Shown here: in pieces, positions 1 to 64,000 of the stretch
Layout of the letters: each line of letters opens with the position of its first letter
How positions within the stretch are numbered: the stretch's first letter is position 1
NCBI RefSeq assembly: GCF_004349355.1
Contig: NZ_SMFK01000005.1
Location: forward strand, 186,001 to 250,000
DNA: 64,000 nt
Source: Flavobacterium cellulosilyticum
GTDB lineage: Bacteria > Bacteroidota > Bacteroidia > Flavobacteriales > Flavobacteriaceae
Direction: 5' to 3'
The notes under the pieces: generated by a model
Databases searched by the model: none
Seen by the model: the letters and a program-made list of their open reading frames with translations, nothing else
Told to the model about the DNA's origin: nothing
Made by a program: the position numbers and the translations under genes

Positions 1-473
1 TTTCGGCTGGAAATCTTGACGATGTGATGTTAGCAACCATTGCTAAATACAATGTACCTTACATAATGATGCACATGCGTGGTACGCCAAAAACGATGCA
101 AACATTGACAGATTATGAAAATATTGTCAAAGAAATACTATTTTATTTTTCAGAAAAAGTGGCACTAGCTCGAAGTTTTGGAATAAATGATTTGATTGTA
201 GATCCTGGTTTTGGTTTTTCCAAAACACTAGAACAAAATTATGAAGTTTTGCAAAAACTAACATTGTTTGAAATGTTAGAATTGCCTTTGTTGGCAGGTT
301 TTTCGAGAAAATCAATGATTTATAAGTCATTAAATTCCAGTGCGGAAGAATCGCTTAACGGAACTACAGTTTTAAATACAATTGCATTGACAAAGGGTGC
401 CAAAATTCTTCGGGTTCATGATGTGAAAGAAGCAATGGAATGTATTACTTTGTTCAATAAAATCAAACAATAA
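1..473 (+). CDS. folP: Dihydropteroate synthase, C-terminal part (5' end outside window)
   Basis: The enzyme joins 6-hydroxymethyl-7,8-dihydropterin pyrophosphate to p-aminobenzoate in cytoplasmic folate synthesis. The frame is open from base 3 and begins inside the gene: the first residues read SAGNLDD, followed by a run ending in MHMRGTPKTMQ, which is the conserved MHxxGTPxxMQ pterin/sulfonamide-site signature. Later come DPGFGFSKT and LAGFSRKSM, the pyrophosphate- and pABA-side motifs of the TIM barrel. Roughly the C-terminal 55-60 percent of a usual 270-280 aa protein is present. The internal ATGs are not the real start. A lipoprotein gene follows after 4 bases, so the two are probably co-transcribed. 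Confidence 0.95.
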   Translation, partial: SAGNLDDVMLATIAKYNVPYIMMHMRGTPKTMQTLTDYENIVKEILFYFSEKVALARSFGINDLIVDPGFGFSKTLEQNYEVLQKLTLFEMLELPLLAGFSRKSMIYKSLNSSAEESLNGTTVLNTIALTKGAKILRVHDVKEAMECITLFNKIKQ

Positions 474-477
474 AATA

Positions 478-1092
478 ATGAAATATTTTAGTTTAGTATT
501 CCTTTTTATTTTGTTTTCCTGTGGCAACAAAGAAGATATTTTGTTGTCAAAATCAAATGTTACCATCGTTTCAAATGTAGTAGATCATTCTCCTATTTAT
601 ATTTTTTTTAGAACTAAAGAAAAAGATACTTTAGCCGAAGTAAATAGAAAAAACTCCATTATTTCAACCAACTGGATTCTGAATATAGACAAGCGATTGC
701 CTTTGCGATTGGTAATTCCCGAAGTTATGAAATTGCAAGATAAAAAGCGAAATGAAGTCGCTCACAAAAACGAATTGGCGCAAAATTATTATTCCTATGC
801 CGATAGTATTCATAAAAATTTGGCCTTTCTTCCATTCACAAAAGTGTATTATGTTAAGGAGAAACCGAAGTCTAGTTTTATTGTTTTTTTTTCTAAAAAA
901 AATGAAATTTTTGTCGATGGTTTCCCAGGAAGTCATGAAGAATTAAAATCATTTTTAAATAGTTTTCCAAAAGAGAAACTCGGAATAATTAGGTTTGGTT
1001 TTGCTAAAGAGTTGTCTTTTGGTACTTATATCCAAAACAAAGTTTTAATTCAAAGTTTAAAAATTGAAACCAAAGAAGAGTTTATTTATTAG
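478..1092 (+). CDS. Hypothetical lipoprotein downstream of folP
   Basis: This 204 aa protein has a short hydrophobic signal (KYFSLVFLFILFSCGN) ending in a lipobox-like LFSC, so Cys15 is the likely lipidated residue. The rest is soluble, rich in Lys, Phe and Ser, with no motif I recognise. It starts 4 bases after the folP stop, which suggests one transcript. Function unknown; an envelope location is inferred from the signal only. Confidence 0.8.
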   Translation: MKYFSLVFLFILFSCGNKEDILLSKSNVTIVSNVVDHSPIYIFFRTKEKDTLAEVNRKNSIISTNWILNIDKRLPLRLVIPEVMKLQDKKRNEVAHKNELAQNYYSYADSIHKNLAFLPFTKVYYVKEKPKSSFIVFFSKKNEIFVDGFPGSHEELKSFLNSFPKEKLGIIRFGFAKELSFGTYIQNKVLIQSLKIETKEEFIY

Positions 1093-1163
1093 TTTCTATC
1101 TGACCACTTTTTATTTACTTGGACTGACTACTGATCACTAAAAACTGACAACTGACTAATTCT

Positions 1164-1637
1164 TTATTGATGATGATAAGGTTCATTCTTTAAAATCGTG
1201 AATCCGCGATACAATTGTTCGATAAAAAACAAACGTACCATTTGGTGAGAGAACGTCATTAGCGAAAGCGAGATTTTCCCATTTGCTTTTGCATGAACAG
1301 TATCCGAAAAACCATAAGGGCCACCAATAACAAATACCAAAGTTTTTACTCCCGAATTCATTTTTTTTTGCATTGCTGATGAAAATCCAACACTCGAATA
1401 TGTTTTTCCGTTTTCGTCCAATAAAATGAGTTGGTCTGTTGGTGTAATTTTTGCCAAAATCAATTCGCCTTCTTTTTCTTTTTGTTGACTTTCTGATAAG
1501 TTTTTCACGTTTTTAATATCAGGAATAACTTCTAAATCGAACTTAATATAAAAAGACAACCGTTTTTGATATTCCTCAATTAAGTATTGTAAGTTTTTAT
1601 TATCAGTTTTGCCAATGGCTATGAGTTTGATGTTCAT
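1164..1637 (-). CDS. rlmH: 23S rRNA (pseudouridine1915-N3)-methyltransferase
   Basis: The 157 aa product is a SPOUT-class methyltransferase that methylates pseudouridine 1915 in helix 69 of 23S rRNA in assembled ribosomes. The length is typical. The knotted SAM-binding site is visible as FVIGGPYGFS (about residues 102-111) followed by LSLMTFSHQMVR and FFIEQLYR, and the protein ends with the characteristic YHH. The N-terminus (MNIKLIAIGKT) matches the family start. The gene is convergent with the preceding lipoprotein gene and has a TAnnTTTG box 21 bases upstream. Confidence 0.96.
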   Translation of the reverse strand: MNIKLIAIGKTDNKNLQYLIEEYQKRLSFYIKFDLEVIPDIKNVKNLSESQQKEKEGELILAKITPTDQLILLDENGKTYSSVGFSSAMQKKMNSGVKTLVFVIGGPYGFSDTVHAKANGKISLSLMTFSHQMVRLFFIEQLYRGFTILKNEPYHHQ

Positions 1638-1657
1638 ATTGAGGTATTAAATAACCA

Positions 1658-1665
1658 CAAAGGTA
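1658..1665 (-). promoter_or_regulatory. Flavobacterial -7 box upstream of rlmH
   Basis: TACCTTTG on the minus strand fits the TAnnTTTG -7 consensus of Bacteroidota. No TTG lies at the ideal -33 distance, so this is only a half-match. Confidence 0.45.
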
Positions 1666-1803
1666 TAAAAATGAGAATTAAATAATTAGGAATGCTTTTA
1701 TTGTTTTTATTTTGTGGTATTTTCTAAAAACGGAATATATATGTGTTTTTAAAGGTGACACTCCTGTTTTTTTAGGGTATTGTTGTTTTAAATAGTGTAA
1801 GAT

Positions 1804-1821
1804 TAGGTGGTGTGCCACCTA
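1804..1821. other. Hairpin in the amt upstream region
   Basis: TAGGTGG and CCACCTA form a perfect 7-bp stem with a TGTG loop about 95 bases before amt. No T-run follows on the plus strand, so it is not a clear terminator. It could be a regulator site or RNA structure. The rest of the 1638-1913 spacer shows nothing else but AT-rich sequence and a -7 box. Confidence 0.35.
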
Positions 1822-1882
1822 TTTATATTTATTAATAGTAAAATTTATTAAAAATGAAAATTAATTATTATAACATTTTGTT

Positions 1883-1890
1883 TAAATTTG
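1883..1890 (+). promoter_or_regulatory. -7 box of the amt promoter
   Basis: TAAATTTG is an exact match to TAnnTTTG, 23 bases before the amt ATG. I see no TTG at the expected -33 position, which may mean the promoter needs an activator or is nitrogen-regulated (inference). Confidence 0.5.
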
Positions 1891-1913
1891 CACAAAATTA
1901 AATATATACGATT

Positions 1914-3149
1914 ATGTTAGATGTAGGGTTAACCACTTTTATGATTCTTGCCACAAGTTTGGTAATGTTGATGACTCCCGGACTTGCCTTTTTTTATGGA
2001 GGATTGGGATGTAACAAAAATATTTTAAGTATAATGATGCAAAGTTTTGTTTCTATGGGAATAGGAACCATACTCTGGTTTGCTTTTGGTTATTCGGTTT
2101 GTTTTAGTGGAAATATGAGTTCGGGAACTGATTTTTTTGGGATAATTGGAAATTTTGATAAAGCTTTTTACCACGGCATAACCCCATCTACGTTATATTC
2201 TGCTGATAAACGATTTCCTGAATATATATTTATTGCATACCAAATGATGTTTGCCATTATTACTCCTGCATTAATTACTGGAGCATTTATTAATAGAGTT
2301 ACTTTTAAGTCCTATGTATTCTTCCTTATATTTTGGCAAATATTCGTTTATTACCCTTTTGTTCACATGATTTGGGGAGGTGGATTGCTTGCTGAATGGG
2401 GCGTTTTTGACTTTGCAGGTGGAATTACAGTACATGCAACTGCGGGTTTTGCTGCTTTAGCTTCCGTATATTTTGTTGGAAAAAGAAATCATCAAAAAAA
2501 TGAACCTAATAATATTCCTTTGGTGGCTATTGGTACTGCATTGCTTTGGTTTGGTTGGTACGGATTTAATGCTGGAAGTGAATTAGCAGTTAATTCAATT
2601 ACTATTTCATCCTTTTTAAACACTGATACTGCTGCTTCTTTTGCAGCCATTACTTGGTTGTTGATTGAATGGAATACAGGCAAAAAGAAACCAACCTTTA
2701 TAGGACTAATGACGGGTGCAGTTGCTGGTTTAGCAACCATAACACCTGCAGCAGGATATGTAGATATCTATTCTTCAGCAGTGATTGGAATTATTGCCGC
2801 TTGTGGATGCTTTTTGGCTGTAAAATATAAAGAAAAGAAAGGTTGGGATGATGCATTAGATGTATGGGGAGTTCATGGAATGGGAGGGATTATAGGAACT
2901 ATTTGCTTAGGTTTTTTTGCAAATAGTACTATAAATTCAGCAATTCCTAATGGTTTATTTTTTGGAGGAGACGGAATGCTGTTGTTTAAAGAATGTGTTG
3001 CGATTTTGTTTGCTACAACTTATGCTTTTGGTTTTACAGTATTATTGTTTAAAATTATTAATAGATTTATTCCTGTTCGTGTAAACGATATAGATGAAGA
3101 ATTAGGACTGGATTTAACCCATCATGGTGAGGTTGCAAGACAGCGCTAA
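1914..3149 (+). CDS. amt: Ammonium transporter, Amt/MEP/Rh family
   Basis: A 411 aa polytopic inner-membrane protein that conducts ammonium/ammonia. About 11 membrane helices can be read. The family signatures are present: DFAGG and VHATAG around His174 and WGVHGMGGIIGT around His321, the twin pore histidines; Asp166 matches the substrate-site aspartate of E. coli AmtB. Length is typical. It stands alone, with no PII (glnK) gene beside it in this window. It is preceded by a -7 box and closed by a strong terminator. Confidence 0.96.
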   Translation: MLDVGLTTFMILATSLVMLMTPGLAFFYGGLGCNKNILSIMMQSFVSMGIGTILWFAFGYSVCFSGNMSSGTDFFGIIGNFDKAFYHGITPSTLYSADKRFPEYIFIAYQMMFAIITPALITGAFINRVTFKSYVFFLIFWQIFVYYPFVHMIWGGGLLAEWGVFDFAGGITVHATAGFAALASVYFVGKRNHQKNEPNNIPLVAIGTALLWFGWYGFNAGSELAVNSITISSFLNTDTAASFAAITWLLIEWNTGKKKPTFIGLMTGAVAGLATITPAAGYVDIYSSAVIGIIAACGCFLAVKYKEKKGWDDALDVWGVHGMGGIIGTICLGFFANSTINSAIPNGLFFGGDGMLLFKECVAILFATTYAFGFTVLLFKIINRFIPVRVNDIDEELGLDLTHHGEVARQR

Positions 3150-3171
3150 ATTTTAGCATCCTAAATAAATA

Positions 3172-3211
3172 AAAAAGGCATTCTCAATTTTGATTTGAGA
3201 ATGCCTTTTTT
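3172..3211 (+). terminator. Intrinsic terminator after amt
   Basis: AAAAAGGCATTCTCAA (3172-3187) pairs perfectly with TTGAGAATGCCTTTTT, with a 7-base loop and a T-run. The A-run on the left arm makes it work for both strands, which suits the convergent small membrane gene on the other side. Confidence 0.9.
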
Positions 3212-3229
3212 ATTATGCCAATTTGTAAA

Positions 3230-3433
3230 TTAACTATCCAAAAATGAATCTGATTTATTTTTCTTGAATAATTTTATTATCAATAAAATACCAGCTATAG
3301 CTTCGAAAGTCATTCCTATAATTAAAAAAAAACTGGTTATATCTTGACGCTCGTTTGTTATTTTGAAAACAGCACCAATTACAGTAAGCACTGCTCCAAT
3401 AAGAAATAATATAAGGATTTGCGGATTTTTCAT
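3230..3433 (-). CDS. Small two-helix membrane protein resembling the GldL N-terminus
   Basis: 67 aa with two hydrophobic helices (about residues 4-24 and 34-54) and a charged Lys-rich tail. The pattern GAVLTVIGAVFKI ... IIGMTFEA resembles the GldL N-terminal membrane hairpin (GAxxVIxGAxFKI ... xIGxxTEA), part of the gliding/type IX secretion motor. GldL itself is about 215 aa, so this would be a stand-alone membrane part. The start lies 4 bases after the stop of the upstream 58 aa gene, so they form a pair. Any role in gliding is a guess. Confidence 0.7.
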   Translation of the reverse strand: MKNPQILILFLIGAVLTVIGAVFKITNERQDITSFFLIIGMTFEAIAGILLIIKLFKKNKSDSFLDS

Positions 3434-3437
3434 AAAA

Positions 3438-3614
3438 TTATTTGCCTTTGATTTTTAATGCAACTTCTCTAATTAATAAAGAAGATAATGCTCCAATGGC
3501 AAATATAGCTAAAAATTCAACTGTTCGGATAGTGCCGTGATCTATAATTCTTGTATAATTGCCAATGGCTAATATTAGCAATATTGCAATAATCAAGGTT
3601 CTATTATTTTTCAT
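3438..3614 (-). CDS. Tiny two-helix membrane protein (58 aa)
   Basis: A short reading frame beginning MKNNRTLIIAILLILAIG and ending IREVALKIKGK. It has a hydrophobic helix at about residues 6-20 and a second at about 33-49, with the same layout as the 67 aa gene that follows 4 bases later. The tight spacing and similar architecture support it as a real gene. No family recognised. Confidence 0.65.
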   Translation of the reverse strand: MKNNRTLIIAILLILAIGNYTRIIDHGTIRTVEFLAIFAIGALSSLLIREVALKIKGK

Positions 3615-3758
3615 AAATTTTTAATTTAAGAGTTTCAAATAAATTGAATAAATCTAAAAATTCTTATGAAAACACTATCAAATGTAATCAGGATATTTGT
3701 CTTAATGCCATTAGTTAATTAATTTTTAATAGGATAGTTTTATAAAAAAAAATCATTA

Positions 3759-3971
3759 TTGTCCGATAAAATTAATTCTTTATAAAAGTACAGTCCCTAC
3801 GGGACAAATCACATATTACAACTTTCTTACTACCAATACTTAACCTCTACGAGGTGTGCTCCGTGAGGAGCAAAATATTGGTAGAAATAAATCAAGTCAA
3901 TCTCATCCTAATGTCCCTTAGGGACTGTACCTATTCTGTTTTATCTATTGAGAAAAGATTTAATCGGACAA
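3759..3971. repeat. Palindromic REP/MITE-like element
   Basis: A nested inverted-repeat structure fills this 400-base gene-free gap (3615-4017). An outer TTGTCCGAT (3759-3767) pairs with ATCGGACAA (3963-3971). An 18-bp inverted repeat (3788-3805 with 3913-3930, 17/18 matching) carries GTCCCTACGGGAC-type mini-hairpins. An inner CTACCAATAC (3830-3839) pairs with the arm at 3875-3884. The core has two more hairpins, ACCTC-TAC-GAGGT and TGCTCC-GTGA-GGAGCA. It encodes nothing and looks like a non-autonomous mobile or REPIN-type element. Confidence 0.75.
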
Positions 3972-4017
3972 CAATTAAAAAAAATGTAGAATGATTTTTT
4001 TTGCATTTTTTTTAGTG

Positions 4018-6462
4018 TTAATACTCTTCACCACCATTATCTGATTCTCTTTTTTGAGGTTTTTCTTTTTCCTTTGGTTTATTGAATCGATAAGTAAATG
4101 ATAAATTAATTTGCCTAGTACGCCATTGCATTTCGCTATAGGAGTTTAGGACACCAGGAATAAATGTATCATATTTCCTTTTTCTAGAATTAAACACATC
4201 CTGAACATTGAGCGCTAAGGTTCCTTTTTCTTTGAACATATCTTTACTAAAACCTAAATTTGCACTCATGTTACCTAAAACACGACCTTGTGATGTACTT
4301 TGAGGTCCATTATAAGTTACATTTGATTGCCAATCAATTTTGTAGGGTAATGTTATTTTAGAAGTCAATCGTGTAAACCAAGAACTAGCATTGTTGTCAA
4401 AATTTTGAGTAATAAGTACATTTTGTGAATTAGTATAGGTATAATCTCCTTTAGTATCGACTTTGAAAAAATTAAAATTAGTATTTAATTTCCACCATTT
4501 ATAGGGTGAATAATTCAATGTAAATTCGAATCCAAAACGGTTTTCTGTGGCTAGATTTATTGGTGTGCTTAAAATTACAGGAGTTCCATTTACAAAATCG
4601 CCATTTTCTCTTCGGATGAATTGAAACGAATCTGTTGTTTTATTTGCATACATCGAAGTATTAAACGTTAGTTTATTCCAACGTTTTAAGTAGCCAAAAT
4701 CCAATGAATTTGTAAAAGCAGGATTCAAATCGGGATTTCCTTTAAAAATATTGATATTACTAGTGTAATTGGAAAATGGATTGATCATTCTTCCTCTTGG
4801 TCTTGAAATTCTTCGACTATAACTGATCGACGTACTACTTTCATCTGATATTTCATAGGTAACGAAAGCACTTGGAAAGAAATTGTTGTACTTTTTGGTG
4901 TTAAAATCATTTGTAACCAATTGATTGACATTGATTTTTGAATCCTCCCAACGCATTCCGAACAAGAATGATAATTTATTTATTTTTGTTCCTAATTGCG
5001 TGTATAAAGCATTCACTTTTTCTTTATAATCCAATATGTTCGTAAATTGATTGTTTGGAGTATAATTCCCAGAATTGTCTAAATTCCCCACTTTGTAATC
5101 TGTAAATAAACTATTGAAATTACCTTTATAGCCCATTTCAAACTGACTTTCTTTTCCAAAAGGCAAAACATAATCTGTTTGAATCAAACTTTCGTTTTGT
5201 TTCTGTGCACTACTTGTTTTTTCTAAAACAGCACTAGTTATTATGGAATTATCATTGTCTTTATCTTTTGAAAACGCCGCATCAATAGTAAATTTGTGTC
5301 CTTCTTTTTTGAATTTTTTAATAAAATTTGAAGTGTATTCCATATCTTGGCTATCGCTATTTTGTGTGCTATTGCGATACGTAGTAGAAACGTATTGGTG
5401 ATTCAAATCATAATTATTATAAGTAACCGTTTCAGGACTGTTGCCATTGTTTTTTCTTATATTAAAAGCGTTTGTCCAAGTTGTTGAATTGTTAAGATAC
5501 CAATCTAAACCAAAATTCGAATTATAACCTTCTCTTATTCGGTTGTTATTTTTGCTTTCATTAATATAATTTTTAGTACTTCCATCTGAATTTAGATATT
5601 CAGTATTTGTAAATGAATTTCCGGGATTCGTGCGGTAATTATAACCAGTTGTTGTAAATAAATTAAAATGTTCTGTTTTGTAATTAATATTCCCAGAAAC
5701 TCCATAATTTTCAGGATTACCTACAGATGTAATTAGTGCACCATTTAAACCTAGATTTTTTCCTTTTTTAAGAATAATATTCAATAATCCGCCACCTCCT
5801 TCTGAGTCATATCGCGCAGATGGATTGGTGACTACTTCGACTTTATCTATAGCATCGGCTGGAATTTGGCGTAGAGCTTCACTAATATTGATTGCATTTG
5901 ATGGTCTTCCATCAATTAAAATTCGAACGTTACTGTTCCCGCGCAAACTCACAGTTCCATCTGAATCTACTGAAACGGATGGAATGTTATCTAAAACATC
6001 ACTTACTGTTCCCCCTTTTACCATTAAATCTGCGCCTACGTTATATACTTTTTTGTCCAATTTTATAGAGACAGACGTTTGTTCAGTCCGAACCACAACT
6101 TCATTTAATTGTGTGGCATCTTCAATTAAAGCAATTTGCCCTAAATTTGTGCTTACTTCTAATTTTCTTTGCTTTAAAATTATTGGAGTAAATGATATAA
6201 ATTCGATTTTAATATCATAATCACCAGGAATTACATCAATGTTAAAATCTCCCTTTTGATTGGTAATTCCTCCCGTTTTTGCCTTTGGATTTTTAGAGTT
6301 TAAAAATGTAATAGTAGCATATTCTAAAGGGTGTTTGCTGTTTTTTTCAATTACATTTCCAGTGATTTTTATTTTTGCAACCTGGGGGTTTTGTTGCGAA
6401 TAATTAATTGAAAAGGTTAAAAGTAGGATAAAAATAAATAGGTACGTGATATTTTTCATCAA
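4018..6462 (-). CDS. TonB-dependent receptor-type outer membrane beta-barrel protein
   Basis: 814 aa. A signal peptide (ends near ...SINYSQQ) is followed by a carboxypeptidase-regulatory-like domain at about 30-110 (GNVIEKNSKHPLEYATITF), a plug domain at about 120-235 (VSDVLDNIPSVSVDSDGTVSLRG, RILIDGRPS, DKVEVVTNPSARYDSEGGGG), then a long Asn/Ser/Tyr-rich barrel. The tail is Lys/Glu-rich and lacks a terminal aromatic, as is common in this Bacteroidota subgroup. Proteins like this import or bind unknown ligands at the outer membrane. No SusD partner is next to it, so it is probably not a polysaccharide system. Substrate unknown. Confidence 0.9.
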   Translation of the reverse strand: MMKNITYLFIFILLLTFSINYSQQNPQVAKIKITGNVIEKNSKHPLEYATITFLNSKNPKAKTGGITNQKGDFNIDVIPGDYDIKIEFISFTPIILKQRKLEVSTNLGQIALIEDATQLNEVVVRTEQTSVSIKLDKKVYNVGADLMVKGGTVSDVLDNIPSVSVDSDGTVSLRGNSNVRILIDGRPSNAINISEALRQIPADAIDKVEVVTNPSARYDSEGGGGLLNIILKKGKNLGLNGALITSVGNPENYGVSGNINYKTEHFNLFTTTGYNYRTNPGNSFTNTEYLNSDGSTKNYINESKNNNRIREGYNSNFGLDWYLNNSTTWTNAFNIRKNNGNSPETVTYNNYDLNHQYVSTTYRNSTQNSDSQDMEYTSNFIKKFKKEGHKFTIDAAFSKDKDNDNSIITSAVLEKTSSAQKQNESLIQTDYVLPFGKESQFEMGYKGNFNSLFTDYKVGNLDNSGNYTPNNQFTNILDYKEKVNALYTQLGTKINKLSFLFGMRWEDSKINVNQLVTNDFNTKKYNNFFPSAFVTYEISDESSTSISYSRRISRPRGRMINPFSNYTSNINIFKGNPDLNPAFTNSLDFGYLKRWNKLTFNTSMYANKTTDSFQFIRRENGDFVNGTPVILSTPINLATENRFGFEFTLNYSPYKWWKLNTNFNFFKVDTKGDYTYTNSQNVLITQNFDNNASSWFTRLTSKITLPYKIDWQSNVTYNGPQSTSQGRVLGNMSANLGFSKDMFKEKGTLALNVQDVFNSRKRKYDTFIPGVLNSYSEMQWRTRQINLSFTYRFNKPKEKEKPQKRESDNGGEEY

Positions 6463-6549
6463 TTGAAGTTTGTAAATTTAGATTGTTGGAAATGTATTTA
6501 GTTTAAAGGGCAGTTCATAAAATAATGTTAAAATATTTATGAAACATTT

Positions 6550-6891
6550 TTAAAGAATAGAATTTATGTTTTCTAATGGTCTTGCAATAATGGCTTTCTC
6601 TCCATTAATTACTATTGGTCTTTCAATTAGAATTGGATTTTCAACCATAACTTGAATAATTTCATCATCAGTCATTGGTTTCCCTTTGAAATTTAACATC
6701 CAAATTTTTTCTTTTTGGCGGACTAATTCTATTGGTGTTATACCAAGTTTTTCAATAATTTTTTTTAATTCCTCAAAACTTGGAATCGCTTCAAGATATT
6801 TAACAACTTCGAATTCTAAACCAGATTTCTCAATAAATGCAAGACATTCTCTCGATTTTGTACAGCGCGAGTTATGATAAATTTGAATCAT
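6550..6891 (-). CDS. arsC: ArsC-family reductase (glutaredoxin-type arsenate reductase fold)
   Basis: 113 aa, the usual length. The N-terminus IYHNSRCTKSRE places Cys10 where the arsenate reductase catalytic cysteine sits, and ENPILIERPIV matches the ArsC RPIV arginine region. The family reduces arsenate with glutathione/glutaredoxin, but many members (YffB/Spx-like) have unknown roles and no ars genes are nearby, so the arsenate function is uncertain. It is a single gene, divergent from the CPBP protease gene. Confidence 0.85.
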   Translation of the reverse strand: MIQIYHNSRCTKSRECLAFIEKSGLEFEVVKYLEAIPSFEELKKIIEKLGITPIELVRQKEKIWMLNFKGKPMTDDEIIQVMVENPILIERPIVINGEKAIIARPLENINSIL

Positions 6892-7007
6892 AAAAAAGGG
6901 ATTTATTTTTTTGCAAAGTAAGTGATAAAAACAGAAAAAAGTTTTAAATTCGGGATATTATAATAAGTGAATAACACTCCAATTCTAAATTAAATAAATT
7001 TTTGTAA

Positions 7008-7922
7008 ATGTTTATAGAACAAGCCTATAAAGGAAATAATGCATGGTGGAGAGTTTTTATCACAACCTTTTTTACAGCTGGGATTTTTGTAGGCAACAGT
7101 ATTGCCTATTTTATGATGTCAAAGGAGCAAATGGAAAATGTTTATAAATCAATGAATGAAATCCCCAATAATTGGTCACTTATATTAAATCTTACGCCAT
7201 TTATGTTTTTGTTAGGGTTATTGTTTTTCTTGGTTCATAATTTGCATAAAAGAAACATAATATCATTAACTACTTCTAGAAAAAAAATCGATTATAATAG
7301 ATTTTTTTTCTCTCTTGGATTAATTGTTTTGTTAAATGTTGTGGTTTTTGTTATTTCTTATTCAATTGATAATTCTATGATACAATGGAATTTTAACCCT
7401 TTAAAGTTCTCAATTTTATTTATAATTAGTTTGCTTTTTTTTCCATTCCAAATTGGGTTAGAAGAATATTTATTTAGAGGATATTTAATGCAACAAATAG
7501 GTGTAATTGCTAAAAACAGATGGTTTCCGTTACTATTCACTTCTATTGTTTTTGGATTATTTCATAGTGCCAATCCCGAAGTGGCCAAAATGGGTTTTGG
7601 TGTAATGATTTTTTATATTGGAACTGGTATTTTACTTGGAATAATGACTTTAATGGATGAAAGTATAGAACTAGCTTTAGGATTTCATTTAGGTAATAAT
7701 CTTATGGCAGCGCTATTAATTACTTCAGATTTTACTGCTTTAAAAACAGATGCCCTTTTTAAATATTCAGGAGTTGAAAATCCTGTTGATATGTTAAATG
7801 AAATGATAGTTTCGATTCTAATTGTGTATCCGATTATCTTATATATATTTGCTAAAAGATATAAATGGATTAATTGGACTGATAAACTTACTGGCAAAAT
7901 CCAACCAATAACTGAACAATAA
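7008..7922 (+). CDS. CPBP-family intramembrane glutamic protease
   Basis: 304 aa with about 8 membrane helices. The CAAX-protease/bacteriocin-processing (Abi/CPBP) motifs are all present: EEYLFRG with Glu152-Glu153 and Arg157, FGLFHSANP with His186, and FHLGNN with His227 and following Asn. These residues form the catalytic site of Rce1-type enzymes in the membrane. Substrate unknown. The gene lies 21 bases ahead of menE and is likely transcribed with it. Confidence 0.9.
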   Translation: MFIEQAYKGNNAWWRVFITTFFTAGIFVGNSIAYFMMSKEQMENVYKSMNEIPNNWSLILNLTPFMFLLGLLFFLVHNLHKRNIISLTTSRKKIDYNRFFFSLGLIVLLNVVVFVISYSIDNSMIQWNFNPLKFSILFIISLLFFPFQIGLEEYLFRGYLMQQIGVIAKNRWFPLLFTSIVFGLFHSANPEVAKMGFGVMIFYIGTGILLGIMTLMDESIELALGFHLGNNLMAALLITSDFTALKTDALFKYSGVENPVDMLNEMIVSILIVYPIILYIFAKRYKWINWTDKLTGKIQPITEQ

Positions 7923-7943
7923 TTATACTAAAATAATATTATA

Positions 7944-9005
7944 ATGAATAAAATAACATACAAAAACATACATAATCGTTTTAAACTGAATGGTTACCAT
8001 ATAAATTTAGAGCAAATGTATTATGTTGCTTACAGTTTCATAAAAGAAGGGGAACCTTTTGAGCAACATGTTGGTAATTTTTTATTGGATTGGTTTGATG
8101 ATAAATCATTTATCGAATTACAGACTTCAGGTTCTACAGGAAATCCTAAAGTATTTAAAATCGAAAAACAAGCCATGTTAGATTCGGCATTGGCAACTGG
8201 TGATTTCTTTGGCTTAAAGCCAGGTGATACCATGTTACATTGTTTACCTACTAATTATGTAGCTGGTAAAATGATGTTCGTTCGTTCATTTATTTTAGGT
8301 TTAGATATGGAATTTGTAAAGCCAACATCAAACCCATTAAAAAACAATGAAAAAGTATATGATTTTTCTGCCATGGTTCCACTACAAGCTAAGAATTCAT
8401 TGGACCAATTGAAAGCTGGGAAAATAAAAAAATTAATTATAGGCGGAGTTAAGGTGCATAAAGCATTAGAAGATGAGTTAGTAAAATTGCCAATGGAAAT
8501 TTTCGAAACTTATGGTATGACTGAAACAATTACTCATATTGCAGCCAAAAAAATTGGAGAGAAAAATTTCACTGTTTTACCAAATGTAACCGTATCTGTA
8601 AATGAGGAACAGTGTCTTGTGATCAACGCAAAAAACATAAGTAATGATTTAATTGTTACTAATGACCTTGTGAATTTGGTTTCAGATACCCAGTTTAGTT
8701 GGAAAGGTAGAATTGACAATGTTATCAATAGTGGTGGTGTTAAAATATTACCTGAAGCAATCGAGGAAAAACTTTCTACATTGATTCCTAGACGTTATTT
8801 TATTTATGGACAAAAAGATGAAATACTGGGAAAAAAAATAGTTCTATTTGTCGAAGGAGAACCATTGGATATTCAAGATTCTGTGTTTAATGTACTTGAC
8901 AAATTTGAAAAACCAAAAGAAATTAAATTTTTACCTAAATTTAAAGAAACGATGACAGGTAAAATTTTAAGAAGGCTCAGTATAGCTCAACTTACTAATA
9001 ATTAA
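7944..9005 (+). CDS. menE: o-Succinylbenzoate-CoA ligase (AMP-forming)
   Basis: 353 aa adenylate-forming enzyme that activates o-succinylbenzoate to its CoA thioester in menaquinone synthesis. The AMP-binding P-loop TSGSTGNPK is at 61-69, YGMTET at 190-195 and the C-terminal catalytic-lysine region TGKILRR near 341. The short length fits the compact MenE type seen in Bacteroidota rather than general acyl-CoA synthetases. No other men gene is in this window, so the exact substrate is inferred from length and motifs. Confidence 0.85.
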   Translation: MNKITYKNIHNRFKLNGYHINLEQMYYVAYSFIKEGEPFEQHVGNFLLDWFDDKSFIELQTSGSTGNPKVFKIEKQAMLDSALATGDFFGLKPGDTMLHCLPTNYVAGKMMFVRSFILGLDMEFVKPTSNPLKNNEKVYDFSAMVPLQAKNSLDQLKAGKIKKLIIGGVKVHKALEDELVKLPMEIFETYGMTETITHIAAKKIGEKNFTVLPNVTVSVNEEQCLVINAKNISNDLIVTNDLVNLVSDTQFSWKGRIDNVINSGGVKILPEAIEEKLSTLIPRRYFIYGQKDEILGKKIVLFVEGEPLDIQDSVFNVLDKFEKPKEIKFLPKFKETMTGKILRRLSIAQLTNN

Positions 9006-9008
9006 ATA

Positions 9009-9043
9009 AAAAAAGAGAGGACTTAAAAAATCCTCTCTTTTTT
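9009..9043 (+). terminator. Intrinsic terminator after menE
   Basis: AAAAAAGAGAGGA (9009-9021) pairs perfectly with TCCTCTCTTTTTT (9031-9043) around a short loop; the T-run gives a textbook terminator immediately after the stop codon. Confidence 0.9.
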
Positions 9044-9153
9044 GTTAGTGAAAAATATAGGTTTTAGTCCAATTGATTATGAATAAACGCGCTTTATATT
9101 TTATTTAGTTCTCTTAGTATTTATTGGAGGATTAAAAGAAACAGTAAACAATA

Positions 9154-9585
9154 TTACTCGTCCATTTTAAAAAAATAATCAGCAGAATGTTTACCGCTAC
9201 CGTATATCAAGAAAAAGATACAAATTGCAACTAAAGACAATGAAATTATTAAATTTTGCGAGTGCATTTCGCCCAAAAAATTGATGATAACGGCGCCAAT
9301 TAAAATAGGTAGTTGTGCAATAATTGCCCATCTGGTGAGTAATCCAAATACAATTAAAATACCACCAAGAAAATGAGCGGAAGCAATATAATGTACCATA
9401 AACATTCCGAACATTCCACCATTGGATTTGTCAAAAGGGGCTAATAACTCTACTAAATATTGGATGTTTGTAATAAAAGTAACTCCTTTAGAAAACAAAA
9501 ATACCCCTACTGCAATTCGAACTAAATCTACTGATAAATAAGTGTGCGCATTGGCCCATTTATTCAAACTTTTTACATTAGTCAT
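9154..9585 (-). CDS. DoxX-family membrane protein
   Basis: 143 aa with four predicted membrane helices. The layout LVRIAVGVFLFSKG ... FLGGILIVFGLLTRWAIIAQLP ... matches DoxX/SURF4-like small membrane proteins, whose biochemical role is poorly defined and often redox-related. The gene stands alone in its strand context, downstream of the carboxylase gene with a 95-base gap. Confidence 0.85.
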   Translation of the reverse strand: MTNVKSLNKWANAHTYLSVDLVRIAVGVFLFSKGVTFITNIQYLVELLAPFDKSNGGMFGMFMVHYIASAHFLGGILIVFGLLTRWAIIAQLPILIGAVIINFLGEMHSQNLIISLSLVAICIFFLIYGSGKHSADYFFKMDE

Positions 9586-9680
9586 AACATTTCAATTAAA
9601 AGTTAACACTAAGTTACTAATTTTTAACTAGAAATGCTCTAAATAATTCTTAAAATTGAAACCTAAAAAGTAGAATAAAT

Positions 9681-11306
9681 TTAAACCTGAATAACCCCTA
9701 GATTGAATTTTTTCTCAATTGGAGCTTGATTTGCTGCTTCAATTCCCATAGAAATCCATTTTCTAGTATCCAATGGATCAATGATTGCATCAGTCCAAAG
9801 TCGTGATGCAGCATAATATGGAGAAGTTTGTTCGTCGTATCGTGCTTTTATTTTATCAAATAATGCAGCTTCTATAGCTTCATCAACGATTTCTCCTTTT
9901 GCTTTTAGCGAAGAAGCCTCGATTTGCGCTAAAACCTTGGCCGCTTGTGTTCCTCCCATAACGGCAAGTTCAGCACTTGGCCAAGCAACAATTAATCTAG
10001 GGTCATATGCTTTTCCGCACATGGCATAATTTCCGGCTCCATAGGAATTTCCTACTATTATAGTGAATTTTGGTACTACTGAATTAGATACAGCATTTAC
10101 CATTTTAGCACCATCTTTTATGATTCCACCATGTTCCGATTTGGATCCTACCATAAACCCCGTTACATCTTGAATAAAAACTAATGGAATTTTTTTCTGA
10201 TTGCAATTAGCGATAAATCGAGTGGCTTTATCGGCAGAATCAGAATAAATTACGCCTCCAAATTGCATTTCACCTTTATTGGTTTTAACCACTTTTCGTT
10301 GATTGGCAACTATTCCCACAGCCCAACCTTCGACCCTGGCATATCCTGTGATTATTGTTTGTCCATAGCCTTCTTTGTAGCCTTCGAACTCAGAATTATC
10401 TACCAAGCGTTTGATGATTTCCATCATGTCATATTGCTCATTTCGAGCTTTTGGCAAAATGCCATATATTTCATTTTCGTCTAATGCTGGTTTTTCGCAT
10501 TTAATCCTACTAAAACCAGCCTTGTCGTAATCGCCAATTTTATTAACTATGTTTTTTATTTTGTCTAATGCGTCTTTGTCGTCTTTTGCTTTATAATCGG
10601 TTACACCCGAAATTTCGCAATGTGTAGTAGCGCCGCCAAGTGTTTCATTGTCTATGTTTTCTCCAATGGCTGCTTTAACTAAGTAACTTCCTGCTAAGAA
10701 AATACTTCCGGTTTTATCAACTATTAGAGCTTCATCACTCATAATTGGCAAATAGGCACCTCCAGCAACACAACTTCCCATCACAGCCGAGATTTGTATA
10801 ATTCCCATGCTACTCATTAAAGCATTATTTCTAAAAATGCGTCCAAAGTGTTCTTTGTCAGGGAATATTTCATCTTGTAATGGTAAAAATACACCAGCAC
10901 TATCCACTAAATAAATTATTGGTAATCTGTTTTCCATTGCAATTTCTTGGGCTCTTAGGTTTTTCTTTGCCGTTATTGGAAACCAAGCCCCAGCTTTTAC
11001 AGTCGCATCATTGGCAACTACAATACATTGTTTTCCATTGATATAGCCTATTTTTACAACAACTCCTCCAGAGGGGCAACCACCATATTCTGCATACATT
11101 CCTTCTCCCACAAATCCACCGATTTCTATACGATTTTCTTTGTCAAGTAAATAATCGATGCGCTCTCTCGCAGTCATTTTTCCTTCGGCATGTAACTTTT
11201 TGATGCGTTCTTCACCACCACCCAATTTAACTTTAGTGAATTTATGTTTTAAGTTCGAAACTAAAAGTTTATTGTGGTCTTCGTTTTTATTGAAGTTCAA
11301 GTCCAT
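9681..11306 (-). CDS. Acyl-CoA carboxylase beta (carboxyltransferase) subunit, MCC-like
   Basis: 541 aa carboxyltransferase of a biotin-dependent acyl-CoA carboxylase. It shows the two crotonase-like halves: CoA site near GSCVAGGAYLPIMSDEAL and biotin/carboxyl half with VTGFMVGSKSE and GNSYGAGNYAMCGKAYDP. The stretch AVMGGTQAAKVLAQ and the C-terminal LWTDAIIDPLDTRKW resemble 3-methylcrotonyl-CoA carboxylase (GGEQAA type) more than propionyl-CoA carboxylase. That points to leucine breakdown, but no biotin-carrying alpha subunit is adjacent, so substrate is tentative. Confidence 0.88.
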   Translation of the reverse strand: MDLNFNKNEDHNKLLVSNLKHKFTKVKLGGGEERIKKLHAEGKMTARERIDYLLDKENRIEIGGFVGEGMYAEYGGCPSGGVVVKIGYINGKQCIVVANDATVKAGAWFPITAKKNLRAQEIAMENRLPIIYLVDSAGVFLPLQDEIFPDKEHFGRIFRNNALMSSMGIIQISAVMGSCVAGGAYLPIMSDEALIVDKTGSIFLAGSYLVKAAIGENIDNETLGGATTHCEISGVTDYKAKDDKDALDKIKNIVNKIGDYDKAGFSRIKCEKPALDENEIYGILPKARNEQYDMMEIIKRLVDNSEFEGYKEGYGQTIITGYARVEGWAVGIVANQRKVVKTNKGEMQFGGVIYSDSADKATRFIANCNQKKIPLVFIQDVTGFMVGSKSEHGGIIKDGAKMVNAVSNSVVPKFTIIVGNSYGAGNYAMCGKAYDPRLIVAWPSAELAVMGGTQAAKVLAQIEASSLKAKGEIVDEAIEAALFDKIKARYDEQTSPYYAASRLWTDAIIDPLDTRKWISMGIEAANQAPIEKKFNLGVIQV

Positions 11307-11414
11307 ATTGAAATTGTATTTGTGTTTAAAAAAGCGAACGCTAAATTACGAAAATTCATTAACAACTAACTAAAATTAAAAGTGAAGTAGATTAATGAAA
11401 TGGATTAAAAAGTG

Positions 11415-11474
11415 AAACACGAATTTCAAGAATGGGCACAAATTAATTTGTGTAAATTCTTGAAATTCGTGTTT
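11415..11474 (-). terminator. Long perfect hairpin between lpxD and the carboxylase gene
   Basis: A 19-bp perfect inverted repeat (11415-11433 with 11456-11474) encloses a second perfect 16-base palindrome CACAAATTAATTTGTG (11437-11452). On the minus strand it follows the lpxD stop and is succeeded by a short T-run, so it may terminate lpxD. Its length is more than a terminator needs, so it may be a repeat-derived structure. Confidence 0.55.
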
Positions 11475-11499
11475 TCTTTGTTTTGATTATTTTATTAAT

Positions 11500-12498
11500 C
11501 TATTTCTTTGATTCTTTTACTAACCTTTTCAAAATTGCCCATTGTCTCAATGTGTCACGAGCATCAATGGCGGGATAACCTAAGAGGGTTGATTTTGCAG
11601 GAACATCCTTAGTTACTCCAGATCCGCCTCCAATAGTTGCACCATCTCCTATAGTGACGTGATCTGTTATAGATGCGCTTCCGCCAATAAGGACGCCATT
11701 TCCTAGTGTTACAGAACCAGCCAATCCACTTTGGCCAGCCATTATACAGAATTTACCCAGTTTACTATTATGTCCAATTTGAATTAAATTGTCAATTTTG
11801 CAACCATCACCCAAAATAGTTGAACTAAATTTTCCTCTATCGATACAAGAATTGGCGCCAATTTCTACACCATTTCCTAAAATTACATTTCCAATTTGAG
11901 GAATTTTAACTAAGCCTCTTTCAGGACATGGACGAAATCCAAAACCATCAGCACCAATAGTAGCGTTGGGATGAATAATGCAATTATTACCAATGTGACA
12001 TCGTTCGCGAATTACCGCACCTGACCAAATTATTGAGTTTTTTCCAATGGTACATTCGTCAAGAATGGTAACATTTGGATATATTGTAACATTTTCTCCG
12101 ATTTGTACATTTGGACCAATATAACTTCCTGCACCAATTTTTGACTCTTTACCTATAACTGCAGTTTTGTCTATAATTGCCGATGGATGAATTTTAGTGC
12201 TGAAAAATGGAGTAGGAGGAGAAAAAAGTTCCAATACTTGGGACATGGCTAAATCTGCATTTTTCACTTTGATGAAAGCCTTGTTTTTACCAGGTTGAAT
12301 AGAAATATCTTCGTTTACAACTGCTGCGCAGGCATTGGAATTTCCCCAATATTTTTCATATTTTTTGTTTCCTATAAAAGAAATCTCAGTAATTTTGGCA
12401 AGTTCTAATTGTTCTGGAGCTGAAATTTTAATTGAAGAATCGCCAACTATTGTGCCATTTAAAACATCATTTATTTCTAGTATGGAATAGGTTTTCAA
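11500..12498 (-). CDS. lpxD: UDP-3-O-(3-hydroxyacyl)glucosamine N-acyltransferase
   Basis: 332 aa. An N-terminal uridine-binding domain (about 1-100) is followed by a left-handed beta-helix of hexapeptide repeats (about 100-300), including IGADGFGF and DNLIQIGHN with His243 at the position of the catalytic histidine of E. coli LpxD. LpxD adds the second acyl chain in lipid A synthesis on the inner membrane's cytoplasmic face. It is not with lpxA/lpxC/fabZ here. Bacteroidota often have a second, unlinked LpxD-like copy, and this may be that paralogue. Confidence 0.87.
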   Translation of the reverse strand: MKTYSILEINDVLNGTIVGDSSIKISAPEQLELAKITEISFIGNKKYEKYWGNSNACAAVVNEDISIQPGKNKAFIKVKNADLAMSQVLELFSPPTPFFSTKIHPSAIIDKTAVIGKESKIGAGSYIGPNVQIGENVTIYPNVTILDECTIGKNSIIWSGAVIRERCHIGNNCIIHPNATIGADGFGFRPCPERGLVKIPQIGNVILGNGVEIGANSCIDRGKFSSTILGDGCKIDNLIQIGHNSKLGKFCIMAGQSGLAGSVTLGNGVLIGGSASITDHVTIGDGATIGGGSGVTKDVPAKSTLLGYPAIDARDTLRQWAILKRLVKESKK

Positions 12499-12677
12499 AT
12501 TATGATATTATTTAGTTAATTTGGGATAAAGTTATCAAATAAAGTAAATTTGAATTGCATTTCCTAAATTGTTTATTTTTTTAACTTTATATTAATCATA
12601 AGAGAATTAAAAACTTATTAAAAGTTGCGTTCAAATGGACAAGGTTAGCATTATATTTAACAATAAATACAACAATA

Positions 12678-13394
12678 ATGAAGTGCAAAATTAAATCTAC
12701 TTTTTGTATGATGATACTTTTTTCGGTTTCAAATCTTCAGGCGCAGTCAAGAATCAGCGAAGTTGAAAATGCTTTAAAAATTGCAATGAATAATAAATAC
12801 CAATTAGAAAATGTTGAGCAATTAATAGTGGTGTACAATGAGCAAATTGAAAGTTATCGTGCAGTTTTGGTAGTATTAGAAAAAAAAGACAATCATTGGG
12901 TTGTGAAACAAGGTCCAATAAATGCGGGAATTGGAAAAAAAGGCTTTGCTCATCCACTTCAAAAATCTGAAGGCGATGGAAAATCCCCCACTGGAATTTT
13001 TAAATTGGGAAAATTATTTTCTTATGAAAAACAAGGTAATATTTTACTTGAAAACCAACAATCGACCAAGGATGACAAATGGATAGATGATGTAAATTCA
13101 GCTGATTACAATAAACACATTAGTGGTGTTATTAATGCAAAATCCTTTGAAAATCTATTATTAAAAAACGATGCCTATAAATATTGTGTGGTAATAGAAT
13201 ACAATAGAAATCCAATAATAAAAGGGAAGGGAAGTGCTATATTTTTTCATTTGGCTACAAAAGAACCCAATTATACTGCTGGATGTGTGGCAATTGACGA
13301 AGCAAATATGAAATTATTAATTCATTGGCTTGACCCAAATCAAAATCCCAATATAATCATGGGAAACCTCGTAGAATTAAATTCAGGATTGTAA
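12678..13394 (+). CDS. L,D-transpeptidase (YkuD-domain) family protein
   Basis: 238 aa with a signal peptide ending near LQAQS, so it acts in the periplasm. The YkuD core spans about 60-232; the catalytic signature is FHLATKEPNYTAGCVAI with His191 and nucleophile Cys203, matching HxxG...SxGC-type motifs. These enzymes form 3-3 crosslinks in peptidoglycan or attach proteins to it. It is a single gene, convergent with prfB, with a shared hairpin between them. Confidence 0.88.
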   Translation: MKCKIKSTFCMMILFSVSNLQAQSRISEVENALKIAMNNKYQLENVEQLIVVYNEQIESYRAVLVVLEKKDNHWVVKQGPINAGIGKKGFAHPLQKSEGDGKSPTGIFKLGKLFSYEKQGNILLENQQSTKDDKWIDDVNSADYNKHISGVINAKSFENLLLKNDAYKYCVVIEYNRNPIIKGKGSAIFFHLATKEPNYTAGCVAIDEANMKLLIHWLDPNQNPNIIMGNLVELNSGL

Positions 13395-13406
13395 AATATA
13401 AATAAA

Positions 13407-13433
13407 CCCGACAAGTTTATTAAATTTGTCGGG
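13407..13433. terminator. Terminator between the L,D-transpeptidase gene and prfB
   Basis: CCCGACAA (13407-13414) pairs with TTGTCGGG (13426-13433) around an AT-rich loop. It sits between two convergent stops and can serve both genes. It is followed toward prfB by three imperfect copies of CTGCAATCAAAAT (13449-13489). Confidence 0.7.
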
Positions 13434-13488
13434 CAATATTTGTTTATTCTGCAATCAAAATCTGCAATCAAAATCTGCAATCTAAAAT

Positions 13489-14587
13489 CTATTCCTCTTC
13501 CTTTTGTCCCATCATCATCAAATAGGCTTTTAGGAATTCGTCTATATCACCATTCATAACGCCATCTACATTACTAGTTTCGTGTCCAGTTCGAACGTCT
13601 TTTACTAATTTATACGGTTGCATTACATAATTTCTGATTTGAGAACCCCATTCAATTTTCATTTTTCCGGCTTCAATATCAGAGCGCTGTGCTAGTTGTT
13701 TCTTGAGCTCAATTTCATACAATTGCGATTTAAGCATTTGCATCGCTCGGTTTCTATTGTCGTGTTGCGAACGCGTTTCTGAACATTGAATCTGAATCCC
13801 AGAAGGTTTATGGTACAATTGCACCTTGGTTTCCACTTTATTCACATTTTGTCCACCAGCACCACTCGAACGCGAGGTAATGATTTCGATGTCGGCAGGA
13901 TTGATTTCAATTTCAATAGTGTCATCAACCAAAGGATACACATAAACCGAAGCAAATGAAGTGTGACGTTTCGCATTACTATCAAAAGGAGAGATGCGTA
14001 CCAATCGATGCACTCCATTTTCGCCTTTAAGATAACCAAAAGCATAATCACCTTCAATTTCCAATGTTACGGTTTTTATACCAGCGGCATCGCCTTCCTG
14101 ATAGTTGAGTTCCCGTATTTTGTAACCCGATTTTTCGGCCCACATCATATACATTCGCATCAACATCGAGGCCCAATCGCAACTTTCTGTTCCGCCTGCA
14201 CCCGCTGTAATTTGCAAAACAGCACTTAAACTGTCACCTTCGTCAGACAACATGTTTTTGAATTCAATGGCTTCAATATGATTTTGAGTTAGATTATATT
14301 GCTCATCCAATTCTTCTGAAGTGAATTCCCCTTCTTTGTAGAATTCATACCCTAATTGCAACTCGTCAGTCATTTCAACTGCTTTATTGTAATCTTCAAT
14401 CCATTTTTTCTTGGAACGAAGATTTTTTACGTAGATTTCAGCTTCTTTTGGATTATTCCAAAAATCGGGAGCCAAAGTTTTCTCTTCTTCGTTAGTGATT
14501 TCAATTAATTTAGCATCAACGTCAAAGATACCTCCTCAACGCACCAAGGCGCTCTACAATACCTTTTATTTGTTCGGTAGTTGTCAT
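13489..14587 (-). CDS. prfB: Peptide chain release factor 2, with programmed +1 frameshift
   Basis: RF2 ends translation at UGA and UAA. The gene starts at ATG 14587-14585; 21 codons later the zero frame meets an in-frame TGA (14524-14522) in the context AGG-AGG-TAT-CTT-TGA-C, the classic RF2 slip site. A +1 shift on CTT continues at GAC (14523-14521) into the long frame, giving about 365 aa. That frame holds the RF2 stop-reading tripeptide SPF (in VRISPFDSN) and the catalytic GGQ loop ([11 protein letters not shown]). The apparent short start at 14475 is only the first start-like codon after the shift. The feature is therefore one gene in two frames, autoregulated by RF2 level. Confidence 0.95.
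14519..14536 (-). promoter_or_regulatory. RF2 programmed frameshift site
   Basis: Minus-strand AGGAGG is followed by TAT CTT TGA C: an internal Shine-Dalgarno-like stimulator, slippery CTT and a weak UGA stop. The layout equals the known E. coli site (AGGGGG TAT CTT TGA C). Confidence 0.93.
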
Positions 14588-14613
14588 AAATTATAGTAAT
14601 TTTGCGAATAATT

Positions 14614-14713
14614 ATTTGAAGCTAATCCCGCTATCCGTTGTAATCTTTTCTTTTTTTAAAGAAAAAAAAGAAAAGGATTTCCACTACTATCGGGGCTAAA
14701 AAATCCTTCAAAT
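14614..14713. repeat. Interspersed repeat, copy 1
   Basis: A gene-free gap between prfB and ltaE holds an imperfect palindrome: ATTTGAAG (14614-14621) pairs with CTTCAAAT (14706-14713), and inside are GCTAATCCCGCT, a TCTTTTCTTT/AAAGAAAAGGA arm pair and CTACTATCGGGGCTA. The same building blocks occur at 25177-25251, so this is a dispersed repeat family rather than a plain terminator. Confidence 0.65.
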
Positions 14714-14762
14714 TAACATTTGTTTTATAAAAAAAAGCAAAAGTAAACTATCTAAAGAATAT

Positions 14763-15788
14763 ATGGAAATAAATTTAGTGAGTGATACCGTTACCAAACC
14801 AACACAGGATATGTTGCGCGCAATGTTTCGTGCCGAAGTAGGGGATGACGTTTATAAGCAAGATCCAACGGTAATTGAATTAGAATCTAGAGTTGCCGAA
14901 ATGTTTGGAATGGAAGCAGGTTTGTTTTTTCCTTCAGGAACTATGGCCAATCAAACAGCCATAAAACTCCATACCCAACCAGGTGAGCAATTAATTGCCG
15001 ACAAATATGCGCACGTTTATAATTATGAAGGTGGTGGAGCCTCATTTAACAGTGGTGTTTCTTGTTGTTTGATCGACGGAAATCGCGGAATGATTACCGC
15101 TGAGCAAGTTGCCGCTTCTATCAATGATCCAGAATTTTATCATAGTCCGTTGACAAGTTTAGTTTGTGTCGAAAACACAACTAATAAAGGCGGTGGAGCC
15201 TGTTATGATTTTGAAGAGTTTCGAAAAATAAGAAAGGTTTGTAATGCCAATAATTTAAAATTTCATTTGGATGGAGCCAGAATTTGGAATGCTTTGATTG
15301 CTACCAATGATAATCCAACAGAATACGGAAAAGTATTTGATACAATCTCTGTTTGTTTGTCTAAAGGCTTGGGAGCTCCAATTGGTTCGGTTTTATTGTC
15401 TGATAAAGCGACTATTCATAGAGCGCTTAGAATCCGAAAAATATTAGGTGGCGGAATGCGTCAAGTAGGCTATTTGGCGGCAGCCGGAATTTATGCAATG
15501 GAAAACAATTTTAATAAATTGCCAGAAGATCATAGACGTGCCAAAGAATTAGGAGCGGTATTAGAAAAGTTGAATTGGGTTGCCAAAGTTGAACCAGTGG
15601 AAACTAATATTTTAATTTTCTCGATTCAATCTAATATTAATGAAGCCGTTTTAATGAGTAAATTAAAACAAAAAGGAATCTCTATAAGCGCTATGGGTCA
15701 CGGAAAACTTCGCATCGTGACACATCTGGATTATAGAGAAGTGATGCATACCTATGTTTTGGAAACTTTAGAAAAAATGATTTTATAG
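14763..15788 (+). CDS. ltaE: Low-specificity L-threonine aldolase
   Basis: 341 aa PLP enzyme of the beta-eliminating lyase fold that splits L-threonine/allo-threonine to glycine and acetaldehyde. Visible features are NLVSDTVTKPT at the start, FFPSGTMANQ (about 55-64), His84 in KYAHVYNYEGGG for cofactor stacking, FHLDGAR (Asp170) and the PLP lysine Lys201 in VCLSKGLGAP. Length is typical. It is a single gene. Confidence 0.93.
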   Translation: MEINLVSDTVTKPTQDMLRAMFRAEVGDDVYKQDPTVIELESRVAEMFGMEAGLFFPSGTMANQTAIKLHTQPGEQLIADKYAHVYNYEGGGASFNSGVSCCLIDGNRGMITAEQVAASINDPEFYHSPLTSLVCVENTTNKGGGACYDFEEFRKIRKVCNANNLKFHLDGARIWNALIATNDNPTEYGKVFDTISVCLSKGLGAPIGSVLLSDKATIHRALRIRKILGGGMRQVGYLAAAGIYAMENNFNKLPEDHRRAKELGAVLEKLNWVAKVEPVETNILIFSIQSNINEAVLMSKLKQKGISISAMGHGKLRIVTHLDYREVMHTYVLETLEKMIL

Positions 15789-15825
15789 AATTAAGGTTTA
15801 AATTTTTAGTATAAAACTTCAAACC

Positions 15826-16242
15826 TTAACCTTTGTTTTTTATTTCTTCCAAAAGTGCAATAATTTTGTCTAATTTTTCAATGTCTAGTTTATTGAGGAT
15901 TATGGTTAAAGCTTCTATTTCTTGTTTCGCTTCGATATTAGTTTGATAATCTGCCTGAGCTTGCATTCTATCTCTCTCGCTTTGTCTGTTTTGCGACATC
16001 ATAATAATTGGGGCAGCATAAGCAGCTTGAGTCGAAAAAACGAGATTAAGTAATATAAACGGATACGCATCCCAATGATAAATAAAACCAATAAGATTCA
16101 ATCCCATCCAAAGTAAAACTAAGATGGTTTGAACTATAATGAATTTCCAAGAACCCATTCCTTTGGCCACTGAATCGGCTAATCGACTACCAAAGCCAAG
16201 AGTTTCAAAATGTTTTTCGTGCCAGTTTTTGTAATTATTCAT
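15826..16242 (-). CDS. DUF1003 membrane protein
   Basis: 138 aa. Two membrane helices (about 30-50 and 58-78) lie in the signature GSWKFIIVQ ... LNLIGFIYHWDAYPFILLNLVFSTQAAYAAPIIMMSQNRQ, which is diagnostic of DUF1003. A charged coiled-coil-like tail follows. The molecular role is unknown. It lies downstream of the duplicated ybaB end. Confidence 0.88.
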   Translation of the reverse strand: MNNYKNWHEKHFETLGFGSRLADSVAKGMGSWKFIIVQTILVLLWMGLNLIGFIYHWDAYPFILLNLVFSTQAAYAAPIIMMSQNRQSERDRMQAQADYQTNIEAKQEIEALTIILNKLDIEKLDKIIALLEEIKNKG

Positions 16243-16276
16243 ATCGATTTGGATTTAATTTGCTATAAAATATTTT

Positions 16277-16306
16277 TTATTTGAACATTTCATCCATTCC
16301 TGGAAT
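16277..16306 (-). repeat. Duplicated 3' end of ybaB
   Basis: This 30-base block is 29/30 identical to 17359-17388, the 3' end of ybaB including its stop. It encodes IPGMDEMFK-stop on the minus strand, here preceded by an unrelated short frame starting at about 16331. The 1,052 bases between the two copies hold the lipoprotein gene 16353-17324. Confidence 0.85.
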
Positions 16307-16352
16307 AATAAGCTTATCGTAATTTAACGACATTGTTTTTTATGATAATTTT

Positions 16353-17324
16353 TTAATTAGCTACCTTGTCAATAATCAATATGTTATTATTAATTGACGA
16401 ATCTAAAGTATACTTAATTGCCGAAAATATTTTAGTTGAGATATTGTATTTTAATAGGCAGTATTGAGCATCTTTTATCATATAACATACATATTCATTT
16501 GTAGATGGGTCAATATATCCTTTTCCAGTTGGATTAAAAATACCCAAAGTTTCATTTGGTAACAAATCTTCATAAGAATAATCACTTAAATTAATTTTTG
16601 CTAAAGCAACACCTCCATTAATTTTGTTGATTAAGCAATATGCTGTGTTATTGCTATAAGAAGTTGCTCTCATAAAAGAGATTTTAGAATTGTTAAATAA
16701 TACTGCTTTTGAAGTATTGTTGCTTAAATTTATTTCAATTGTATTATCATTATGGTAGGAACTATAAAGTTTGCCAGCATTGAAAAAAGTTGTGTAGGAT
16801 GCGGTTTGTTTAAAAGTCAAACCTTCATAACTTATTTCTAAAGTATTAGGATTAATTTTTATAAAATAACACAAATTATTTGGAGAACTGCTATTTGGAT
16901 TATTTACAACGATTCCATAAAGCATTTTATTTGATTCATCCCAAACTAATGATGTCATAGTAGGTTCGTCTCCAATTATTTCTTTAGGATAAAGTAACTT
17001 TTTGGAAATAGTTGTTTTTGTATTTCTATCAAAAACGAATAACTTATCAGTTGGTGGGATATGTTCAATTAAATATATCTTATCTGAATTACAAGCAATT
17101 GTATTCAAGCCAAGGATAGTTCCATTTGTTAATCCTTCAAATTTAGAAAACGGACTTAATTTACCAGTATTGTTTCCAGTTTTTTCAATTTTCCCTGAGG
17201 TATTTACAGATAAATAACTAAAATCATCTTTAACTACATTGGTTTCAGCTGAAGGAGTGTCCCCTGAACAAGAAAATAGGAAAACTACACAAATTAGTGC
17301 TAAAAATTTTATTGTAAAATTCAT
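16353..17324 (-). CDS. Hypothetical secreted lipoprotein, possible beta-propeller
   Basis: 323 aa with a signal ending in a clear lipobox (VVFLFSCSG, Cys19). The body is rich in Asn, Ser, Tyr and Ile, with repeated strand-turn patterns such as KIYLIEHIPPTDKLFVFDRNT and KMLYGIVVNNPN, which suggest a propeller of short blades, but no family is certain. It lies 34 bases after ybaB and sits between two copies of the ybaB 3' end, so it looks inserted. Function unknown. Confidence 0.75.
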   Translation of the reverse strand: MNFTIKFLALICVVFLFSCSGDTPSAETNVVKDDFSYLSVNTSGKIEKTGNNTGKLSPFSKFEGLTNGTILGLNTIACNSDKIYLIEHIPPTDKLFVFDRNTKTTISKKLLYPKEIIGDEPTMTSLVWDESNKMLYGIVVNNPNSSSPNNLCYFIKINPNTLEISYEGLTFKQTASYTTFFNAGKLYSSYHNDNTIEINLSNNTSKAVLFNNSKISFMRATSYSNNTAYCLINKINGGVALAKINLSDYSYEDLLPNETLGIFNPTGKGYIDPSTNEYVCYMIKDAQYCLLKYNISTKIFSAIKYTLDSSINNNILIIDKVAN

Positions 17325-17358
17325 ATTTTAAATATTCAATTTTTGAGTTTTAAATTAA

Positions 17359-17679
17359 TTATTTAAACATTTCATCCATTCCTGGAATCATTGGTATATC
17401 AACTTTGGCAACAGCATCTAGCTCTGCTTGGTTTACTTTAGCCGCTTTTTCAATTGCTTTATTAAGAGTAACAATCAAATAATCTTCTAATTGTTCTTTG
17501 TCTTCCAATAAAGAATCAGCAATTGAGATTGATTTTAATTTTCCGTTGGCAGTAAACGTAACTTTCAAATCCCCATCATTGCTTTGTTCGTCAATTAAAA
17601 CCGAATCCATACGCAATTTTGTTTCTTCCATTTTTCGTTGGGTTTCTTTCAATTTACCCATCATTCCCATTAAATCCAT
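17359..17679 (-). CDS. YbaB/EbfC-family nucleoid-associated protein
   Basis: 106 aa. It begins [19 protein letters not shown] and carries the YbaB core [14 protein letters not shown] and [16 protein letters not shown], ending [12 protein letters not shown]. The family forms tweezer-like dimers that bind DNA. Length is typical. It has a -7 box upstream; the recR gene often seen beside ybaB is absent here. Confidence 0.92.
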
Positions 17680-17705
17680 TTTTATAGTTTTAAGATTGTT
17701 TATTG

Positions 17706-17713
17706 CAAAGTTA
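17706..17713 (-). promoter_or_regulatory. -7 box upstream of ybaB
   Basis: Minus-strand TAACTTTG matches TAnnTTTG, 26 bases before the ybaB ATG. No TTG is seen at the best -33 spacing. Confidence 0.45.
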
Positions 17714-17781
17714 CTATATTGCGTATTGATATTTGTGATAAGATTAATAAATTACGGATTCATTCTAATGTGACTTTATGT

Positions 17782-17789
17782 TATTTTTG
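17782..17789 (+). promoter_or_regulatory. -7 box upstream of oligopeptidase B gene
   Basis: TATTTTTG matches TAnnTTTG, 32 bases before the ATG. The -33 element is not evident. Confidence 0.45.
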
Positions 17790-17821
17790 CATTTTACCTT
17801 TAAAAATTAAAAATAGTAAAC

Positions 17822-19882
17822 ATGATTCGAAAAATTCAACCGCCAATCGCCAAAATGATTCCTAAAACATTAGAAAAATTTGGTGTAGCCAGAATTGATA
17901 ATTATTTTTGGTTGAATCAAAGAGAAAATCCGGAAGTCCTAGATTATCTGAAAAAAGAGAATGCCTATTATAAAAAAATGACTGCTCATACCAAGGATTT
18001 TCAAAATGAATTGTTTGAAGAAATGAAGGGTAGAATAAAGGAAGACGATGAGTCTGTTCCTTATTTCTATAATGGTTATTACTACATCACCCGTTTTGAA
18101 ACTGGGAAAAACTACCCTATTTATTCAAGAAAAAGAGAAAGCCTTACGGCAAAAGAAGAAGTACTGTTCGATTGCAATAAATTGGCAAGAGGTAAATCTT
18201 ATTTCCAATTAGGAGGTTTAAGTGTTAGCCCTGACAATAAATTGGCTCTATTTAGTATAGATTATGTTGGACGTAGAATTTACGATATTCAAGTAAAAAA
18301 TTTAGAAACAGGTAAGATTCTTTCTGATAAAATAGAAAAAGTATCCGGAAATGCCGTTTGGGCAAATGACAACAAGACCATTTTTTATTCTAGTCAAGAT
18401 GAAATTACTTTGCGATCGGATAAAATATTCAAACATAAACTAGGAACTTCACAAGCGGATGATAAATTGGTTTATTTTGAAAAAGATGAAACTTTTAATG
18501 TTGAAATTGCCAAATCGAAATCTAGAAAATATTTGGCTATCGAATCAGGAAGTACTCTAACTACTGAGTTTAGAATATTGGAAGCTGACAATCCAGATGG
18601 GAAATTTAGAGTTTTTCAAAAACGGGTACGAGGTTTAGAATTCAGCATTAAGCATTATGGCGATAGTTTTTACATCATGACCAATAAAGATAAAGCGACG
18701 AATTTTAAGTTAATGAAAACGCTGGAAACGGCTACTTCCAAAGAGAATTGGACAGAAGTTATTCCGCACCGTGAGGATGTTTTATTAGAAGATATTGAAA
18801 TTTTTAAAGACTTTTTGGTCGTTGAAGAACGTTCCAATGGATTGAATAAAATTCGAATTATGCCTTGGAGTGGAGAAGGGGAATATTATTTGCCTTTCGA
18901 AAGTGAGACTTATACTGCTTATACGTCTACAAATGTAGATTTTAATACGGATGTTTTGCGGTATTCGTATCAATCAATGACCACGCCTTCCTCGGTTATA
19001 GATTTTAATATGAATACAAAGGTCAAAAATGTTATAAAAGAACATGAAGTCCTAGGTGGAAAATTCGACAAAAATAATTATACCGAAGAACGTCTTTGGG
19101 CAAAAGCAAAAGATGGAACTCAAATTCCTATTTCGATGGTTTATAGAAATGGAATCAAAAGGGATGGTTCAAACCCAATGCTTCTATACGCTTATGGTTC
19201 TTATGGTCATTCAATAGATGCAACATTTTCATCGACTCGATTAACCTTGCTTGACCGTGGTTTTATTTTTGCAATTGCACATATTCGTGGCGGTGAAGAT
19301 TTAGGGCGACAATGGTACGAAGACGGTAAGTTGATGAAAAAGAAAAATACATTTACCGATTTTATAGATTGCTCCAAATTTGTGATTGAACAGCAATATA
19401 CTTCACCAAAGCATTTATATGCCGAGGGTGGATCAGCAGGAGGATTATTAATGGGAGTAATTATAAATAAGGCTCCAGAATTATATAATGGTATTATTGC
19501 TCAGGTTCCTTTTGTAGACGTAATTTCGACAATGTTAGATGAAAGTATTCCACTAACAACAGGTGAGTATGATGAATGGGGAAATCCAAACGTTAAAAAA
19601 TATTACAATTATATGGTTTCTTATTCTCCTTACGATAATGTTAAAAAACAAAATTACCCTAATATGTATATTTCAACTGGATTGCATGATTCTCAGGTAC
19701 AGTACTGGGAGCCTGCAAAATGGGTAGCTAAATTGCGAAATTTGAAAACTAATAACTCAGTTTTGTTTTTAGATACAAATATGGATGCAGGACACGGAGG
19801 TGCTTCAGGAAGGTTCGAAGCTATTAAAGAATTAGCAAAAGAATTCAGTTTTTTATTAGATTTAGAGAAAATTGAAAAGTAA
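17822..19882 (+). CDS. ptrB: Oligopeptidase B (S9A serine peptidase)
   Basis: 686 aa, the usual length of PtrB, which cuts oligopeptides after basic residues. An N-terminal seven-blade propeller (about 70-400) gates the C-terminal alpha/beta hydrolase. The nucleophile is Ser538 in GGSAGGLL, preceded by the family signatures YGSYGHS and HIRGGEDLGRQWYEDGK; the catalytic His lies in DAGHGGASGR. There is no signal peptide, so it is probably cytoplasmic. It is divergent from ybaB. Confidence 0.94.
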   Translation: MIRKIQPPIAKMIPKTLEKFGVARIDNYFWLNQRENPEVLDYLKKENAYYKKMTAHTKDFQNELFEEMKGRIKEDDESVPYFYNGYYYITRFETGKNYPIYSRKRESLTAKEEVLFDCNKLARGKSYFQLGGLSVSPDNKLALFSIDYVGRRIYDIQVKNLETGKILSDKIEKVSGNAVWANDNKTIFYSSQDEITLRSDKIFKHKLGTSQADDKLVYFEKDETFNVEIAKSKSRKYLAIESGSTLTTEFRILEADNPDGKFRVFQKRVRGLEFSIKHYGDSFYIMTNKDKATNFKLMKTLETATSKENWTEVIPHREDVLLEDIEIFKDFLVVEERSNGLNKIRIMPWSGEGEYYLPFESETYTAYTSTNVDFNTDVLRYSYQSMTTPSSVIDFNMNTKVKNVIKEHEVLGGKFDKNNYTEERLWAKAKDGTQIPISMVYRNGIKRDGSNPMLLYAYGSYGHSIDATFSSTRLTLLDRGFIFAIAHIRGGEDLGRQWYEDGKLMKKKNTFTDFIDCSKFVIEQQYTSPKHLYAEGGSAGGLLMGVIINKAPELYNGIIAQVPFVDVISTMLDESIPLTTGEYDEWGNPNVKKYYNYMVSYSPYDNVKKQNYPNMYISTGLHDSQVQYWEPAKWVAKLRNLKTNNSVLFLDTNMDAGHGGASGRFEAIKELAKEFSFLLDLEKIEK

Positions 19883-19905
19883 TTCAAAAATTTTTGTTAA
19901 ATTTG
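19872..19905 (+). promoter_or_regulatory. Promoter of the CBS-like gene
   Basis: TTG (19872-19874), a 23-base spacer and TAAATTTG (19898-19905) form a complete flavobacterial promoter. Its -33 element overlaps the end of the oligopeptidase B gene, so the two genes can be transcribed separately. Confidence 0.6.
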
Positions 19906-19954
19906 CAGGGATTTTAGGTTAAAATAAAAAGTGTCCTTGAATAACTATTTTTTT

Positions 19955-20995
19955 ATGAAACAAGAAATTAAAGCTTATAACAATATTTTAGAATTAATAG
20001 GCAACACACCGCTTATTAAACTAAATAAAGTTACAGAAGAATTTAAAGGAAATTTTTACGCGAAAGTAGAAGCATTTAATCCTGGACATTCTACCAAAGA
20101 CAGAATTGCTCTTTTTATAATTGAAGAAGCCGAAAAAAGGGGTATACTTTCGCCTGGTGATACTATTATTGAAACTACATCGGGTAATACTGGTTTTAGT
20201 TTGGCCATGGTGAGTATCATAAAAGGTTATAATTGTATCCTAGCGGTAAGCTCAAAATCTTCAAAAGATAAAATTGATATGCTTCGTAGTTTAGGAGCAA
20301 AAGTATACGTTTGTCCAGCTCATGTTTCTGCAGATGATGAACGTTCTTATTATAATGTAGCCAAACGGCTGCACGAGGAAACTAAGGGGTCAGTTTATAT
20401 CAATCAATACTTTAATCAGCTTAATATTGATGCCCACTACAAATCTACTGGTCCAGAAATTTGGGAGCAAACAAATGGTAAAATTACCCATCTAATTGCT
20501 TGCAGTGGAACAGGAGGAACTATTTCTGGAACTGCAAAATATCTAAAAGAACAAAACCCAAATATTAGAATTCTAGGAGTTGATGCTTTTGGTTCAGTAT
20601 TAAAAAAATACCACGAAACGAAAGAGTTCGACAACAACGAAATCTACCCATACAGAATTGAAGGTTTAGGTAAAAATTTGATTCCATCAGCAACAGATTT
20701 TGATGTTATTGATCAATTTATGAAAGTAACCGACGAAGAAAGTGCGCATTCTACAAGAGAATTAGCAAGAAAAGAAGGTTTATTTGTAGGCTATACTTCT
20801 GGTGCAGTACTACAAGCTATAAAACAATATGCTGAAGAAGGTGAATTTGACAAAAATAGTAATGTTATAGCTATTTTTCCTGATCATGGTTCCCGATATA
20901 TGAGTAAAGTGTTTAGCGATGACTGGATGAACGAACAAGGGTTCTTTGACAGTATCAACGAAGAAGAAGTACAAAAAATAGAATTTATAAAATAA
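19955..20995 (+). CDS. Cystathionine beta-synthase/cysteine synthase-type PLP enzyme
   Basis: 346 aa fold-type II PLP enzyme. Motifs: [15 protein letters not shown], the PLP lysine Lys48 in [18 protein letters not shown] binding the substrate carboxylate, and [15 protein letters not shown] binding phosphate. The block [23 protein letters not shown] and the [18 protein letters not shown] region look closer to the catalytic core of cystathionine beta-synthase than to O-acetylserine sulfhydrylase, but there is no C-terminal CBS-domain pair. A GTG at 19931 is in frame; the ATG at 19955 fits homologues better. Confidence 0.85.
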
Positions 20996-21037
20996 GTTTA
21001 TAAGTACAAAGATTTAAGTACTAATTATTAAGATAGT

Positions 21038-21069
21038 AAAAAACTCCATTCGCAAGAATGGAGTTTTTT
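21038..21069 (+). terminator. Intrinsic terminator after the CBS-like gene
   Basis: AAAAAACTCCATTC pairs with GAATGGAGTTTTTT around a GCAA tetraloop, followed by T-rich sequence. It separates this gene from convergent yebC and can act on both strands. Confidence 0.9.
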
Positions 21070-21114
21070 ACTTTTTACTGAATACTTTTTTACTGTTCAC
21101 TGTTAACTGAACAC

Positions 21115-21825
21115 TTATTCCTCCATAGTATGATAGACGTTCATTACGTCATCATCTTCCTCAATTTTTTCTATTAATTTTTCTACATCAGCCACTTCAT
21201 CTTCCGATAGTTTTTTTGTAATTTGTGGAATACGTTCAAAACCAGAAGAAAGAATTTCTATTTTTCTACTTTCCAATTCTTTTTGAATCGTACCAAAACT
21301 TGTAAAAGGCGCATAAATTAAAATTCCATCTTCGTCTTCAAAAACTTCCTCGGCTCCAAAATCAATTAATTCTAATTCTAATTCTTCGGGATCAATACCT
21401 TCAGCGGGTATTCTAAAATTGCACGTATGATCAAACATAAACTCTACTGAACCTTGTGTTCCAAATGTTCCGTTACACTTGTTAAAATAGCTACGAATAT
21501 TGGCAACCGTTCTATTATTATTATCAGTTGCAGTTTCTACTAAAATGGCAATTCCGTGAGGAGCATACCCTTCAAATAAAACCTCTTTATAATTGGCAGT
21601 ATCTTTGTCCGTTGCTTTTTTAATAGCACGTTCTACATTTTCTTTGGGCATATTTACTGCCTTAGAATTCTGGATAACCGCTCTTAATCTAGAATTGGCT
21701 TCAGGATTTGGACCACCTTCTTTTACAGCCATTACGATATCTTTTCCAATTCTGGTAAATGCTTTGGCCATTGCTGACCAACGTTTCATTTTTCTTCCTT
21801 TTCTGAACTCAAACGCTCTTCCCAT
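21115..21825 (-). CDS. YebC/PmpR/TACO1-family regulator
   Basis: 236 aa. It starts MGRAFEFRKGRKMKRW and continues AMAKAFTRIGKDI with the family blocks VNMPKENVERAIKKA, LFEGYAPHGIAILVE, NNRTVANIRSYFNKCNGTFG and GSVEFMF. These are diagnostic of YebC, a three-domain protein linked to transcription control in some species and to translation of proline stretches in others. The length is typical and an excellent promoter lies just upstream. Confidence 0.94.
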   Translation of the reverse strand: MGRAFEFRKGRKMKRWSAMAKAFTRIGKDIVMAVKEGGPNPEANSRLRAVIQNSKAVNMPKENVERAIKKATDKDTANYKEVLFEGYAPHGIAILVETATDNNNRTVANIRSYFNKCNGTFGTQGSVEFMFDHTCNFRIPAEGIDPEELELELIDFGAEEVFEDEDGILIYAPFTSFGTIQKELESRKIEILSSGFERIPQITKKLSEDEVADVEKLIEKIEEDDDVMNVYHTMEE

Positions 21826-21847
21826 TGCTAATTTTTATTATGAACTG

Positions 21848-21877
21848 CAAAAATACAGTTATTAGTTATTTTTTCAA
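21848..21877 (-). promoter_or_regulatory. Promoter of yebC
   Basis: On the minus strand TTG (21877-21875), a 19-base spacer and TATTTTTG (21855-21848) fit the consensus TTG-N(17-23)-TAnnTTTG, 22 bases before the start codon. Confidence 0.65.
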
Positions 21878-21938
21878 ATATTTTTATGAATCAATTGCAT
21901 TTTGATTTAATAAAATCCTTATTTTTTTGCTTGGTCAA

Positions 21939-23978
21939 TTATTTATTCAAAACATTGAAATCATTCAATATTGTAATTGCTTCTGCGAGATAGGGATTTG
22001 TTTTCAATTCATTAATTTTTGAACTATTGATTTCTTGTTGAAAAGCATCTGATTTTATTTTTTCTGAATCGTATGAATTGTTCACAATTGTGCAATTCGT
22101 TAGAATTGTTGTGTTGTTTTTTATTTTTTTCCATAGCGAATCAATCGCATGAATATCATTAAATACATTTTCAAACGTCATTATAAGCATTTTTTTTTGA
22201 CTATTGTATATTGTATTTATTTCTTTGTTAATAGCTATTATTTCATTGAACCTAGTATTATTTTTTGTTCGTAAATTGCTTAATTCTACGGCTTTTTGAA
22301 AGTAGGCTTTTGGAAATGGATTGAATTTAGTTTTTGAATTTATTTCGTCATATTTCAATGCTGTTTTGAAACTTCTTTCACGTGGTATAATGCTGTCAAA
22401 TAATATTGGAAGACTAACATCCGGTTTGATTCCCTTTATTTGATTACTTTCTCCAGTAATTCTATAAAATTTTTCGATCGTTAATTTTACAAATTCCTGT
22501 TGGTTTTTGTCCAATGGAATTATTGATTGCATTGTTGCTTTGCCTAAAGTAGTACTGCCAATTACTATCGCTCTATTATAGTCTTGCAATGCTGCTGCAA
22601 AAAATTCGCTCGCAGAGGCTGAATTTCCATTAGTCAAAACCACAATGGGACCATTATAAGCTATACCATGAATATAATCTTTTAGTACAGTTTGCTTTTT
22701 TTTATTATCAACTAAAATGGAAACAGGACCAAAATCAATAAACAATCCAGCTAATTTTACAGCTTCTACCATAGAGCCACCACCGTTATCCTGTAAGTCA
22801 ATTACCATTCCTTGGATGTCGTCTTTTTTAAGTTTTGCAAGTTCAACGACTACATCATAAGCAGAACCTTTACCATCTATTCCTTCAAAATCGGAATAAA
22901 AACTTGGAATATTGATATAACCAATTCGTGTTTCTTTTTCGGCAATAAAGCTATATACCGTATTGGCCACCGTTTTCATTATTTGTTTTTTGAGGAGCAC
23001 ACTTATAATAGTTCCGTTTTTTTTCTGAATCGTTAATTCAATTTCTTTATTGGAATCCGAATAAATTAATTCTCCAAGTTTTTCCAAAGATGTACAAGAA
23101 ACCAAAAAATCTTCGCCTTTCTTATTGGAGATTTTTAAAATCACATCGCCTTTTTCAAACTTTTTAGAAAATGCGGCAGGACTTCCAGGAACAATATCTG
23201 CAATAAGTATTTCTTCTTTATCATTTAGAGTGACATTTAGCCCTAACGAATAACCAGTAGTTGATAAACTAGACATAAAATTGGTTTTTTCATCCAATGA
23301 AAAATAATTAGTATGAGGGTCAAAATACGTACAAAAGATATTTAAAAAATTATTTTGAAGATCATATTCTATTCCTTTCGAACTGTTCAATAGACCGCTT
23401 ACTTTGCATAAATTCGATTCGAAAATTTTTGCTTTTGAAGTCTTTTCCAATTTTAAAAAGTTCTGGTTCAGTGAATCCAAATTAGAGCTTATTTTAGAAA
23501 TGTCTTCTAAGATATCGTACTTCATTCTCTTTACCCATCGCTTCTCAACATCAGTCTCGAGCAGATCAAATGGAAAGTTTTTTTTAGAAAATTGAACAGT
23601 ATCTTTTGTTTGATAATCAAAATCAACTTTTTGAATTTTCTCCAGTGTTTTTTTCTTTCTTTCTAATGCAAACTGATAAGTAGCTACAAAATCATTGATA
23701 AAAGTACAGTCATGTTCTAGGATATAATTATCGAGAAGTAGTCTGTGTTTACAAAGTTTATCGTATTCCTTTTTGGTAAATAAATTTCTGTTGCTGTCTA
23801 AATCATCTAAAAACATATCAAAAACATAAACCGATAGACTGTCATCTATCGGCTTTGGTTGGTAATGTTCTTTTTGAATTAAGGTAGTTATATTGGTAAG
23901 AATTTCACATGTTTTTGCACTATTTTGACCAAAAAGGGAGTATGTTGTCAAAAAGAGAAAAAGTGCAAATTGCTTCAT
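21939..23978 (-). CDS. S41-family C-terminal processing (tail-specific) protease
   Basis: 679 aa with a signal peptide (...LTTYSLFGQ), so periplasmic. After an N-terminal helical domain a PDZ domain (about 240-330, LGLNVTLNDKEEILIADIVPGSPA) precedes the S41 core: DLQDNGGGS, the Ser nucleophile in GNSASASEFF, and the general-base lysine in LGKATMQ. It resembles Prc/Tsp, which degrades and trims periplasmic proteins at their C-termini. It lies 49 bases downstream of gcvT on the same strand. Confidence 0.92.
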   Translation of the reverse strand: MKQFALFLFLTTYSLFGQNSAKTCEILTNITTLIQKEHYQPKPIDDSLSVYVFDMFLDDLDSNRNLFTKKEYDKLCKHRLLLDNYILEHDCTFINDFVATYQFALERKKKTLEKIQKVDFDYQTKDTVQFSKKNFPFDLLETDVEKRWVKRMKYDILEDISKISSNLDSLNQNFLKLEKTSKAKIFESNLCKVSGLLNSSKGIEYDLQNNFLNIFCTYFDPHTNYFSLDEKTNFMSSLSTTGYSLGLNVTLNDKEEILIADIVPGSPAAFSKKFEKGDVILKISNKKGEDFLVSCTSLEKLGELIYSDSNKEIELTIQKKNGTIISVLLKKQIMKTVANTVYSFIAEKETRIGYINIPSFYSDFEGIDGKGSAYDVVVELAKLKKDDIQGMVIDLQDNGGGSMVEAVKLAGLFIDFGPVSILVDNKKKQTVLKDYIHGIAYNGPIVVLTNGNSASASEFFAAALQDYNRAIVIGSTTLGKATMQSIIPLDKNQQEFVKLTIEKFYRITGESNQIKGIKPDVSLPILFDSIIPRERSFKTALKYDEINSKTKFNPFPKAYFQKAVELSNLRTKNNTRFNEIIAINKEINTIYNSQKKMLIMTFENVFNDIHAIDSLWKKIKNNTTILTNCTIVNNSYDSEKIKSDAFQQEINSSKINELKTNPYLAEAITILNDFNVLNK

Positions 23979-24027
23979 TTGTTATTCTAAATTTATTTTT
24001 GCCATTGAAATTGTCATTTCCATTTTC

Positions 24028-25110
24028 TTATTTCTTGTAAAAAGGCAATTTCACGACTTTGGCTGGAACATCATTTTTTCTAATTCGGATAAAAATTTCA
24101 CTGCCAATACTACTGTTTTCTGTAGTCACGTATCCCATTCCAATTCCAATATTCATTGAAGGCGACATCGTTCCCGAAGTTACGATTCCAATTTTTTTAC
24201 CTAATGCATCAACAATTTCATAATCGTGTCTTGGCACCGCGCGTTCAAGCATTTCGAAAGCCACTAATTTTTTGCTAACTCCTACTTCTTTTTGTTTTTT
24301 TAAGTTTTCTGAGTTGGTAAATTCTTTTGTAAATTTCGTGATCCAACCCAGACCAGCTTCTAATGGCGAAGTAGTATCATTGATATCGTTTCCGTACAAA
24401 CAAAAGCCCATTTCGAGTCGCAAAGTATCACGAGCAGCAAGACCAATAGGTTTAATTCCAAAAGATGCTCCAGCTTCAAAAACGGTATTCCAAATTTGTT
24501 CCACTTCAGCGTTTTTGCAATAAATTTCGAAACCACCTGAGCCAGTATAACCAGTTGCCGAGATAATCACATGTTCTATTCCGGCAAAATCAGCCACTTC
24601 AAAATGATAATATTGAATTGCCGATAAATCGATGGATGATAAGGATTGCATCGCTTCAACTGCTTTTGGACCTTGAATGGCCAATAAAGAATAATCATCC
24701 GATAGGTTTTTCATGTCAACATCCAAATCATTATGGCTTGAAATCCAATCCCAGTCTTTATCTATATTCGAAGCATTTACCACCAATAAATACTGTTCCT
24801 CTTTAATTTTATAAACAATCAAATCATCTACAATTCCGCCATCATGGTTTGGTAAACACGAATATTGCGCTCTACCAATTGTTAGAGTTGAAGCATCATT
24901 CGAAGTTACTTTTTGAATCAAAGCCAATGCATTTGGACCAGAAAGTAAAAATTCGCCCATATGCGAAACGTCAAAAACGCCAACACTTTTGCGAACCACC
25001 TCGTGTTCAGCATTTACGCCTTCGTATAAAATAGGCATGTTGTATCCGGCAAACGGTAGCATTTTAGCTCCCAAACTCTCGTGTATGTGCGTCAGTGCAG
25101 TATTTTTCAT
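24028..25110 (-). CDS. gcvT: Aminomethyltransferase, glycine cleavage T protein
   Basis: 360 aa, typical length. The T protein transfers the methylene group from lipoyl-bound aminomethyl to tetrahydrofolate and releases ammonia. Signatures: [44 protein letters not shown] (the folate-binding Asp), [11 protein letters not shown] and [18 protein letters not shown]. The H and P protein genes are not next to it. The S41 protease gene follows 49 bases downstream. Confidence 0.96.
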
Positions 25111-25176
25111 CTTGGATTTAAGTATAATTTGAAGTGGCTAATTTATCGATTTTTTATGGAGTGGCAAAGGGTTTAT

Positions 25177-25251
25177 AGGAGCTATTTCCCGCTTTCACCT
25201 TTATCTTTGTTCGTTCCTCACAAAGGATATCGGCTCTATCGCGGCTAGAAA
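25177..25251. repeat. Interspersed repeat, copy 2
   Basis: AGGAGCTATTTCCCGCT at the left and CAAAGGATATCGGCTCTATC with GCGGCTAGAAA at the right share order and words with 14614-14713 (GCTA-TCCCGCT ... AAAGGAT ... CTATCG-GGCTA). It fills much of the 360-base gene-free gap 25111-25474; the rest of that gap shows nothing else I can name. Confidence 0.6.
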
Positions 25252-25474
25252 TCATGCGTCAGGAAAACCGCTACTATTTTAATTTAGTTTTGATAAGTAA
25301 ATGAAGTTTCGAAAATGGGACAAGACATTGTTTTTATTCTTCATCTACAAGATTACAGCAATAAAAGTTGGAAGAATCATCCATTTCATTGCGTCTTTCC
25401 TCCATTCTCTGTCTTTTAATGTCGTCGCATCTTTGTAATGTCAATAACGACAAGTACTTTAAATAATTATAAAA

Positions 25475-26080
25475 ATGAAAACATTCACCGTTCCCACACG
25501 AGAAGAAGTAGCTCTAGCCAACCAAGATATTTTCGATAACTTACAAAAAGCCTTAGATTTGCACCTAAATTTGTAAGCTGCCATCGCCCATTCCGATAAT
25601 GGATTGACACGATTCTTAGCCTATCAAAACGCTAAAACATCTTTGAACAACAAAGAAAAAGAAGCCGTAAACTTAATCGTGTGCCAAGTAAATGGATGTT
25701 TGTATTGTCAAAGTGTCCACTTGGTTTTAGGAAAAATGAATGGTTTCTCCGATGATCAATTATTGGATATCAGAAATCCACGAAGCACCGATCCCAAATT
25801 ACATTCTTTAGTACAAGTAGCAGCCGATATAAGTAAAAATAAAGGAAGAGCTAGTGCGGAAAAAGTAGCTATTTTTTTTGAAAATGGATACACCAACGAA
25901 AATATGGTGGATTTAATACTGCAAATTAGTGATAAAACAGCAATGAATTATTTGCACAATCTCATTCAAATTCCAATAGATTTTCCGTTGGCTCCTGCAT
26001 TAGAATTGGAAATGGTATGCTTTAAAAATGGTATCGAGAAGCATTTTGAATCAGATGCTTCTCGATACATTTTTTTATAG
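25475..26080 (+). pseudogene. AhpD-like/carboxymuconolactone decarboxylase family gene broken by an in-frame TAA
   Basis: The frame starts ATG 25475 (MKTFTVPTREEVALANQDIF) and runs without shift to 26080, but codon 34 is TAA (25574-25576), between NLQKALDLHLNL and AAIAHSDNGL. Relatives usually have a tyrosine codon (NLYAAIAHS), so one base change would explain it. The rest is intact, including CQVNGCLYCQSVH, the redox CxxC...H centre of AhpD-type peroxidases. A shorter product could start at ATG 25604, but it would lose helix 1. Confidence 0.8.
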
Positions 26081-26178
26081 TAAAGCTGACGCATTCCTTT
26101 AAAAAACTATTCAAAAAGAATGATGTTTTTTTTTAAAGCACAGCTTAGGGTTATAGAATGTGTTGATGGATGGAATAA

Positions 26179-26748
26179 TTAAAGTTCTTTCTTTCTATAT
26201 AGAAATTCATCTTTTAAAATATTATCCATCATGGCATTGATTCGGATAGCTTTGGTTTCCTCTTTTTTTGCTGCGTAAATCCATTTTATAAATTCTTTTT
26301 GATGCCTTTCTTTTAATGTTATAAATTTTTCATACGCTTTTTGATCGTATTTCAAACAATCTATAATTTCTTCTGGAATTTCAAAAATGGAATTGTCTGC
26401 AAATAATTGGATTTTCACATAATCTCCGGCTTGTTTCTCTATTTTCTTTCTAATTGCAGCTTTAACTGCCATGAACAATTTACCATTTCTCATAGGGGCT
26501 AAATTAAAATTACTAAATTCAAACGCATCAATCTTTCCTTTTACTTTTACCCAACCAAAAGGAGTGTTTTTATTTTGTTGAATTCCTGCAATTTCGGCAA
26601 ATGTCCAACCACCTTTACCTGGATATTTTTGGAGTAAACATTCTTTTTCAAATATTGGTTTTTCCATTTGGTCAGTAATTATATGAAAGATGTAAATAGT
26701 TTTTTTTGCTATAGCTAGTTGGAAATCTAGATTCATAATATTTGACAT
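26179..26748 (-). CDS. YdeI/OmpD-associated (DUF1905) family protein
   Basis: 189 aa from the upstream start. Residues from about 28 on (MEKPIFEKECLLQKYPGKGGWTFAEI) match the DUF1905 domain, followed by a YdeI/OmdA-like C-terminal region (EEIIDCLKYDQKAYEKFITL, HQKEFIKWIYAAKKEETKAIRI). A start at Met28 (about 26667) would fit the family better than the listed one. The family has been linked to bacteriocin protection and outer-membrane stress, but its activity is not known. Confidence 0.8.
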   Translation of the reverse strand: MSNIMNLDFQLAIAKKTIYIFHIITDQMEKPIFEKECLLQKYPGKGGWTFAEIAGIQQNKNTPFGWVKVKGKIDAFEFSNFNLAPMRNGKLFMAVKAAIRKKIEKQAGDYVKIQLFADNSIFEIPEEIIDCLKYDQKAYEKFITLKERHQKEFIKWIYAAKKEETKAIRINAMMDNILKDEFLYRKKEL

Positions 26749-26903
26749 AAAATGTTTTTCTAATGTTATGCATAATACTAAGTAAGACGAAAATATTCTA
26801 TTGCATTCGAGCCGTATTAACTGTCATTTTGAATGGTCCATAAATCACAATTTCATGAAATTCTAAAGCAGGTTTTCTAAAGAGTTTAGTATATAATGAC
26901 GTA

Positions 26904-27491
26904 TTATGATGCCTTTATTTTATTTGCAATTGTTATAGTTTTTTGCCACTTACGTCCATTTGATGAAGTAATTTCTGCAGAATAAGTAACAGCCCAAGTA
27001 GTATTGTCAAATTCTCTCCAAATCATAAAATAGGCTTTTTCACCTGCGTCTACAACCATGTCTCTTTTTCCTTCGTCACCGAAATAAGATTTTTCAAGGA
27101 ATTTTTCAATGACTTGTTCTCTTTTGTCTTTAGTTGTGTTAAATTCTTTAATACCAATCTTTGCTAATGGTTCCCAAATAGTAAGGTTTCCTTTATTAAC
27201 AATGGTAACTGTAACAGTATGCATTATCAAATTGTTGGGAGTTTCAATTAAAGAAACTTCAAATTCAATTTCAGCTTTTGCAGAAAAAGTTCTTCCTATA
27301 AAAAATCTAAAATAAGAAAGAATAGCACCTACTATTATTGCTATTAATGTTATGATGTCTTTCAATACAGAAACGAATTCTTTGTTTTTTGTTAAAATTT
27401 CAATGGTAAGAATCTGATATTTGAATAAGTTCCCTAAACCAAAAGTAAATAACAAAATCAAAAGAATTAGAAAAATTGATTCCCTTCTCAT
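26904..27491 (-). CDS. Hypothetical two-helix membrane protein with a beta-rich domain
   Basis: 195 aa. Two membrane helices (about 6-26 and 44-64) are followed by a C-terminal domain with alternating strands (EIEFEVSLIET, MHTVTVTIVNKGNLTIWEPLAKIGI, TWAVTYSAEITSS) that looks like an immunoglobulin-type fold. No family recognised. Its ATG overlaps the stop of the upstream 34 aa gene in an ATGA arrangement, so the pair is translationally coupled. Confidence 0.7.
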   Translation of the reverse strand: MRRESIFLILLILLFTFGLGNLFKYQILTIEILTKNKEFVSVLKDIITLIAIIVGAILSYFRFFIGRTFSAKAEIEFEVSLIETPNNLIMHTVTVTIVNKGNLTIWEPLAKIGIKEFNTTKDKREQVIEKFLEKSYFGDEGKRDMVVDAGEKAYFMIWREFDNTTWAVTYSAEITSSNGRKWQKTITIANKIKAS

Positions 27492-27592
27492 GGATTATAA
27501 ATGAACAAGTAGTAACCAAGAATTGCCACTAAAACTAAGAGGAAGACAATTGCAAAAAATGGAATACGTCGTTTTGTTGATGGTTGTTGCAT
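27488..27592 (-). CDS. 34 aa single-pass membrane microprotein
   Basis: The frame starts at ATG 27592-27590: a basic N-terminus (QQPSTKRRIP) followed by one strong hydrophobic helix (FFAIVFLLVLVAILGYYLF) and IYNP. Its TGA overlaps the start of the 195 aa gene by ATGA, which is good evidence that it is translated. No family recognised; it could be a partner subunit of the following protein. Confidence 0.65.
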   Translation of the reverse strand: MQQPSTKRRIPFFAIVFLLVLVAILGYYLFIYNP

Positions 27593-27888
27593 AATATGTG
27601 AGATTTAAAGTTTGTTTTGTCTAAATTGAACTGTTTCTTTTTGCAGATGGATGTAAGTTGCATTACCACTAAAGAATTCAAACTAATATTTATATAACTA
27701 ATTAAAAATCAATTGCTTCTGATTTTATCTAAATTTATTTATTTTTAAATAGGATACGCTCACACTAATAATTATTTTCTCCTGGGGAAAATAGGGAACG
27801 GCATGTGACTAAAATACTCGCAAAAAAATAAAGATCATATCCCAAAAATCGTGCAGAAATCTGCTATTCGTTTCCTTTTTCAAAAGCT

Positions 27889-28173
27889 AATCAAATTTAA
27901 TGATTTTACTTTAGTAAAACAAATGTATAAATAAACAAATAGCTAAAAATGAGAAAGTTATGTTATTTGGGATTGCACGTCCTTTTTCTTGAGTGCTCCA
28001 TTTGTATCTTCATTTTGTGTAATAGAAAATAAATTATAATCCTTAAAATAGTTTTGATGGTACAAAAATTGCAATTATCGCCGTTTACAATGGAAATGGC
28101 ATTGCTAAAAGTACAATTTGCCGAAGAATCTAGGAATTTTCGACATGGAAAGGTTTCGCTACAGCTGGAATAA
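27889..28173 (+). pseudogene. Truncated duplicate of the DUF1348 gene and its upstream region
   Basis: From AATCAAATTTAATGATTTTACTT through GAATGCTCC-like text to the coding start, this repeats 29005-29258. The start ATG 28057 opens VQKLQLSPFTMEMALLKVQFAEE, parallel to [23 protein letters not shown] in the intact gene at 29177. The match ends after GCCGAAGAA and an unrelated tail stops at 28173 (38 codons). The preceding 27593-27888 shows nothing I can name. Confidence 0.75.
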
Positions 28174-28194
28174 AACGGTTTTTCAAAGTAGATT

Positions 28195-28884
28195 TTATAT
28201 TATGAACTGATTTAGTTTTTTTACGTTTTTCTCTCTAAGGTACCAATCATTAGACACAAGTTCAATATTTTCGACCTTTAAAGTGCCAAAATTATAATTC
28301 TTATATTGCTCTAAGAAAATTAAAAAATTTTTTGGGTTTTTCAATTTTTTTCTAAATCTTATCGTAGTAATATGAGCTGTTGATATTGAATATCTAGAAT
28401 CAATGCTATTTTCAAGATCTTCTTTTTTAAAATTTGACCTTAGATTATCACGTAAATTATTTAGGGAATCGTTAGTTGGAAAACCTTTGATCAGAACTCC
28501 TGAATTTGATAAAGTAATACCTTTAAATTCTATTTCAAAATTTTCAACCTCATTAAAGCTCTTGGAAATAATGTCTGAATATTGATTAACTGAGATTTTT
28601 GAAATATTGAAATCTGAATGACAAGAAATGATTGATAAAACAGTTATATGCATATCTGATTTGGGATAATAATATTCTTCAGGTTCAATTTCCTTACTCT
28701 TATTCAGAAAGTTTTCAATTTCAATTTTAATTTTCTCACTTGGTCTAATTAACAAAGTAAGTCCAAACCTTTGATCATTTGGAGAATCGATTAATTCGTC
28801 TATAAAGTAATTGCCCTTAAGGATTTCAATGGATGTTTTATCATGAAGATTGCCGTAAAGTTGATTTAAATTTTCTCGATGCAT
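28195..28884 (-). CDS. 2H phosphoesterase superfamily protein (LigT/2'-5' RNA ligase-like)
   Basis: 229 aa. Two HxT motifs, DMHITVLS at about 77-84 and TAHITTIRF at about 170-178, are spaced as in 2H phosphoesterases (LigT, CPDases), which act on 2'-5' or cyclic phosphodiester bonds in RNA and nucleotides. The rest has low similarity to named members. The gene lies between the two copies of the duplicated DUF1348 segment. Substrate unknown. Confidence 0.75.
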   Translation of the reverse strand: MHRENLNQLYGNLHDKTSIEILKGNYFIDELIDSPNDQRFGLTLLIRPSEKIKIEIENFLNKSKEIEPEEYYYPKSDMHITVLSIISCHSDFNISKISVNQYSDIISKSFNEVENFEIEFKGITLSNSGVLIKGFPTNDSLNNLRDNLRSNFKKEDLENSIDSRYSISTAHITTIRFRKKLKNPKNFLIFLEQYKNYNFGTLKVENIELVSNDWYLREKNVKKLNQFII

Positions 28885-29176
28885 TGTAGTAAAATGAAAT
28901 TGGTTTTTAATAAATTATCTACTAACTTGTATGCACTTACTATATAGCTTTAATCAACTTAAATCATTTAGAATATACACTATTTACTAGTTTGTTCAGT
29001 AGTCAATCAAACTTAGTGATTTTACTTACATATAACTAATGAATTGCTAAAAATCAGACTGTTTAATTGATTGGAAAAATTTCCCATCCTTTTGCGTGAA
29101 TGCTCCATTAGGGTCCCCAAGTTTTGTTGCATCTTTGTATTAATGAAAATATATTATAATTTTAAATAGAGTTTTT

Positions 29177-29590
29177 ATGGAACAAAAATTGCCCTTGCCG
29201 CCGTTTACAATGGAAACGGCTTTGCAAAAAGTACAATTGGCCGAAGATGCCTGGAACAGTAAAGATCCCGAACGTGTTGTAATGGCTTACACTATCGACA
29301 CTGAATGGCGCAACAGAATTGAGTTTATCAACGGTCGTGAAGCCGTAAAAGCATTCCTGAAAGACAAATGGACAAAAGAAATCGACTACAAACTCAAAAA
29401 AGAGTTATGGGGCTTCCGCGAAAATCGAATAGCTGTTCGTTTTGAATACGAATACCACAATGCCGAGGGACAATGGTTCCGCGCCTATGGCAACGAAAAC
29501 TGGGAATTTGATGAAAATGGTTTGATGCAAAAACGATTTGCCAGCATCAATGATTTACCAATCGAGGAAAAAGACAGAAAGTTTAAATAA
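29177..29590 (+). CDS. DUF1348 / NTF2-like fold protein
   Basis: 137 aa. The order [47 protein letters not shown] and [29 protein letters not shown] is the complete DUF1348 pattern within the SnoaL/NTF2-like cone fold. The family has no confirmed role. A truncated duplicate of its 5' part lies at 27889-28173. A 51-codon frame starts directly after its stop (29591-29746). Confidence 0.92.
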
Positions 29591-29746
29591 ATGCACACTG
29601 TTAAATTGTTAGAAGCGGAATTTGCATCATTTGATTTTACGGATTTAAAAACAGGTTATACCTTCCCGTCACTTTTATTTTCAATAAAAGACCAGAATAC
29701 TGATCAACAGTTTGGATATATGTATAACTGTAAATTTGAAGATTAA
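29591..29746 (+). CDS. Possible 51 aa small protein
   Basis: ATG follows the DUF1348 stop directly and the frame runs to TAA at 29744-29746 (MHTVKLLEAEFASFDFTDLK...GYMYNCKFED). The composition looks protein-like and soluble, but nothing is recognised and the surroundings are decayed, so it may be a fragment of a larger lost gene. Confidence 0.35.
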   Translation: MHTVKLLEAEFASFDFTDLKTGYTFPSLLFSIKDQNTDQQFGYMYNCKFED

Positions 29747-29780
29747 TTGGTTTTAACTAAATTTACTAAAAAAGAAAAAG

Positions 29781-30663
29781 ATGTTCGACGAATCTACTTT
29801 TACTTTGATTAATCCAAAAATTGGAAACCGCCCTATAAATTAACAACTTTTAATAGCAATTGCCATTTTGACGAAATACAGGGACTGAATTATTTTTCGT
29901 TGATTTGGATTATAAAAGGAAAAGGATTGGATACTGCTGACTTTTCTGAAAATCCTTTCAAAGCAGGAAATCTATTTGCCTTTTGTCCATGCCAACCATT
30001 TATGTTGGCTTCTAAAGAAAAATTGGAAGGTGTTGTTTTAAATTTTCACCCCGAATTTTTTGTATTCACAAGCACCAAGGCGAGATTGCCTGCGATGGAA
30101 TTTTATTCAATAATATTTTCAAACTGCCTTATGTTGCCGTTGATGAGGTTTCTAAAAAAACTTTTGAAATGGTGATTGAACAGATAAAAACGGAAATGCA
30201 AAATCCAGAATTGGCATAATATGAATTGCTGGTTTCTTATCTCAAAATATTTTTGATTACCGCCACCAGATTCAAAAAACAACAACAACCCGATGAAGAA
30301 TATCTAGAAAAAACGGATCCCAAAGAACCTTTTAATCTTTGGAATTTAAAGAATTATATTGAGTTGCATTTCAAAACCAAGCACTCTGCCAGTGATTATG
30401 CCGATATGTTGCATATTACACCACAGGCTTTGGCTAAAATTACTTAGAACCATTTCAATTAAACATTAACACATTTAATTTCGGAGCGTATTATTATTGA
30501 ATCCAAAAGAGAATTGTATCTGACCAATAAAGCGGTCAAAGAAATCGCTTCCGAATTGGGTTATGAAGATGAACATTATTTCAGTCTTTTTTTCAAAAAT
30601 AACTCAGCAGTTTCTCCACAAACGTATCGGGAAACTGTTGGTTTTGCAAGAGGGATGGTTTGA
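29781..30663 (+). pseudogene. Degraded AraC-family transcriptional regulator
   Basis: An AraC-type gene can be followed through several frames: FDESTFTLINPKIG, then a cupin-like sensor part (ALVIWIIKG-type, NLFAFCPCQPFML), and a C-terminal HTH (YIELHFKTKHSASDYADMLHITPQALAKIT, then LTNKAVKEIASELGYEDEHYFSLFFK, SPQTYRETVGF). Frameshifts and stops interrupt it, for example at 29838-29840, near 30090, at 30217-30219 and after the first helix at 30445-30447. It cannot make a working regulator. Confidence 0.85.
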
Positions 30664-30718
30664 TTTCGTTTTGTTGAAATAGTCATTCTTTTTTTGTAAA
30701 TTTATTCAAATAAATGTT

Positions 30719-31567
30719 ATGAATATTCCTATTCCAATTGACTGTACAGAAATCCTAAAAAGATACAGACCTATCCTTTCAAATTCTCATAAAGGAATGC
30801 TAGGACATGCTTTATTAATAGGAGGCAGTTATGGTAAAATAGGAGCTATGGTTTTGGCTTCAAAAGCTTGTTTGAAAACAGGTTGTGGATTGGTGACGAC
30901 TTTTATTCCAAGTTGTGGTTATGAAACCCTCCAAACTGCTGTTCCTGAAGTAATGGTCCAAACCGATATAAACGAAAAACATATTTCAAGATGCGAATTC
31001 AATTTTGCACCTCAAGCTATTGGTATTGGTCCAGGAATGGGACAGGATCTAGGAACTCAAAAAGCATTTCACGAAATTTTAAAAAAACACTTCACTCCTT
31101 TGGTGATTGATGCAGATGCTATCAATATATTGGCTAAAAACAAAAAATGGATTGAATTACTGCCATCTAAGACCATTCTTACGCCGCATCAAAAAGAATT
31201 AGAACGCCTCATTGGAAAATGGAATTCCGAAACCGAAAAAATGGAAAAAACTATGGTACTTTCAAAACAATACGAACTAATTATAGTTATGAAAGGTAGT
31301 CCTACTTTAGTAATTGATGGTGAAAAAATTTATGAAAATACTACTGGGAATGCTGCATTGGCAACAGCCGGATCAGGAGATGTGCTCACAGGAATGATTA
31401 CGAGTTTGCTAGCGCAATCCTACGAACCTATTGATGCAGCTCTTCTTGGAGTTTATCTGCATGGTTTAACTGCCGATATTGCATTGCCTGTAACTGGCTA
31501 CCAATCCTTTATCGCCTCCGATTGTATCGCCTATATTGGAAAAGCCTATTTGAGTTTGGGAAAGTAA
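30719..31567 (+). CDS. nnrD: ADP-dependent (S)-NAD(P)H-hydrate dehydratase
   Basis: 282 aa ribokinase-like enzyme that repairs hydrated NAD(P)H. Signatures: [19 protein letters not shown] near the N-terminus, [31 protein letters not shown] and [19 protein letters not shown] with the catalytic Asp of GSGD. The epimerase half that many bacteria fuse in front is missing, so the protein is the dehydratase domain alone. It is convergent with thrC. Confidence 0.94.
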
Positions 31568-31672
31568 TTTTATCAAACGAATAAGTCATTTACGTTGATT
31601 TATTTAAAAGAAAAATCCGTGGAAATCTGTTAACTCAATGTAATCCATGGCCAATTTTTAGTTATAAAACAA

Positions 31673-31718
31673 AATTGCACTAACAACCACAAAATAATTA
31701 GTGGAAATTAGTGCAATT
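31673..31718. terminator. Bidirectional hairpin between nnrD and thrC
   Basis: AATTGCACTAA (31673-31683) pairs with TTAGTGCAATT (31708-31718), with an inner CCAC/GTGG pair. It sits between convergent stops; no good T-run follows, so termination is likely but not certain. Confidence 0.55.
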
Positions 31719-31741
31719 GGTGTTTAAAATAGATAGTATTA

Positions 31742-33031
31742 TTATCCTAAAAACGCCTTCAATTCTTCATAAGTCTTGATTTTTGTACTCACTTTTTCTT
31801 TTCCTAACACACTTTCTATTTGTGTTGGAATAGGTAATTTTATATTTAAAGCAGGTTCTACTACATCCAAAAATTTGATAGGATGGGCGGTTTCTAAGAA
31901 AATCCCAATCGCATTTGGAAAATTGATCATTTCTTTTTTTAATCCTAAATAACCTACTGCTCCGTGAGGTTCTGCAATATAACCGTCTGTTTTATAAATG
32001 GTTTGCATCGCAGCTGTAGTCTCTTCATCAGTATACGAATAAGAAGAAAAATCCTTTCTGAATTGCTCCAAATCGTTGTTGTACATTTCCTGAATTCGGA
32101 TAAAATTACTTGGATTTCCAACATCCATGGCATTGGAAATAGTAGCTTTTGAAGGCTTTGGATCGTAATTTCCTTTTTCTAAAAATCGAGGAACGGTATC
32201 GTTTACATTCGTTGAAGCCACGAAATGTTCGATTGGTAAACCTAATTTTTTGGCCATGATTCCAGCACAAATATTTCCAAAATTTCCACTTGGACAAGAA
32301 AATACTAAAAGTTTGTTTTCGGATTTTAATTGCTTGTAAGCAAAGAAAAAGTAAAACATTTGAGGCAACCAACGGGCAATATTTATCGAATTGGCCGATG
32401 TCAGCTTGTGATGTTTTAGACTTTCGTCTAAAAAGGCTTTTTTGACCATATCTTGACAATCATCAAAAACACCATCTACTTCAAGTGCTCTGATGTTTTG
32501 TCCTAAAGTTGTTAGTTGTCTTTCTTGGATGTCGCTCACTTTCCCCGAAGGGTATAATATCACTACATCAACACCTTGAACCCCAAGAAAACCACTCGCA
32601 ACTGCACCACCTGTATCTCCAGAAGTAGCAACAAGAACTGTGTTTTTATTGTCCTTTTTGTCTTTATTGAAATAACCCAAGCAACGCGACATAAAACGAG
32701 CGCCAACGTCTTTGAACGCCATTGTAGGTCCGTGATATAGTTCTAAGGCGTAGATTGAATCTTCAACTTTCACCGTTGGGAAATCGAAACTTAAAGTTTC
32801 GGCAATGATTTGTTTTAAAGTTTCAGTAGGAATTTCGTCGCCTACAAATTGTTGGATAACTTCAAAAGCAATTGCTTCATTGCTTAAATTTTCTATATTT
32901 TTGAAAAAATCACTATTTAATGGAGTAATGGATTCTGGAAAATACAATCCTTTATCGGCTGCTAATCCTTGAATTACCGCTTCTTGGAAAGAAACTTTTG
33001 GAGCATTATGGTTTAAACTGTAGTATTTCAT
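31742..33031 (-). CDS. thrC: Threonine synthase
   Basis: 429 aa PLP enzyme that turns O-phospho-L-homoserine into threonine, the last step of the pathway. It begins KYYSLNHNAPKVSFQEAVIQGLAADKGLY; the PLP lysine lies in GPTMAFKDVGARF, and VATSGDTGGAVASGFLG is the substrate-binding loop. The C-terminal EPHGAVGYLGL is present. Length matches the E. coli-type enzyme. It is the last gene of thrA-thrB-thrC. Confidence 0.97.
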   Translation of the reverse strand: MKYYSLNHNAPKVSFQEAVIQGLAADKGLYFPESITPLNSDFFKNIENLSNEAIAFEVIQQFVGDEIPTETLKQIIAETLSFDFPTVKVEDSIYALELYHGPTMAFKDVGARFMSRCLGYFNKDKKDNKNTVLVATSGDTGGAVASGFLGVQGVDVVILYPSGKVSDIQERQLTTLGQNIRALEVDGVFDDCQDMVKKAFLDESLKHHKLTSANSINIARWLPQMFYFFFAYKQLKSENKLLVFSCPSGNFGNICAGIMAKKLGLPIEHFVASTNVNDTVPRFLEKGNYDPKPSKATISNAMDVGNPSNFIRIQEMYNNDLEQFRKDFSSYSYTDEETTAAMQTIYKTDGYIAEPHGAVGYLGLKKEMINFPNAIGIFLETAHPIKFLDVVEPALNIKLPIPTQIESVLGKEKVSTKIKTYEELKAFLG

Positions 33032-33057
33032 TTTTTTATTTACGATTTACAATATTT

Positions 33058-33091
33058 GATATACGATTTTGTAATTCTAACTTCGTATATC
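33058..33091 (-). other. Hairpin between thrB and thrC
   Basis: GATATACGA (33058-33066) pairs perfectly with TCGTATATC (33083-33091) in the 74-base thrB-thrC spacer. It may tune mRNA stability in the operon; it has no T-run. Confidence 0.4.
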
Positions 33092-33105
33092 GTATTTCTA
33101 ACTTC

Positions 33106-34026
33106 TTATATTATACTTACACCTTCTGGATTCACTTTTGAAACGTGAATTTCATAAGGCAAATTAATTTTGTCATAAACTGCACTCATCGCTTTGGCGA
33201 TTCTTTCGGCGGTGTCTTTTCCTTTGCTTAACGCAAAAATAGAAGGACCTGAACCTGAAATCCCCGAACCTAAGGCTCCATTATCATAAGCGGTTTGCTT
33301 AATCAAATCGAAACCAGGAATCAAAATACTGCGAACCGGTTCGATGATTTCATCATGTAAAGAACGACCAATCAATTCGTAATCTTTGGTATACAATCCA
33401 GCAATTAATCCGCCTACATTTCCCCATTGGGTTATGGCACTTTTCAAGGAAACTGTTTGTTTTAATACCGAACGCGCATCCGATGTTTTCAGTTCAATTT
33501 GAGGATGAACTACTGTTGCATATAATTCCTCTGGACTGTCAATTTTGATTATGTCTAATGGATTGGAACATCTTACCAAAGTAAAACCTCCCAATAGGCA
33601 AGGGGCTACATTATCGGCGTGGGCATTTCCGCTAGCTAATTTTTCGCCTTGCATGGCAAATTTCACCAATTCTTTGCGGGTAAATGGACGACCCAATAAT
33701 TCGTTGATTCCAAAAACAGCTCCGGCTGAACTGGCAGCACTACTTCCGATTCCGCTTCCTGCCTTGATGTGCTTGTATATTTCTATTTCAAAACCAAGTT
33801 CGGTGTCCACTTCTTCCATCATTGCTAAAGCAGCCACTCCAGCTACATTGTTTTCAGTTTCCATTGGCAAATCGGCACCTACAATTTTTGTGATTCGAAT
33901 CCCTTTTACATCCGATTTTCTTATAATCATTTCGTCGCCTGCAGTAGTCAAACAAAGTCCCAGAACATCAAAACCACAAGAAAGATTGGCAATGGTTGCA
34001 GGGCAAAAAAGTTTTATTTCATTCAT
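33106..34026 (-). CDS. thrB: Homoserine kinase (GHMP family)
   Basis: 306 aa. It phosphorylates homoserine for ThrC. GHMP motifs: ATIANLSCGFDVLGLCL at the start, the ATP loop in KAGSGIGSSAASSAGAVFG, and GALGSGISGSGPSIFAL in the C-terminal part. Length is typical. It lies between thrA (91 bases upstream) and thrC (74 bases downstream) on the same strand. Confidence 0.97.
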   Translation of the reverse strand: MNEIKLFCPATIANLSCGFDVLGLCLTTAGDEMIIRKSDVKGIRITKIVGADLPMETENNVAGVAALAMMEEVDTELGFEIEIYKHIKAGSGIGSSAASSAGAVFGINELLGRPFTRKELVKFAMQGEKLASGNAHADNVAPCLLGGFTLVRCSNPLDIIKIDSPEELYATVVHPQIELKTSDARSVLKQTVSLKSAITQWGNVGGLIAGLYTKDYELIGRSLHDEIIEPVRSILIPGFDLIKQTAYDNGALGSGISGSGPSIFALSKGKDTAERIAKAMSAVYDKINLPYEIHVSKVNPEGVSII

Positions 34027-34055
34027 ATAATAGTCTTAAAGTCTAAAGTCATAAG

Positions 34056-34098
34056 GTCTTAAAGATTAACAGTTTTACTGGCTTTGAATCTTTAAGAC
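34056..34098 (-). other. Hairpin between thrA and thrB
   Basis: GTCTTAAAGATT (34056-34067) pairs with AATCTTTAAGAC (34087-34098); an imperfect extension (AGTCATAAG / TTTGACT) lengthens the stem. It lies in the 91-base spacer and is surrounded by repeats of GTCTTAAAG-like words. Confidence 0.45.
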
Positions 34099-34117
34099 TT
34101 TTGACTTGTTGACAGAT

Positions 34118-36565
34118 TTAAATGTTTCCTACACGAATTACATCAGCAAAAATTCCTGATGCTGTAACTGCAGCACCAGCACCAGCACCTTTTATTAGTA
34201 AAGGTTGGTCAACATACCGATCCGTGTAAAATTGTACAATATTATCTTTTCCTTCCAGATTATAGAAAGGACTTTCTTTTGGGATAAATTCTAATCCAAC
34301 GCTAGCTTTTCCGTTTTCGAAAGTAGCGACATATTTCAAACGACATTCTTTTGCTTTTGCTTCTTTCAGTAAATTTTCAAAATGGGCTGCATTCTTGATT
34401 AACGATTTAAAAAAATCTTCGTTATTTGTTGTTGCCAAACATTCTGCCGGTAAAAATGATATGTTGGTGATATCTTCGATATCAAATTGGTAACCGCTTT
34501 CGCGAATTAGAATTAATATCTTTCGGGCAACATCAACGCCACTTAAATCAATTGTTGGATCTGGTTCAGTGAATCCTTGTACTCCGGCTTCTTTTACAAC
34601 ATCGTGAAACGAATTGTTTTCATCGAAATTGTTGAAAATAAAGTTCAAACTTCCAGATAAAACGGCTTGTATTTTGTTCACTTTATCGCCAGAAGCAATT
34701 AAGTGTTTCAAGGTGTCAATAATTGGTAAACCTGCTCCTACATTGGTTTCAAATAAGAAAGGCGCATTGTATTTTCGTGATAATTGTTTCAAGTAACTGT
34801 AATTATCATAAGCTGAAGAACAAGCAATTTTATTACAAGTAACGACTGCTATATTTTGTTTTAAGAAATGTTCATACGATTGTGAAACACTTTCATTTGC
34901 TGTAATATCTACAAAAATACTGTTGCGTAAATTGAGTGCTTTTACATTTGAGATAAAGTGTTCTTTATTTGCATTTTCGCCATTTTCTAATGTAGATTTC
35001 CAATTTTTTAGGGAAATGCCTTCTTCGTCAAAAAGCATTTTTCTAGAATTGGATACAGCAATAACTCTAAGGTTTATTTTTAGATTCTCTTTTAGGAATT
35101 TTTTTTGTTGATGAATTTGTTCAATAAATTTTTCACCTACGTTTCCAACACCCATTACAAATAAATTCAGCTGTTTGGTATTTTCTTCAAAGAAGTTTTC
35201 ATGAAGCGTATTCAGTGCTTTTTTAACATCTCTTTCGTTGATTACTGCTGATATGTTTCTTTCGGAAGCACCTTGAGCAATCGCTCTTATATTAACATTG
35301 TTTTTACCTAAAGTACTAAACATTCTACCGCTTAATCCTTGGTGGTTTTTCATGTTTTCACCTACTAAAGCAATTATGCATAGTTTTTTTTCGACAATAC
35401 AAGCATCGATTTTGTTTTGTGCAATTTCAATAGCAAAAGCATTATTTATGGCGTTTTCAGCATTTTCAGCATCGATATCTAGGATTCCAATACAGATTGA
35501 ATGTTCTGAAGAAGCTTGCGTGATGAAAATTACATTGATATCATTTTGAGAAAGCACTTCGAACAATCTTTTTGACGATCCTGTAACTCCAATCATTCCT
35601 GAACCTTCAAGAGTAATCAAGCTAATGTTTTCGATATGACTTATTCCTTTGACAGGATTGGTTTGTGATATGTTTTGGTTTGAAATATAAGTTCCGTCAG
35701 CTTCAGGTTCAAAAGTGTTTTTGATTATTATAGGAATGTTTTTTCTTAAAACAGGCTGAATCGTTGGAGGATATAGCACTTTGGCTCCAAAATGAGATAA
35801 CTCCATCGCTTCTTGATAGGAAATTGTAGCAATAGGTTGTGCTTGTTTAACAATTCTTGGATTAGCAGTAAACATACCATTGACGTCAGACCAAATTTGC
35901 AATTCAGTAGCATTGACAGCAGCGGCTATGATTGCCGCAGTATAATCAGAACCACCACGACCAAGAGTTGTGCCAATATTATCTATAGAATTAGCGATAA
36001 AACCAGGCATAATTACAATTTGTACCTCATTCGAGGCAAAATAATCAGCAATTAGGGAGTTTGATACTTCAAAGTTTACAACCGCTTTACCAAAATTATT
36101 ATTGGTTTTTATTAATTCACGGCTGTCTTTGTAACTACAGTTTTTATTTTGTTGATTGAAGGCTTCTGCAATTATATAAGAAGATAATAATTCTCCAAAA
36201 CTCAAAATAGTATCCGAAGTTCTTGGGGATAATTCGCCAAGCAAGAAACAACCTTCTAATAAAGTATCTAAATGATTGATGATTCTTTTGATATGACTTA
36301 AAGATCTACTTTGCTCACTTACTGGAATTAATTCCTTTATAGCATCTAAATGTTTTTTTTCTATTTCAGAAACTACTTCCTTGAAACTTTCGTCATTAAA
36401 AGCTGCTTTTTGAGATGCAAGAACTAACAAATCGGTTACTTTGGTAAAAGCAGAAACAACAACAACAAGTTTGTCTTTTTTTGCTTTATTGAGGACTATA
36501 TCCAGTACCAATTTTATATTTTGTGCATTGGCTACCGAAGTTCCGCCAAATTTTAATACTTTCAT
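34118..36565 (-). CDS. thrA: Bifunctional aspartokinase / homoserine dehydrogenase
   Basis: 815 aa. The aspartokinase half (about 1-300) begins KVLKFGGTSVANAQN and has FGELLSSYI and GRGGSDYTAA; two ACT regulatory domains follow (about 310-460), the site of threonine feedback in E. coli ThrA. The homoserine dehydrogenase half starts at the NAD-binding VMGVGNVGEKF and includes ETNVGAGLPIIDTLKHL and GFTEPDPTIDLSG. It catalyses the first and third steps from aspartate to threonine. It heads the thr operon, behind a leader peptide with five threonines in a row. Confidence 0.97.
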   Translation of the reverse strand: MKVLKFGGTSVANAQNIKLVLDIVLNKAKKDKLVVVVSAFTKVTDLLVLASQKAAFNDESFKEVVSEIEKKHLDAIKELIPVSEQSRSLSHIKRIINHLDTLLEGCFLLGELSPRTSDTILSFGELLSSYIIAEAFNQQNKNCSYKDSRELIKTNNNFGKAVVNFEVSNSLIADYFASNEVQIVIMPGFIANSIDNIGTTLGRGGSDYTAAIIAAAVNATELQIWSDVNGMFTANPRIVKQAQPIATISYQEAMELSHFGAKVLYPPTIQPVLRKNIPIIIKNTFEPEADGTYISNQNISQTNPVKGISHIENISLITLEGSGMIGVTGSSKRLFEVLSQNDINVIFITQASSEHSICIGILDIDAENAENAINNAFAIEIAQNKIDACIVEKKLCIIALVGENMKNHQGLSGRMFSTLGKNNVNIRAIAQGASERNISAVINERDVKKALNTLHENFFEENTKQLNLFVMGVGNVGEKFIEQIHQQKKFLKENLKINLRVIAVSNSRKMLFDEEGISLKNWKSTLENGENANKEHFISNVKALNLRNSIFVDITANESVSQSYEHFLKQNIAVVTCNKIACSSAYDNYSYLKQLSRKYNAPFLFETNVGAGLPIIDTLKHLIASGDKVNKIQAVLSGSLNFIFNNFDENNSFHDVVKEAGVQGFTEPDPTIDLSGVDVARKILILIRESGYQFDIEDITNISFLPAECLATTNNEDFFKSLIKNAAHFENLLKEAKAKECRLKYVATFENGKASVGLEFIPKESPFYNLEGKDNIVQFYTDRYVDQPLLIKGAGAGAAVTASGIFADVIRVGNI

Positions 36566-36626
36566 TTTATTTTTTTTATTTGAAAAAGCAATGTTTTTTA
36601 TACACCCAAGAACTTTCTTCCTTTAG

Positions 36627-36651
36627 AAAAAAGTATAATAACAGGATTATA
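36627..36651 (-). terminator. Candidate attenuator terminator of the thr leader
   Basis: Between the leader stop and thrA, minus-strand TATAAT-cctgtt-ATTATA forms a short hairpin followed by a six-T run (36632-36627). The stem is all A-T, so strength is modest. Its place fits a threonine-controlled attenuator. Confidence 0.5.
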
Positions 36652-36661
36652 TTTGAAAAGT

Positions 36662-36769
36662 TTACCCCAACGGGGTAGTAGTTGTAGTAGAAGCGGTAAA
36701 TGAAACAGAAAACGCAGCCCAATTTTGAGTTGTTATCAAAGTCTGATATGTTTTGCTGTTATTTTTCAT
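36662..36769 (-). CDS. Threonine operon leader peptide
   Basis: A 35-codon frame from ATG 36769 to TAA 36664-36662. The peptide starts MKNNSKTYQTLITTQN and ends in TASTTTTTPLG: 10 of 35 residues are Thr, five of them consecutive (codons 28-32, ACT ACA ACT ACT ACC). The Thr run and stop overlap a perfect TACCCC-gtt-GGGGTA hairpin. A ribosome stalled for Thr-tRNA would free or block downstream hairpins and control thrABC. The promoter lies 10 bases upstream. A thrL-type role is inferred from composition and location. Confidence 0.85.
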   Translation of the reverse strand: MKNNSKTYQTLITTQNWAAFSVSFTASTTTTTPLG

Positions 36770-36778
36770 TTAATTCTC

Positions 36779-36807
36779 CAAAAGTACAGTTTTTTATAAA
36801 ATAACAA
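36779..36807 (-). promoter_or_regulatory. Promoter of the thr operon
   Basis: Minus-strand TTG (36807-36805), an 18-base spacer and TACTTTTG (36786-36779) make a full flavobacterial promoter, just before the leader peptide start. Confidence 0.75.
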
Positions 36808-36939
36808 AACCTTTTATTCAGTTTTTGCGAATATTTTAAAAAACGCGATATTAAAAAAAGAATATTAATTATTTTGACTCAAAACCTTGCTTTTTAATAT
36901 TGAATTATTGAATTTTGAGCTAACAAAAGTTAAAGTGAA

Positions 36940-38442
36940 ATGGATACTACACATTATATAAGTACAGCGGTACTTTCATTAGAAACGGTACATGAGATAG
37001 TTTCATTTCATAAAATGCTAGCATTATCTGATGAAGCTAAATTCAACATTCAAAAATGCAGGGAGTATCTCGATAAAAAAATGGAATCACATTCCAAACC
37101 AATTTATGGCATTAATACAGGATTTGGATCACTATATAATGTAAAAATATCAAATGAAAACTTATCTAAATTACAGGAAAATCTAGTAAAATCTCACGCT
37201 TGTGGAATTGGTGAAGAGGTCCCAAATGCTATTGTAAAATTGATGTTGTTGTTGAAAATACAATCGTTAAGTTATGGCCATTCTGGAATTCAACTGCAAA
37301 CGGTGGAGCGATTAATCGATTTTTATAATAACGATGTTTTTCCAGTTATTTATACTCAAGGTTCTCTAGGTGCATCGGGTGATTTAGCTCCGTTGGCTCA
37401 TCTATCATTACCTCTTTTGGGCGAAGGAGAAGTTTATTTTGAAGGTAAAAAAATGCCTTCCAACGAAATCTTGAATCGATTTAATTGGAACCCCATTGTG
37501 TTGCAGTCTAAAGAAGGATTAGCTTTACTTAATGGGACTCAATTTATGAGTGCTTATGGTGTTTATACCTTGATGAAAGCCAACAAGTTTTCATATTTGG
37601 CAGATTTAATTGGAACTATTTCCTTGGAAGCATTTGATGGTAGAATAGATCCTTTTCACGAGTTAGTACATTTTATTAGACCACATAAAGGGCAAATTGT
37701 AACTGCCAATCGAGTTAAGGAATTTTTAGACGGAAGTGAAATAATAAGTCAGAAGAAAACACATGTTCAGGATCCGTATTCGTTTCGTTGTATTCCACAA
37801 GTACATGGAGCTTCGAAGGATGCAATTGATTATGTGAAAAAAGTTTTCAAAACTGAAATTAATTCTGTTACCGATAATCCCAATATATTTTCAGAAAGTG
37901 ACCAGATTATTTCTGGAGGTAATTTTCACGGACAACCTTTGGCAATAGCTTTGGATTTTTTAGCAATAGCTTTGGCTGAATTGGGCAGTATTTCTGAACG
38001 AAGAACGTATCAATTAATTTCGGGGGCACGTAAACTTCCTGCTTTTTTGGTTGATAATCCCGGATTAAATTCAGGTTTAATGATTCCGCAATATACGGCA
38101 GCAAGTATAGCAAGTCAAAACAAACAATTGGCAACTCCAGCAAGTATTGATAGTATAGTGTCTAGTAATGGACAAGAAGATCATGTGAGTATGGGAGCTA
38201 ATGGAGCCACAAAAGCATTGAAAGTAATGGAAAATCTGGAGCGAATTTTAGCAATCGAATTGATGAATGCATCGCAAGCTATTGAGTATCGTAGGCCTTT
38301 AGAATCTAGTGATTTTATTGAAATGTTTATAAAATCCTATCGTGAAGAAGTTCCATTAGTAAAAGAAGATCGAATCTTACATTATGATATTGAAAAATCA
38401 GTGGTTTTTTTGAATAGTTTCGAAATTGAAGATGATAGTTAA
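36940..38442 (+). CDS. hutH: Histidine ammonia-lyase
   Basis: 500 aa. It deaminates histidine to urocanate. The self-made MIO cofactor comes from Ala145-Ser146-Gly147 in GSLGASGDLAPLAHL; YGINTGFG (about 56-63) and the SHACGIGEE region are typical, and GGNFHGQPLA and SNGQEDHVSMG complete the active site. The rest of the hut pathway is not in this window. It is divergent from the thr operon across a 170-base AT-rich spacer. Confidence 0.93.
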   Translation: MDTTHYISTAVLSLETVHEIVSFHKMLALSDEAKFNIQKCREYLDKKMESHSKPIYGINTGFGSLYNVKISNENLSKLQENLVKSHACGIGEEVPNAIVKLMLLLKIQSLSYGHSGIQLQTVERLIDFYNNDVFPVIYTQGSLGASGDLAPLAHLSLPLLGEGEVYFEGKKMPSNEILNRFNWNPIVLQSKEGLALLNGTQFMSAYGVYTLMKANKFSYLADLIGTISLEAFDGRIDPFHELVHFIRPHKGQIVTANRVKEFLDGSEIISQKKTHVQDPYSFRCIPQVHGASKDAIDYVKKVFKTEINSVTDNPNIFSESDQIISGGNFHGQPLAIALDFLAIALAELGSISERRTYQLISGARKLPAFLVDNPGLNSGLMIPQYTAASIASQNKQLATPASIDSIVSSNGQEDHVSMGANGATKALKVMENLERILAIELMNASQAIEYRRPLESSDFIEMFIKSYREEVPLVKEDRILHYDIEKSVVFLNSFEIEDDS

Positions 38443-38521
38443 TAATTTGTTAACATTAGCATTAAATAAAGCAGTAATTTAGTATTTTAAATTAATAAAC
38501 GAGTAACAAAAACAGTACAAA

Positions 38522-39166
38522 ATGTCTATAAATACTATTTTTCAATTTTTGGTTCCAAAAGACAAAAAATTCTTTCCTCTTTTTGAGGAAGCATCGGCCA
38601 ATTTAGTTCAATTGGCTTCTATTTTACATGAGGCAGTTAATCTTCCGTTAAAAGTTCGAGATGAGCTTTTCTCTAAGATTGATGAATTAGAACAAAAAGG
38701 AGAAGATTTAACTCGTTTGACTAATCTGGAGTTGAGTAAAAATTTTATTACTCCCTTTGATAGAGAAGATATTCATTCCTTGATTACTTCAATAGATAAT
38801 GTAGCCAATTATCTTCACGGCGCTTCAAGTAGAATGAAATTATATCAGGTAGATAAGATTACAAAATCAATTAGAAAATTAACCGAAATTAACCTTGAAG
38901 CCTGTCAGAATATTGATATCGCAGTAAGAGAATTAAGGAATTTGAAGAGAATGAAAAATATAACTGCAGCTTGTGTAATAATAAATAAGCTTGAGGCAAA
39001 ATCGGATGATGTATATAATAAAGCGATTGCAGATCTTTTTGAAAATGAAACAGATGCTAAGAACATTATCAAATACAAAGAAGTATTGTCTGTTTTAGAA
39101 TCTGCTGCTGATAAATGCAAAAGTGTGGCCAGTGTTTTAGAAACAATTACAGTAAAACATTCTTAA
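38522..39166 (+). CDS. DUF47/PhoU-like phosphate transport regulator
   Basis: 214 aa, all alpha. The pattern FPLFEEASANLVQLASILHEAV, FDREDIHSLITSIDNVANYLHGAS and NKAIADLFEN...KYKEVLSVLESAADKCKSVASVLETI is that of the DUF47 family, which works with Pit-type phosphate carriers in many bacteria. It lies 80 bases before the transporter gene. Confidence 0.93.
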   Translation: MSINTIFQFLVPKDKKFFPLFEEASANLVQLASILHEAVNLPLKVRDELFSKIDELEQKGEDLTRLTNLELSKNFITPFDREDIHSLITSIDNVANYLHGASSRMKLYQVDKITKSIRKLTEINLEACQNIDIAVRELRNLKRMKNITAACVIINKLEAKSDDVYNKAIADLFENETDAKNIIKYKEVLSVLESAADKCKSVASVLETITVKHS

Positions 39167-39246
39167 ACAATTTTAGGAATTTTTAGGTTTAAGAAGAATG
39201 ATTTTTTAAACTTCAATCTGTTAATTTACACTTTTTAATTTAAAAT

Positions 39247-40614
39247 ATGGATTTTACTTTACTCATAGTTATTATTGTATTGGCTTTGGTTTTTGATTAT
39301 ATCAATGGTTTTCATGATGCTGCAAATGCGATTGCGACTGTAGTTGCTACCAAAGTGCTTTCGCCTTTTCAAGCCGTACTTTGGGCTGCTTTTTTTAACT
39401 TTTTAGCTTATTGGGTTTTTGGTTTGGGTGTGGCTAATACAGTTGCAAAAACAGCTGATGCAAGTCAGATAAATTTAGTAGTCATTCTTTCGGGAGTAAT
39501 CGCTGCTATAATCTGGAATTTAATTACATGGTGGCAAGGAATTCCTTCCAGTTCATCACATACTTTAATTGGTGGTTTTGCAGGAGCAGCGATTGCTCAC
39601 GCTATTGCCATGCATGGCTTTTCGGATTATGTATACTCGGAAGATGGGGTAAATATTACAAGACATTGGTATGATTCTGTAAGTTGGTATAAAACAGGAA
39701 AAGATGGAGGAGTGCCATCTGGAGTTATTGTTATAGTTGCTTTCGTTGTTTTAGCACCATTATTGGGAGCTATTGTATCTTATTTCATTTCAATTTGGTT
39801 GTTAAATGCTTCTAAAAAAAGTATTTTACCTAAGCTTTTTACTATTTCATTAATGGTTTTGACTGTGCTATTTATTTACTATCAAATGGTACCTTATGAT
39901 AAAATCATTGCCGATGGAGGACAGCCTCGTTTTGAATCGTCCGTTTTTTGGAGCGTTGTATTCGAATCGCATAATATCAAATGGTTTTTAGTAGCTTTTA
40001 TTATACTAGCTATTTCAACATTTGCCTTAGTGTTTAGTAGTTTAAATCTTCATCAAGCAGATTCTGTTTTGAAAAAAATGCAATTATTGTCATCTGCAGC
40101 TTTTAGTTTAGGTCATGGTGGAAATGATTCTCAAAAAGTGATGGGAATTATAGCTGCAGCAGTAGCTGTTTATATTAAAGTTAGTGGTGTTGATATCATG
40201 ATGCTTCCAGATTGGTTGCAAGTGGTCCTTCCTGATGATGATAAAGGGATAAAAGGAGTAATGCCACAATGGATTCCTTTGACTTGTTACACAGCGATTG
40301 CTGTTGGTACACTTAGTGGAGGTTGGAAGATAGTAAAAACTATGGGATCTAAAATCACAAAAGTAACTTCGTTTGAAGGAGTTGCAGCCGAAACAGCAGG
40401 AGCTTTGACATTATATTTTACGGAACATTTCAAAGTACCAGTAAGTACTACTCATACCATTACAGGGTCAATTATAGGTGTTGGTTTAACAAAACGTGTT
40501 TCAGCGGTTCGTTGGGGAGTTACTGTTAGTTTATTATGGGCTTGGGTTCTCACAATTCCTGTTTCAGCTTTATTGGCTGGAATTATTTATTATTTTTTAA
40601 GTGTTTTTATTTAA
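39247..40614 (+). CDS. Inorganic phosphate transporter, Pit/PiT family
   Basis: 455 aa with about 10-11 membrane helices. The two inverted PiT signature segments are present: VFDYINGFHDAANAIATVVATK near the N-terminus and SLGHGGNDSQKVMGI around residue 287, with the GxxxSSHTLIGG segment PSSSSHTLIGG and the second VSTTHTITGSIIG. Members carry phosphate as metal-phosphate complexes or with Na+/H+. Together with the DUF47 gene it forms a phosphate-uptake pair. Confidence 0.95.
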   Translation: MDFTLLIVIIVLALVFDYINGFHDAANAIATVVATKVLSPFQAVLWAAFFNFLAYWVFGLGVANTVAKTADASQINLVVILSGVIAAIIWNLITWWQGIPSSSSHTLIGGFAGAAIAHAIAMHGFSDYVYSEDGVNITRHWYDSVSWYKTGKDGGVPSGVIVIVAFVVLAPLLGAIVSYFISIWLLNASKKSILPKLFTISLMVLTVLFIYYQMVPYDKIIADGGQPRFESSVFWSVVFESHNIKWFLVAFIILAISTFALVFSSLNLHQADSVLKKMQLLSSAAFSLGHGGNDSQKVMGIIAAAVAVYIKVSGVDIMMLPDWLQVVLPDDDKGIKGVMPQWIPLTCYTAIAVGTLSGGWKIVKTMGSKITKVTSFEGVAAETAGALTLYFTEHFKVPVSTTHTITGSIIGVGLTKRVSAVRWGVTVSLLWAWVLTIPVSALLAGIIYYFLSVFI

Positions 40615-40739
40615 TTTTTATGGGTTAAATGTAAATTACTTATCAAAATTTAAGGTATTGCCTATTAATATTTTCTACTCATATAATATAAAATAATACG
40701 ATTTAGTAAAAAATTAAGAATTAGAATTGAAATATTTCT

Positions 40740-40747
40740 TAAATTTG
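40740..40747 (+). promoter_or_regulatory. -7 box at the start of the copper island
   Basis: TAAATTTG is an exact TAnnTTTG match, 19 bases before the ATG at 40767. The only nearby TTG is too close, so the -33 region is unclear. Confidence 0.45.
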
Positions 40748-40766
40748 AAGATTGAAAAAGATTTTA

Positions 40767-41135
40767 ATGAAAAAATTTCACATTTTTATGCTATTTGTTA
40801 CGCTAGGTTTCTTCTTGATGCCAGCTATAACTATGGCTTGTGAAATGAAATCTGAAAAATCGTGTTGCAATAAAGAAATGTCTTCTAAAGATAATTCTAA
40901 AGACTGTTGCAAAAAAAGTAAAGATAGTACAAAAAACCACGATGGTAATTGTAACGGTAAATGTGGCCATAATAATTGTACGACTTCATCTGTTCCATTC
41001 AATCTCGCTTTTTACGAATTAAAAATCAAAAATAACAACTTTGATTTTTCAGAAAACAAACAAAATTATTTTCATTCAGAAGCCAGTATTTCTTCTGGTT
41101 TTTCTTCACTCTGGCTTATTCCTAAAATAAGCTAA
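40767..41135 (+). CDS. Cys- and Lys-rich secreted protein at the head of the copper island
   Basis: 122 aa from ATG 40767; an upstream in-frame TTG (40752) is less likely. A signal peptide (KKFHIFMLFVTLGFFLMPAITMA) ends just before CEMKSEKSCC. The mature N-terminal half has nine Cys residues (SCCNKE, DCCKKS, NCNGKCGHNNC), then a more ordinary tail. The Cys-rich segment suggests metal binding in the periplasm, but the family is unknown. Confidence 0.7.
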   Translation: MKKFHIFMLFVTLGFFLMPAITMACEMKSEKSCCNKEMSSKDNSKDCCKKSKDSTKNHDGNCNGKCGHNNCTTSSVPFNLAFYELKIKNNNFDFSENKQNYFHSEASISSGFSSLWLIPKIS

Positions 41136-41142
41136 ATTCCTT

Positions 41143-41186
41143 TTTGACATCCAAAATAGTGTCAAATTTAAAGCAAATTTGCTTTA
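41143..41186. terminator. Double hairpin between the Cys-rich gene and the HMA gene
   Basis: TTTGACA (41143-41149) pairs with TGTCAAA (41160-41166), and immediately after lies a perfect 18-base palindrome TAAAGCAAATTTGCTTTA (41169-41186). It may be a terminator or an operator; the following TAATCTTTTA gives only a weak T-run. Confidence 0.45.
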
Positions 41187-41283
41187 TAATCTTTTATTTA
41201 ACGGCTAACTAAATGTTTAAATTATAGGGTTTACTATGGTTTAATTGTTTGTTTATCTAACTTCAATTTCAATTTAAAATACA

Positions 41284-41628
41284 ATGAAATCATTATTAAA
41301 AATAATGGTAGCAATTACTTTATTGCTATCCAATGTAGATTTATCTGCACAAATAAAAAATACAAAAGCGGAAACAGTTAAAATTTATGGGAACTGTGGA
41401 ATGTGTAAAAAGGCTATTGAAAAATCAGCAAATATAAAAGGTATTGCAACTGTTGACTGGAATAAGGATACTAAAATGGCAATTCTAACTTATGATTCAA
41501 CCAAAACTAACCAAAGCGAAATTCTTAAAAAAATAGCTTTGGCAGGTTATGATAGTGAAAAAATAAAAGCTAAAAAGGAAGATTATGATAATCTTCCTGG
41601 ATGTTGTCAATACGATCGTGAAAAGTAA
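41284..41628 (+). CDS. Secreted heavy-metal-associated (HMA) domain protein
   Basis: 114 aa. A signal peptide (LKIMVAITLLLSNVDLSAQ) is followed by an HMA-like ferredoxin fold: VKIYGNCGMCKKAIEKSA (Cys-x-x-Cys) ... GIATVDWNKDTKMAILTYD ... ILKKIALAGYD. A C-terminal NLPGCCQY adds two Cys. It probably binds Cu(I) in the periplasm, as a chaperone or sensor; cation-transport-associated secreted HMA proteins are common in copper loci of this phylum. Confidence 0.85.
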   Translation: MKSLLKIMVAITLLLSNVDLSAQIKNTKAETVKIYGNCGMCKKAIEKSANIKGIATVDWNKDTKMAILTYDSTKTNQSEILKKIALAGYDSEKIKAKKEDYDNLPGCCQYDREK

Positions 41629-41650
41629 AACTAATTTAAAAACTATTAAT

Positions 41651-42217
41651 GTGAAAAAATCAATTTTAGCCCTATTCATAGTGGCATTCGTACTTGTTTC
41701 ATGTAAACAAAATAACAAGAAAGATGAAACAATGAATTCAGAAACAATGAATTCAGAAAACACAACCCAAGATATTAACAATTCTAAATTTTCCATTGAA
41801 GAAATTGTGAGTAATTATTTGTCTATTAAAAATGCTTTAACAAAAGATGATTCGAACAGTGCTGCTGAAGCAGGCAAAACATTCGTTGAAACATTGTCTA
41901 AACTAGATATGAAAAATTTGTCTGATGATAAAATGAAAAGCTATATGGATATTGCAGATGATGCCAAAGAAAATGCAGAACATATTGGTGATAATTCGGG
42001 TAAAATTGATCATCAAAGAGAACATTTTGTACTTTTAAGTAAAGATGTAAATGATTTAATAACAACTTTTGGAACACAACAAAAATTATATCAAGATTAT
42101 TGTCCAATGGCAGATGATAATAAAGGAGCTATTTGGATAAGTGAAACTAAAGATATCAAAAACCCATATCTAGGTGCTAAAATGCCTACTTGCGGGACTG
42201 TGAAAAAAGAATTATAG
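41651..42217 (+). CDS. DUF3347-containing lipoprotein
   Basis: 188 aa from GTG 41651; an in-frame ATG 66 bases upstream lacks a signal at the right place. The signal ends in VLVSCKQ, so it is a lipoprotein. After an Asn/Glu-rich linker the DUF3347 domain covers about 50-185 (SNYLSIKNALTKDDSNSAAEAGKTFVETL ... QDYCPMADDNKGAIWISETKDIKNPYLGAKMPTCG). DUF3347 is often fused to Cus-type adaptors. The signal peptide nearly equals that of the lipoprotein at 45454. Role in copper handling inferred from context. Confidence 0.85.
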   Translation: MKKSILALFIVAFVLVSCKQNNKKDETMNSETMNSENTTQDINNSKFSIEEIVSNYLSIKNALTKDDSNSAAEAGKTFVETLSKLDMKNLSDDKMKSYMDIADDAKENAEHIGDNSGKIDHQREHFVLLSKDVNDLITTFGTQQKLYQDYCPMADDNKGAIWISETKDIKNPYLGAKMPTCGTVKKEL

Positions 42218-42218
42218 A

Positions 42219-42677
42219 ATGAAAAAAGGCATCAAAAAGGTACTTTATGTTGGGTTAATTATTTTTTTGTTGATGCAATTGTATCAACCTGCTCGTAACC
42301 AAAGTTATGAGCAGGTAAATACGGCAAATTTCACAAAAGTGTATCAAGTTCCAAAAAACATAGAAACAATTTTGCGAACTTCTTGTTATGATTGTCATAG
42401 CAATAACACTAATTATCCTTGGTATTCCTATCTACAGCCTACTAGGTTTTTTATGGAAAGTCATATTAATAAAGGTAAAAATAATTTGAATTTTGATGAA
42501 TATGGAAATTACTCCTCAAGAAAGCAGCTTACTAAATTGGATAGAATTGTAAAACAAATAAAATCTAGCGAAATGCCTTTAAGTTCCTATACCTTAATTC
42601 ATAGAAATGCAATACTAACATCTACTCAAAAAGAAGAAGTTATCAATTGGGTCAATTCAGTCAAAGTGAATGAATAA
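42219..42677 (+). CDS. Haem-binding (CxxCH) domain protein
   Basis: 152 aa. A single N-terminal membrane anchor (VLYVGLIIFLLMQLYQP) is followed by SCYDCHSNNTNYPWYSYLQP, the haem-attachment CxxCH of the Haem_bd family, and a helical C-terminal region with SSEMPLSSYTLIH. It could donate or accept electrons in the periplasm. It starts one base after the DUF3347 stop, so it is in the same operon. Confidence 0.88.
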   Translation: MKKGIKKVLYVGLIIFLLMQLYQPARNQSYEQVNTANFTKVYQVPKNIETILRTSCYDCHSNNTNYPWYSYLQPTRFFMESHINKGKNNLNFDEYGNYSSRKQLTKLDRIVKQIKSSEMPLSSYTLIHRNAILTSTQKEEVINWVNSVKVNE

Positions 42678-42741
42678 CTTAATACAATTCTTTAAACAAT
42701 ATAAAATTAGTACTGAATTAGGATTCAAAAAACAATTTTAA

Positions 42742-45381
42742 ATGAATAAAATAAAAAAAATAATAGTAGTAATATTCATTCTCGCAATGAACAACTTTGC
42801 ACATTCACAGGAAATGAAAGGGATGGTCATGAATAAAAAACAGGATACTCGAAAGGTAGAATCCACAACCTACACTTGTGTCATGCACCCTGAAATTCAT
42901 GCCACCGAACCTGGGAATTGTCCTAAATGCGGTATGACTTTGATAAAAGAAAAAGGAAAGAAAACAACCAAGGAAGCAGTTAAAAAAACTATTTATAAAG
43001 CTCCTATTGAAGTAAAAAAAGAGGTTGAAAATACTAGTAGACAACCGATAAAATCAGCTGATTTGCCAAAAGAAAAAGCAGTAGTGGAGAAGAAAGTGTT
43101 TTCTAAAACAATACCAAAAACGGTACGTTACGACTTATATGTTCGGGACACAGTGGTAACTATTGGTAACAAACCAAAACGGGCCATTGCAGTAAACGGA
43201 CAAATCCATATGCCAACTTTGACTTTTACAGAAGGAGATACAGCCGAAATTTATGTACATAACGAATTAAAAGAGGGCACTTCATTACATTGGCACGGAT
43301 TGTATTTACCCAATAAAGAGGATGGAGTTCCTTTTTTAACACAACTGCCTATCAAGCCAGGAACAACTCATTTATATACTTTTCCAATAATTCAAAACGG
43401 AACTCATTGGTACCATAGTCATAGTGGTTTGCAGGAACAAATAGGAATGTATGGTTCATTGATCTTAAAGAAAAGAAATGAAGACGAATCCTTTAGAAAA
43501 GGGATCGATGATATACCACAAGTTCCAGTTATTTTAAGCGAATGGACCGATTATAAACCTGAAAATGTACATCGGATGTTGCTTAATGCTTCTGATTGGT
43601 TTGCTATCAAAAAAGGGACAACCCAAAGTTATGCTGAAGCAATTAAAGCAGGTCATTTTAAAACCAAATTAACAAACGAATGGAAACGAATGTTGGCCAT
43701 GGATGTAAGTGATGTTTACTATGATAAATTCTTGATAAATGGGGTAAATGAAAGTCAATTGTCGCAATTTAAAGCGGGTGATAAAGTCCGGTTGAGAATT
43801 TCAAATGGAGGAGCTTCTTCCTATTTTTGGCTAACATATGCAGGTGGAAAAATGACCGTCGTTGCTAATGATGGAAACGATGTTGAGCCTGTTGTCGTTG
43901 ACAGATTGATAATTGGGGTTTCTGAAACATATGATGTTATTATAACTATTCCTGAAAAAAACACATCATATGCATTTTTAGCTACTCCAGAAGATAGGAC
44001 CAAATCTGCTTCAATTTATATTGGAGAAGGCATCAAAAAAGCAGCGAATCCTTTGCCAAAATTAAAATACTTTGAAGGGATGAAAATGATGAATAACATG
44101 ATGAATATAGATGGTACAATGAATGATATGGGGATGGAAATGAGTCTGCAAAAAATGGACATGAATTCCGTTATGTATCCGGAACTTTCTAAAAGTTCAA
44201 ATATGGATCATTCAAAAATGAAAATGACTAGTGAAATGGACCATTCTAAAATGGATATGAAATCAGATCAAATGGATCACTCTAAAATGGATATGAAATC
44301 TGGTAAAATGACTAAGAATGGTGAAATGGATCATTCAGGTCATGATATGGGAATGAAAAGTTCAGATATTGTAACCTTGAATTATTCGATGTTAAAATCC
44401 CCAACAAAAACAACGTTGCCAAAGGACGCTCCAGTGCATGAATTGCGTTTTGAATTGACCGGAAATATGAACCGTTATGTTTGGAGTATGGATAATGTTG
44501 TCCTATCTGAAACCGATAAAATCTTAATTAAAAAAGGAGAAAATGTTCGGATTACGTTATACAACAATTCCATGATGCGTCATCCGATGCATTTGCACGG
44601 TCATGATTTTAGGGTGTTGAATGGACAAGGAGAGTATGCGCCACTTAAAAATGTATTGGATATTATGCCAATGGAAACGGATGTCATCGAATTTGCAGCA
44701 AATGCTGATGGAGATTGGTTTTTTCATTGTCATATTTTATACCATATGATGGCGGGAATGAATAGGGTATTTAGTTATGAAAATTCAGCACCAAATCCAC
44801 TTTTGCCAAACAAAGAAAAGGCATACAAGAAATTACAAGCCGAAAGCAATCAACTGCATTTAATGGCAGAAAATGATTTTGCTACCAATGGAAATGATGG
44901 AAAAGCAATGTTGCAAAATACGAGATGGAGTTTTGGAACCGAATGGAGATTGGGTTATAGTGACCATCATGGTTACGAATCCGAAACTCATATCGGAAGG
45001 TATATTGGAAAAAATCAGTGGTTGATGCCTTTTATAGGTTTTGATGCGCGTTATCGAAAATTAGACCATGGTGTTATTGAAGAAAATTTATTTGGTCAAA
45101 CCAGTACCAAAGACAAACGCCTTCAAGTTAGTTTAGGGGTTAATTATACCTTGCCATTATTAGTAGTGGCGCAAGCTGAGGTTTTTCATGATGGAAATGT
45201 TCGTTTACAATTAATGCGAGAAGATATTCCGGTTACGAAACGATTGCGAATGGCCTTTATGGTGAATACCGATAAAGAATATATGGCAGGATTCAAATAT
45301 ATAGTGGGTAAAAATATAGGACTTACTACACATTATGACAGTGATATGGGGATAGGATTTGGCCTAAATTTGAATTATTAA
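42742..45381 (+). CDS. Multicopper oxidase with N-terminal HMBD and C-terminal CopB-like barrel domain
   Basis: 879 aa. Order: signal peptide (1-22); HMBD module (about 44-66, TCVMHPE ... CPKCGM); three cupredoxin domains with the copper ligands HWHG (183-186), HWYHSH (222-227), HPMHLHGH (614-621) and HCHILYH (662-668); a Met/His-rich insert at about 445-535 (MDHSKM repeats); and a C-terminal extension (about 725-879) with alternating short strands ending NLNY, typical of a CopB-type outer-membrane barrel. Such oxidases convert Cu(I) to Cu(II) outside the cytoplasm. The fused barrel would be unusual. It lies between the haem-binding and HMBD lipoprotein genes. Confidence 0.85.
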   Translation: MNKIKKIIVVIFILAMNNFAHSQEMKGMVMNKKQDTRKVESTTYTCVMHPEIHATEPGNCPKCGMTLIKEKGKKTTKEAVKKTIYKAPIEVKKEVENTSRQPIKSADLPKEKAVVEKKVFSKTIPKTVRYDLYVRDTVVTIGNKPKRAIAVNGQIHMPTLTFTEGDTAEIYVHNELKEGTSLHWHGLYLPNKEDGVPFLTQLPIKPGTTHLYTFPIIQNGTHWYHSHSGLQEQIGMYGSLILKKRNEDESFRKGIDDIPQVPVILSEWTDYKPENVHRMLLNASDWFAIKKGTTQSYAEAIKAGHFKTKLTNEWKRMLAMDVSDVYYDKFLINGVNESQLSQFKAGDKVRLRISNGGASSYFWLTYAGGKMTVVANDGNDVEPVVVDRLIIGVSETYDVIITIPEKNTSYAFLATPEDRTKSASIYIGEGIKKAANPLPKLKYFEGMKMMNNMMNIDGTMNDMGMEMSLQKMDMNSVMYPELSKSSNMDHSKMKMTSEMDHSKMDMKSDQMDHSKMDMKSGKMTKNGEMDHSGHDMGMKSSDIVTLNYSMLKSPTKTTLPKDAPVHELRFELTGNMNRYVWSMDNVVLSETDKILIKKGENVRITLYNNSMMRHPMHLHGHDFRVLNGQGEYAPLKNVLDIMPMETDVIEFAANADGDWFFHCHILYHMMAGMNRVFSYENSAPNPLLPNKEKAYKKLQAESNQLHLMAENDFATNGNDGKAMLQNTRWSFGTEWRLGYSDHHGYESETHIGRYIGKNQWLMPFIGFDARYRKLDHGVIEENLFGQTSTKDKRLQVSLGVNYTLPLLVVAQAEVFHDGNVRLQLMREDIPVTKRLRMAFMVNTDKEYMAGFKYIVGKNIGLTTHYDSDMGIGFGLNLNY

Positions 45382-45453
45382 CCATCAGTTAAACAACAAA
45401 AAATGACCTTTATAAAAAAGAATACCAATAGTAATAATTTAATAATTTGTAAA

Positions 45454-45720
45454 ATGAAAAAATCAATTTTAGCCCTATTCGTAGTGGCATTCGTAATGGT
45501 TTCATGTAACCAAAAAAATAAACAAGACGAACCTTTAAACAACACAATGATGGAAAATGACACAACAATGATGCATAATGATACAACAATGCATCATGAT
45601 TCGAAAATGATGGATGAAAACACAAAATTGTATGCTTGTCCGATGCATCCTGAAGTTCAGGGAAAACTGAATGACAAATGTTCTAAATGCGGAATGAAAT
45701 TAACTGAAGAAGTTAAATAA
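45454..45720 (+). CDS. Small lipoprotein with a heavy-metal-binding domain
   Basis: 88 aa from ATG 45454; the in-frame ATG 45403 would add residues before the signal peptide. The lipobox is VMVSCNQ. After a Met/His/Asp linker (MMENDTTMMHNDTTMHHD) comes one HMBD module (YACPMHPEVQG...CSKCGMKL). It is probably a metal-buffering lipoprotein. Its first 20 residues are nearly the same as those of the DUF3347 lipoprotein. Confidence 0.85.
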   Translation: MKKSILALFVVAFVMVSCNQKNKQDEPLNNTMMENDTTMMHNDTTMHHDSKMMDENTKLYACPMHPEVQGKLNDKCSKCGMKLTEEVK

Positions 45721-45726
45721 TTCAAG

Positions 45727-45761
45727 TCCTATTCAGGGATTACTCTGAATAGGATTTTATT
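45727..45761 (+). terminator. Intrinsic terminator before cusA
   Basis: TCCTATTCAG (45727-45736) pairs perfectly with CTGAATAGGA (45745-45754) and TTTTATT follows. It sits between the HMBD lipoprotein and cusA, so the RND genes may have separate control or receive only part of the upstream transcripts. Confidence 0.75.
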
Positions 45762-45770
45762 CAAATTATT

Positions 45771-47054
45771 ATGGTTAAAAAATTAATCTCATTTTCACTA
45801 AGAAACCGAGCGGTTGTTTTGCTTGTATCGGCTTGCCTTTTTGCTTGGGGAATTTATAGTGTACAACAAAACCCGATAGATGCCATTCCTGATTTATCTG
45901 AAAATCAAGTTATTGTATTCACGGAATGGATGGGAAGAAGTCCACAAGTAATGGAAGATCAAGTAACCTATCCTTTGGTTTCAAACTTACAAGGTATTCC
46001 TAAAATCAAAAATATTCGGGCAGCTTCTATGTTTGGGATGAGCTTTGTTTATATTATTTTCGATGAAAATGTGGATCCTTATTGGGCAAGAACGCGTGTT
46101 TTAGAACGACTAAATTATGCCCAACGCTTATTGCCTCAAAATGTGGTTCCTACTTTGGGGCCTGATGGAACGGGAGTTGGACATGTTTTTTGGTATCATT
46201 TAGATGCTAAGGGAATGGACTTAGGAGAGCAACGCGCTATTCAAGATTGGTACGTGAAATTTGCTTTGCAAACCGTTCCAGGAGTTGCCGAAGTTGCCTC
46301 TTTTGGTGGCTTTGAAAAACAATACCAATTGGTTCTTGATCCTTTAAAAATGCAATATTATAATGTCAACATAATGGATGTGATGAATGCCGTTAAGGCC
46401 AGTAATAACGATGTTGGAGGTCGAAAATTTGAAATGAGTAATATGGCTTATATTATAAGAGGATTGGGCTATATTAAAAACATAAAAGATGTTGAAGAAA
46501 TCGCCATTAAAAACTTCAATTCCGTTCCTGTAAAAGTAAAAGATATTGGTTCCATCCAAATGGGTGGTGATTTAAGACTGGGTATTTTTGATGAAAATGG
46601 TAATGGGGAAGTGGTTGGAGGTATTGTAGTAATGCGCTACGGCGAAAATGCCGATAAAGTAATTAATGCGGTTAAACTAAAAATGAAAGAAGTCGAAAAA
46701 GGGTTGCCTGAAGGCGTCACTTTCAAAACTTCCTATGACAGAAGCGTATTAATCGAAAAAGCCATTGAATCGGTAAAAGGTACATTAATCGAAGAAATGA
46801 TAGCCGTTTCTTTAATCGTGTTGATTTTTCTTTTTCATTGGCGAAGTGCGTTGGTAATCTTAATACAAATCCCCATTTCTATAGCGGTGAGTTTTATTTT
46901 GCTTCAAGCTTTTGGTATTTCATCTAATATTATGTCGCTTACTGGAATTGCTTTGGCGATTGGTGTTATTGTCGATGATGGAATTGTAATGGTCGAAAAT
47001 TCCTATCGAACAATTTCGGTCAGACAAGAAGAATTGGATAATAATCAACAATAA
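45771..47054 (+). CDS. cusA: Cus/Czc-type RND efflux permease, N-terminal piece
   Basis: 427 aa: the first half of a CusA/CzcA-type inner-membrane pump (TM1 with ISFSLRNRAVVLL, periplasmic porter PN part, then TM2-TM4 ending IALAIGVIVDDGIVMVENSYR). It stops with a TAA after LDNNQQ, at the loop between TM4 and TM5. The missing half is in the next ORF, 8 bases later in another frame. Together they have 1,072 aa, like a whole CusA, so the gene is split rather than truncated. The motif VIVDDG keeps the proton-relay Asp. Confidence 0.85.
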   Translation: MVKKLISFSLRNRAVVLLVSACLFAWGIYSVQQNPIDAIPDLSENQVIVFTEWMGRSPQVMEDQVTYPLVSNLQGIPKIKNIRAASMFGMSFVYIIFDENVDPYWARTRVLERLNYAQRLLPQNVVPTLGPDGTGVGHVFWYHLDAKGMDLGEQRAIQDWYVKFALQTVPGVAEVASFGGFEKQYQLVLDPLKMQYYNVNIMDVMNAVKASNNDVGGRKFEMSNMAYIIRGLGYIKNIKDVEEIAIKNFNSVPVKVKDIGSIQMGGDLRLGIFDENGNGEVVGGIVVMRYGENADKVINAVKLKMKEVEKGLPEGVTFKTSYDRSVLIEKAIESVKGTLIEEMIAVSLIVLIFLFHWRSALVILIQIPISIAVSFILLQAFGISSNIMSLTGIALAIGVIVDDGIVMVENSYRTISVRQEELDNNQQ

Positions 47055-47062
47055 AATTTGTA

Positions 47063-49000
47063 ATGAAAAATAGATTTATAAAATTATTCAAAAAAGAACA
47101 CGATCCATTATCTAAAGAAGAAAGACTTAAAATTATAGAAGAATCGTCACATCTAGTTGGACCGGGTGTTTTTTATTCCACTCTTGTAATTATTGTGTCC
47201 TTTTTACCAGTTTTTCTTCTTACAGGGATGGAAGGAAAGTTATTTAGCCCATTGGCTTGGACAAAATCGCTCATACTTATTGTTGATGCTTTTTTTGCTA
47301 TCTCTCTTACACCAGTTTTAATTAGTTTTTTAATGAAAGGGAAACTGAAACCTGAAAACAAAAATCCCATTAACCGTAAATTAGAGAGTATTTATACACC
47401 AATTTTAACTCTATGTTTAAAATGGAGAAAAACTTTATTAGCAATCAATATTATAGCACTGTTGATTGGTGGATTAATGTATACTCAATTAGGTTCCGAA
47501 TTTATGCCTCCATTAGACGAAGGTTCAGTATTATTTATGCCAGTGACCTTGCCCGATGTATCGAATTCTGAAGTAAAACGAATTTTGCAAGTTCAGGACA
47601 AATTAATCAAATCAATTCCAGAAGTAGCACACGTATTAGGAAAAGCGGGAAGAGCAAATACTGCAACTGATAATAGCCCGATCAGCATGATTGAAACTAT
47701 CATTTTACTTAAACCTAAGAATGAATGGCGAGCAGATATAAAGAAAGCCGATATTATCAATGAAATCAATAATAAACTACAGATTCCAGGGGTTACCAAT
47801 GGTTTTACACAACCGATTATCAACCGAATTAATATGCTTTCAACAGGAATTAGAACCGATGTGGGAATTAAAATCTACGGTGCCAGTTTAGATACTATTA
47901 ATGTATTATCTCAAAAAATTAAGAATGCACTTGAAGGAACTGCTGGTGTAAAAGATTTATATGCTGAGCCTATTACTGGAGGTAAATATATCGATATTCA
48001 AGCAAAAAGAGAAGTTATCGGAAGATATGGATTGACGGTTGACGACATTAACAATGTGGTTGAAGCATCTATTGGAGGGATGAAATTAACCACAACTATC
48101 GAGGGAAGACAACGTTTTTCTGTCAATGCCCGGTATGCTCAAGAATATCGAAATAGTATTGAAGCCTTAAAAAAACTGCAAGTTCAAACGATGCAATTTG
48201 GACCAATTCCGTTAGAAACTGTTGCAGATGTAAAAATAAGTGATGGACCACCAATGATAAATAGTGAGAATGCCATGCTTCGTGGTAGTGTTTTGTTTAA
48301 TGTTCGTGATCGAGATTTAGGAAGTACCGTAAAAGATGCTCAGCAAAAACTAGATGCCATGATGAAAAAGATGCCAAAAGGGTATTATGTGGAATGGAGT
48401 GGACAATGGGAAAACCAAATTCGAGCCAACAAAACATTGGCTATGATTTTGCCACTTGTTGTTGTATTAATTTTCATCATTTTATTCTTTACCTATAACT
48501 CAATGAAAGAAGCCATAATCACCATGATAACTGTTCCATTTGCCTTGATTGGTGGGATATTTATGGTTTATTTTTATGGTATTAATTTATCAGTGGCGGT
48601 GGCTGTGGGTTTTATCGCCTTGTTTGGTTTGGCGGTCGAAACGGCCATGTTAATTACCATTTATCTGAATGATGCGATGAATAAAATGGTAGCCAAACAC
48701 GGCAATAGTGCTGAAACGATCACTGAAGAAATTTTAAGAGAATACATAATTGAAGGTTCAGCCAAAAGATTACGACCAAAATTGATGACCGTTTCGGTGG
48801 CGCTGTTTGGTTTAGTTCCTATTTTATGGGCAACAGGAACAGGATCAGATGTGATGTTACCCATTACAGTTCCTTTAATTGGCGGAACTATCACTTCAAC
48901 AATTTATGTATTATTAGTAACTCCTGTTGTTTTCGAAATGTCAAAACTTCGTGAATTAAGAACAAAAGGTAAAATTGAAATTATAGATGCAAAACATTAA
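47063..49000 (+). CDS. cusA: Cus/Czc-type RND efflux permease, C-terminal piece
   Basis: 645 aa: TM5 onward (GPGVFYSTLVIIVSFLPVFLLTGMEGKLFSPLAWTKS), the second porter loop (GSEFMPPLDEGSVLFMPV) and the final helices through TSTIYVLLVTPVVFEM. It starts with its own ATG and a short basic leader (MKNRFIKLFKKEHDP), 8 bases after the first piece ends. No lesions occur in 645 codons. Its last 14 bases overlap the TolC gene. Confidence 0.85.
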   Translation: MKNRFIKLFKKEHDPLSKEERLKIIEESSHLVGPGVFYSTLVIIVSFLPVFLLTGMEGKLFSPLAWTKSLILIVDAFFAISLTPVLISFLMKGKLKPENKNPINRKLESIYTPILTLCLKWRKTLLAINIIALLIGGLMYTQLGSEFMPPLDEGSVLFMPVTLPDVSNSEVKRILQVQDKLIKSIPEVAHVLGKAGRANTATDNSPISMIETIILLKPKNEWRADIKKADIINEINNKLQIPGVTNGFTQPIINRINMLSTGIRTDVGIKIYGASLDTINVLSQKIKNALEGTAGVKDLYAEPITGGKYIDIQAKREVIGRYGLTVDDINNVVEASIGGMKLTTTIEGRQRFSVNARYAQEYRNSIEALKKLQVQTMQFGPIPLETVADVKISDGPPMINSENAMLRGSVLFNVRDRDLGSTVKDAQQKLDAMMKKMPKGYYVEWSGQWENQIRANKTLAMILPLVVVLIFIILFFTYNSMKEAIITMITVPFALIGGIFMVYFYGINLSVAVAVGFIALFGLAVETAMLITIYLNDAMNKMVAKHGNSAETITEEILREYIIEGSAKRLRPKLMTVSVALFGLVPILWATGTGSDVMLPITVPLIGGTITSTIYVLLVTPVVFEMSKLRELRTKGKIEIIDAKH

Positions 49001-50240
49001 ATTTTATATCGTTATAAGTTGTTTGATTTTAAGTTTTACAAATAGTAATGCTCAAACACTTTCGTTGGATGCCGTTTTGAATCAAATCAAAACGAATAAC
49101 CCGCAGTTAAAAATGTATGAAGCCAATATTCAAAGTATGGATGCGGCAGCAAAAGGAGCCAAAAGTTGGATGCCACCCCAAGTGGAAACGGGTTTTTTTA
49201 TGACACCTTATAATACTAAAATGTGGAAAGCCGATGGTGATTTCGCAGGAATGGGAATGTATATGTTGGGTGTTACACAAATGATTCCTAATGCTTCCAA
49301 ACTAAAAGCCGATTTTAATCTCATGAATGCCATGTCTGGGGTCGAAAAGGAAAATAAAAATTATACTATTAATCAATTGAATGCATTGGCAAAAAACAAT
49401 TATTACCAATGGTTAGTTTTGAATAAAAAAATAAAAATTGCCGATGATAATTTGTTGCTTTTGAGCTATATGATAAAAAGTATGGAGATTCGCTATCAAT
49501 ATAATATGGATAAATTATCTACTTATTACAAGGCGAAATCACAATATGCTGCTACAGAAAGTATGATTGTAATGTTGAAAAATGAAATTGCTCAAAAACG
49601 AATTATGCTCAACACCTTGATGGCAAGAGACAAAAACACTTTGTTTGAAATTGGCGAAGAATATCAATTAAAGGATTTTAATAGCCAAGTTATAGATACG
49701 AGTTCTCTCTCTCAAAACCGAAGCGATGTAAAAGCCATTGAAAAAACAATGGAAATAAACCAACTCAAAATTGAAGTTGAAAAAACTAAATTATTGCCTG
49801 AATTTGGAGTCAAATACGATCACATGATACCATTTGGTAATCAGCCTAAACAATTTACTTTGATGGGAATGGTTACTATTCCAATGCCTTGGTCTAACAA
49901 AATGAATAAGGCAAATATTGAAAGTTTTAAAATTAAAAATGAAAACTTAAACTGGCAAAAACAGATGATTATGAATGAGGCAACTGGAATGCTTTCTGGA
50001 ATGAATACAGAACTAATCAACCTAAAAAAGCAGTACGATATTGCTCAAAAAAGCATCATTCCAGCTTTAAAAAGAAATTATGACACGGCGGTATTGGCTT
50101 GGCAAAACAACACTGGAGATTTATTTGTAACTCTCGATGCTTGGGAAGCATTAAATATGGCTCAAATTGACGCTTTAGATAAATTGAAAAGTGTATTAGC
50201 AGTCCAAGTAGAAATTGAAAAACAATTAGAAATCAAGTAA
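48987..50240 (+). CDS. TolC-family outer-membrane efflux protein
   Basis: 417 aa. A signal peptide (FYIVISCLILSFTNSNAQ) precedes two OEP repeats (LNQIKTNNPQLKMYEANIQSM ... ; ALNMAQIDALDKLKSVLAVQVEIEKQL). It would be the outer-membrane channel of the Cus pump. It overlaps the cusA stop by 14 bases, so translation is coupled. The adaptor follows 2 bases later. Confidence 0.9.
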   Translation: MQNIKFYIVISCLILSFTNSNAQTLSLDAVLNQIKTNNPQLKMYEANIQSMDAAAKGAKSWMPPQVETGFFMTPYNTKMWKADGDFAGMGMYMLGVTQMIPNASKLKADFNLMNAMSGVEKENKNYTINQLNALAKNNYYQWLVLNKKIKIADDNLLLLSYMIKSMEIRYQYNMDKLSTYYKAKSQYAATESMIVMLKNEIAQKRIMLNTLMARDKNTLFEIGEEYQLKDFNSQVIDTSSLSQNRSDVKAIEKTMEINQLKIEVEKTKLLPEFGVKYDHMIPFGNQPKQFTLMGMVTIPMPWSNKMNKANIESFKIKNENLNWQKQMIMNEATGMLSGMNTELINLKKQYDIAQKSIIPALKRNYDTAVLAWQNNTGDLFVTLDAWEALNMAQIDALDKLKSVLAVQVEIEKQLEIK

Positions 50241-50242
50241 TT

Positions 50243-51484
50243 ATGAACAAATATATAAAGTATAGTTTGGTTTTTATAATCATTTCCATAATTGGAATTA
50301 CAATCTATTTGTTTGCCGTAAAATCGAACAATCATTCTGAAATGGATCATAAAAACGAGATATATACATGTTCGATGCATCCTCAAATAATTAGAGATAA
50401 ACCAGGAAGTTGTCCTATTTGCGGAATGAATTTGGTAAAAAAAGCAACGGAAGATCAAACGGTAGACAATCATTCTATTGATAATGTATTAAAACCAACC
50501 GATAATTTTATTGTTGGAAATTATCCAACCACAACGGCAAAAGACACTGCAATTAGCAATGAAATAAATTTGCCAGGTGTTGTGGAATACGACCCTAATT
50601 CTGCTGTAAATATTGCAGCTTGGATAAGTGGTAGAATAGAGAAAATGTATGTAAATTTTAAATTTCAAAAAGTAGCTAAAGGACAAAAATTATTCGATTT
50701 GTACAGCCCAGAATTATTAACTGAACAGCAAAATTTTATCTATTTAATTACAAATGATTCTGAAAATAAATCCATTATAAAAGCATCAAAACAAAAGTTA
50801 TTGCTTTATGGAATGACCCAAAATCAAATTAACGCTCTGGTTTCAACTAAAACTGTAAAACCTCAAATAACGATTTATAGTCCAGCCTCAGGAATTATTG
50901 ACGGAACCCAAAGTATGACTAGCACATCTAATTCGCCAATGGAAAGAACATCTACTGAAGTTTTATCGGTTAAAGAAGGTGATTATATCAAAAAAAGCCA
51001 AGTCGTTTTCAAATTAGTGAACACAGATAAAGTTTGGGGGATTTTTAATATCAACCAAGGAGACAATAGTTTAATTAAATTGAATCAATCCATCAGTATT
51101 ACCACGGAATTGGACGGAAATAATTCGTTTAATGCTAAAATAAATTTTGTCGAAACTCAATTAAATGCAATCGATAAAACCAATAGAATTCGTGTTTATT
51201 TAAACAATTCTGTATTGAAATTACCTATTGGATTGCGATTGGAAGGTAAGGTTAAAACCAATTTTTTAAATGGAATTTGGTTGTCTAAAGAATCGTATGT
51301 GAGTATTGGAGACAAAAAAATAGTTTTTTTGAAAGTCGATGGAGGTTTTGAAGCCATTTCTATAAAAACAGGAATCGAAATGGATGATTTTGTTCAAGTT
51401 CTTGATGGAATTACTATTAAAGATAAAATAGCACAAAAAGCACACTATTTAATGGATAGCGAAAGCTTTATTAAAACAAAATAA
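50243..51484 (+). CDS. RND periplasmic adaptor with HMBD (CusB-like)
   Basis: 413 aa. After one N-terminal anchor helix an HMBD module (about 46-75, YTCSMHPQII...CPICGMNLV) precedes the adaptor: the barrel-sandwich hybrid and beta-barrel regions with INIAAWISGRIEKMYVNFKFQKVAKGQKLFDLYSPEL and a helical hairpin. It links the CusA pieces to the TolC channel. The HMBD suggests it takes metal directly. Stop and start of the next gene are 2 bases apart. Confidence 0.9.
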   Translation: MNKYIKYSLVFIIISIIGITIYLFAVKSNNHSEMDHKNEIYTCSMHPQIIRDKPGSCPICGMNLVKKATEDQTVDNHSIDNVLKPTDNFIVGNYPTTTAKDTAISNEINLPGVVEYDPNSAVNIAAWISGRIEKMYVNFKFQKVAKGQKLFDLYSPELLTEQQNFIYLITNDSENKSIIKASKQKLLLYGMTQNQINALVSTKTVKPQITIYSPASGIIDGTQSMTSTSNSPMERTSTEVLSVKEGDYIKKSQVVFKLVNTDKVWGIFNINQGDNSLIKLNQSISITTELDGNNSFNAKINFVETQLNAIDKTNRIRVYLNNSVLKLPIGLRLEGKVKTNFLNGIWLSKESYVSIGDKKIVFLKVDGGFEAISIKTGIEMDDFVQVLDGITIKDKIAQKAHYLMDSESFIKTK

Positions 51485-51486
51485 AG

Positions 51487-52599
51487 ATGAAAAATTTAAT
51501 ATGGAAAGGAACTCTAATGATATTGTTGACTTTATTTACAGGGTGTAATACAAAAAAAGAAGAAACCAATAATCAAACGAAAACGGATAGTTCTGCTTCT
51601 AATGAAATTACATTAAGCAAACAGCAGATTCAGCTGGGCAACATTATTACCCAAACTATTTCAGAAACTCAAAATAGCGTAGAACAAAAGTATACAGGAG
51701 TTTTAACATTAAATCAAGAAAATGTCAAAACAGTTTCATCAAGAGCTATGGGGCGAATCGAAAAATTATATTTGAAAACTATTGGGGAATATGTAACTAA
51801 AAACCAAGCCATTTATGAGTTGTATAGCGAAGATTTAGCCATTGCCAAACAGGATTATTTTACAGCTTACAAACAACTTTCGATGCCGGGAGAATTTGGG
51901 AGAAATGCCCAAACTATGCTCCAATCAGCTAAACAAAAATTGTTGTATTTTGGTTTATCCAATGTACAAATTGAAAGTATAAAAACGGCTAACAAAGTTT
52001 CTCCGTACACCATTTTTTACAGTTCTGCTAGTGGTACAATTTCAGAAATATTGGCTACCGAAGGCAATTATGTTATGGAAGGTTCAGCGGTAATTAAGGT
52101 ATCCAATTTGAATACCCTTTGGCTCGAAACACAAGTAAACATTACCTATGCAAAAAATCTTAAAATAGGTCAGAATGCAAAAATTACTTTTACCGATTTT
52201 CCAGATAAAACAATAAATACTAAAGTTACATTTATCAATCCTGAAATTAATGCAGATAGTCGATTACTGTTAATAAGAATGAATATTCCCAATCCCAATT
52301 TGCAATTAAAACCTGGAATGCAAGCCATAGCTCAATTATCTCAACCTAATATAAAAGGTTTGTTTATCCCTTCAGATGCCGTTATTAGGGAAGAGAAAGC
52401 ATCCTATATTTGGATAGAAAAAAGACCGGGTGTTTATGAGAATCTTATGGTTGAAACTGGAGTAGAAAGCAATGGAATGATCGAAATTAAATCAGAAATC
52501 GATCCTTCAACAAAAGTGGTGATTTCCGGTGCATACGGTATAAATAGCGAATATATTTTCAGAAAAGGAAGTGATCCTATGGCAGGTATGAAAATGTAG
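51487..52599 (+). CDS. Second RND periplasmic adaptor lipoprotein (CusB-like)
   Basis: 370 aa lipoprotein (LLTLFTGCNTKK). It has the same adaptor layout as the preceding protein: SSRAMGRIEKLYLKTIGEYVTKNQAIYELYSEDLAIAKQDY, helical hairpin and C-terminal membrane-proximal domain (PSDAVIREEKASYIWIEKRPGVYENLMVETG), but no HMBD. Two different adaptors beside one pump suggest a mixed or specialised complex. It ends the tight run of RND genes. Confidence 0.9.
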   Translation: MKNLIWKGTLMILLTLFTGCNTKKEETNNQTKTDSSASNEITLSKQQIQLGNIITQTISETQNSVEQKYTGVLTLNQENVKTVSSRAMGRIEKLYLKTIGEYVTKNQAIYELYSEDLAIAKQDYFTAYKQLSMPGEFGRNAQTMLQSAKQKLLYFGLSNVQIESIKTANKVSPYTIFYSSASGTISEILATEGNYVMEGSAVIKVSNLNTLWLETQVNITYAKNLKIGQNAKITFTDFPDKTINTKVTFINPEINADSRLLLIRMNIPNPNLQLKPGMQAIAQLSQPNIKGLFIPSDAVIREEKASYIWIEKRPGVYENLMVETGVESNGMIEIKSEIDPSTKVVISGAYGINSEYIFRKGSDPMAGMKM

Positions 52600-52828
52600 T
52601 ATATTCCAAAAAACTATTGAAATTTTATATAAAAAACATGATTTATAGTCGGTGCAAAATGATAGTCAAGTTTATGGTATTTAAACTATTCTATTAGGTA
52701 AAAAGAACAATAGGATTGTGATAAGAATGTAAATTTTACAATTAAACAAAATAATTCTGTAACATTTTAAATGTAAATCTTTTGTACTATTATGCCCTAG
52801 TAATTTATCTCCTATTAATAAGTTCATA

Positions 52829-52978
52829 ACAGTTTTATGCAATCAAAAAACTAATGAAGTAATTACAATCGATTCAGTAATGATGGAAAACGATTCTACC
52901 ATGATGAGCGATAGTTCTTCTAAAAAATTGATGACAGAAAAAGGGATGCTTGATCAATTTTTAAGTTTCAAAAGATAA
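52829..52978 (+). pseudogene. Remnant of a Met-rich lipoprotein
   Basis: The plus-frame text FITVLCNQKTNEV then MMENDSTMMSDSSS resembles the small HMBD lipoprotein at 45454 (VSCNQKNKQDE, MMENDTTMM), but there is no start codon in frame and the HMBD is missing. A short tail (MLDQFLSFKR) ends at TAA 52976-52978. It fills part of the 480-base spacer before the second oxidase; I see no other gene there. Confidence 0.5.
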
Positions 52979-53025
52979 ATAATAAAGTTATAGTTTAAAT
53001 AGTAGCGACTTACAAAAGATGTCAT

Positions 53026-53041
53026 ATAGGAAGTGTCCTAT
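53026..53041 (+). other. Small hairpin upstream of the second multicopper oxidase gene
   Basis: ATAGGA-agtg-TCCTAT is a perfect 6-bp stem, 38 bases before the ATG. It has no T-run and may be a regulator site. Confidence 0.3.
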
Positions 53042-53079
53042 TAGAATTTCAAATAATACAGAAAATAAGATTGAAAAAT

Positions 53080-55503
53080 ATGAAAAATATCAAACATATA
53101 ATAATCGTATTACTAATCCCATTGAGTTCCGTTTTTGGACAGGCTGTGGAGTTAAATATTGATAATTTACCTGTCCATGAATATACCTTAACTATTAAGG
53201 AAGAATTGGTTAACAAAGCAGGTAAACAAATAAAAGGGATGACTGTTAATGGTACAATTCCAGGACCCACTTTAGAATTTACAGAAGGTGAATATGCAAT
53301 TATTTACGTGAAAAATGAAATGAGTAAAGAAACATCGGTGCATTGGCACGGTTTGTTATTGCCCAATTTCTATGATGGCGTTCCTTATCTAACAACACCC
53401 CCTATCGAACCTGGACATACGCAAAAATATGAATTCCCCATTAAACAGTCTGGAACCTATTGGTATCACTCACACACCATGTTGCAAGAACAAAGTGGCG
53501 TGTTTGGTTCAATTGTTATCAAGCCAAAAAAACAAACCTTAACCTATGATAAAGAATTGGTTTTGATGTTATCCGATTGGACGAACGAAAAACCAATGAA
53601 TGTCCTTCGCAATTTAAAACGAGGCAACGAATGGTATAGTATCAAAAAAGGAACTGCTACACCATTAAATCAGGTTATTGCTCGTGGAGCGTTTGGAGCA
53701 CAGTTAAACTTTTGGAGACAACGAATGAATGGTGCTGATATAGCAGATGTATATTACCCCGCTTTCTTAATTAATGGAGAAAAAAGCGTGGAGTATCCAG
53801 AATTTAAAGCTGGTGATAAAGTACGATTACGAATCATTGATGGAGGCGCATCCACGTCGTTTTGGATGACTTTCGGAGGAGAAGAACCACTACTAGTTTC
53901 TGCTGATGGTAATGATGTAGTTCCCGTTAAAAAGAACAAGACTTTTATAGGCATTGCTGAAACATACGATTATATTATTACTATTCCGAAAGAAGGAAAA
54001 ATAGAATTTAAAATCACAGCTCAAGATGGTTCAGGAACTGCATCTGCATTTATTGGGAATGGAAAAGTATTAGCTGCAATGACTATTCCAAGACCAGATA
54101 AAATTGGAATGATGCAAAAAATGGCAAAAATGGATATGAAAATGGGAGCACACGCTTTAAAGTTTCAACCCAAAAAAGACGAGCGCTTTAAGATGAAGGA
54201 GGAATATGGGATGCAAATGGATAAAATGTCTGGAATGGATATGAGTAAACCAAAAGATGCTAAGACTATGGATACAATGAAAGACATGAAAATGGATGAT
54301 TCCAAAATGGAAGGTATGAATATGGATGATTCAAAGATGTCTGAAATGAATATGAGTAAACCAAAAGATTCTATGCGAATGGGTGAAATGAAAGAGATGA
54401 GAATGAATCGTTCCAAAATGAAAGGGATGCAGATGAATGACCAAAAAGACACAATGAAAACGGGCAATATGGGAGGAATGGATCTATTTTCAGAATATAA
54501 TTACGACTATTTGAAATCTCTAAAGAATACTAATTATGACAAAAACATTCCAGTAAAAGAAGTATTGTTGAATCTTACAGGGAATATGAATCGCTACATT
54601 TGGAGCATGAATGGTGTGCCATTATCAGAAGCTGATAAAATTAAAATAAGTAGTAAAGAAGTAACCCGAATTACGTTTAATAATCTTACTATGATGCATC
54701 ATCCCATGCATTTACACGGTCATTTCTTTAGGGTTATCAATAAAAATGGGGATTACTCTCCATTAAAACACACGGTTAATGTGCCACCTATGCAAAAGCT
54801 AACTATAGAATTTTATAGTAATAATGGAGATGAGTATGGCGACTGGTTTTTTCATTGTCACATCCTTTATCATATGATGGGAGGAATGGCAAGAGTTGTT
54901 TCATACGATACGCCTAGAGACCCAAGAATGGATGAGTTTCCAGTTTCTAAACTTATTGCAGAAACAGACAAATGGTATTCTTGGGGAATGGTTGATGCAG
55001 CTTCACATACAACAGGTTTTAATCTTATTACTTCAAATATTAGAAATCAATTTAATGCCTCTTTAGAATATGGTTGGAACAAAAATTTAGAAACAGAGTT
55101 TACCTACGAACGTTATTTACATGATTACTTACGCGTTTTTGGAGGTGTTAATATAGAAAATGAAACTCGCAAAAATTTAGATCAATTTAAAACTACTGCG
55201 GTGGTTGGAATACGTTATTTAACACCATATTTATTCAATCTTGATGTGCGTGTCGATAATGAGTTAAGACCAAGAATTGCATTGGGAAGAAGTGTAATGA
55301 TATTTCCTAAACTATCTATTTTTGGCTATTATGAATATCAATTAGATTTAGGGATTGTAAATAATCTGCCCATGGGTAAAGATTTTACTTCGGAAACGGT
55401 ATGGAGTGCAGGAGCGGAGTATTTTCTGTCCAGAAATGTTTCACTTATGGGTAGCTACGACAACCGGTTTGGTGCTGGAGGTGGACTGTCCCTAAGGTTT
55501 TAG
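53080..55503 (+). CDS. Second multicopper oxidase with C-terminal CopB-like barrel domain
   Basis: 807 aa from ATG 53080; the earlier TTG is less likely. Signal peptide (IIIVLLIPLSSVFGQ), cupredoxin domains with HWHG (from His88), HSH (130-132), HPMHLHGH (541-548), HCHILYH (592-598), a very Met-rich insert at about 345-460 (SKMEGMNMDDSKM, MGEMKEMRMNRSKM), and a barrel-like tail (about 650-807) ending GLSLRF. It lacks the HMBD of the first oxidase. The two proteins share architecture, so they are probably diverged duplicates. It may oxidise Cu(I) at the envelope. Confidence 0.87.
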   Translation: MKNIKHIIIVLLIPLSSVFGQAVELNIDNLPVHEYTLTIKEELVNKAGKQIKGMTVNGTIPGPTLEFTEGEYAIIYVKNEMSKETSVHWHGLLLPNFYDGVPYLTTPPIEPGHTQKYEFPIKQSGTYWYHSHTMLQEQSGVFGSIVIKPKKQTLTYDKELVLMLSDWTNEKPMNVLRNLKRGNEWYSIKKGTATPLNQVIARGAFGAQLNFWRQRMNGADIADVYYPAFLINGEKSVEYPEFKAGDKVRLRIIDGGASTSFWMTFGGEEPLLVSADGNDVVPVKKNKTFIGIAETYDYIITIPKEGKIEFKITAQDGSGTASAFIGNGKVLAAMTIPRPDKIGMMQKMAKMDMKMGAHALKFQPKKDERFKMKEEYGMQMDKMSGMDMSKPKDAKTMDTMKDMKMDDSKMEGMNMDDSKMSEMNMSKPKDSMRMGEMKEMRMNRSKMKGMQMNDQKDTMKTGNMGGMDLFSEYNYDYLKSLKNTNYDKNIPVKEVLLNLTGNMNRYIWSMNGVPLSEADKIKISSKEVTRITFNNLTMMHHPMHLHGHFFRVINKNGDYSPLKHTVNVPPMQKLTIEFYSNNGDEYGDWFFHCHILYHMMGGMARVVSYDTPRDPRMDEFPVSKLIAETDKWYSWGMVDAASHTTGFNLITSNIRNQFNASLEYGWNKNLETEFTYERYLHDYLRVFGGVNIENETRKNLDQFKTTAVVGIRYLTPYLFNLDVRVDNELRPRIALGRSVMIFPKLSIFGYYEYQLDLGIVNNLPMGKDFTSETVWSAGAEYFLSRNVSLMGSYDNRFGAGGGLSLRF

Positions 55504-55708
55504 TCTCTTGGATTTAATTCCTCTAAGCTCTGCTTCGATTCTTTTATTTGTAATATTGTGGTGTGAACGAATATTTACATAAGAGTCATAATGGTTCAGT
55601 TTTCAATATTATTTTGCATCTCCTGCCAAATATGGAGAGTTGGTTTTCAGTATTAAACCGTAAAAAGTATTACTACAAAATAAATTTTAACTAAACAGTT
55701 TCCTTAAG

Positions 55709-56806
55709 TTATTTAGCTTTGAAAGAGATAACAAACGTTGTGCCTTGATTGACTTTGCTTTCAACTGTGATTTTACCACCTATACTGGTCACATGATTGT
55801 GTACTAAATATAAACCAATTCCCCTACTGTCTACATGATTATGAAATTTTTGATGCAGACCAAAAATTTTATCTTTTACTATATCCATATCAAACCCAAG
55901 TCCATTATCTGAAACTACTAGTTGATTAATTCCGTCTTGAATTCTGGAAGAAATTGATATTTTTGGAAAAGTCCCAGGTTTTGCATATTTAATAGAATTA
56001 GTAATTAAATTCAGAAAAAGACTTTCCATATACGTTTTATTAAACTTCACTTTTTCAAGTTTTGAAAAATCGGTAGTAATAGATGCATTCGAATTTTGAA
56101 TCAATGAATTTATAGAAAGCAGCACTGAATTAAGCGAATTATCGAAATTTAAATCTTCTAATTCCGTATTTAAATGATCTTCTTGAATTAAAACATCCAG
56201 ATGATCATTTAAAGCTTCTTTTAAATTTTCGCTAGTTAATTCTAACATTTTTAATAATTCAAGTGTTTCGGGATCACTAATTTTTGAAGTATCGATTAGA
56301 CTAAAAATTGAAATCATATTATTTACTGGAGCTCTTAAATCATGAGAACTGGTATAACTTATTTTTTTAAGATCATTATTGATTCGAGATAAATTGGTGA
56401 CAATTATATTACGCTCTTCTTCGAGAATTTTTTTGTGAGTTATGTTTTTAGCAATTGCATAAATCAATTGTTCTTTATATACAGGCATTGAAGTCCATGC
56501 TAGCCAAATAATTTCACCACTTTTAGTCACATATCGGTTTTCAAAATTTTGAAGAACACTATTTTTCGTTAATTCACTTCTTAATGTAGCAGTGATGTTT
56601 TTATCATCGCTATAAATAAATTCACTGATAGGTTTGGAGAATAATTCCTCTTCTGTATAACCTAACAGTTTAGATACAGAGGGATTTATTTTTTTAAAAT
56701 AGCCATCAAATCCAGCAATGCAAAGCAAATCAGGAGATAAGTCGAAAAAATGTTTGAACACATTAAGGTTGTCTGGATTTGAAATTGAATTATTGTTTTC
56801 TGACAT
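55709..56806 (-). CDS. PAS-domain sensor histidine kinase, orphan
   Basis: 365 aa without membrane helices. A PAS domain (about 16-130, HFFDLSPDLLCIAGFDGYFKKINPSVSKLLGY) precedes a DHp-like H-box SSHDLRAPVNN (about residue 157) and an HATPase: NLITNSIKYAK (N box), DNGLGFD (G1), RGIGLYLV (G2). No response regulator is adjacent. It is cytoplasmic, so it would sense an internal signal. It lies inside the copper island but on the other strand; a copper role is not shown. Confidence 0.88.
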   Translation of the reverse strand: MSENNNSISNPDNLNVFKHFFDLSPDLLCIAGFDGYFKKINPSVSKLLGYTEEELFSKPISEFIYSDDKNITATLRSELTKNSVLQNFENRYVTKSGEIIWLAWTSMPVYKEQLIYAIAKNITHKKILEEERNIIVTNLSRINNDLKKISYTSSHDLRAPVNNMISIFSLIDTSKISDPETLELLKMLELTSENLKEALNDHLDVLIQEDHLNTELEDLNFDNSLNSVLLSINSLIQNSNASITTDFSKLEKVKFNKTYMESLFLNLITNSIKYAKPGTFPKISISSRIQDGINQLVVSDNGLGFDMDIVKDKIFGLHQKFHNHVDSRGIGLYLVHNHVTSIGGKITVESKVNQGTTFVISFKAK

Positions 56807-56981
56807 GTTTTATACAATATAATTTATAGTGCTCTAATAATCAGCAGCTAATTTTTTTCTATGTTAGGTGAGTAATGTACATAATTTTATTTTAAATTAT
56901 TTATGTTTTCTTGCTGGATATTAACTAAGTTTTTATTATCATTATAGAGCTATTGTTTATTTAGTAAATTTTTATATTATT

Positions 56982-57542
56982 ATGATACTCTACATTAAAA
57001 ATATGGTTTGTGGTCGATGTGAAATAGCTGTAAAATTAGAATTTGAACAATTGAAACTTCCGATTTTTTCATTAAAATTAGGTGAAGTAGAAATAGCGCG
57101 TGATTTAATTGAAAATGAAAGACAAACATTAGCTTATAATTTAAAACTTCTTGGATTTGAATTGTTAGAAGACAAATCGAGTAAAATTATTGAACAAATA
57201 AAAAACCGAATTATAGAATTAGTACATTATCAAAACGATAAATTAAAAGTTAATTTATCAAATTATTTATCAGCTAATTTAGCACAAGATTATAGTTCGT
57301 TGAGTAAATTATTTTCAGATGTGGAAGGAATAACAATTGAACATTATTTTATTGCTCAAAAAATTGAAAAAGCTAAAGAATTACTCGTTTATGATGAATT
57401 AAGCATAAGCCAAATTGCAATAGACCTCAATTATAGTAGTGTAGCGCATCTTAGTAAACAGTTTAAAAAAGTAACAGGTTTTACTCCAACACAATTTAAA
57501 AACGAAAAATCTGGTTGTAGAAATGCTTTAGATAAATTGTAA
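56982..57542 (+). CDS. AraC-type regulator with an N-terminal HMA-like domain
   Basis: 186 aa. The front part (about 1-65) resembles the HMA metal-binding fold: ILYIKNMVCGRCEIAVKLEFEQL with a CxxC at 10-13, then IFSLKLGEVEIARD and LLGFELLED. The C-terminal part (about 95-178) is a two-helix-turn-helix AraC domain (LSKLFSDVEGITIEHYFIAQKIEKAKELL ... SISQIAIDLNYSSVAHLSKQFKKVTGFTPTQFK). The gene lies 78 bases before copA, with a perfect dyad between. Probably a copper-responsive regulator, by inference. Confidence 0.82.
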   Translation: MILYIKNMVCGRCEIAVKLEFEQLKLPIFSLKLGEVEIARDLIENERQTLAYNLKLLGFELLEDKSSKIIEQIKNRIIELVHYQNDKLKVNLSNYLSANLAQDYSSLSKLFSDVEGITIEHYFIAQKIEKAKELLVYDELSISQIAIDLNYSSVAHLSKQFKKVTGFTPTQFKNEKSGCRNALDKL

Positions 57543-57573
57543 ATTATACAAATTATATCCCTAATTGTATAAT
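57543..57573. promoter_or_regulatory. Dyad between the HMA-AraC gene and copA
   Basis: ATTATACAA (57543-57551) and TTGTATAAT (57565-57573) form a perfect 9-bp inverted repeat centred 63 bases before copA. It begins directly after the regulator's stop codon. It is either an operator for the neighbouring regulator or a weak terminator; no T-run follows, which favours an operator. Confidence 0.45.
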
Positions 57574-57620
57574 AGAAAACATCAATTCCTCCCGATATTT
57601 GTAATATTAAATACAAAGAA

Positions 57621-60149
57621 ATGATACATACTTACAGAATTTCAGGAATGACATGTGACGGGTGTCGTTCCAAAGTAGAAAAAACATTAAACACTATCGA
57701 TGGAGTAAAAGCTACGGTTACATTAGATCCTCCAACTGCCACTGTAATTTCAGATAAACACATTCCAATATTCCAATTACAAAAAGAATTATATGCAGCT
57801 GGTAAATATGTAATATCGGAAAGTGATGCTGTTGAAACTATTTCTAGAACAAAGGATGTTCCAGTAGCTAAATCCTGTTGCGGAACAAAATCCAATAACG
57901 AACTGATTTCATTGCCTAGTAGCGCTTCAGGTAAATATTATTGCCCCATGTTTTGCGAAGGCGAAAAAGTATATGACAAAGCAGGCGATTGTCCCGTTTG
58001 TGGAATGGATTTAGTTAAAGCACCCGATTTATTGGTAAGCAAATCAAGCTATACTTGTCCGATGCATCCTGAGATTGTTCAAGACGGTCCAGGTTCCTGC
58101 CCGATTTGCGGAATGGATTTGGTTCCAATGCAACCTTCTGACAATGAGGAAAATAAAACCTATATTGATTTGCTAAGAAAATTGAAAATTGCCATCGCTT
58201 TTTCATTGCCTGTCTTTATTATTTCAATGCTAGAAATGGTTCCAAACAATCCTTTACATCAAATAATGGAAACTCAAAATTGGAATTGGGTACAATTTAT
58301 CTTGACTCTTCCTGTGGTGTTTTATGCAGGTTGGATATTTTTTATACGAGCTTGGAAATCCATTTTGACATGGAATTTAAACATGTTTACACTTATCGGA
58401 ATTGGAACAGGGATAGCCTTTTTATTCAGTATTGTGGGTTTATTGTTTCCGGAATATTTCCCAGAAGAATTCAAGCAACACGGCAGTGTATCGCTTTATT
58501 TTGAAGCCACGGCAGTGATATTGACCTTGGTTTTATTGGGACAAGTTATGGAAGCCAAAGCACACAGTCAGACAAGTGGAGCCATAAAAGCATTATTACA
58601 GCTTGCACCAACGGAAGCAACAATAGTCATAGATGGAAAAGATAAAATAATGGCTATTCATGACATTAAAAAAGGAGATTTGTTGCGAGTAAAACCAGGA
58701 GAGAAAATTCCTGTTGATGGAAAAATTACCAATGGTGAAAGCACCATAGATGAATCGATGATTTCGGGAGAACCAATTCCTGTAGATAAAACGGTCGATG
58801 ATACTGTAATTGCAGGAACTATAAATGGCAACAAATCATTTGTGATGATTGCTGAAAAAATAGGTTCTGAAACGGTGCTTTCGCAAATTGTACAAATGGT
58901 CAATGATGCCAGTCGTTCTAGAGCACCAATTCAAAAATTAGCGGATAGTATTGCCAAATATTTCGTGCCTATAGTTGTGATTATCTCGGTGATAACATTT
59001 ATTGTTTGGGCGAACTTTGGTCCTGAACCCGCCCTAGTTTATGGATTTATTAATGCTGTTGCAGTTTTAATTATTGCCTGTCCGTGTGCTTTAGGATTGG
59101 CCACACCCATGTCGGTAATGGTTGGAGTAGGTAAAGGGGCTCAATCAGGGGTTTTGATAAAAAATGCAGAAGCATTAGAAAATATGAATAAAGTCAATGT
59201 TTTAATTACAGATAAAACAGGGACAATTACTGAAGGAAAACCATCGGTTGAAAAAGTTTTTTCGTCAAATGACAATGAATTGGAATTATTGCAAGCCATC
59301 GCATCATTAAATCAATATAGCGAACATCCTTTGGCGGAAGCCGTCGTAAAATATGCCAAATCAAAAAACGTTTCATTAATAGAAGTAAAAGATTTCGAGG
59401 CCATTTCAGGTAAAGGAGTCATTGGGACAGTTGTTGATAAAAAGGTTGCTTTAGGAAATAAGAAATTGATGGAGCAAGTAGGAGCAAGCGTTTCCGAAGA
59501 GTTGGAAACTAAAATTGTGGCTGAACAAAAATTAGGTAAAACGGTTTCTTATATTTCAATTGATAAAATTGCTGTTGGATTTGTATCTATTTCCGATGCC
59601 ATAAAATCAACAAGTGAAGCAGCTATAAAAGAGTTGATGAATCAAGGTGTCGAAGTGATAATGATTACCGGTGATAATGAAAACACGGCAAAAGCGGTAG
59701 CAGATAAATTGCATTTAACCAGTTTTATTGCCAATTGTTTACCAGAGGATAAACTTGCAGCAATCAAACGTATGCAGGCAGAAGGGAAAGTTGTTGCTAT
59801 GGCAGGAGATGGGATTAATGACGCTCCAGCGTTGGCGCAAGCCAATATTGGAATTGCAATGGGAACAGGAACGGACGTTGCGATTGAAAGTGCCAAAATT
59901 ACCTTGGTAAAGGGAGACTTACAAGGAATTGTAAAAGCCATAAAATTGAGTCATGCGGTTATGGGCAACATCAAACAAAACTTGTTTTTTGCTTTTATTT
60001 ACAATGTATTGGGAATTACAGTTGCATCCGGAATGTTGTATCCTTTTTTCGGAATTTTATTGTCGCCAATGATAGCAGCTGTTGCGATGAGTTTTAGTTC
60101 CGTTTCAGTGATTATGAATTCGTTACGATTGAGGAGTTTTAGACTTTAA
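57621..60149 (+). CDS. copA: Copper-translocating P1B-type ATPase with HMA and two HMBD modules
   Basis: 842 aa. Order: HMA domain (1-66, GMTCDGC, Cys12/Cys15), HMBD-like module 1 (about 105-134, CPMFCEGEKV ... CPVCGMDL), HMBD module 2 (about 144-170, CPMHPEIV ... CPICGMDL), helices, A-domain (GEPIPVD), the metal-site Cys-Pro-Cys (487-489), phosphorylated Asp531 in DKTGT, and GDGIND (729-734). It pumps Cu(I) out of the cytoplasm. The two tandem HMBDs after the HMA are an extended N-terminus compared with E. coli CopA. It ends the copper island. Confidence 0.95.
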   Translation: MIHTYRISGMTCDGCRSKVEKTLNTIDGVKATVTLDPPTATVISDKHIPIFQLQKELYAAGKYVISESDAVETISRTKDVPVAKSCCGTKSNNELISLPSSASGKYYCPMFCEGEKVYDKAGDCPVCGMDLVKAPDLLVSKSSYTCPMHPEIVQDGPGSCPICGMDLVPMQPSDNEENKTYIDLLRKLKIAIAFSLPVFIISMLEMVPNNPLHQIMETQNWNWVQFILTLPVVFYAGWIFFIRAWKSILTWNLNMFTLIGIGTGIAFLFSIVGLLFPEYFPEEFKQHGSVSLYFEATAVILTLVLLGQVMEAKAHSQTSGAIKALLQLAPTEATIVIDGKDKIMAIHDIKKGDLLRVKPGEKIPVDGKITNGESTIDESMISGEPIPVDKTVDDTVIAGTINGNKSFVMIAEKIGSETVLSQIVQMVNDASRSRAPIQKLADSIAKYFVPIVVIISVITFIVWANFGPEPALVYGFINAVAVLIIACPCALGLATPMSVMVGVGKGAQSGVLIKNAEALENMNKVNVLITDKTGTITEGKPSVEKVFSSNDNELELLQAIASLNQYSEHPLAEAVVKYAKSKNVSLIEVKDFEAISGKGVIGTVVDKKVALGNKKLMEQVGASVSEELETKIVAEQKLGKTVSYISIDKIAVGFVSISDAIKSTSEAAIKELMNQGVEVIMITGDNENTAKAVADKLHLTSFIANCLPEDKLAAIKRMQAEGKVVAMAGDGINDAPALAQANIGIAMGTGTDVAIESAKITLVKGDLQGIVKAIKLSHAVMGNIKQNLFFAFIYNVLGITVASGMLYPFFGILLSPMIAAVAMSFSSVSVIMNSLRLRSFRL

Positions 60150-60159
60150 TGAATTAAAA

Positions 60160-60217
60160 AAGTCATATAGGTTTTTCCTTGTTTTAAATTATAATTAGGC
60201 AAAAACTTATATGACTT
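60160..60217. terminator. Hairpin between copA and rimK
   Basis: AAGTCATATAGGTTTTT (60160-60176) pairs with AAAAACTTATATGACTT (60201-60217), with one G-T wobble. It lies between convergent stops, 11 bases after the copA stop. The loop is AT-rich and long. Confidence 0.6.
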
Positions 60218-60232
60218 ATATGTTAAAATATA

Positions 60233-61603
60233 TTATTTCAATTTGAAATTCTTTTCAATAGCAATGATCATTTCTCCAGCTATATCTTTATTGGTAGCGC
60301 CTTCAATTCCTTCTAATCCTGGAGAGGAGTTTACTTCGAGTAATAAAGGTCCTTTTGAAGAACGAATGATATCGACTCCTGCCACTTTTAAATCCATTGC
60401 TTTAGCTGCTCTGATAGCGATTTTTTTCTCATCGGCAGTAGGTTTTATTATTGAAGCTGTTCCGCCAAGGTGAATATTTGCTCTGAATTCTCCTGGCATT
60501 GCTTCTCGCTGAATTGTAGCGACTACTTTTCCATCAACTACAAACAATCGTAAATCTTTTCCGTTGGCTTCTTTTATAAATTCCTGAACCAATATATTGG
60601 CGTTCAAACTTTTAAAAGCATTTATTACACTTTCAGCTGCTTTTTTGGTTTCGGCCAAAACAACACCTTTTCCTTGAGTTCCCTCCAATAATTTCACGAT
60701 TAACGGCGAACCTCCAACCATTTTAATCAAATCATTGGTATCTAAAGGAGAGTTAGCAAAACCAGTTGTTGGAATGTCAATACCACTTTGCAAAAGCAAT
60801 TGTAAAGAGAATAATTTATCTCTGGATTGGGTTATGGCAGTTGATGAATTTAAACAATAAACATTTAAAGCTTCAAACTGTCTCGTCAAAGCGCAACCAT
60901 AAAAAGTAATGCTTGGACGAATCCTTGGAATAATGGCATCAAATTGATTTAAGATGATACCTCCGCGATAATGAATTTCTGGAGTTTTTGCATCCAGTTT
61001 CATATAGCATTCCTTGATATTCAAAAAGTGCATTTCGTGACCCCGCATTTCCCCAGCTTCCATAATTCTCTTATTACTGTACAATTCTGGATTGCTTGCC
61101 AATAGTCCTATACGAAGACCTGAACTTGCTTTTTCTGTATTTTTATATAATTCTTTTAAATTTTCAGATGAAGGTTGTCCTAATAAATATTTTTGCTCGG
61201 GGTCTACCAAAACCTTTCCACTCATGGCTTCACGACCCAATAACATTCGGAAACCCATTGAATCTCGGTTGGTCAAGGTCATTTCAATAGCCCATTTTGC
61301 TTGTCCAATATCCAATAAAGTTTGAATCACATAGCGTTGTTCTCTAAATCCACTGGAACTTTTTACAATTCTTTTGTCGATTAAAGGAGCTTCACAATGA
61401 ATAACAGTTTTGACATTATTTTGAATTGGATTGATATCAAATTTGACCCAATTATTTCCATCCTTAATAAATGGTGCAATGTTAATAGCATGTAAAGCAG
61501 AAGTTTTTGCTCCAGAATCAACACGTGCTTTAATAGTAGGAATTCCAATTTCAGGAAAAGAACACCATTCTTCGCTACCTAAAACTATTTTATTTTGTAA
61601 CAT
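60233..61603 (-). CDS. rimK: Fused RimB-type protease domain and RimK-type glutamate ligase
   Basis: 456 aa. The first about 140 residues are an ATP-dependent zinc protease/RimB-like retropepsin fold ([13 protein letters not shown] with Asp29, and [12 protein letters not shown]). The rest is RimK, an ATP-grasp ligase that adds glutamates to ribosomal protein S6 in E. coli: [54 protein letters not shown] and [14 protein letters not shown] with the metal-binding Asn. In other bacteria the two parts are separate genes rimB and rimK. Confidence 0.9.
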
Positions 61604-61717
61604 AAATGAAATTTATATGTATTTATTCAACCGTAAATATATATTGAAAAAAATGAAGTTAAATATTAAATAATTATAAACAATTTATTTAAGAAATGTA
61701 ACTTAAAAAAAAACCTA

Positions 61718-64000
61718 CTAATTAGTAGGTTTCTCTGCTTTGTTAACATTCACTGTGAGTTCTTGTGAAATGTCATCTAAATCCATAAATATTTCATCTC
61801 CCGATGCAATTTTTGAAGTGATGATTTCTTCAGCTAGGGCATCTTCAACATATTTTTGAATAGCTCTTTTTAACGGTCTTGCTCCAAATTGCCTGTCGAA
61901 ACCTTTTTCGGCAATAAAAGCTTTTGCTTTATCAGAAAGACTTAAATTATAACCCAATTCTTTGATTCGATCGTATAATTTTTTCAATTCGATTTCGATA
62001 ATCAAATCTATATCGTGTTTTTCTAAAGTGTTAAATACAATAACATCATCAATTCTATTTAAGAATTCTGGTGCAAATGTTTTCTTTAATGCATTTTCGA
62101 TAATACTTTTAGAATTATCATCTGCTTGGGCAACTTTTGCAGCAGTTCCAAAACCAACACCTTGACCAAAATCTTTCAATTGACGAGCTCCAACATTGGA
62201 TGTCATTATAATGATAGTATTCTTGAAATCAATTTTTCTACCTAAACTATCCGTTAAATATCCGTCGTCTAAAACTTGAAGCATCATGTTGAAAACATCT
62301 GGATGCGCTTTTTCAATTTCATCTAAAAGCACGACACAATAGGGTTTGCGACGTACTTTTTCTGTTAATTGTCCCCCTTCTTCATAACCAACGTATCCCG
62401 GAGGAGCTCCTATTAATCTTGAAATAGCAAATTTTTCCATGTATTCACTCATGTCAATACGAATCAATGCATCTTCAGAATCGAATAATTCTTTTGCCAA
62501 AACTTTTGCCAATTGAGTTTTTCCAACACCTGTTTGACCTAAGAAAATAAAGGAACCAATTGGGCGATTAGGATCTTTCAATCCAGCACGATTTCTTTGT
62601 ATTGCACGTGAAATTTTCAAAACCGCTTCTTTTTGTCCAACAACTTTATTTTCAATAAGCTGTGGTAAAATAGCCAGTTTGTTACTTTCAGTTTGTGCGA
62701 TACGATTCACAGGAATTCCAGTAATCATTGAAACTACATCGGCAACATTGTCTTCTGTAACTTCAATTCTATTGTTTTTAGAATCTTCTTCCCATTGTTC
62801 TTGAGCTATTGCAAGATCTTTTTCAATGCGTTTTTCATCATCTCTCAGTTTTGCCGCTTCTTCATATTTTTGTTTTTTAACGACTGAGTTTTTCAATTCA
62901 CGAACCGCTTCCAATTGACGTTCTAACTCTAAAATTTGTTTAGGAACATCAATATTTGTAATGTGAACACGAGAACCCGCCTCATCTAAAGCATCTATTG
63001 CTTTGTCTGGTAAAAAACGTTCTGACATGTATCGATCAGTCAATTTAACACAGGCTTCAATAGCTTCTGGAGTATAGGTTACATTATGGTGGTCTTCGTA
63101 TTTGTCTTTTATATTATTCAAAATAGTAATTGTTTCTTCGATTGAAGTTGGCTCAATAATTACTTTTTGGAAACGTCTCTCTAATGCGCCATCTTTTTCA
63201 ATATATTGACGGTATTCATCAAGAGTTGTGGCTCCAATACATTGGATTTCACCTCTTGCTAAAGCAGGTTTGAACATATTTGAAGCATCAAGTGATCCAG
63301 TAGCTCCACCTGCACCAACAATGGTATGAATTTCGTCAATAAAAAGTATGATATCATCATTTTTTTCTAACTCATTCATTACGGCTTTCATGCGCTCTTC
63401 GAACTGACCACGGTATTTTGTGCCTGCAACAAGGCTAGCCAAGTCAAGTGTAACTACTCGTTTATTAAATAATATACGAGATACTTTCTTTTGAATAATT
63501 CGCAAAGCCAATCCTTCGGCAATTGCTGATTTTCCTACACCAGGTTCGCCAATTAATAATGGGTTGTTCTTTTTTCGTCGGCTCAAAATCTGAGAAACTC
63601 GTTCAATTTCTTTCTCACGACCTACAACTGGATCTAATTTTCCTTCTTCAGCCATTTCTGTTAAATCTCGGCCAAAGTTATCTAAAACTGGAGTTTTGGA
63701 TTTTTTGTTTGATTTATTAGCAGGGTTGTTGAATGTTCCTTCTTTTAAACTGTCATCTTGTCCTGAATCTTCATTATAAGATTCGTTTCTTGGCAAGTTA
63801 TCGATAAAATCTTCTTCGCTTGGTGTCATATTTAGATATTGTTCTTTAGCTACATCATAATCAATTTTTAATTTATTCAGTAGCTTGGTTGTTGGATCAT
63901 TTTCATTTCTTAAAATGCATAAAAGCAAATGTGCAGTACTAATAGAAGTGCTGTGAAACACTTTTGCTTCAAGAAAAGTAGTCTTTAAAGCCCGTTCCGC
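61718..64000 (-). CDS. clpC: ClpC-type AAA+ ATPase of the Clp protease (5' end outside window)
   Basis: At least 760 aa are in the window; the frame is open to the right edge ([21 protein letters not shown]), so the internal start is not real. Order: Clp_N repeat, first AAA module ([13 protein letters not shown], then the Walker [14 protein letters not shown]), the UVR/M-domain region ([19 protein letters not shown]), second AAA module ([29 protein letters not shown]) and C-terminal domain ([16 protein letters not shown]). It unfolds proteins for ClpP. Confidence 0.96.

Follow-up and report, generated by a model that had tools for sequence, protein, structure and literature searches.

Textbook amino-acid attenuation works through alternative hairpins and a U-tract terminator, and for threonine the closest described system is the thrL attenuator of enterobacteria (Rfam Thr_leader), in which a leader with Thr codons precedes thrABC and which in E. 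coli is bivalent, carrying both Thr and Ile codons. Leaders of the tnaC type are terminator-less and act through Rho-dependent termination. Cys leader peptides of Mycobacterium lack obvious terminators, and Rho has been suggested for them (PMC1262725). For the Bacteroidota, leader-like small ORFs have been reported in Bacteroides (PMC7366714), the Bacteroid-trp motif RF01692 is a cis-regulatory RNA (PMC2864571), and leader-peptide attenuation has been stated in general terms for the amino-acid biosynthesis operons of F. psychrophilum (PMC9723704). The words "threonine" and "thrA" are absent from the main text of PMC9723704, and PMC2965389 contains no word beginning Bacteroid or Flavobacteri. 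A description of the thr leader considered below was not found in the titles and abstract openings searched, a scope outside which most subscription papers fall.

Here, we analyze the leader ahead of thrABC in Flavobacterium cellulosilyticum (genome of 4.66 Mb), which lies in a window of 64,000 nucleotides, the whole stretch of DNA that was examined. Like thrL, it is a predicted short ORF with a run of codons for the regulated amino acid ahead of the operon, and many of its relatives also carry Ile codons. Unlike thrL, it has no U-tract intrinsic terminator between leader and thrA by the canonical score, no supported antiterminator, and no Rfam match, and it has instead a hairpin at the stop codon and a nearly leaderless start. 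Thr_leader and Bacteroid-trp are absent from the six Rfam matches up to E = 10 in 36480–36900, which also sets the leader apart from the Bacteroid-trp motif, another RNA of this phylum. With the Cys leaders of Mycobacterium and other bacteria it shares a codon run near the stop and the failure to find a terminator; those leaders differ in amino acid and phylum and, according to PMC1262725, showed no conserved hairpin that could be a terminator, whereas two hairpins (P2 and P3) and a sequence box between them are conserved here. What is new is a conserved thr leader design lacking a canonical terminator; amino-acid leader attenuation as such is already known.

Experimental procedures

ThrA, ThrB, and ThrC were identified against NCBIfam cut-offs. 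The regions upstream of thrA were read at 71 loci of the genus, 74 in the rest of the family, and 73 belonging to other families within the phylum. The genus set comprises 70 thrA places (the best 30 and 40 further ones, leaving out 20 listed places between them and weaker ones) and locus L173; the family set comprises 28, 40, and 6 loci, again leaving out weaker places; and the phylum set includes 2 of the 9 loci of family f45. An ORF was called a leader if the count of Thr and Ile codons near its end was at least three in the presence of P2 or at least four in its absence, and some counts for L025 and L035 used a start codon that lies upstream of the more likely start. The loci are not mutually independent, and Fisher values on these counts are only indicative. 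Terminators were assessed by a canonical score of the d'Aubenton-Carafa form.

Results

The promoter, the 35-codon frame with ten Thr codons, five of them consecutive, and the TACCCC/GGGGTA hairpin that a preliminary description had reported are all in place, and every element of the locus lies on the minus strand (Table 1). Flavobacterial transcription maps position a TAnnTTTG −7 box at −12 to −5 (PMC9723704), with 4 or 5 nt between box and start (PMC6847099). The leader AUG (36769) is 9 nt downstream of the TACTTTTG box, and these published positions therefore predict a 5′ UTR of about 5 nt, which would make the thr leader nearly leaderless. The gap from the −7 box to the start codon is 5 to 12 nt in 59 of the 67 leaders of the genus that carry P2. 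The operon is divergent from hutH (histidine ammonia-lyase; 36940–38442, plus strand). The only Rfam family that reaches its gathering score in the window is Flavo-1 (RF01705; 14620–14701, minus strand; 82.9 bits). The start region of a second aspartokinase gene (L002, G000:C1:53874–53937), some upstream bases included, matches the thrA start region over 64 nt with 84% identity; no leader was seen there.

Table 1. Features of the thr locus, in window coordinates
Feature	Position	Strand	Sequence, score, or basis
Predicted promoter	36779..36809	−	TTTTG (−33 region), N18, TACTTTTG (−7 box); TTG 36807–36805, TACTTTTG 36786–36779; from sequence
Predicted transcription start	~36774	−	box position per PMC9723704
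Leader peptide ORF	36662..36769	−	MKNNSKTYQTLITTQNWAAFSVSFTASTTTTTPLG; 35 codons, 10 Thr; Thr-rich P2 leader at 67/71 genus loci
Run of five Thr codons	36674..36688	−	last codon ACC; from sequence
Hairpin P2	36663..36677	−	TACCCC-GTT-GGGGTA; overlaps last Thr codon and stop codon; −7.5 kcal/mol
Box in G-poor spacer	36644..36655	−	CAAATATAATCC here, usually ACATATAATCC in genus; from alignment
T6 hairpin	36651–36627	−	TATAAT-CCTGTT-ATTATA, then C and T6; 0.0 to −0.4 kcal/mol
Hairpin P3	36612..36634	−	ACTTTTTTCT-AAA-GGAAGAAAGT; −7.0 kcal/mol; no U-tract behind
Segment after P3	36599..36611	−	TCTTGGGTGTATA; similar in part of genus (by eye); one predicted F. cellulosilyticum fold pairs it with the box around P3
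thrA, bifunctional aspartate kinase/homoserine dehydrogenase I	34118..36565	−	NF006959, 1049.9 bits, cut-off 726
thrB, homoserine kinase	33106..34026	−	NF002288 and TIGR00191, above cut-off
thrC, threonine synthase	31742..33031	−	TIGR00260, above cut-off

Comparison across relatives establishes the anatomy and the conservation of these predicted leader elements. P2 leaders were found at 67 of the 71 genus loci, one of which (L059) barely passes the leader rule and looks degenerate, and at 67 of the 74 loci in the rest of the family, where three further loci have a leader without P2 and four have none. Beyond the family, P2 leaders occur in families f2 (4 of 6 loci), f34 (2 of 2), f4 (4 of 5), and f21 (6 of 12), the last of which belongs to another class, and at 0 of the remaining 48 loci of other families of the phylum. 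Among 79 loci from named taxa, which partly repeat the others and were not added to the total of 150 P2 leaders, 73 have P2 and are without a terminator, one has another short ORF, and five have no leader; the named taxa with P2 leaders include Kordia, Maribacter, and Chitinophagaceae, and the same leader is present in Flavobacterium erciyesense (L315). The four genus loci that have thrA and at which a leader was not found are L046, L051, L052, and L064.

A search of 31 genus genomes with a model of the element, in which 147 candidates were scored per genome and many of the matched sequences were already part of the model, returned one strong match in 20 genomes, each immediately upstream of a thrA place, and none in the other 11. 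Within this limited number of candidates, the element appears to be dedicated to thrA. Wider use of the element was considered and set aside, since strong matches lie only ahead of thrA and a weak extra match, L394 (E = 0.048), is not leader-like by eye.

The 5′ arm of P2 lies in the leader frame with the ACC codon in 149 of 150 P2 leaders, and in 141 of them the stop codon begins 5, 11, or 14 nt beyond P2's first C; by eye, the GGGG arm is preserved whether it is coding or lies 3′ of the stop. In the genus, the final four codons are Thr in 91 to 100% of leaders, and outside the genus Thr and Ile share the last codon places (codon −1: 55% Thr, 34% Ile). Thr codons lost while thrA stays would speak against a Thr-sensing leader; what the relatives have is the reverse, with Thr retained and third bases varied. 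P2 is the sole structure returned by RNAalifold on the genus alignment, and because its core pairs are nearly invariant, covariation says little about it. Another hairpin within the leader ORF, P1, can be seen by eye in part of the genus.

Past P2 lies a spacer whose G content is 0.04 in the genus. Its structure is lower than in shuffles of the whole 72 nt, a difference that may only reflect the low G. Within the spacer, the motif (C/T/A)ATAT starts 8 to 12 nt after P2 in 127 of the 150 leaders, compared with about 15 of 150 in shuffles, and the signal is present in each group: 63 of 67 leaders in the genus, 50 of 67 in the family, and 14 of 16 elsewhere, for which shuffles give 8.5, 5.4, and 1.1, respectively. 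As a general element the box was rejected: WCATATMATCC occurs 18 times in the F. cellulosilyticum genome and the reversed control once, none of the 18 copies comes with such a leader, and most look coding by eye.

Of the 134 genus and family leaders, 132 were used for P3, and 96 of these have a stem of at least 6 bp at its place, compared with 33 in shuffles. Stems of at least 4 bp are found in 127 leaders and in 108 of 132 in shuffles, and the search window fixes their distance, so that the figure of 127 alone is no evidence. The mean energy profile over 136 of the 150 leaders has its minimum about 27 to 30 nt past P2, at −3.6 versus −0.5 to −0.7 in shuffles, and this signal holds in f2 and f34 as well as in the genus and the family. 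At the four f4 loci the best hairpin does not surpass that of shuffles (mean z 0.03), and at the six f21 loci it begins closer to P2, a median of 13 nt after it. At least five T within 8 nt behind P3 were seen in 7 of 127 cases.

P3 was not found in the RNAalifold consensus of the whole-genus alignment. Thirteen sequences of one subclade were selected because they could be aligned, and the tested structure was drawn from them; 98.1% of their P2 and P3 cells are paired, compared with 93.6% after shuffling and 30 to 54% after sliding. Cells changed on both sides number nine versus 2.9 (0 of 500 shuffles), and pairs with changes on both sides, which all lie in P3, number three versus 1.8 (at least three in 64 of 500 shuffles). 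In one predicted fold of F. cellulosilyticum, the box pairs with GGGTGTATA around P3, an arrangement that is not general. A candidate antiterminator, pairing B (GGGU:AUCC), appears in many folds of the genus and is absent from the predicted fold of this species; it is not supported by covariation.

The preliminary description had read the region as having the arrangement of classic thr attenuation, with a hairpin and a run of six T as its last element. The in-frame Thr run and P2 are indeed kept ahead of thrA. The six-T hairpin did not hold up: it is essentially unstable and by eye not seen in most relatives, and in the predicted fold the six T sit in the 5′ arm of P3. Classic attenuation thus stands in its conserved Thr leader and falls short in having no canonical terminator and only a candidate antiterminator that covariation does not back. 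By the canonical score, 11 of the 150 P2 leaders exceed 0, 5 exceed 5, and none exceeds 10; in a smaller set, 2 of 64 genus and 6 of 27 family thr leaders exceed 0. Among 16 Thr leaders without P2, two of which (L195 and L204) are probably not leaders, 10 score above 10 and 8 above 15; those above 10 include L284, which belongs to the family, and the f2 loci L209 and L211. Eight loci from other Bacteroidota (L209, L211, L222, L223, L226, L228, L247, and L284) resemble the F. cellulosilyticum locus in having a Thr or Thr/Ile leader before thrA but differ from it in having terminator scores of 38.9 to 66.1 and no P2.

Other amino-acid leaders of the same genus resemble the thr leader in having a short ORF, a run of cognate codons, and a TAnnTTTG-type promoter, and differ in their strong U-tract terminators, in the lack of a hairpin like P2 at the stop (0 of 27 his and ilv leaders), and in a promoter-to-start gap of 16 to 36 nt as scanned. 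A His-rich leader precedes hisG at all 20 hisG loci (L120–L139; 20 of the 25 genus genomes searched). The canonical score is above 0 in 19 of the 20 (median 37.4), and the twentieth, L136, fails the scan with a loop that by eye is longer than allowed. Ahead of ilvD, terminators were found at 8 of 18 loci (L142, L146, L148, L151–L154, and L157), and the ilv scores refer to these eight, already flagged as having a terminator. An Ile/Val-rich leader was recognized at 7 of the 18, all seven with a terminator by scan. In F. cellulosilyticum itself, the his leader was found (L134) and an ilv leader was not recognized (L150).

Discussion

We propose, at slightly less than an even chance, that thrABC is under a ribosome-sensing attenuator that lacks a canonical intrinsic terminator and reads charged tRNA-Thr (Thr together with Ile in the majority of relatives from other genera). 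Transcription would start roughly 5 nt upstream of the AUG of the leader, allowing a ribosome to load almost at once. When Thr is scarce, the ribosome would stall in the Thr run and, because the 5′ arm of P2 is the end of that run, would keep P2 open, allowing RNA polymerase to continue into thrA. When Thr is plentiful, the ribosome would reach the stop codon in or just after P2 and depart, P2 would close behind the polymerase, and the polymerase would be held near the box 8 to 12 nt downstream until its release, at that site or close to P3 and probably with the help of Rho or NusG. Hairpin-stabilized pauses have a spacing similar to that between P2 and the box. We infer translation, stalling, pausing or termination, the factor involved, and the level of control from the arrangement of the elements, and the OFF step would be a non-canonical pause or factor-dependent termination. 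Against this proposal, a ribosome at the stop codon would cover P2 as well. In E. coli, repression of a terminator that immediately follows a stop codon has been described (PMC4824070). A bolder and more doubtful form of the proposal, which we advance only tentatively, is that the leader represents a distinct Bacteroidota architecture in which no intrinsic terminator is used and thrA is controlled jointly by a stop-codon hairpin, a positioned box that holds the polymerase, and a second hairpin, the position of the ribosome being sensed through a programmed pause and not through alternative hairpins.

P2 itself, and not the six-T hairpin, might be a weak but sufficient intrinsic terminator that is blocked by a ribosome on the Thr run. 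A lax terminator scan flags 49 of 91 thr loci (2.4 in shuffles), almost always at P2 among the best sites listed, and 28 of 91 are flagged by a stricter scan (0.5 in shuffles); since P2 is flagged in about half of the loci, weak intrinsic termination there is possible, and P2 may act as a weak terminator at some of them. The canonical scores that do rise just above 0 are, however, far under those of the his leaders, the T-rich stretch after P2 is often lost outside the genus (e.g., GGGGTAAGCAAC), and this explanation stays close to the earlier view of intrinsic termination, whose own hairpin proved unstable, so that we consider it unlikely. Rho could instead terminate transcription in the untranslated tail, gated by the position of the ribosome, with P3 as a pause hairpin or one that protects the RNA end. 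The presence of rho in the genome, the scarcity of G in the spacer, and the precedent suggested for the terminator-less Mycobacterium Cys leaders (PMC1262725) are in keeping with this explanation, but with a C content of 0.17 to 0.22 the spacer is G-poor and not C-rich as a Rho site should be, and a ribosome that stalls would be expected to leave the tail accessible to Rho, which is the wrong polarity unless structure intervenes. The positioned box also exceeds what Rho is known to require, and we consider termination of this kind unlikely.

Control might also lie beyond transcription, with translation of the leader governing the stability or translation of the thr mRNA or aiding ribosome loading on thrA. 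P3 is not far upstream of thrA in most loci, and reinitiation from leader genes has been proposed (PMC4833913), both of which fit such control. The leader stops, however, lie 77 to 267 nt from thrA among 64 genus leaders, far from the 11 to 14 nt at which the Bacteroidetes peak falls in that paper (PMC4833913), and the stop is 77 to 110 nt upstream in 46 of the 64 and 140 to 267 nt upstream in the remaining 18; these 18 speak against direct translational control of thrA. We therefore give post-transcriptional control only a slight chance. That the ORF is a chance product of low-complexity sequence, with no regulation at all, is scarcely conceivable: the conservation of the leader refutes it, and its frame, hairpin, and box, together with the restriction of P2 to the thr leaders when compared with those of his and ilv, point the same way.

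Within one genus, the his leaders and the recognized ilv leaders have strong U-tract terminators, and the thr leader has a Thr run, a stop-codon hairpin, and a box, with no terminator of that strength. The same design recurs in other families, in other orders, and in one other class, and at the loci read it does not overlap with the Thr leaders that have canonical terminators. This contrast allows one to ask what replaces or weakens the terminator, and it raises the question of how the ribosome and the polymerase are coordinated in time where, as in this phylum, Shine-Dalgarno sequences are absent.

A variant of the stop hairpin may exist in family f8, where loci L172, L176, L180, and L213 have Thr leaders without P2 and where the hairpin at the stop looks reversed in some (e.g., CGGGGTGACCCG in L180). 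One of these loci, L176, has a weak terminator, with a score of 12.2, at the place expected for P3.
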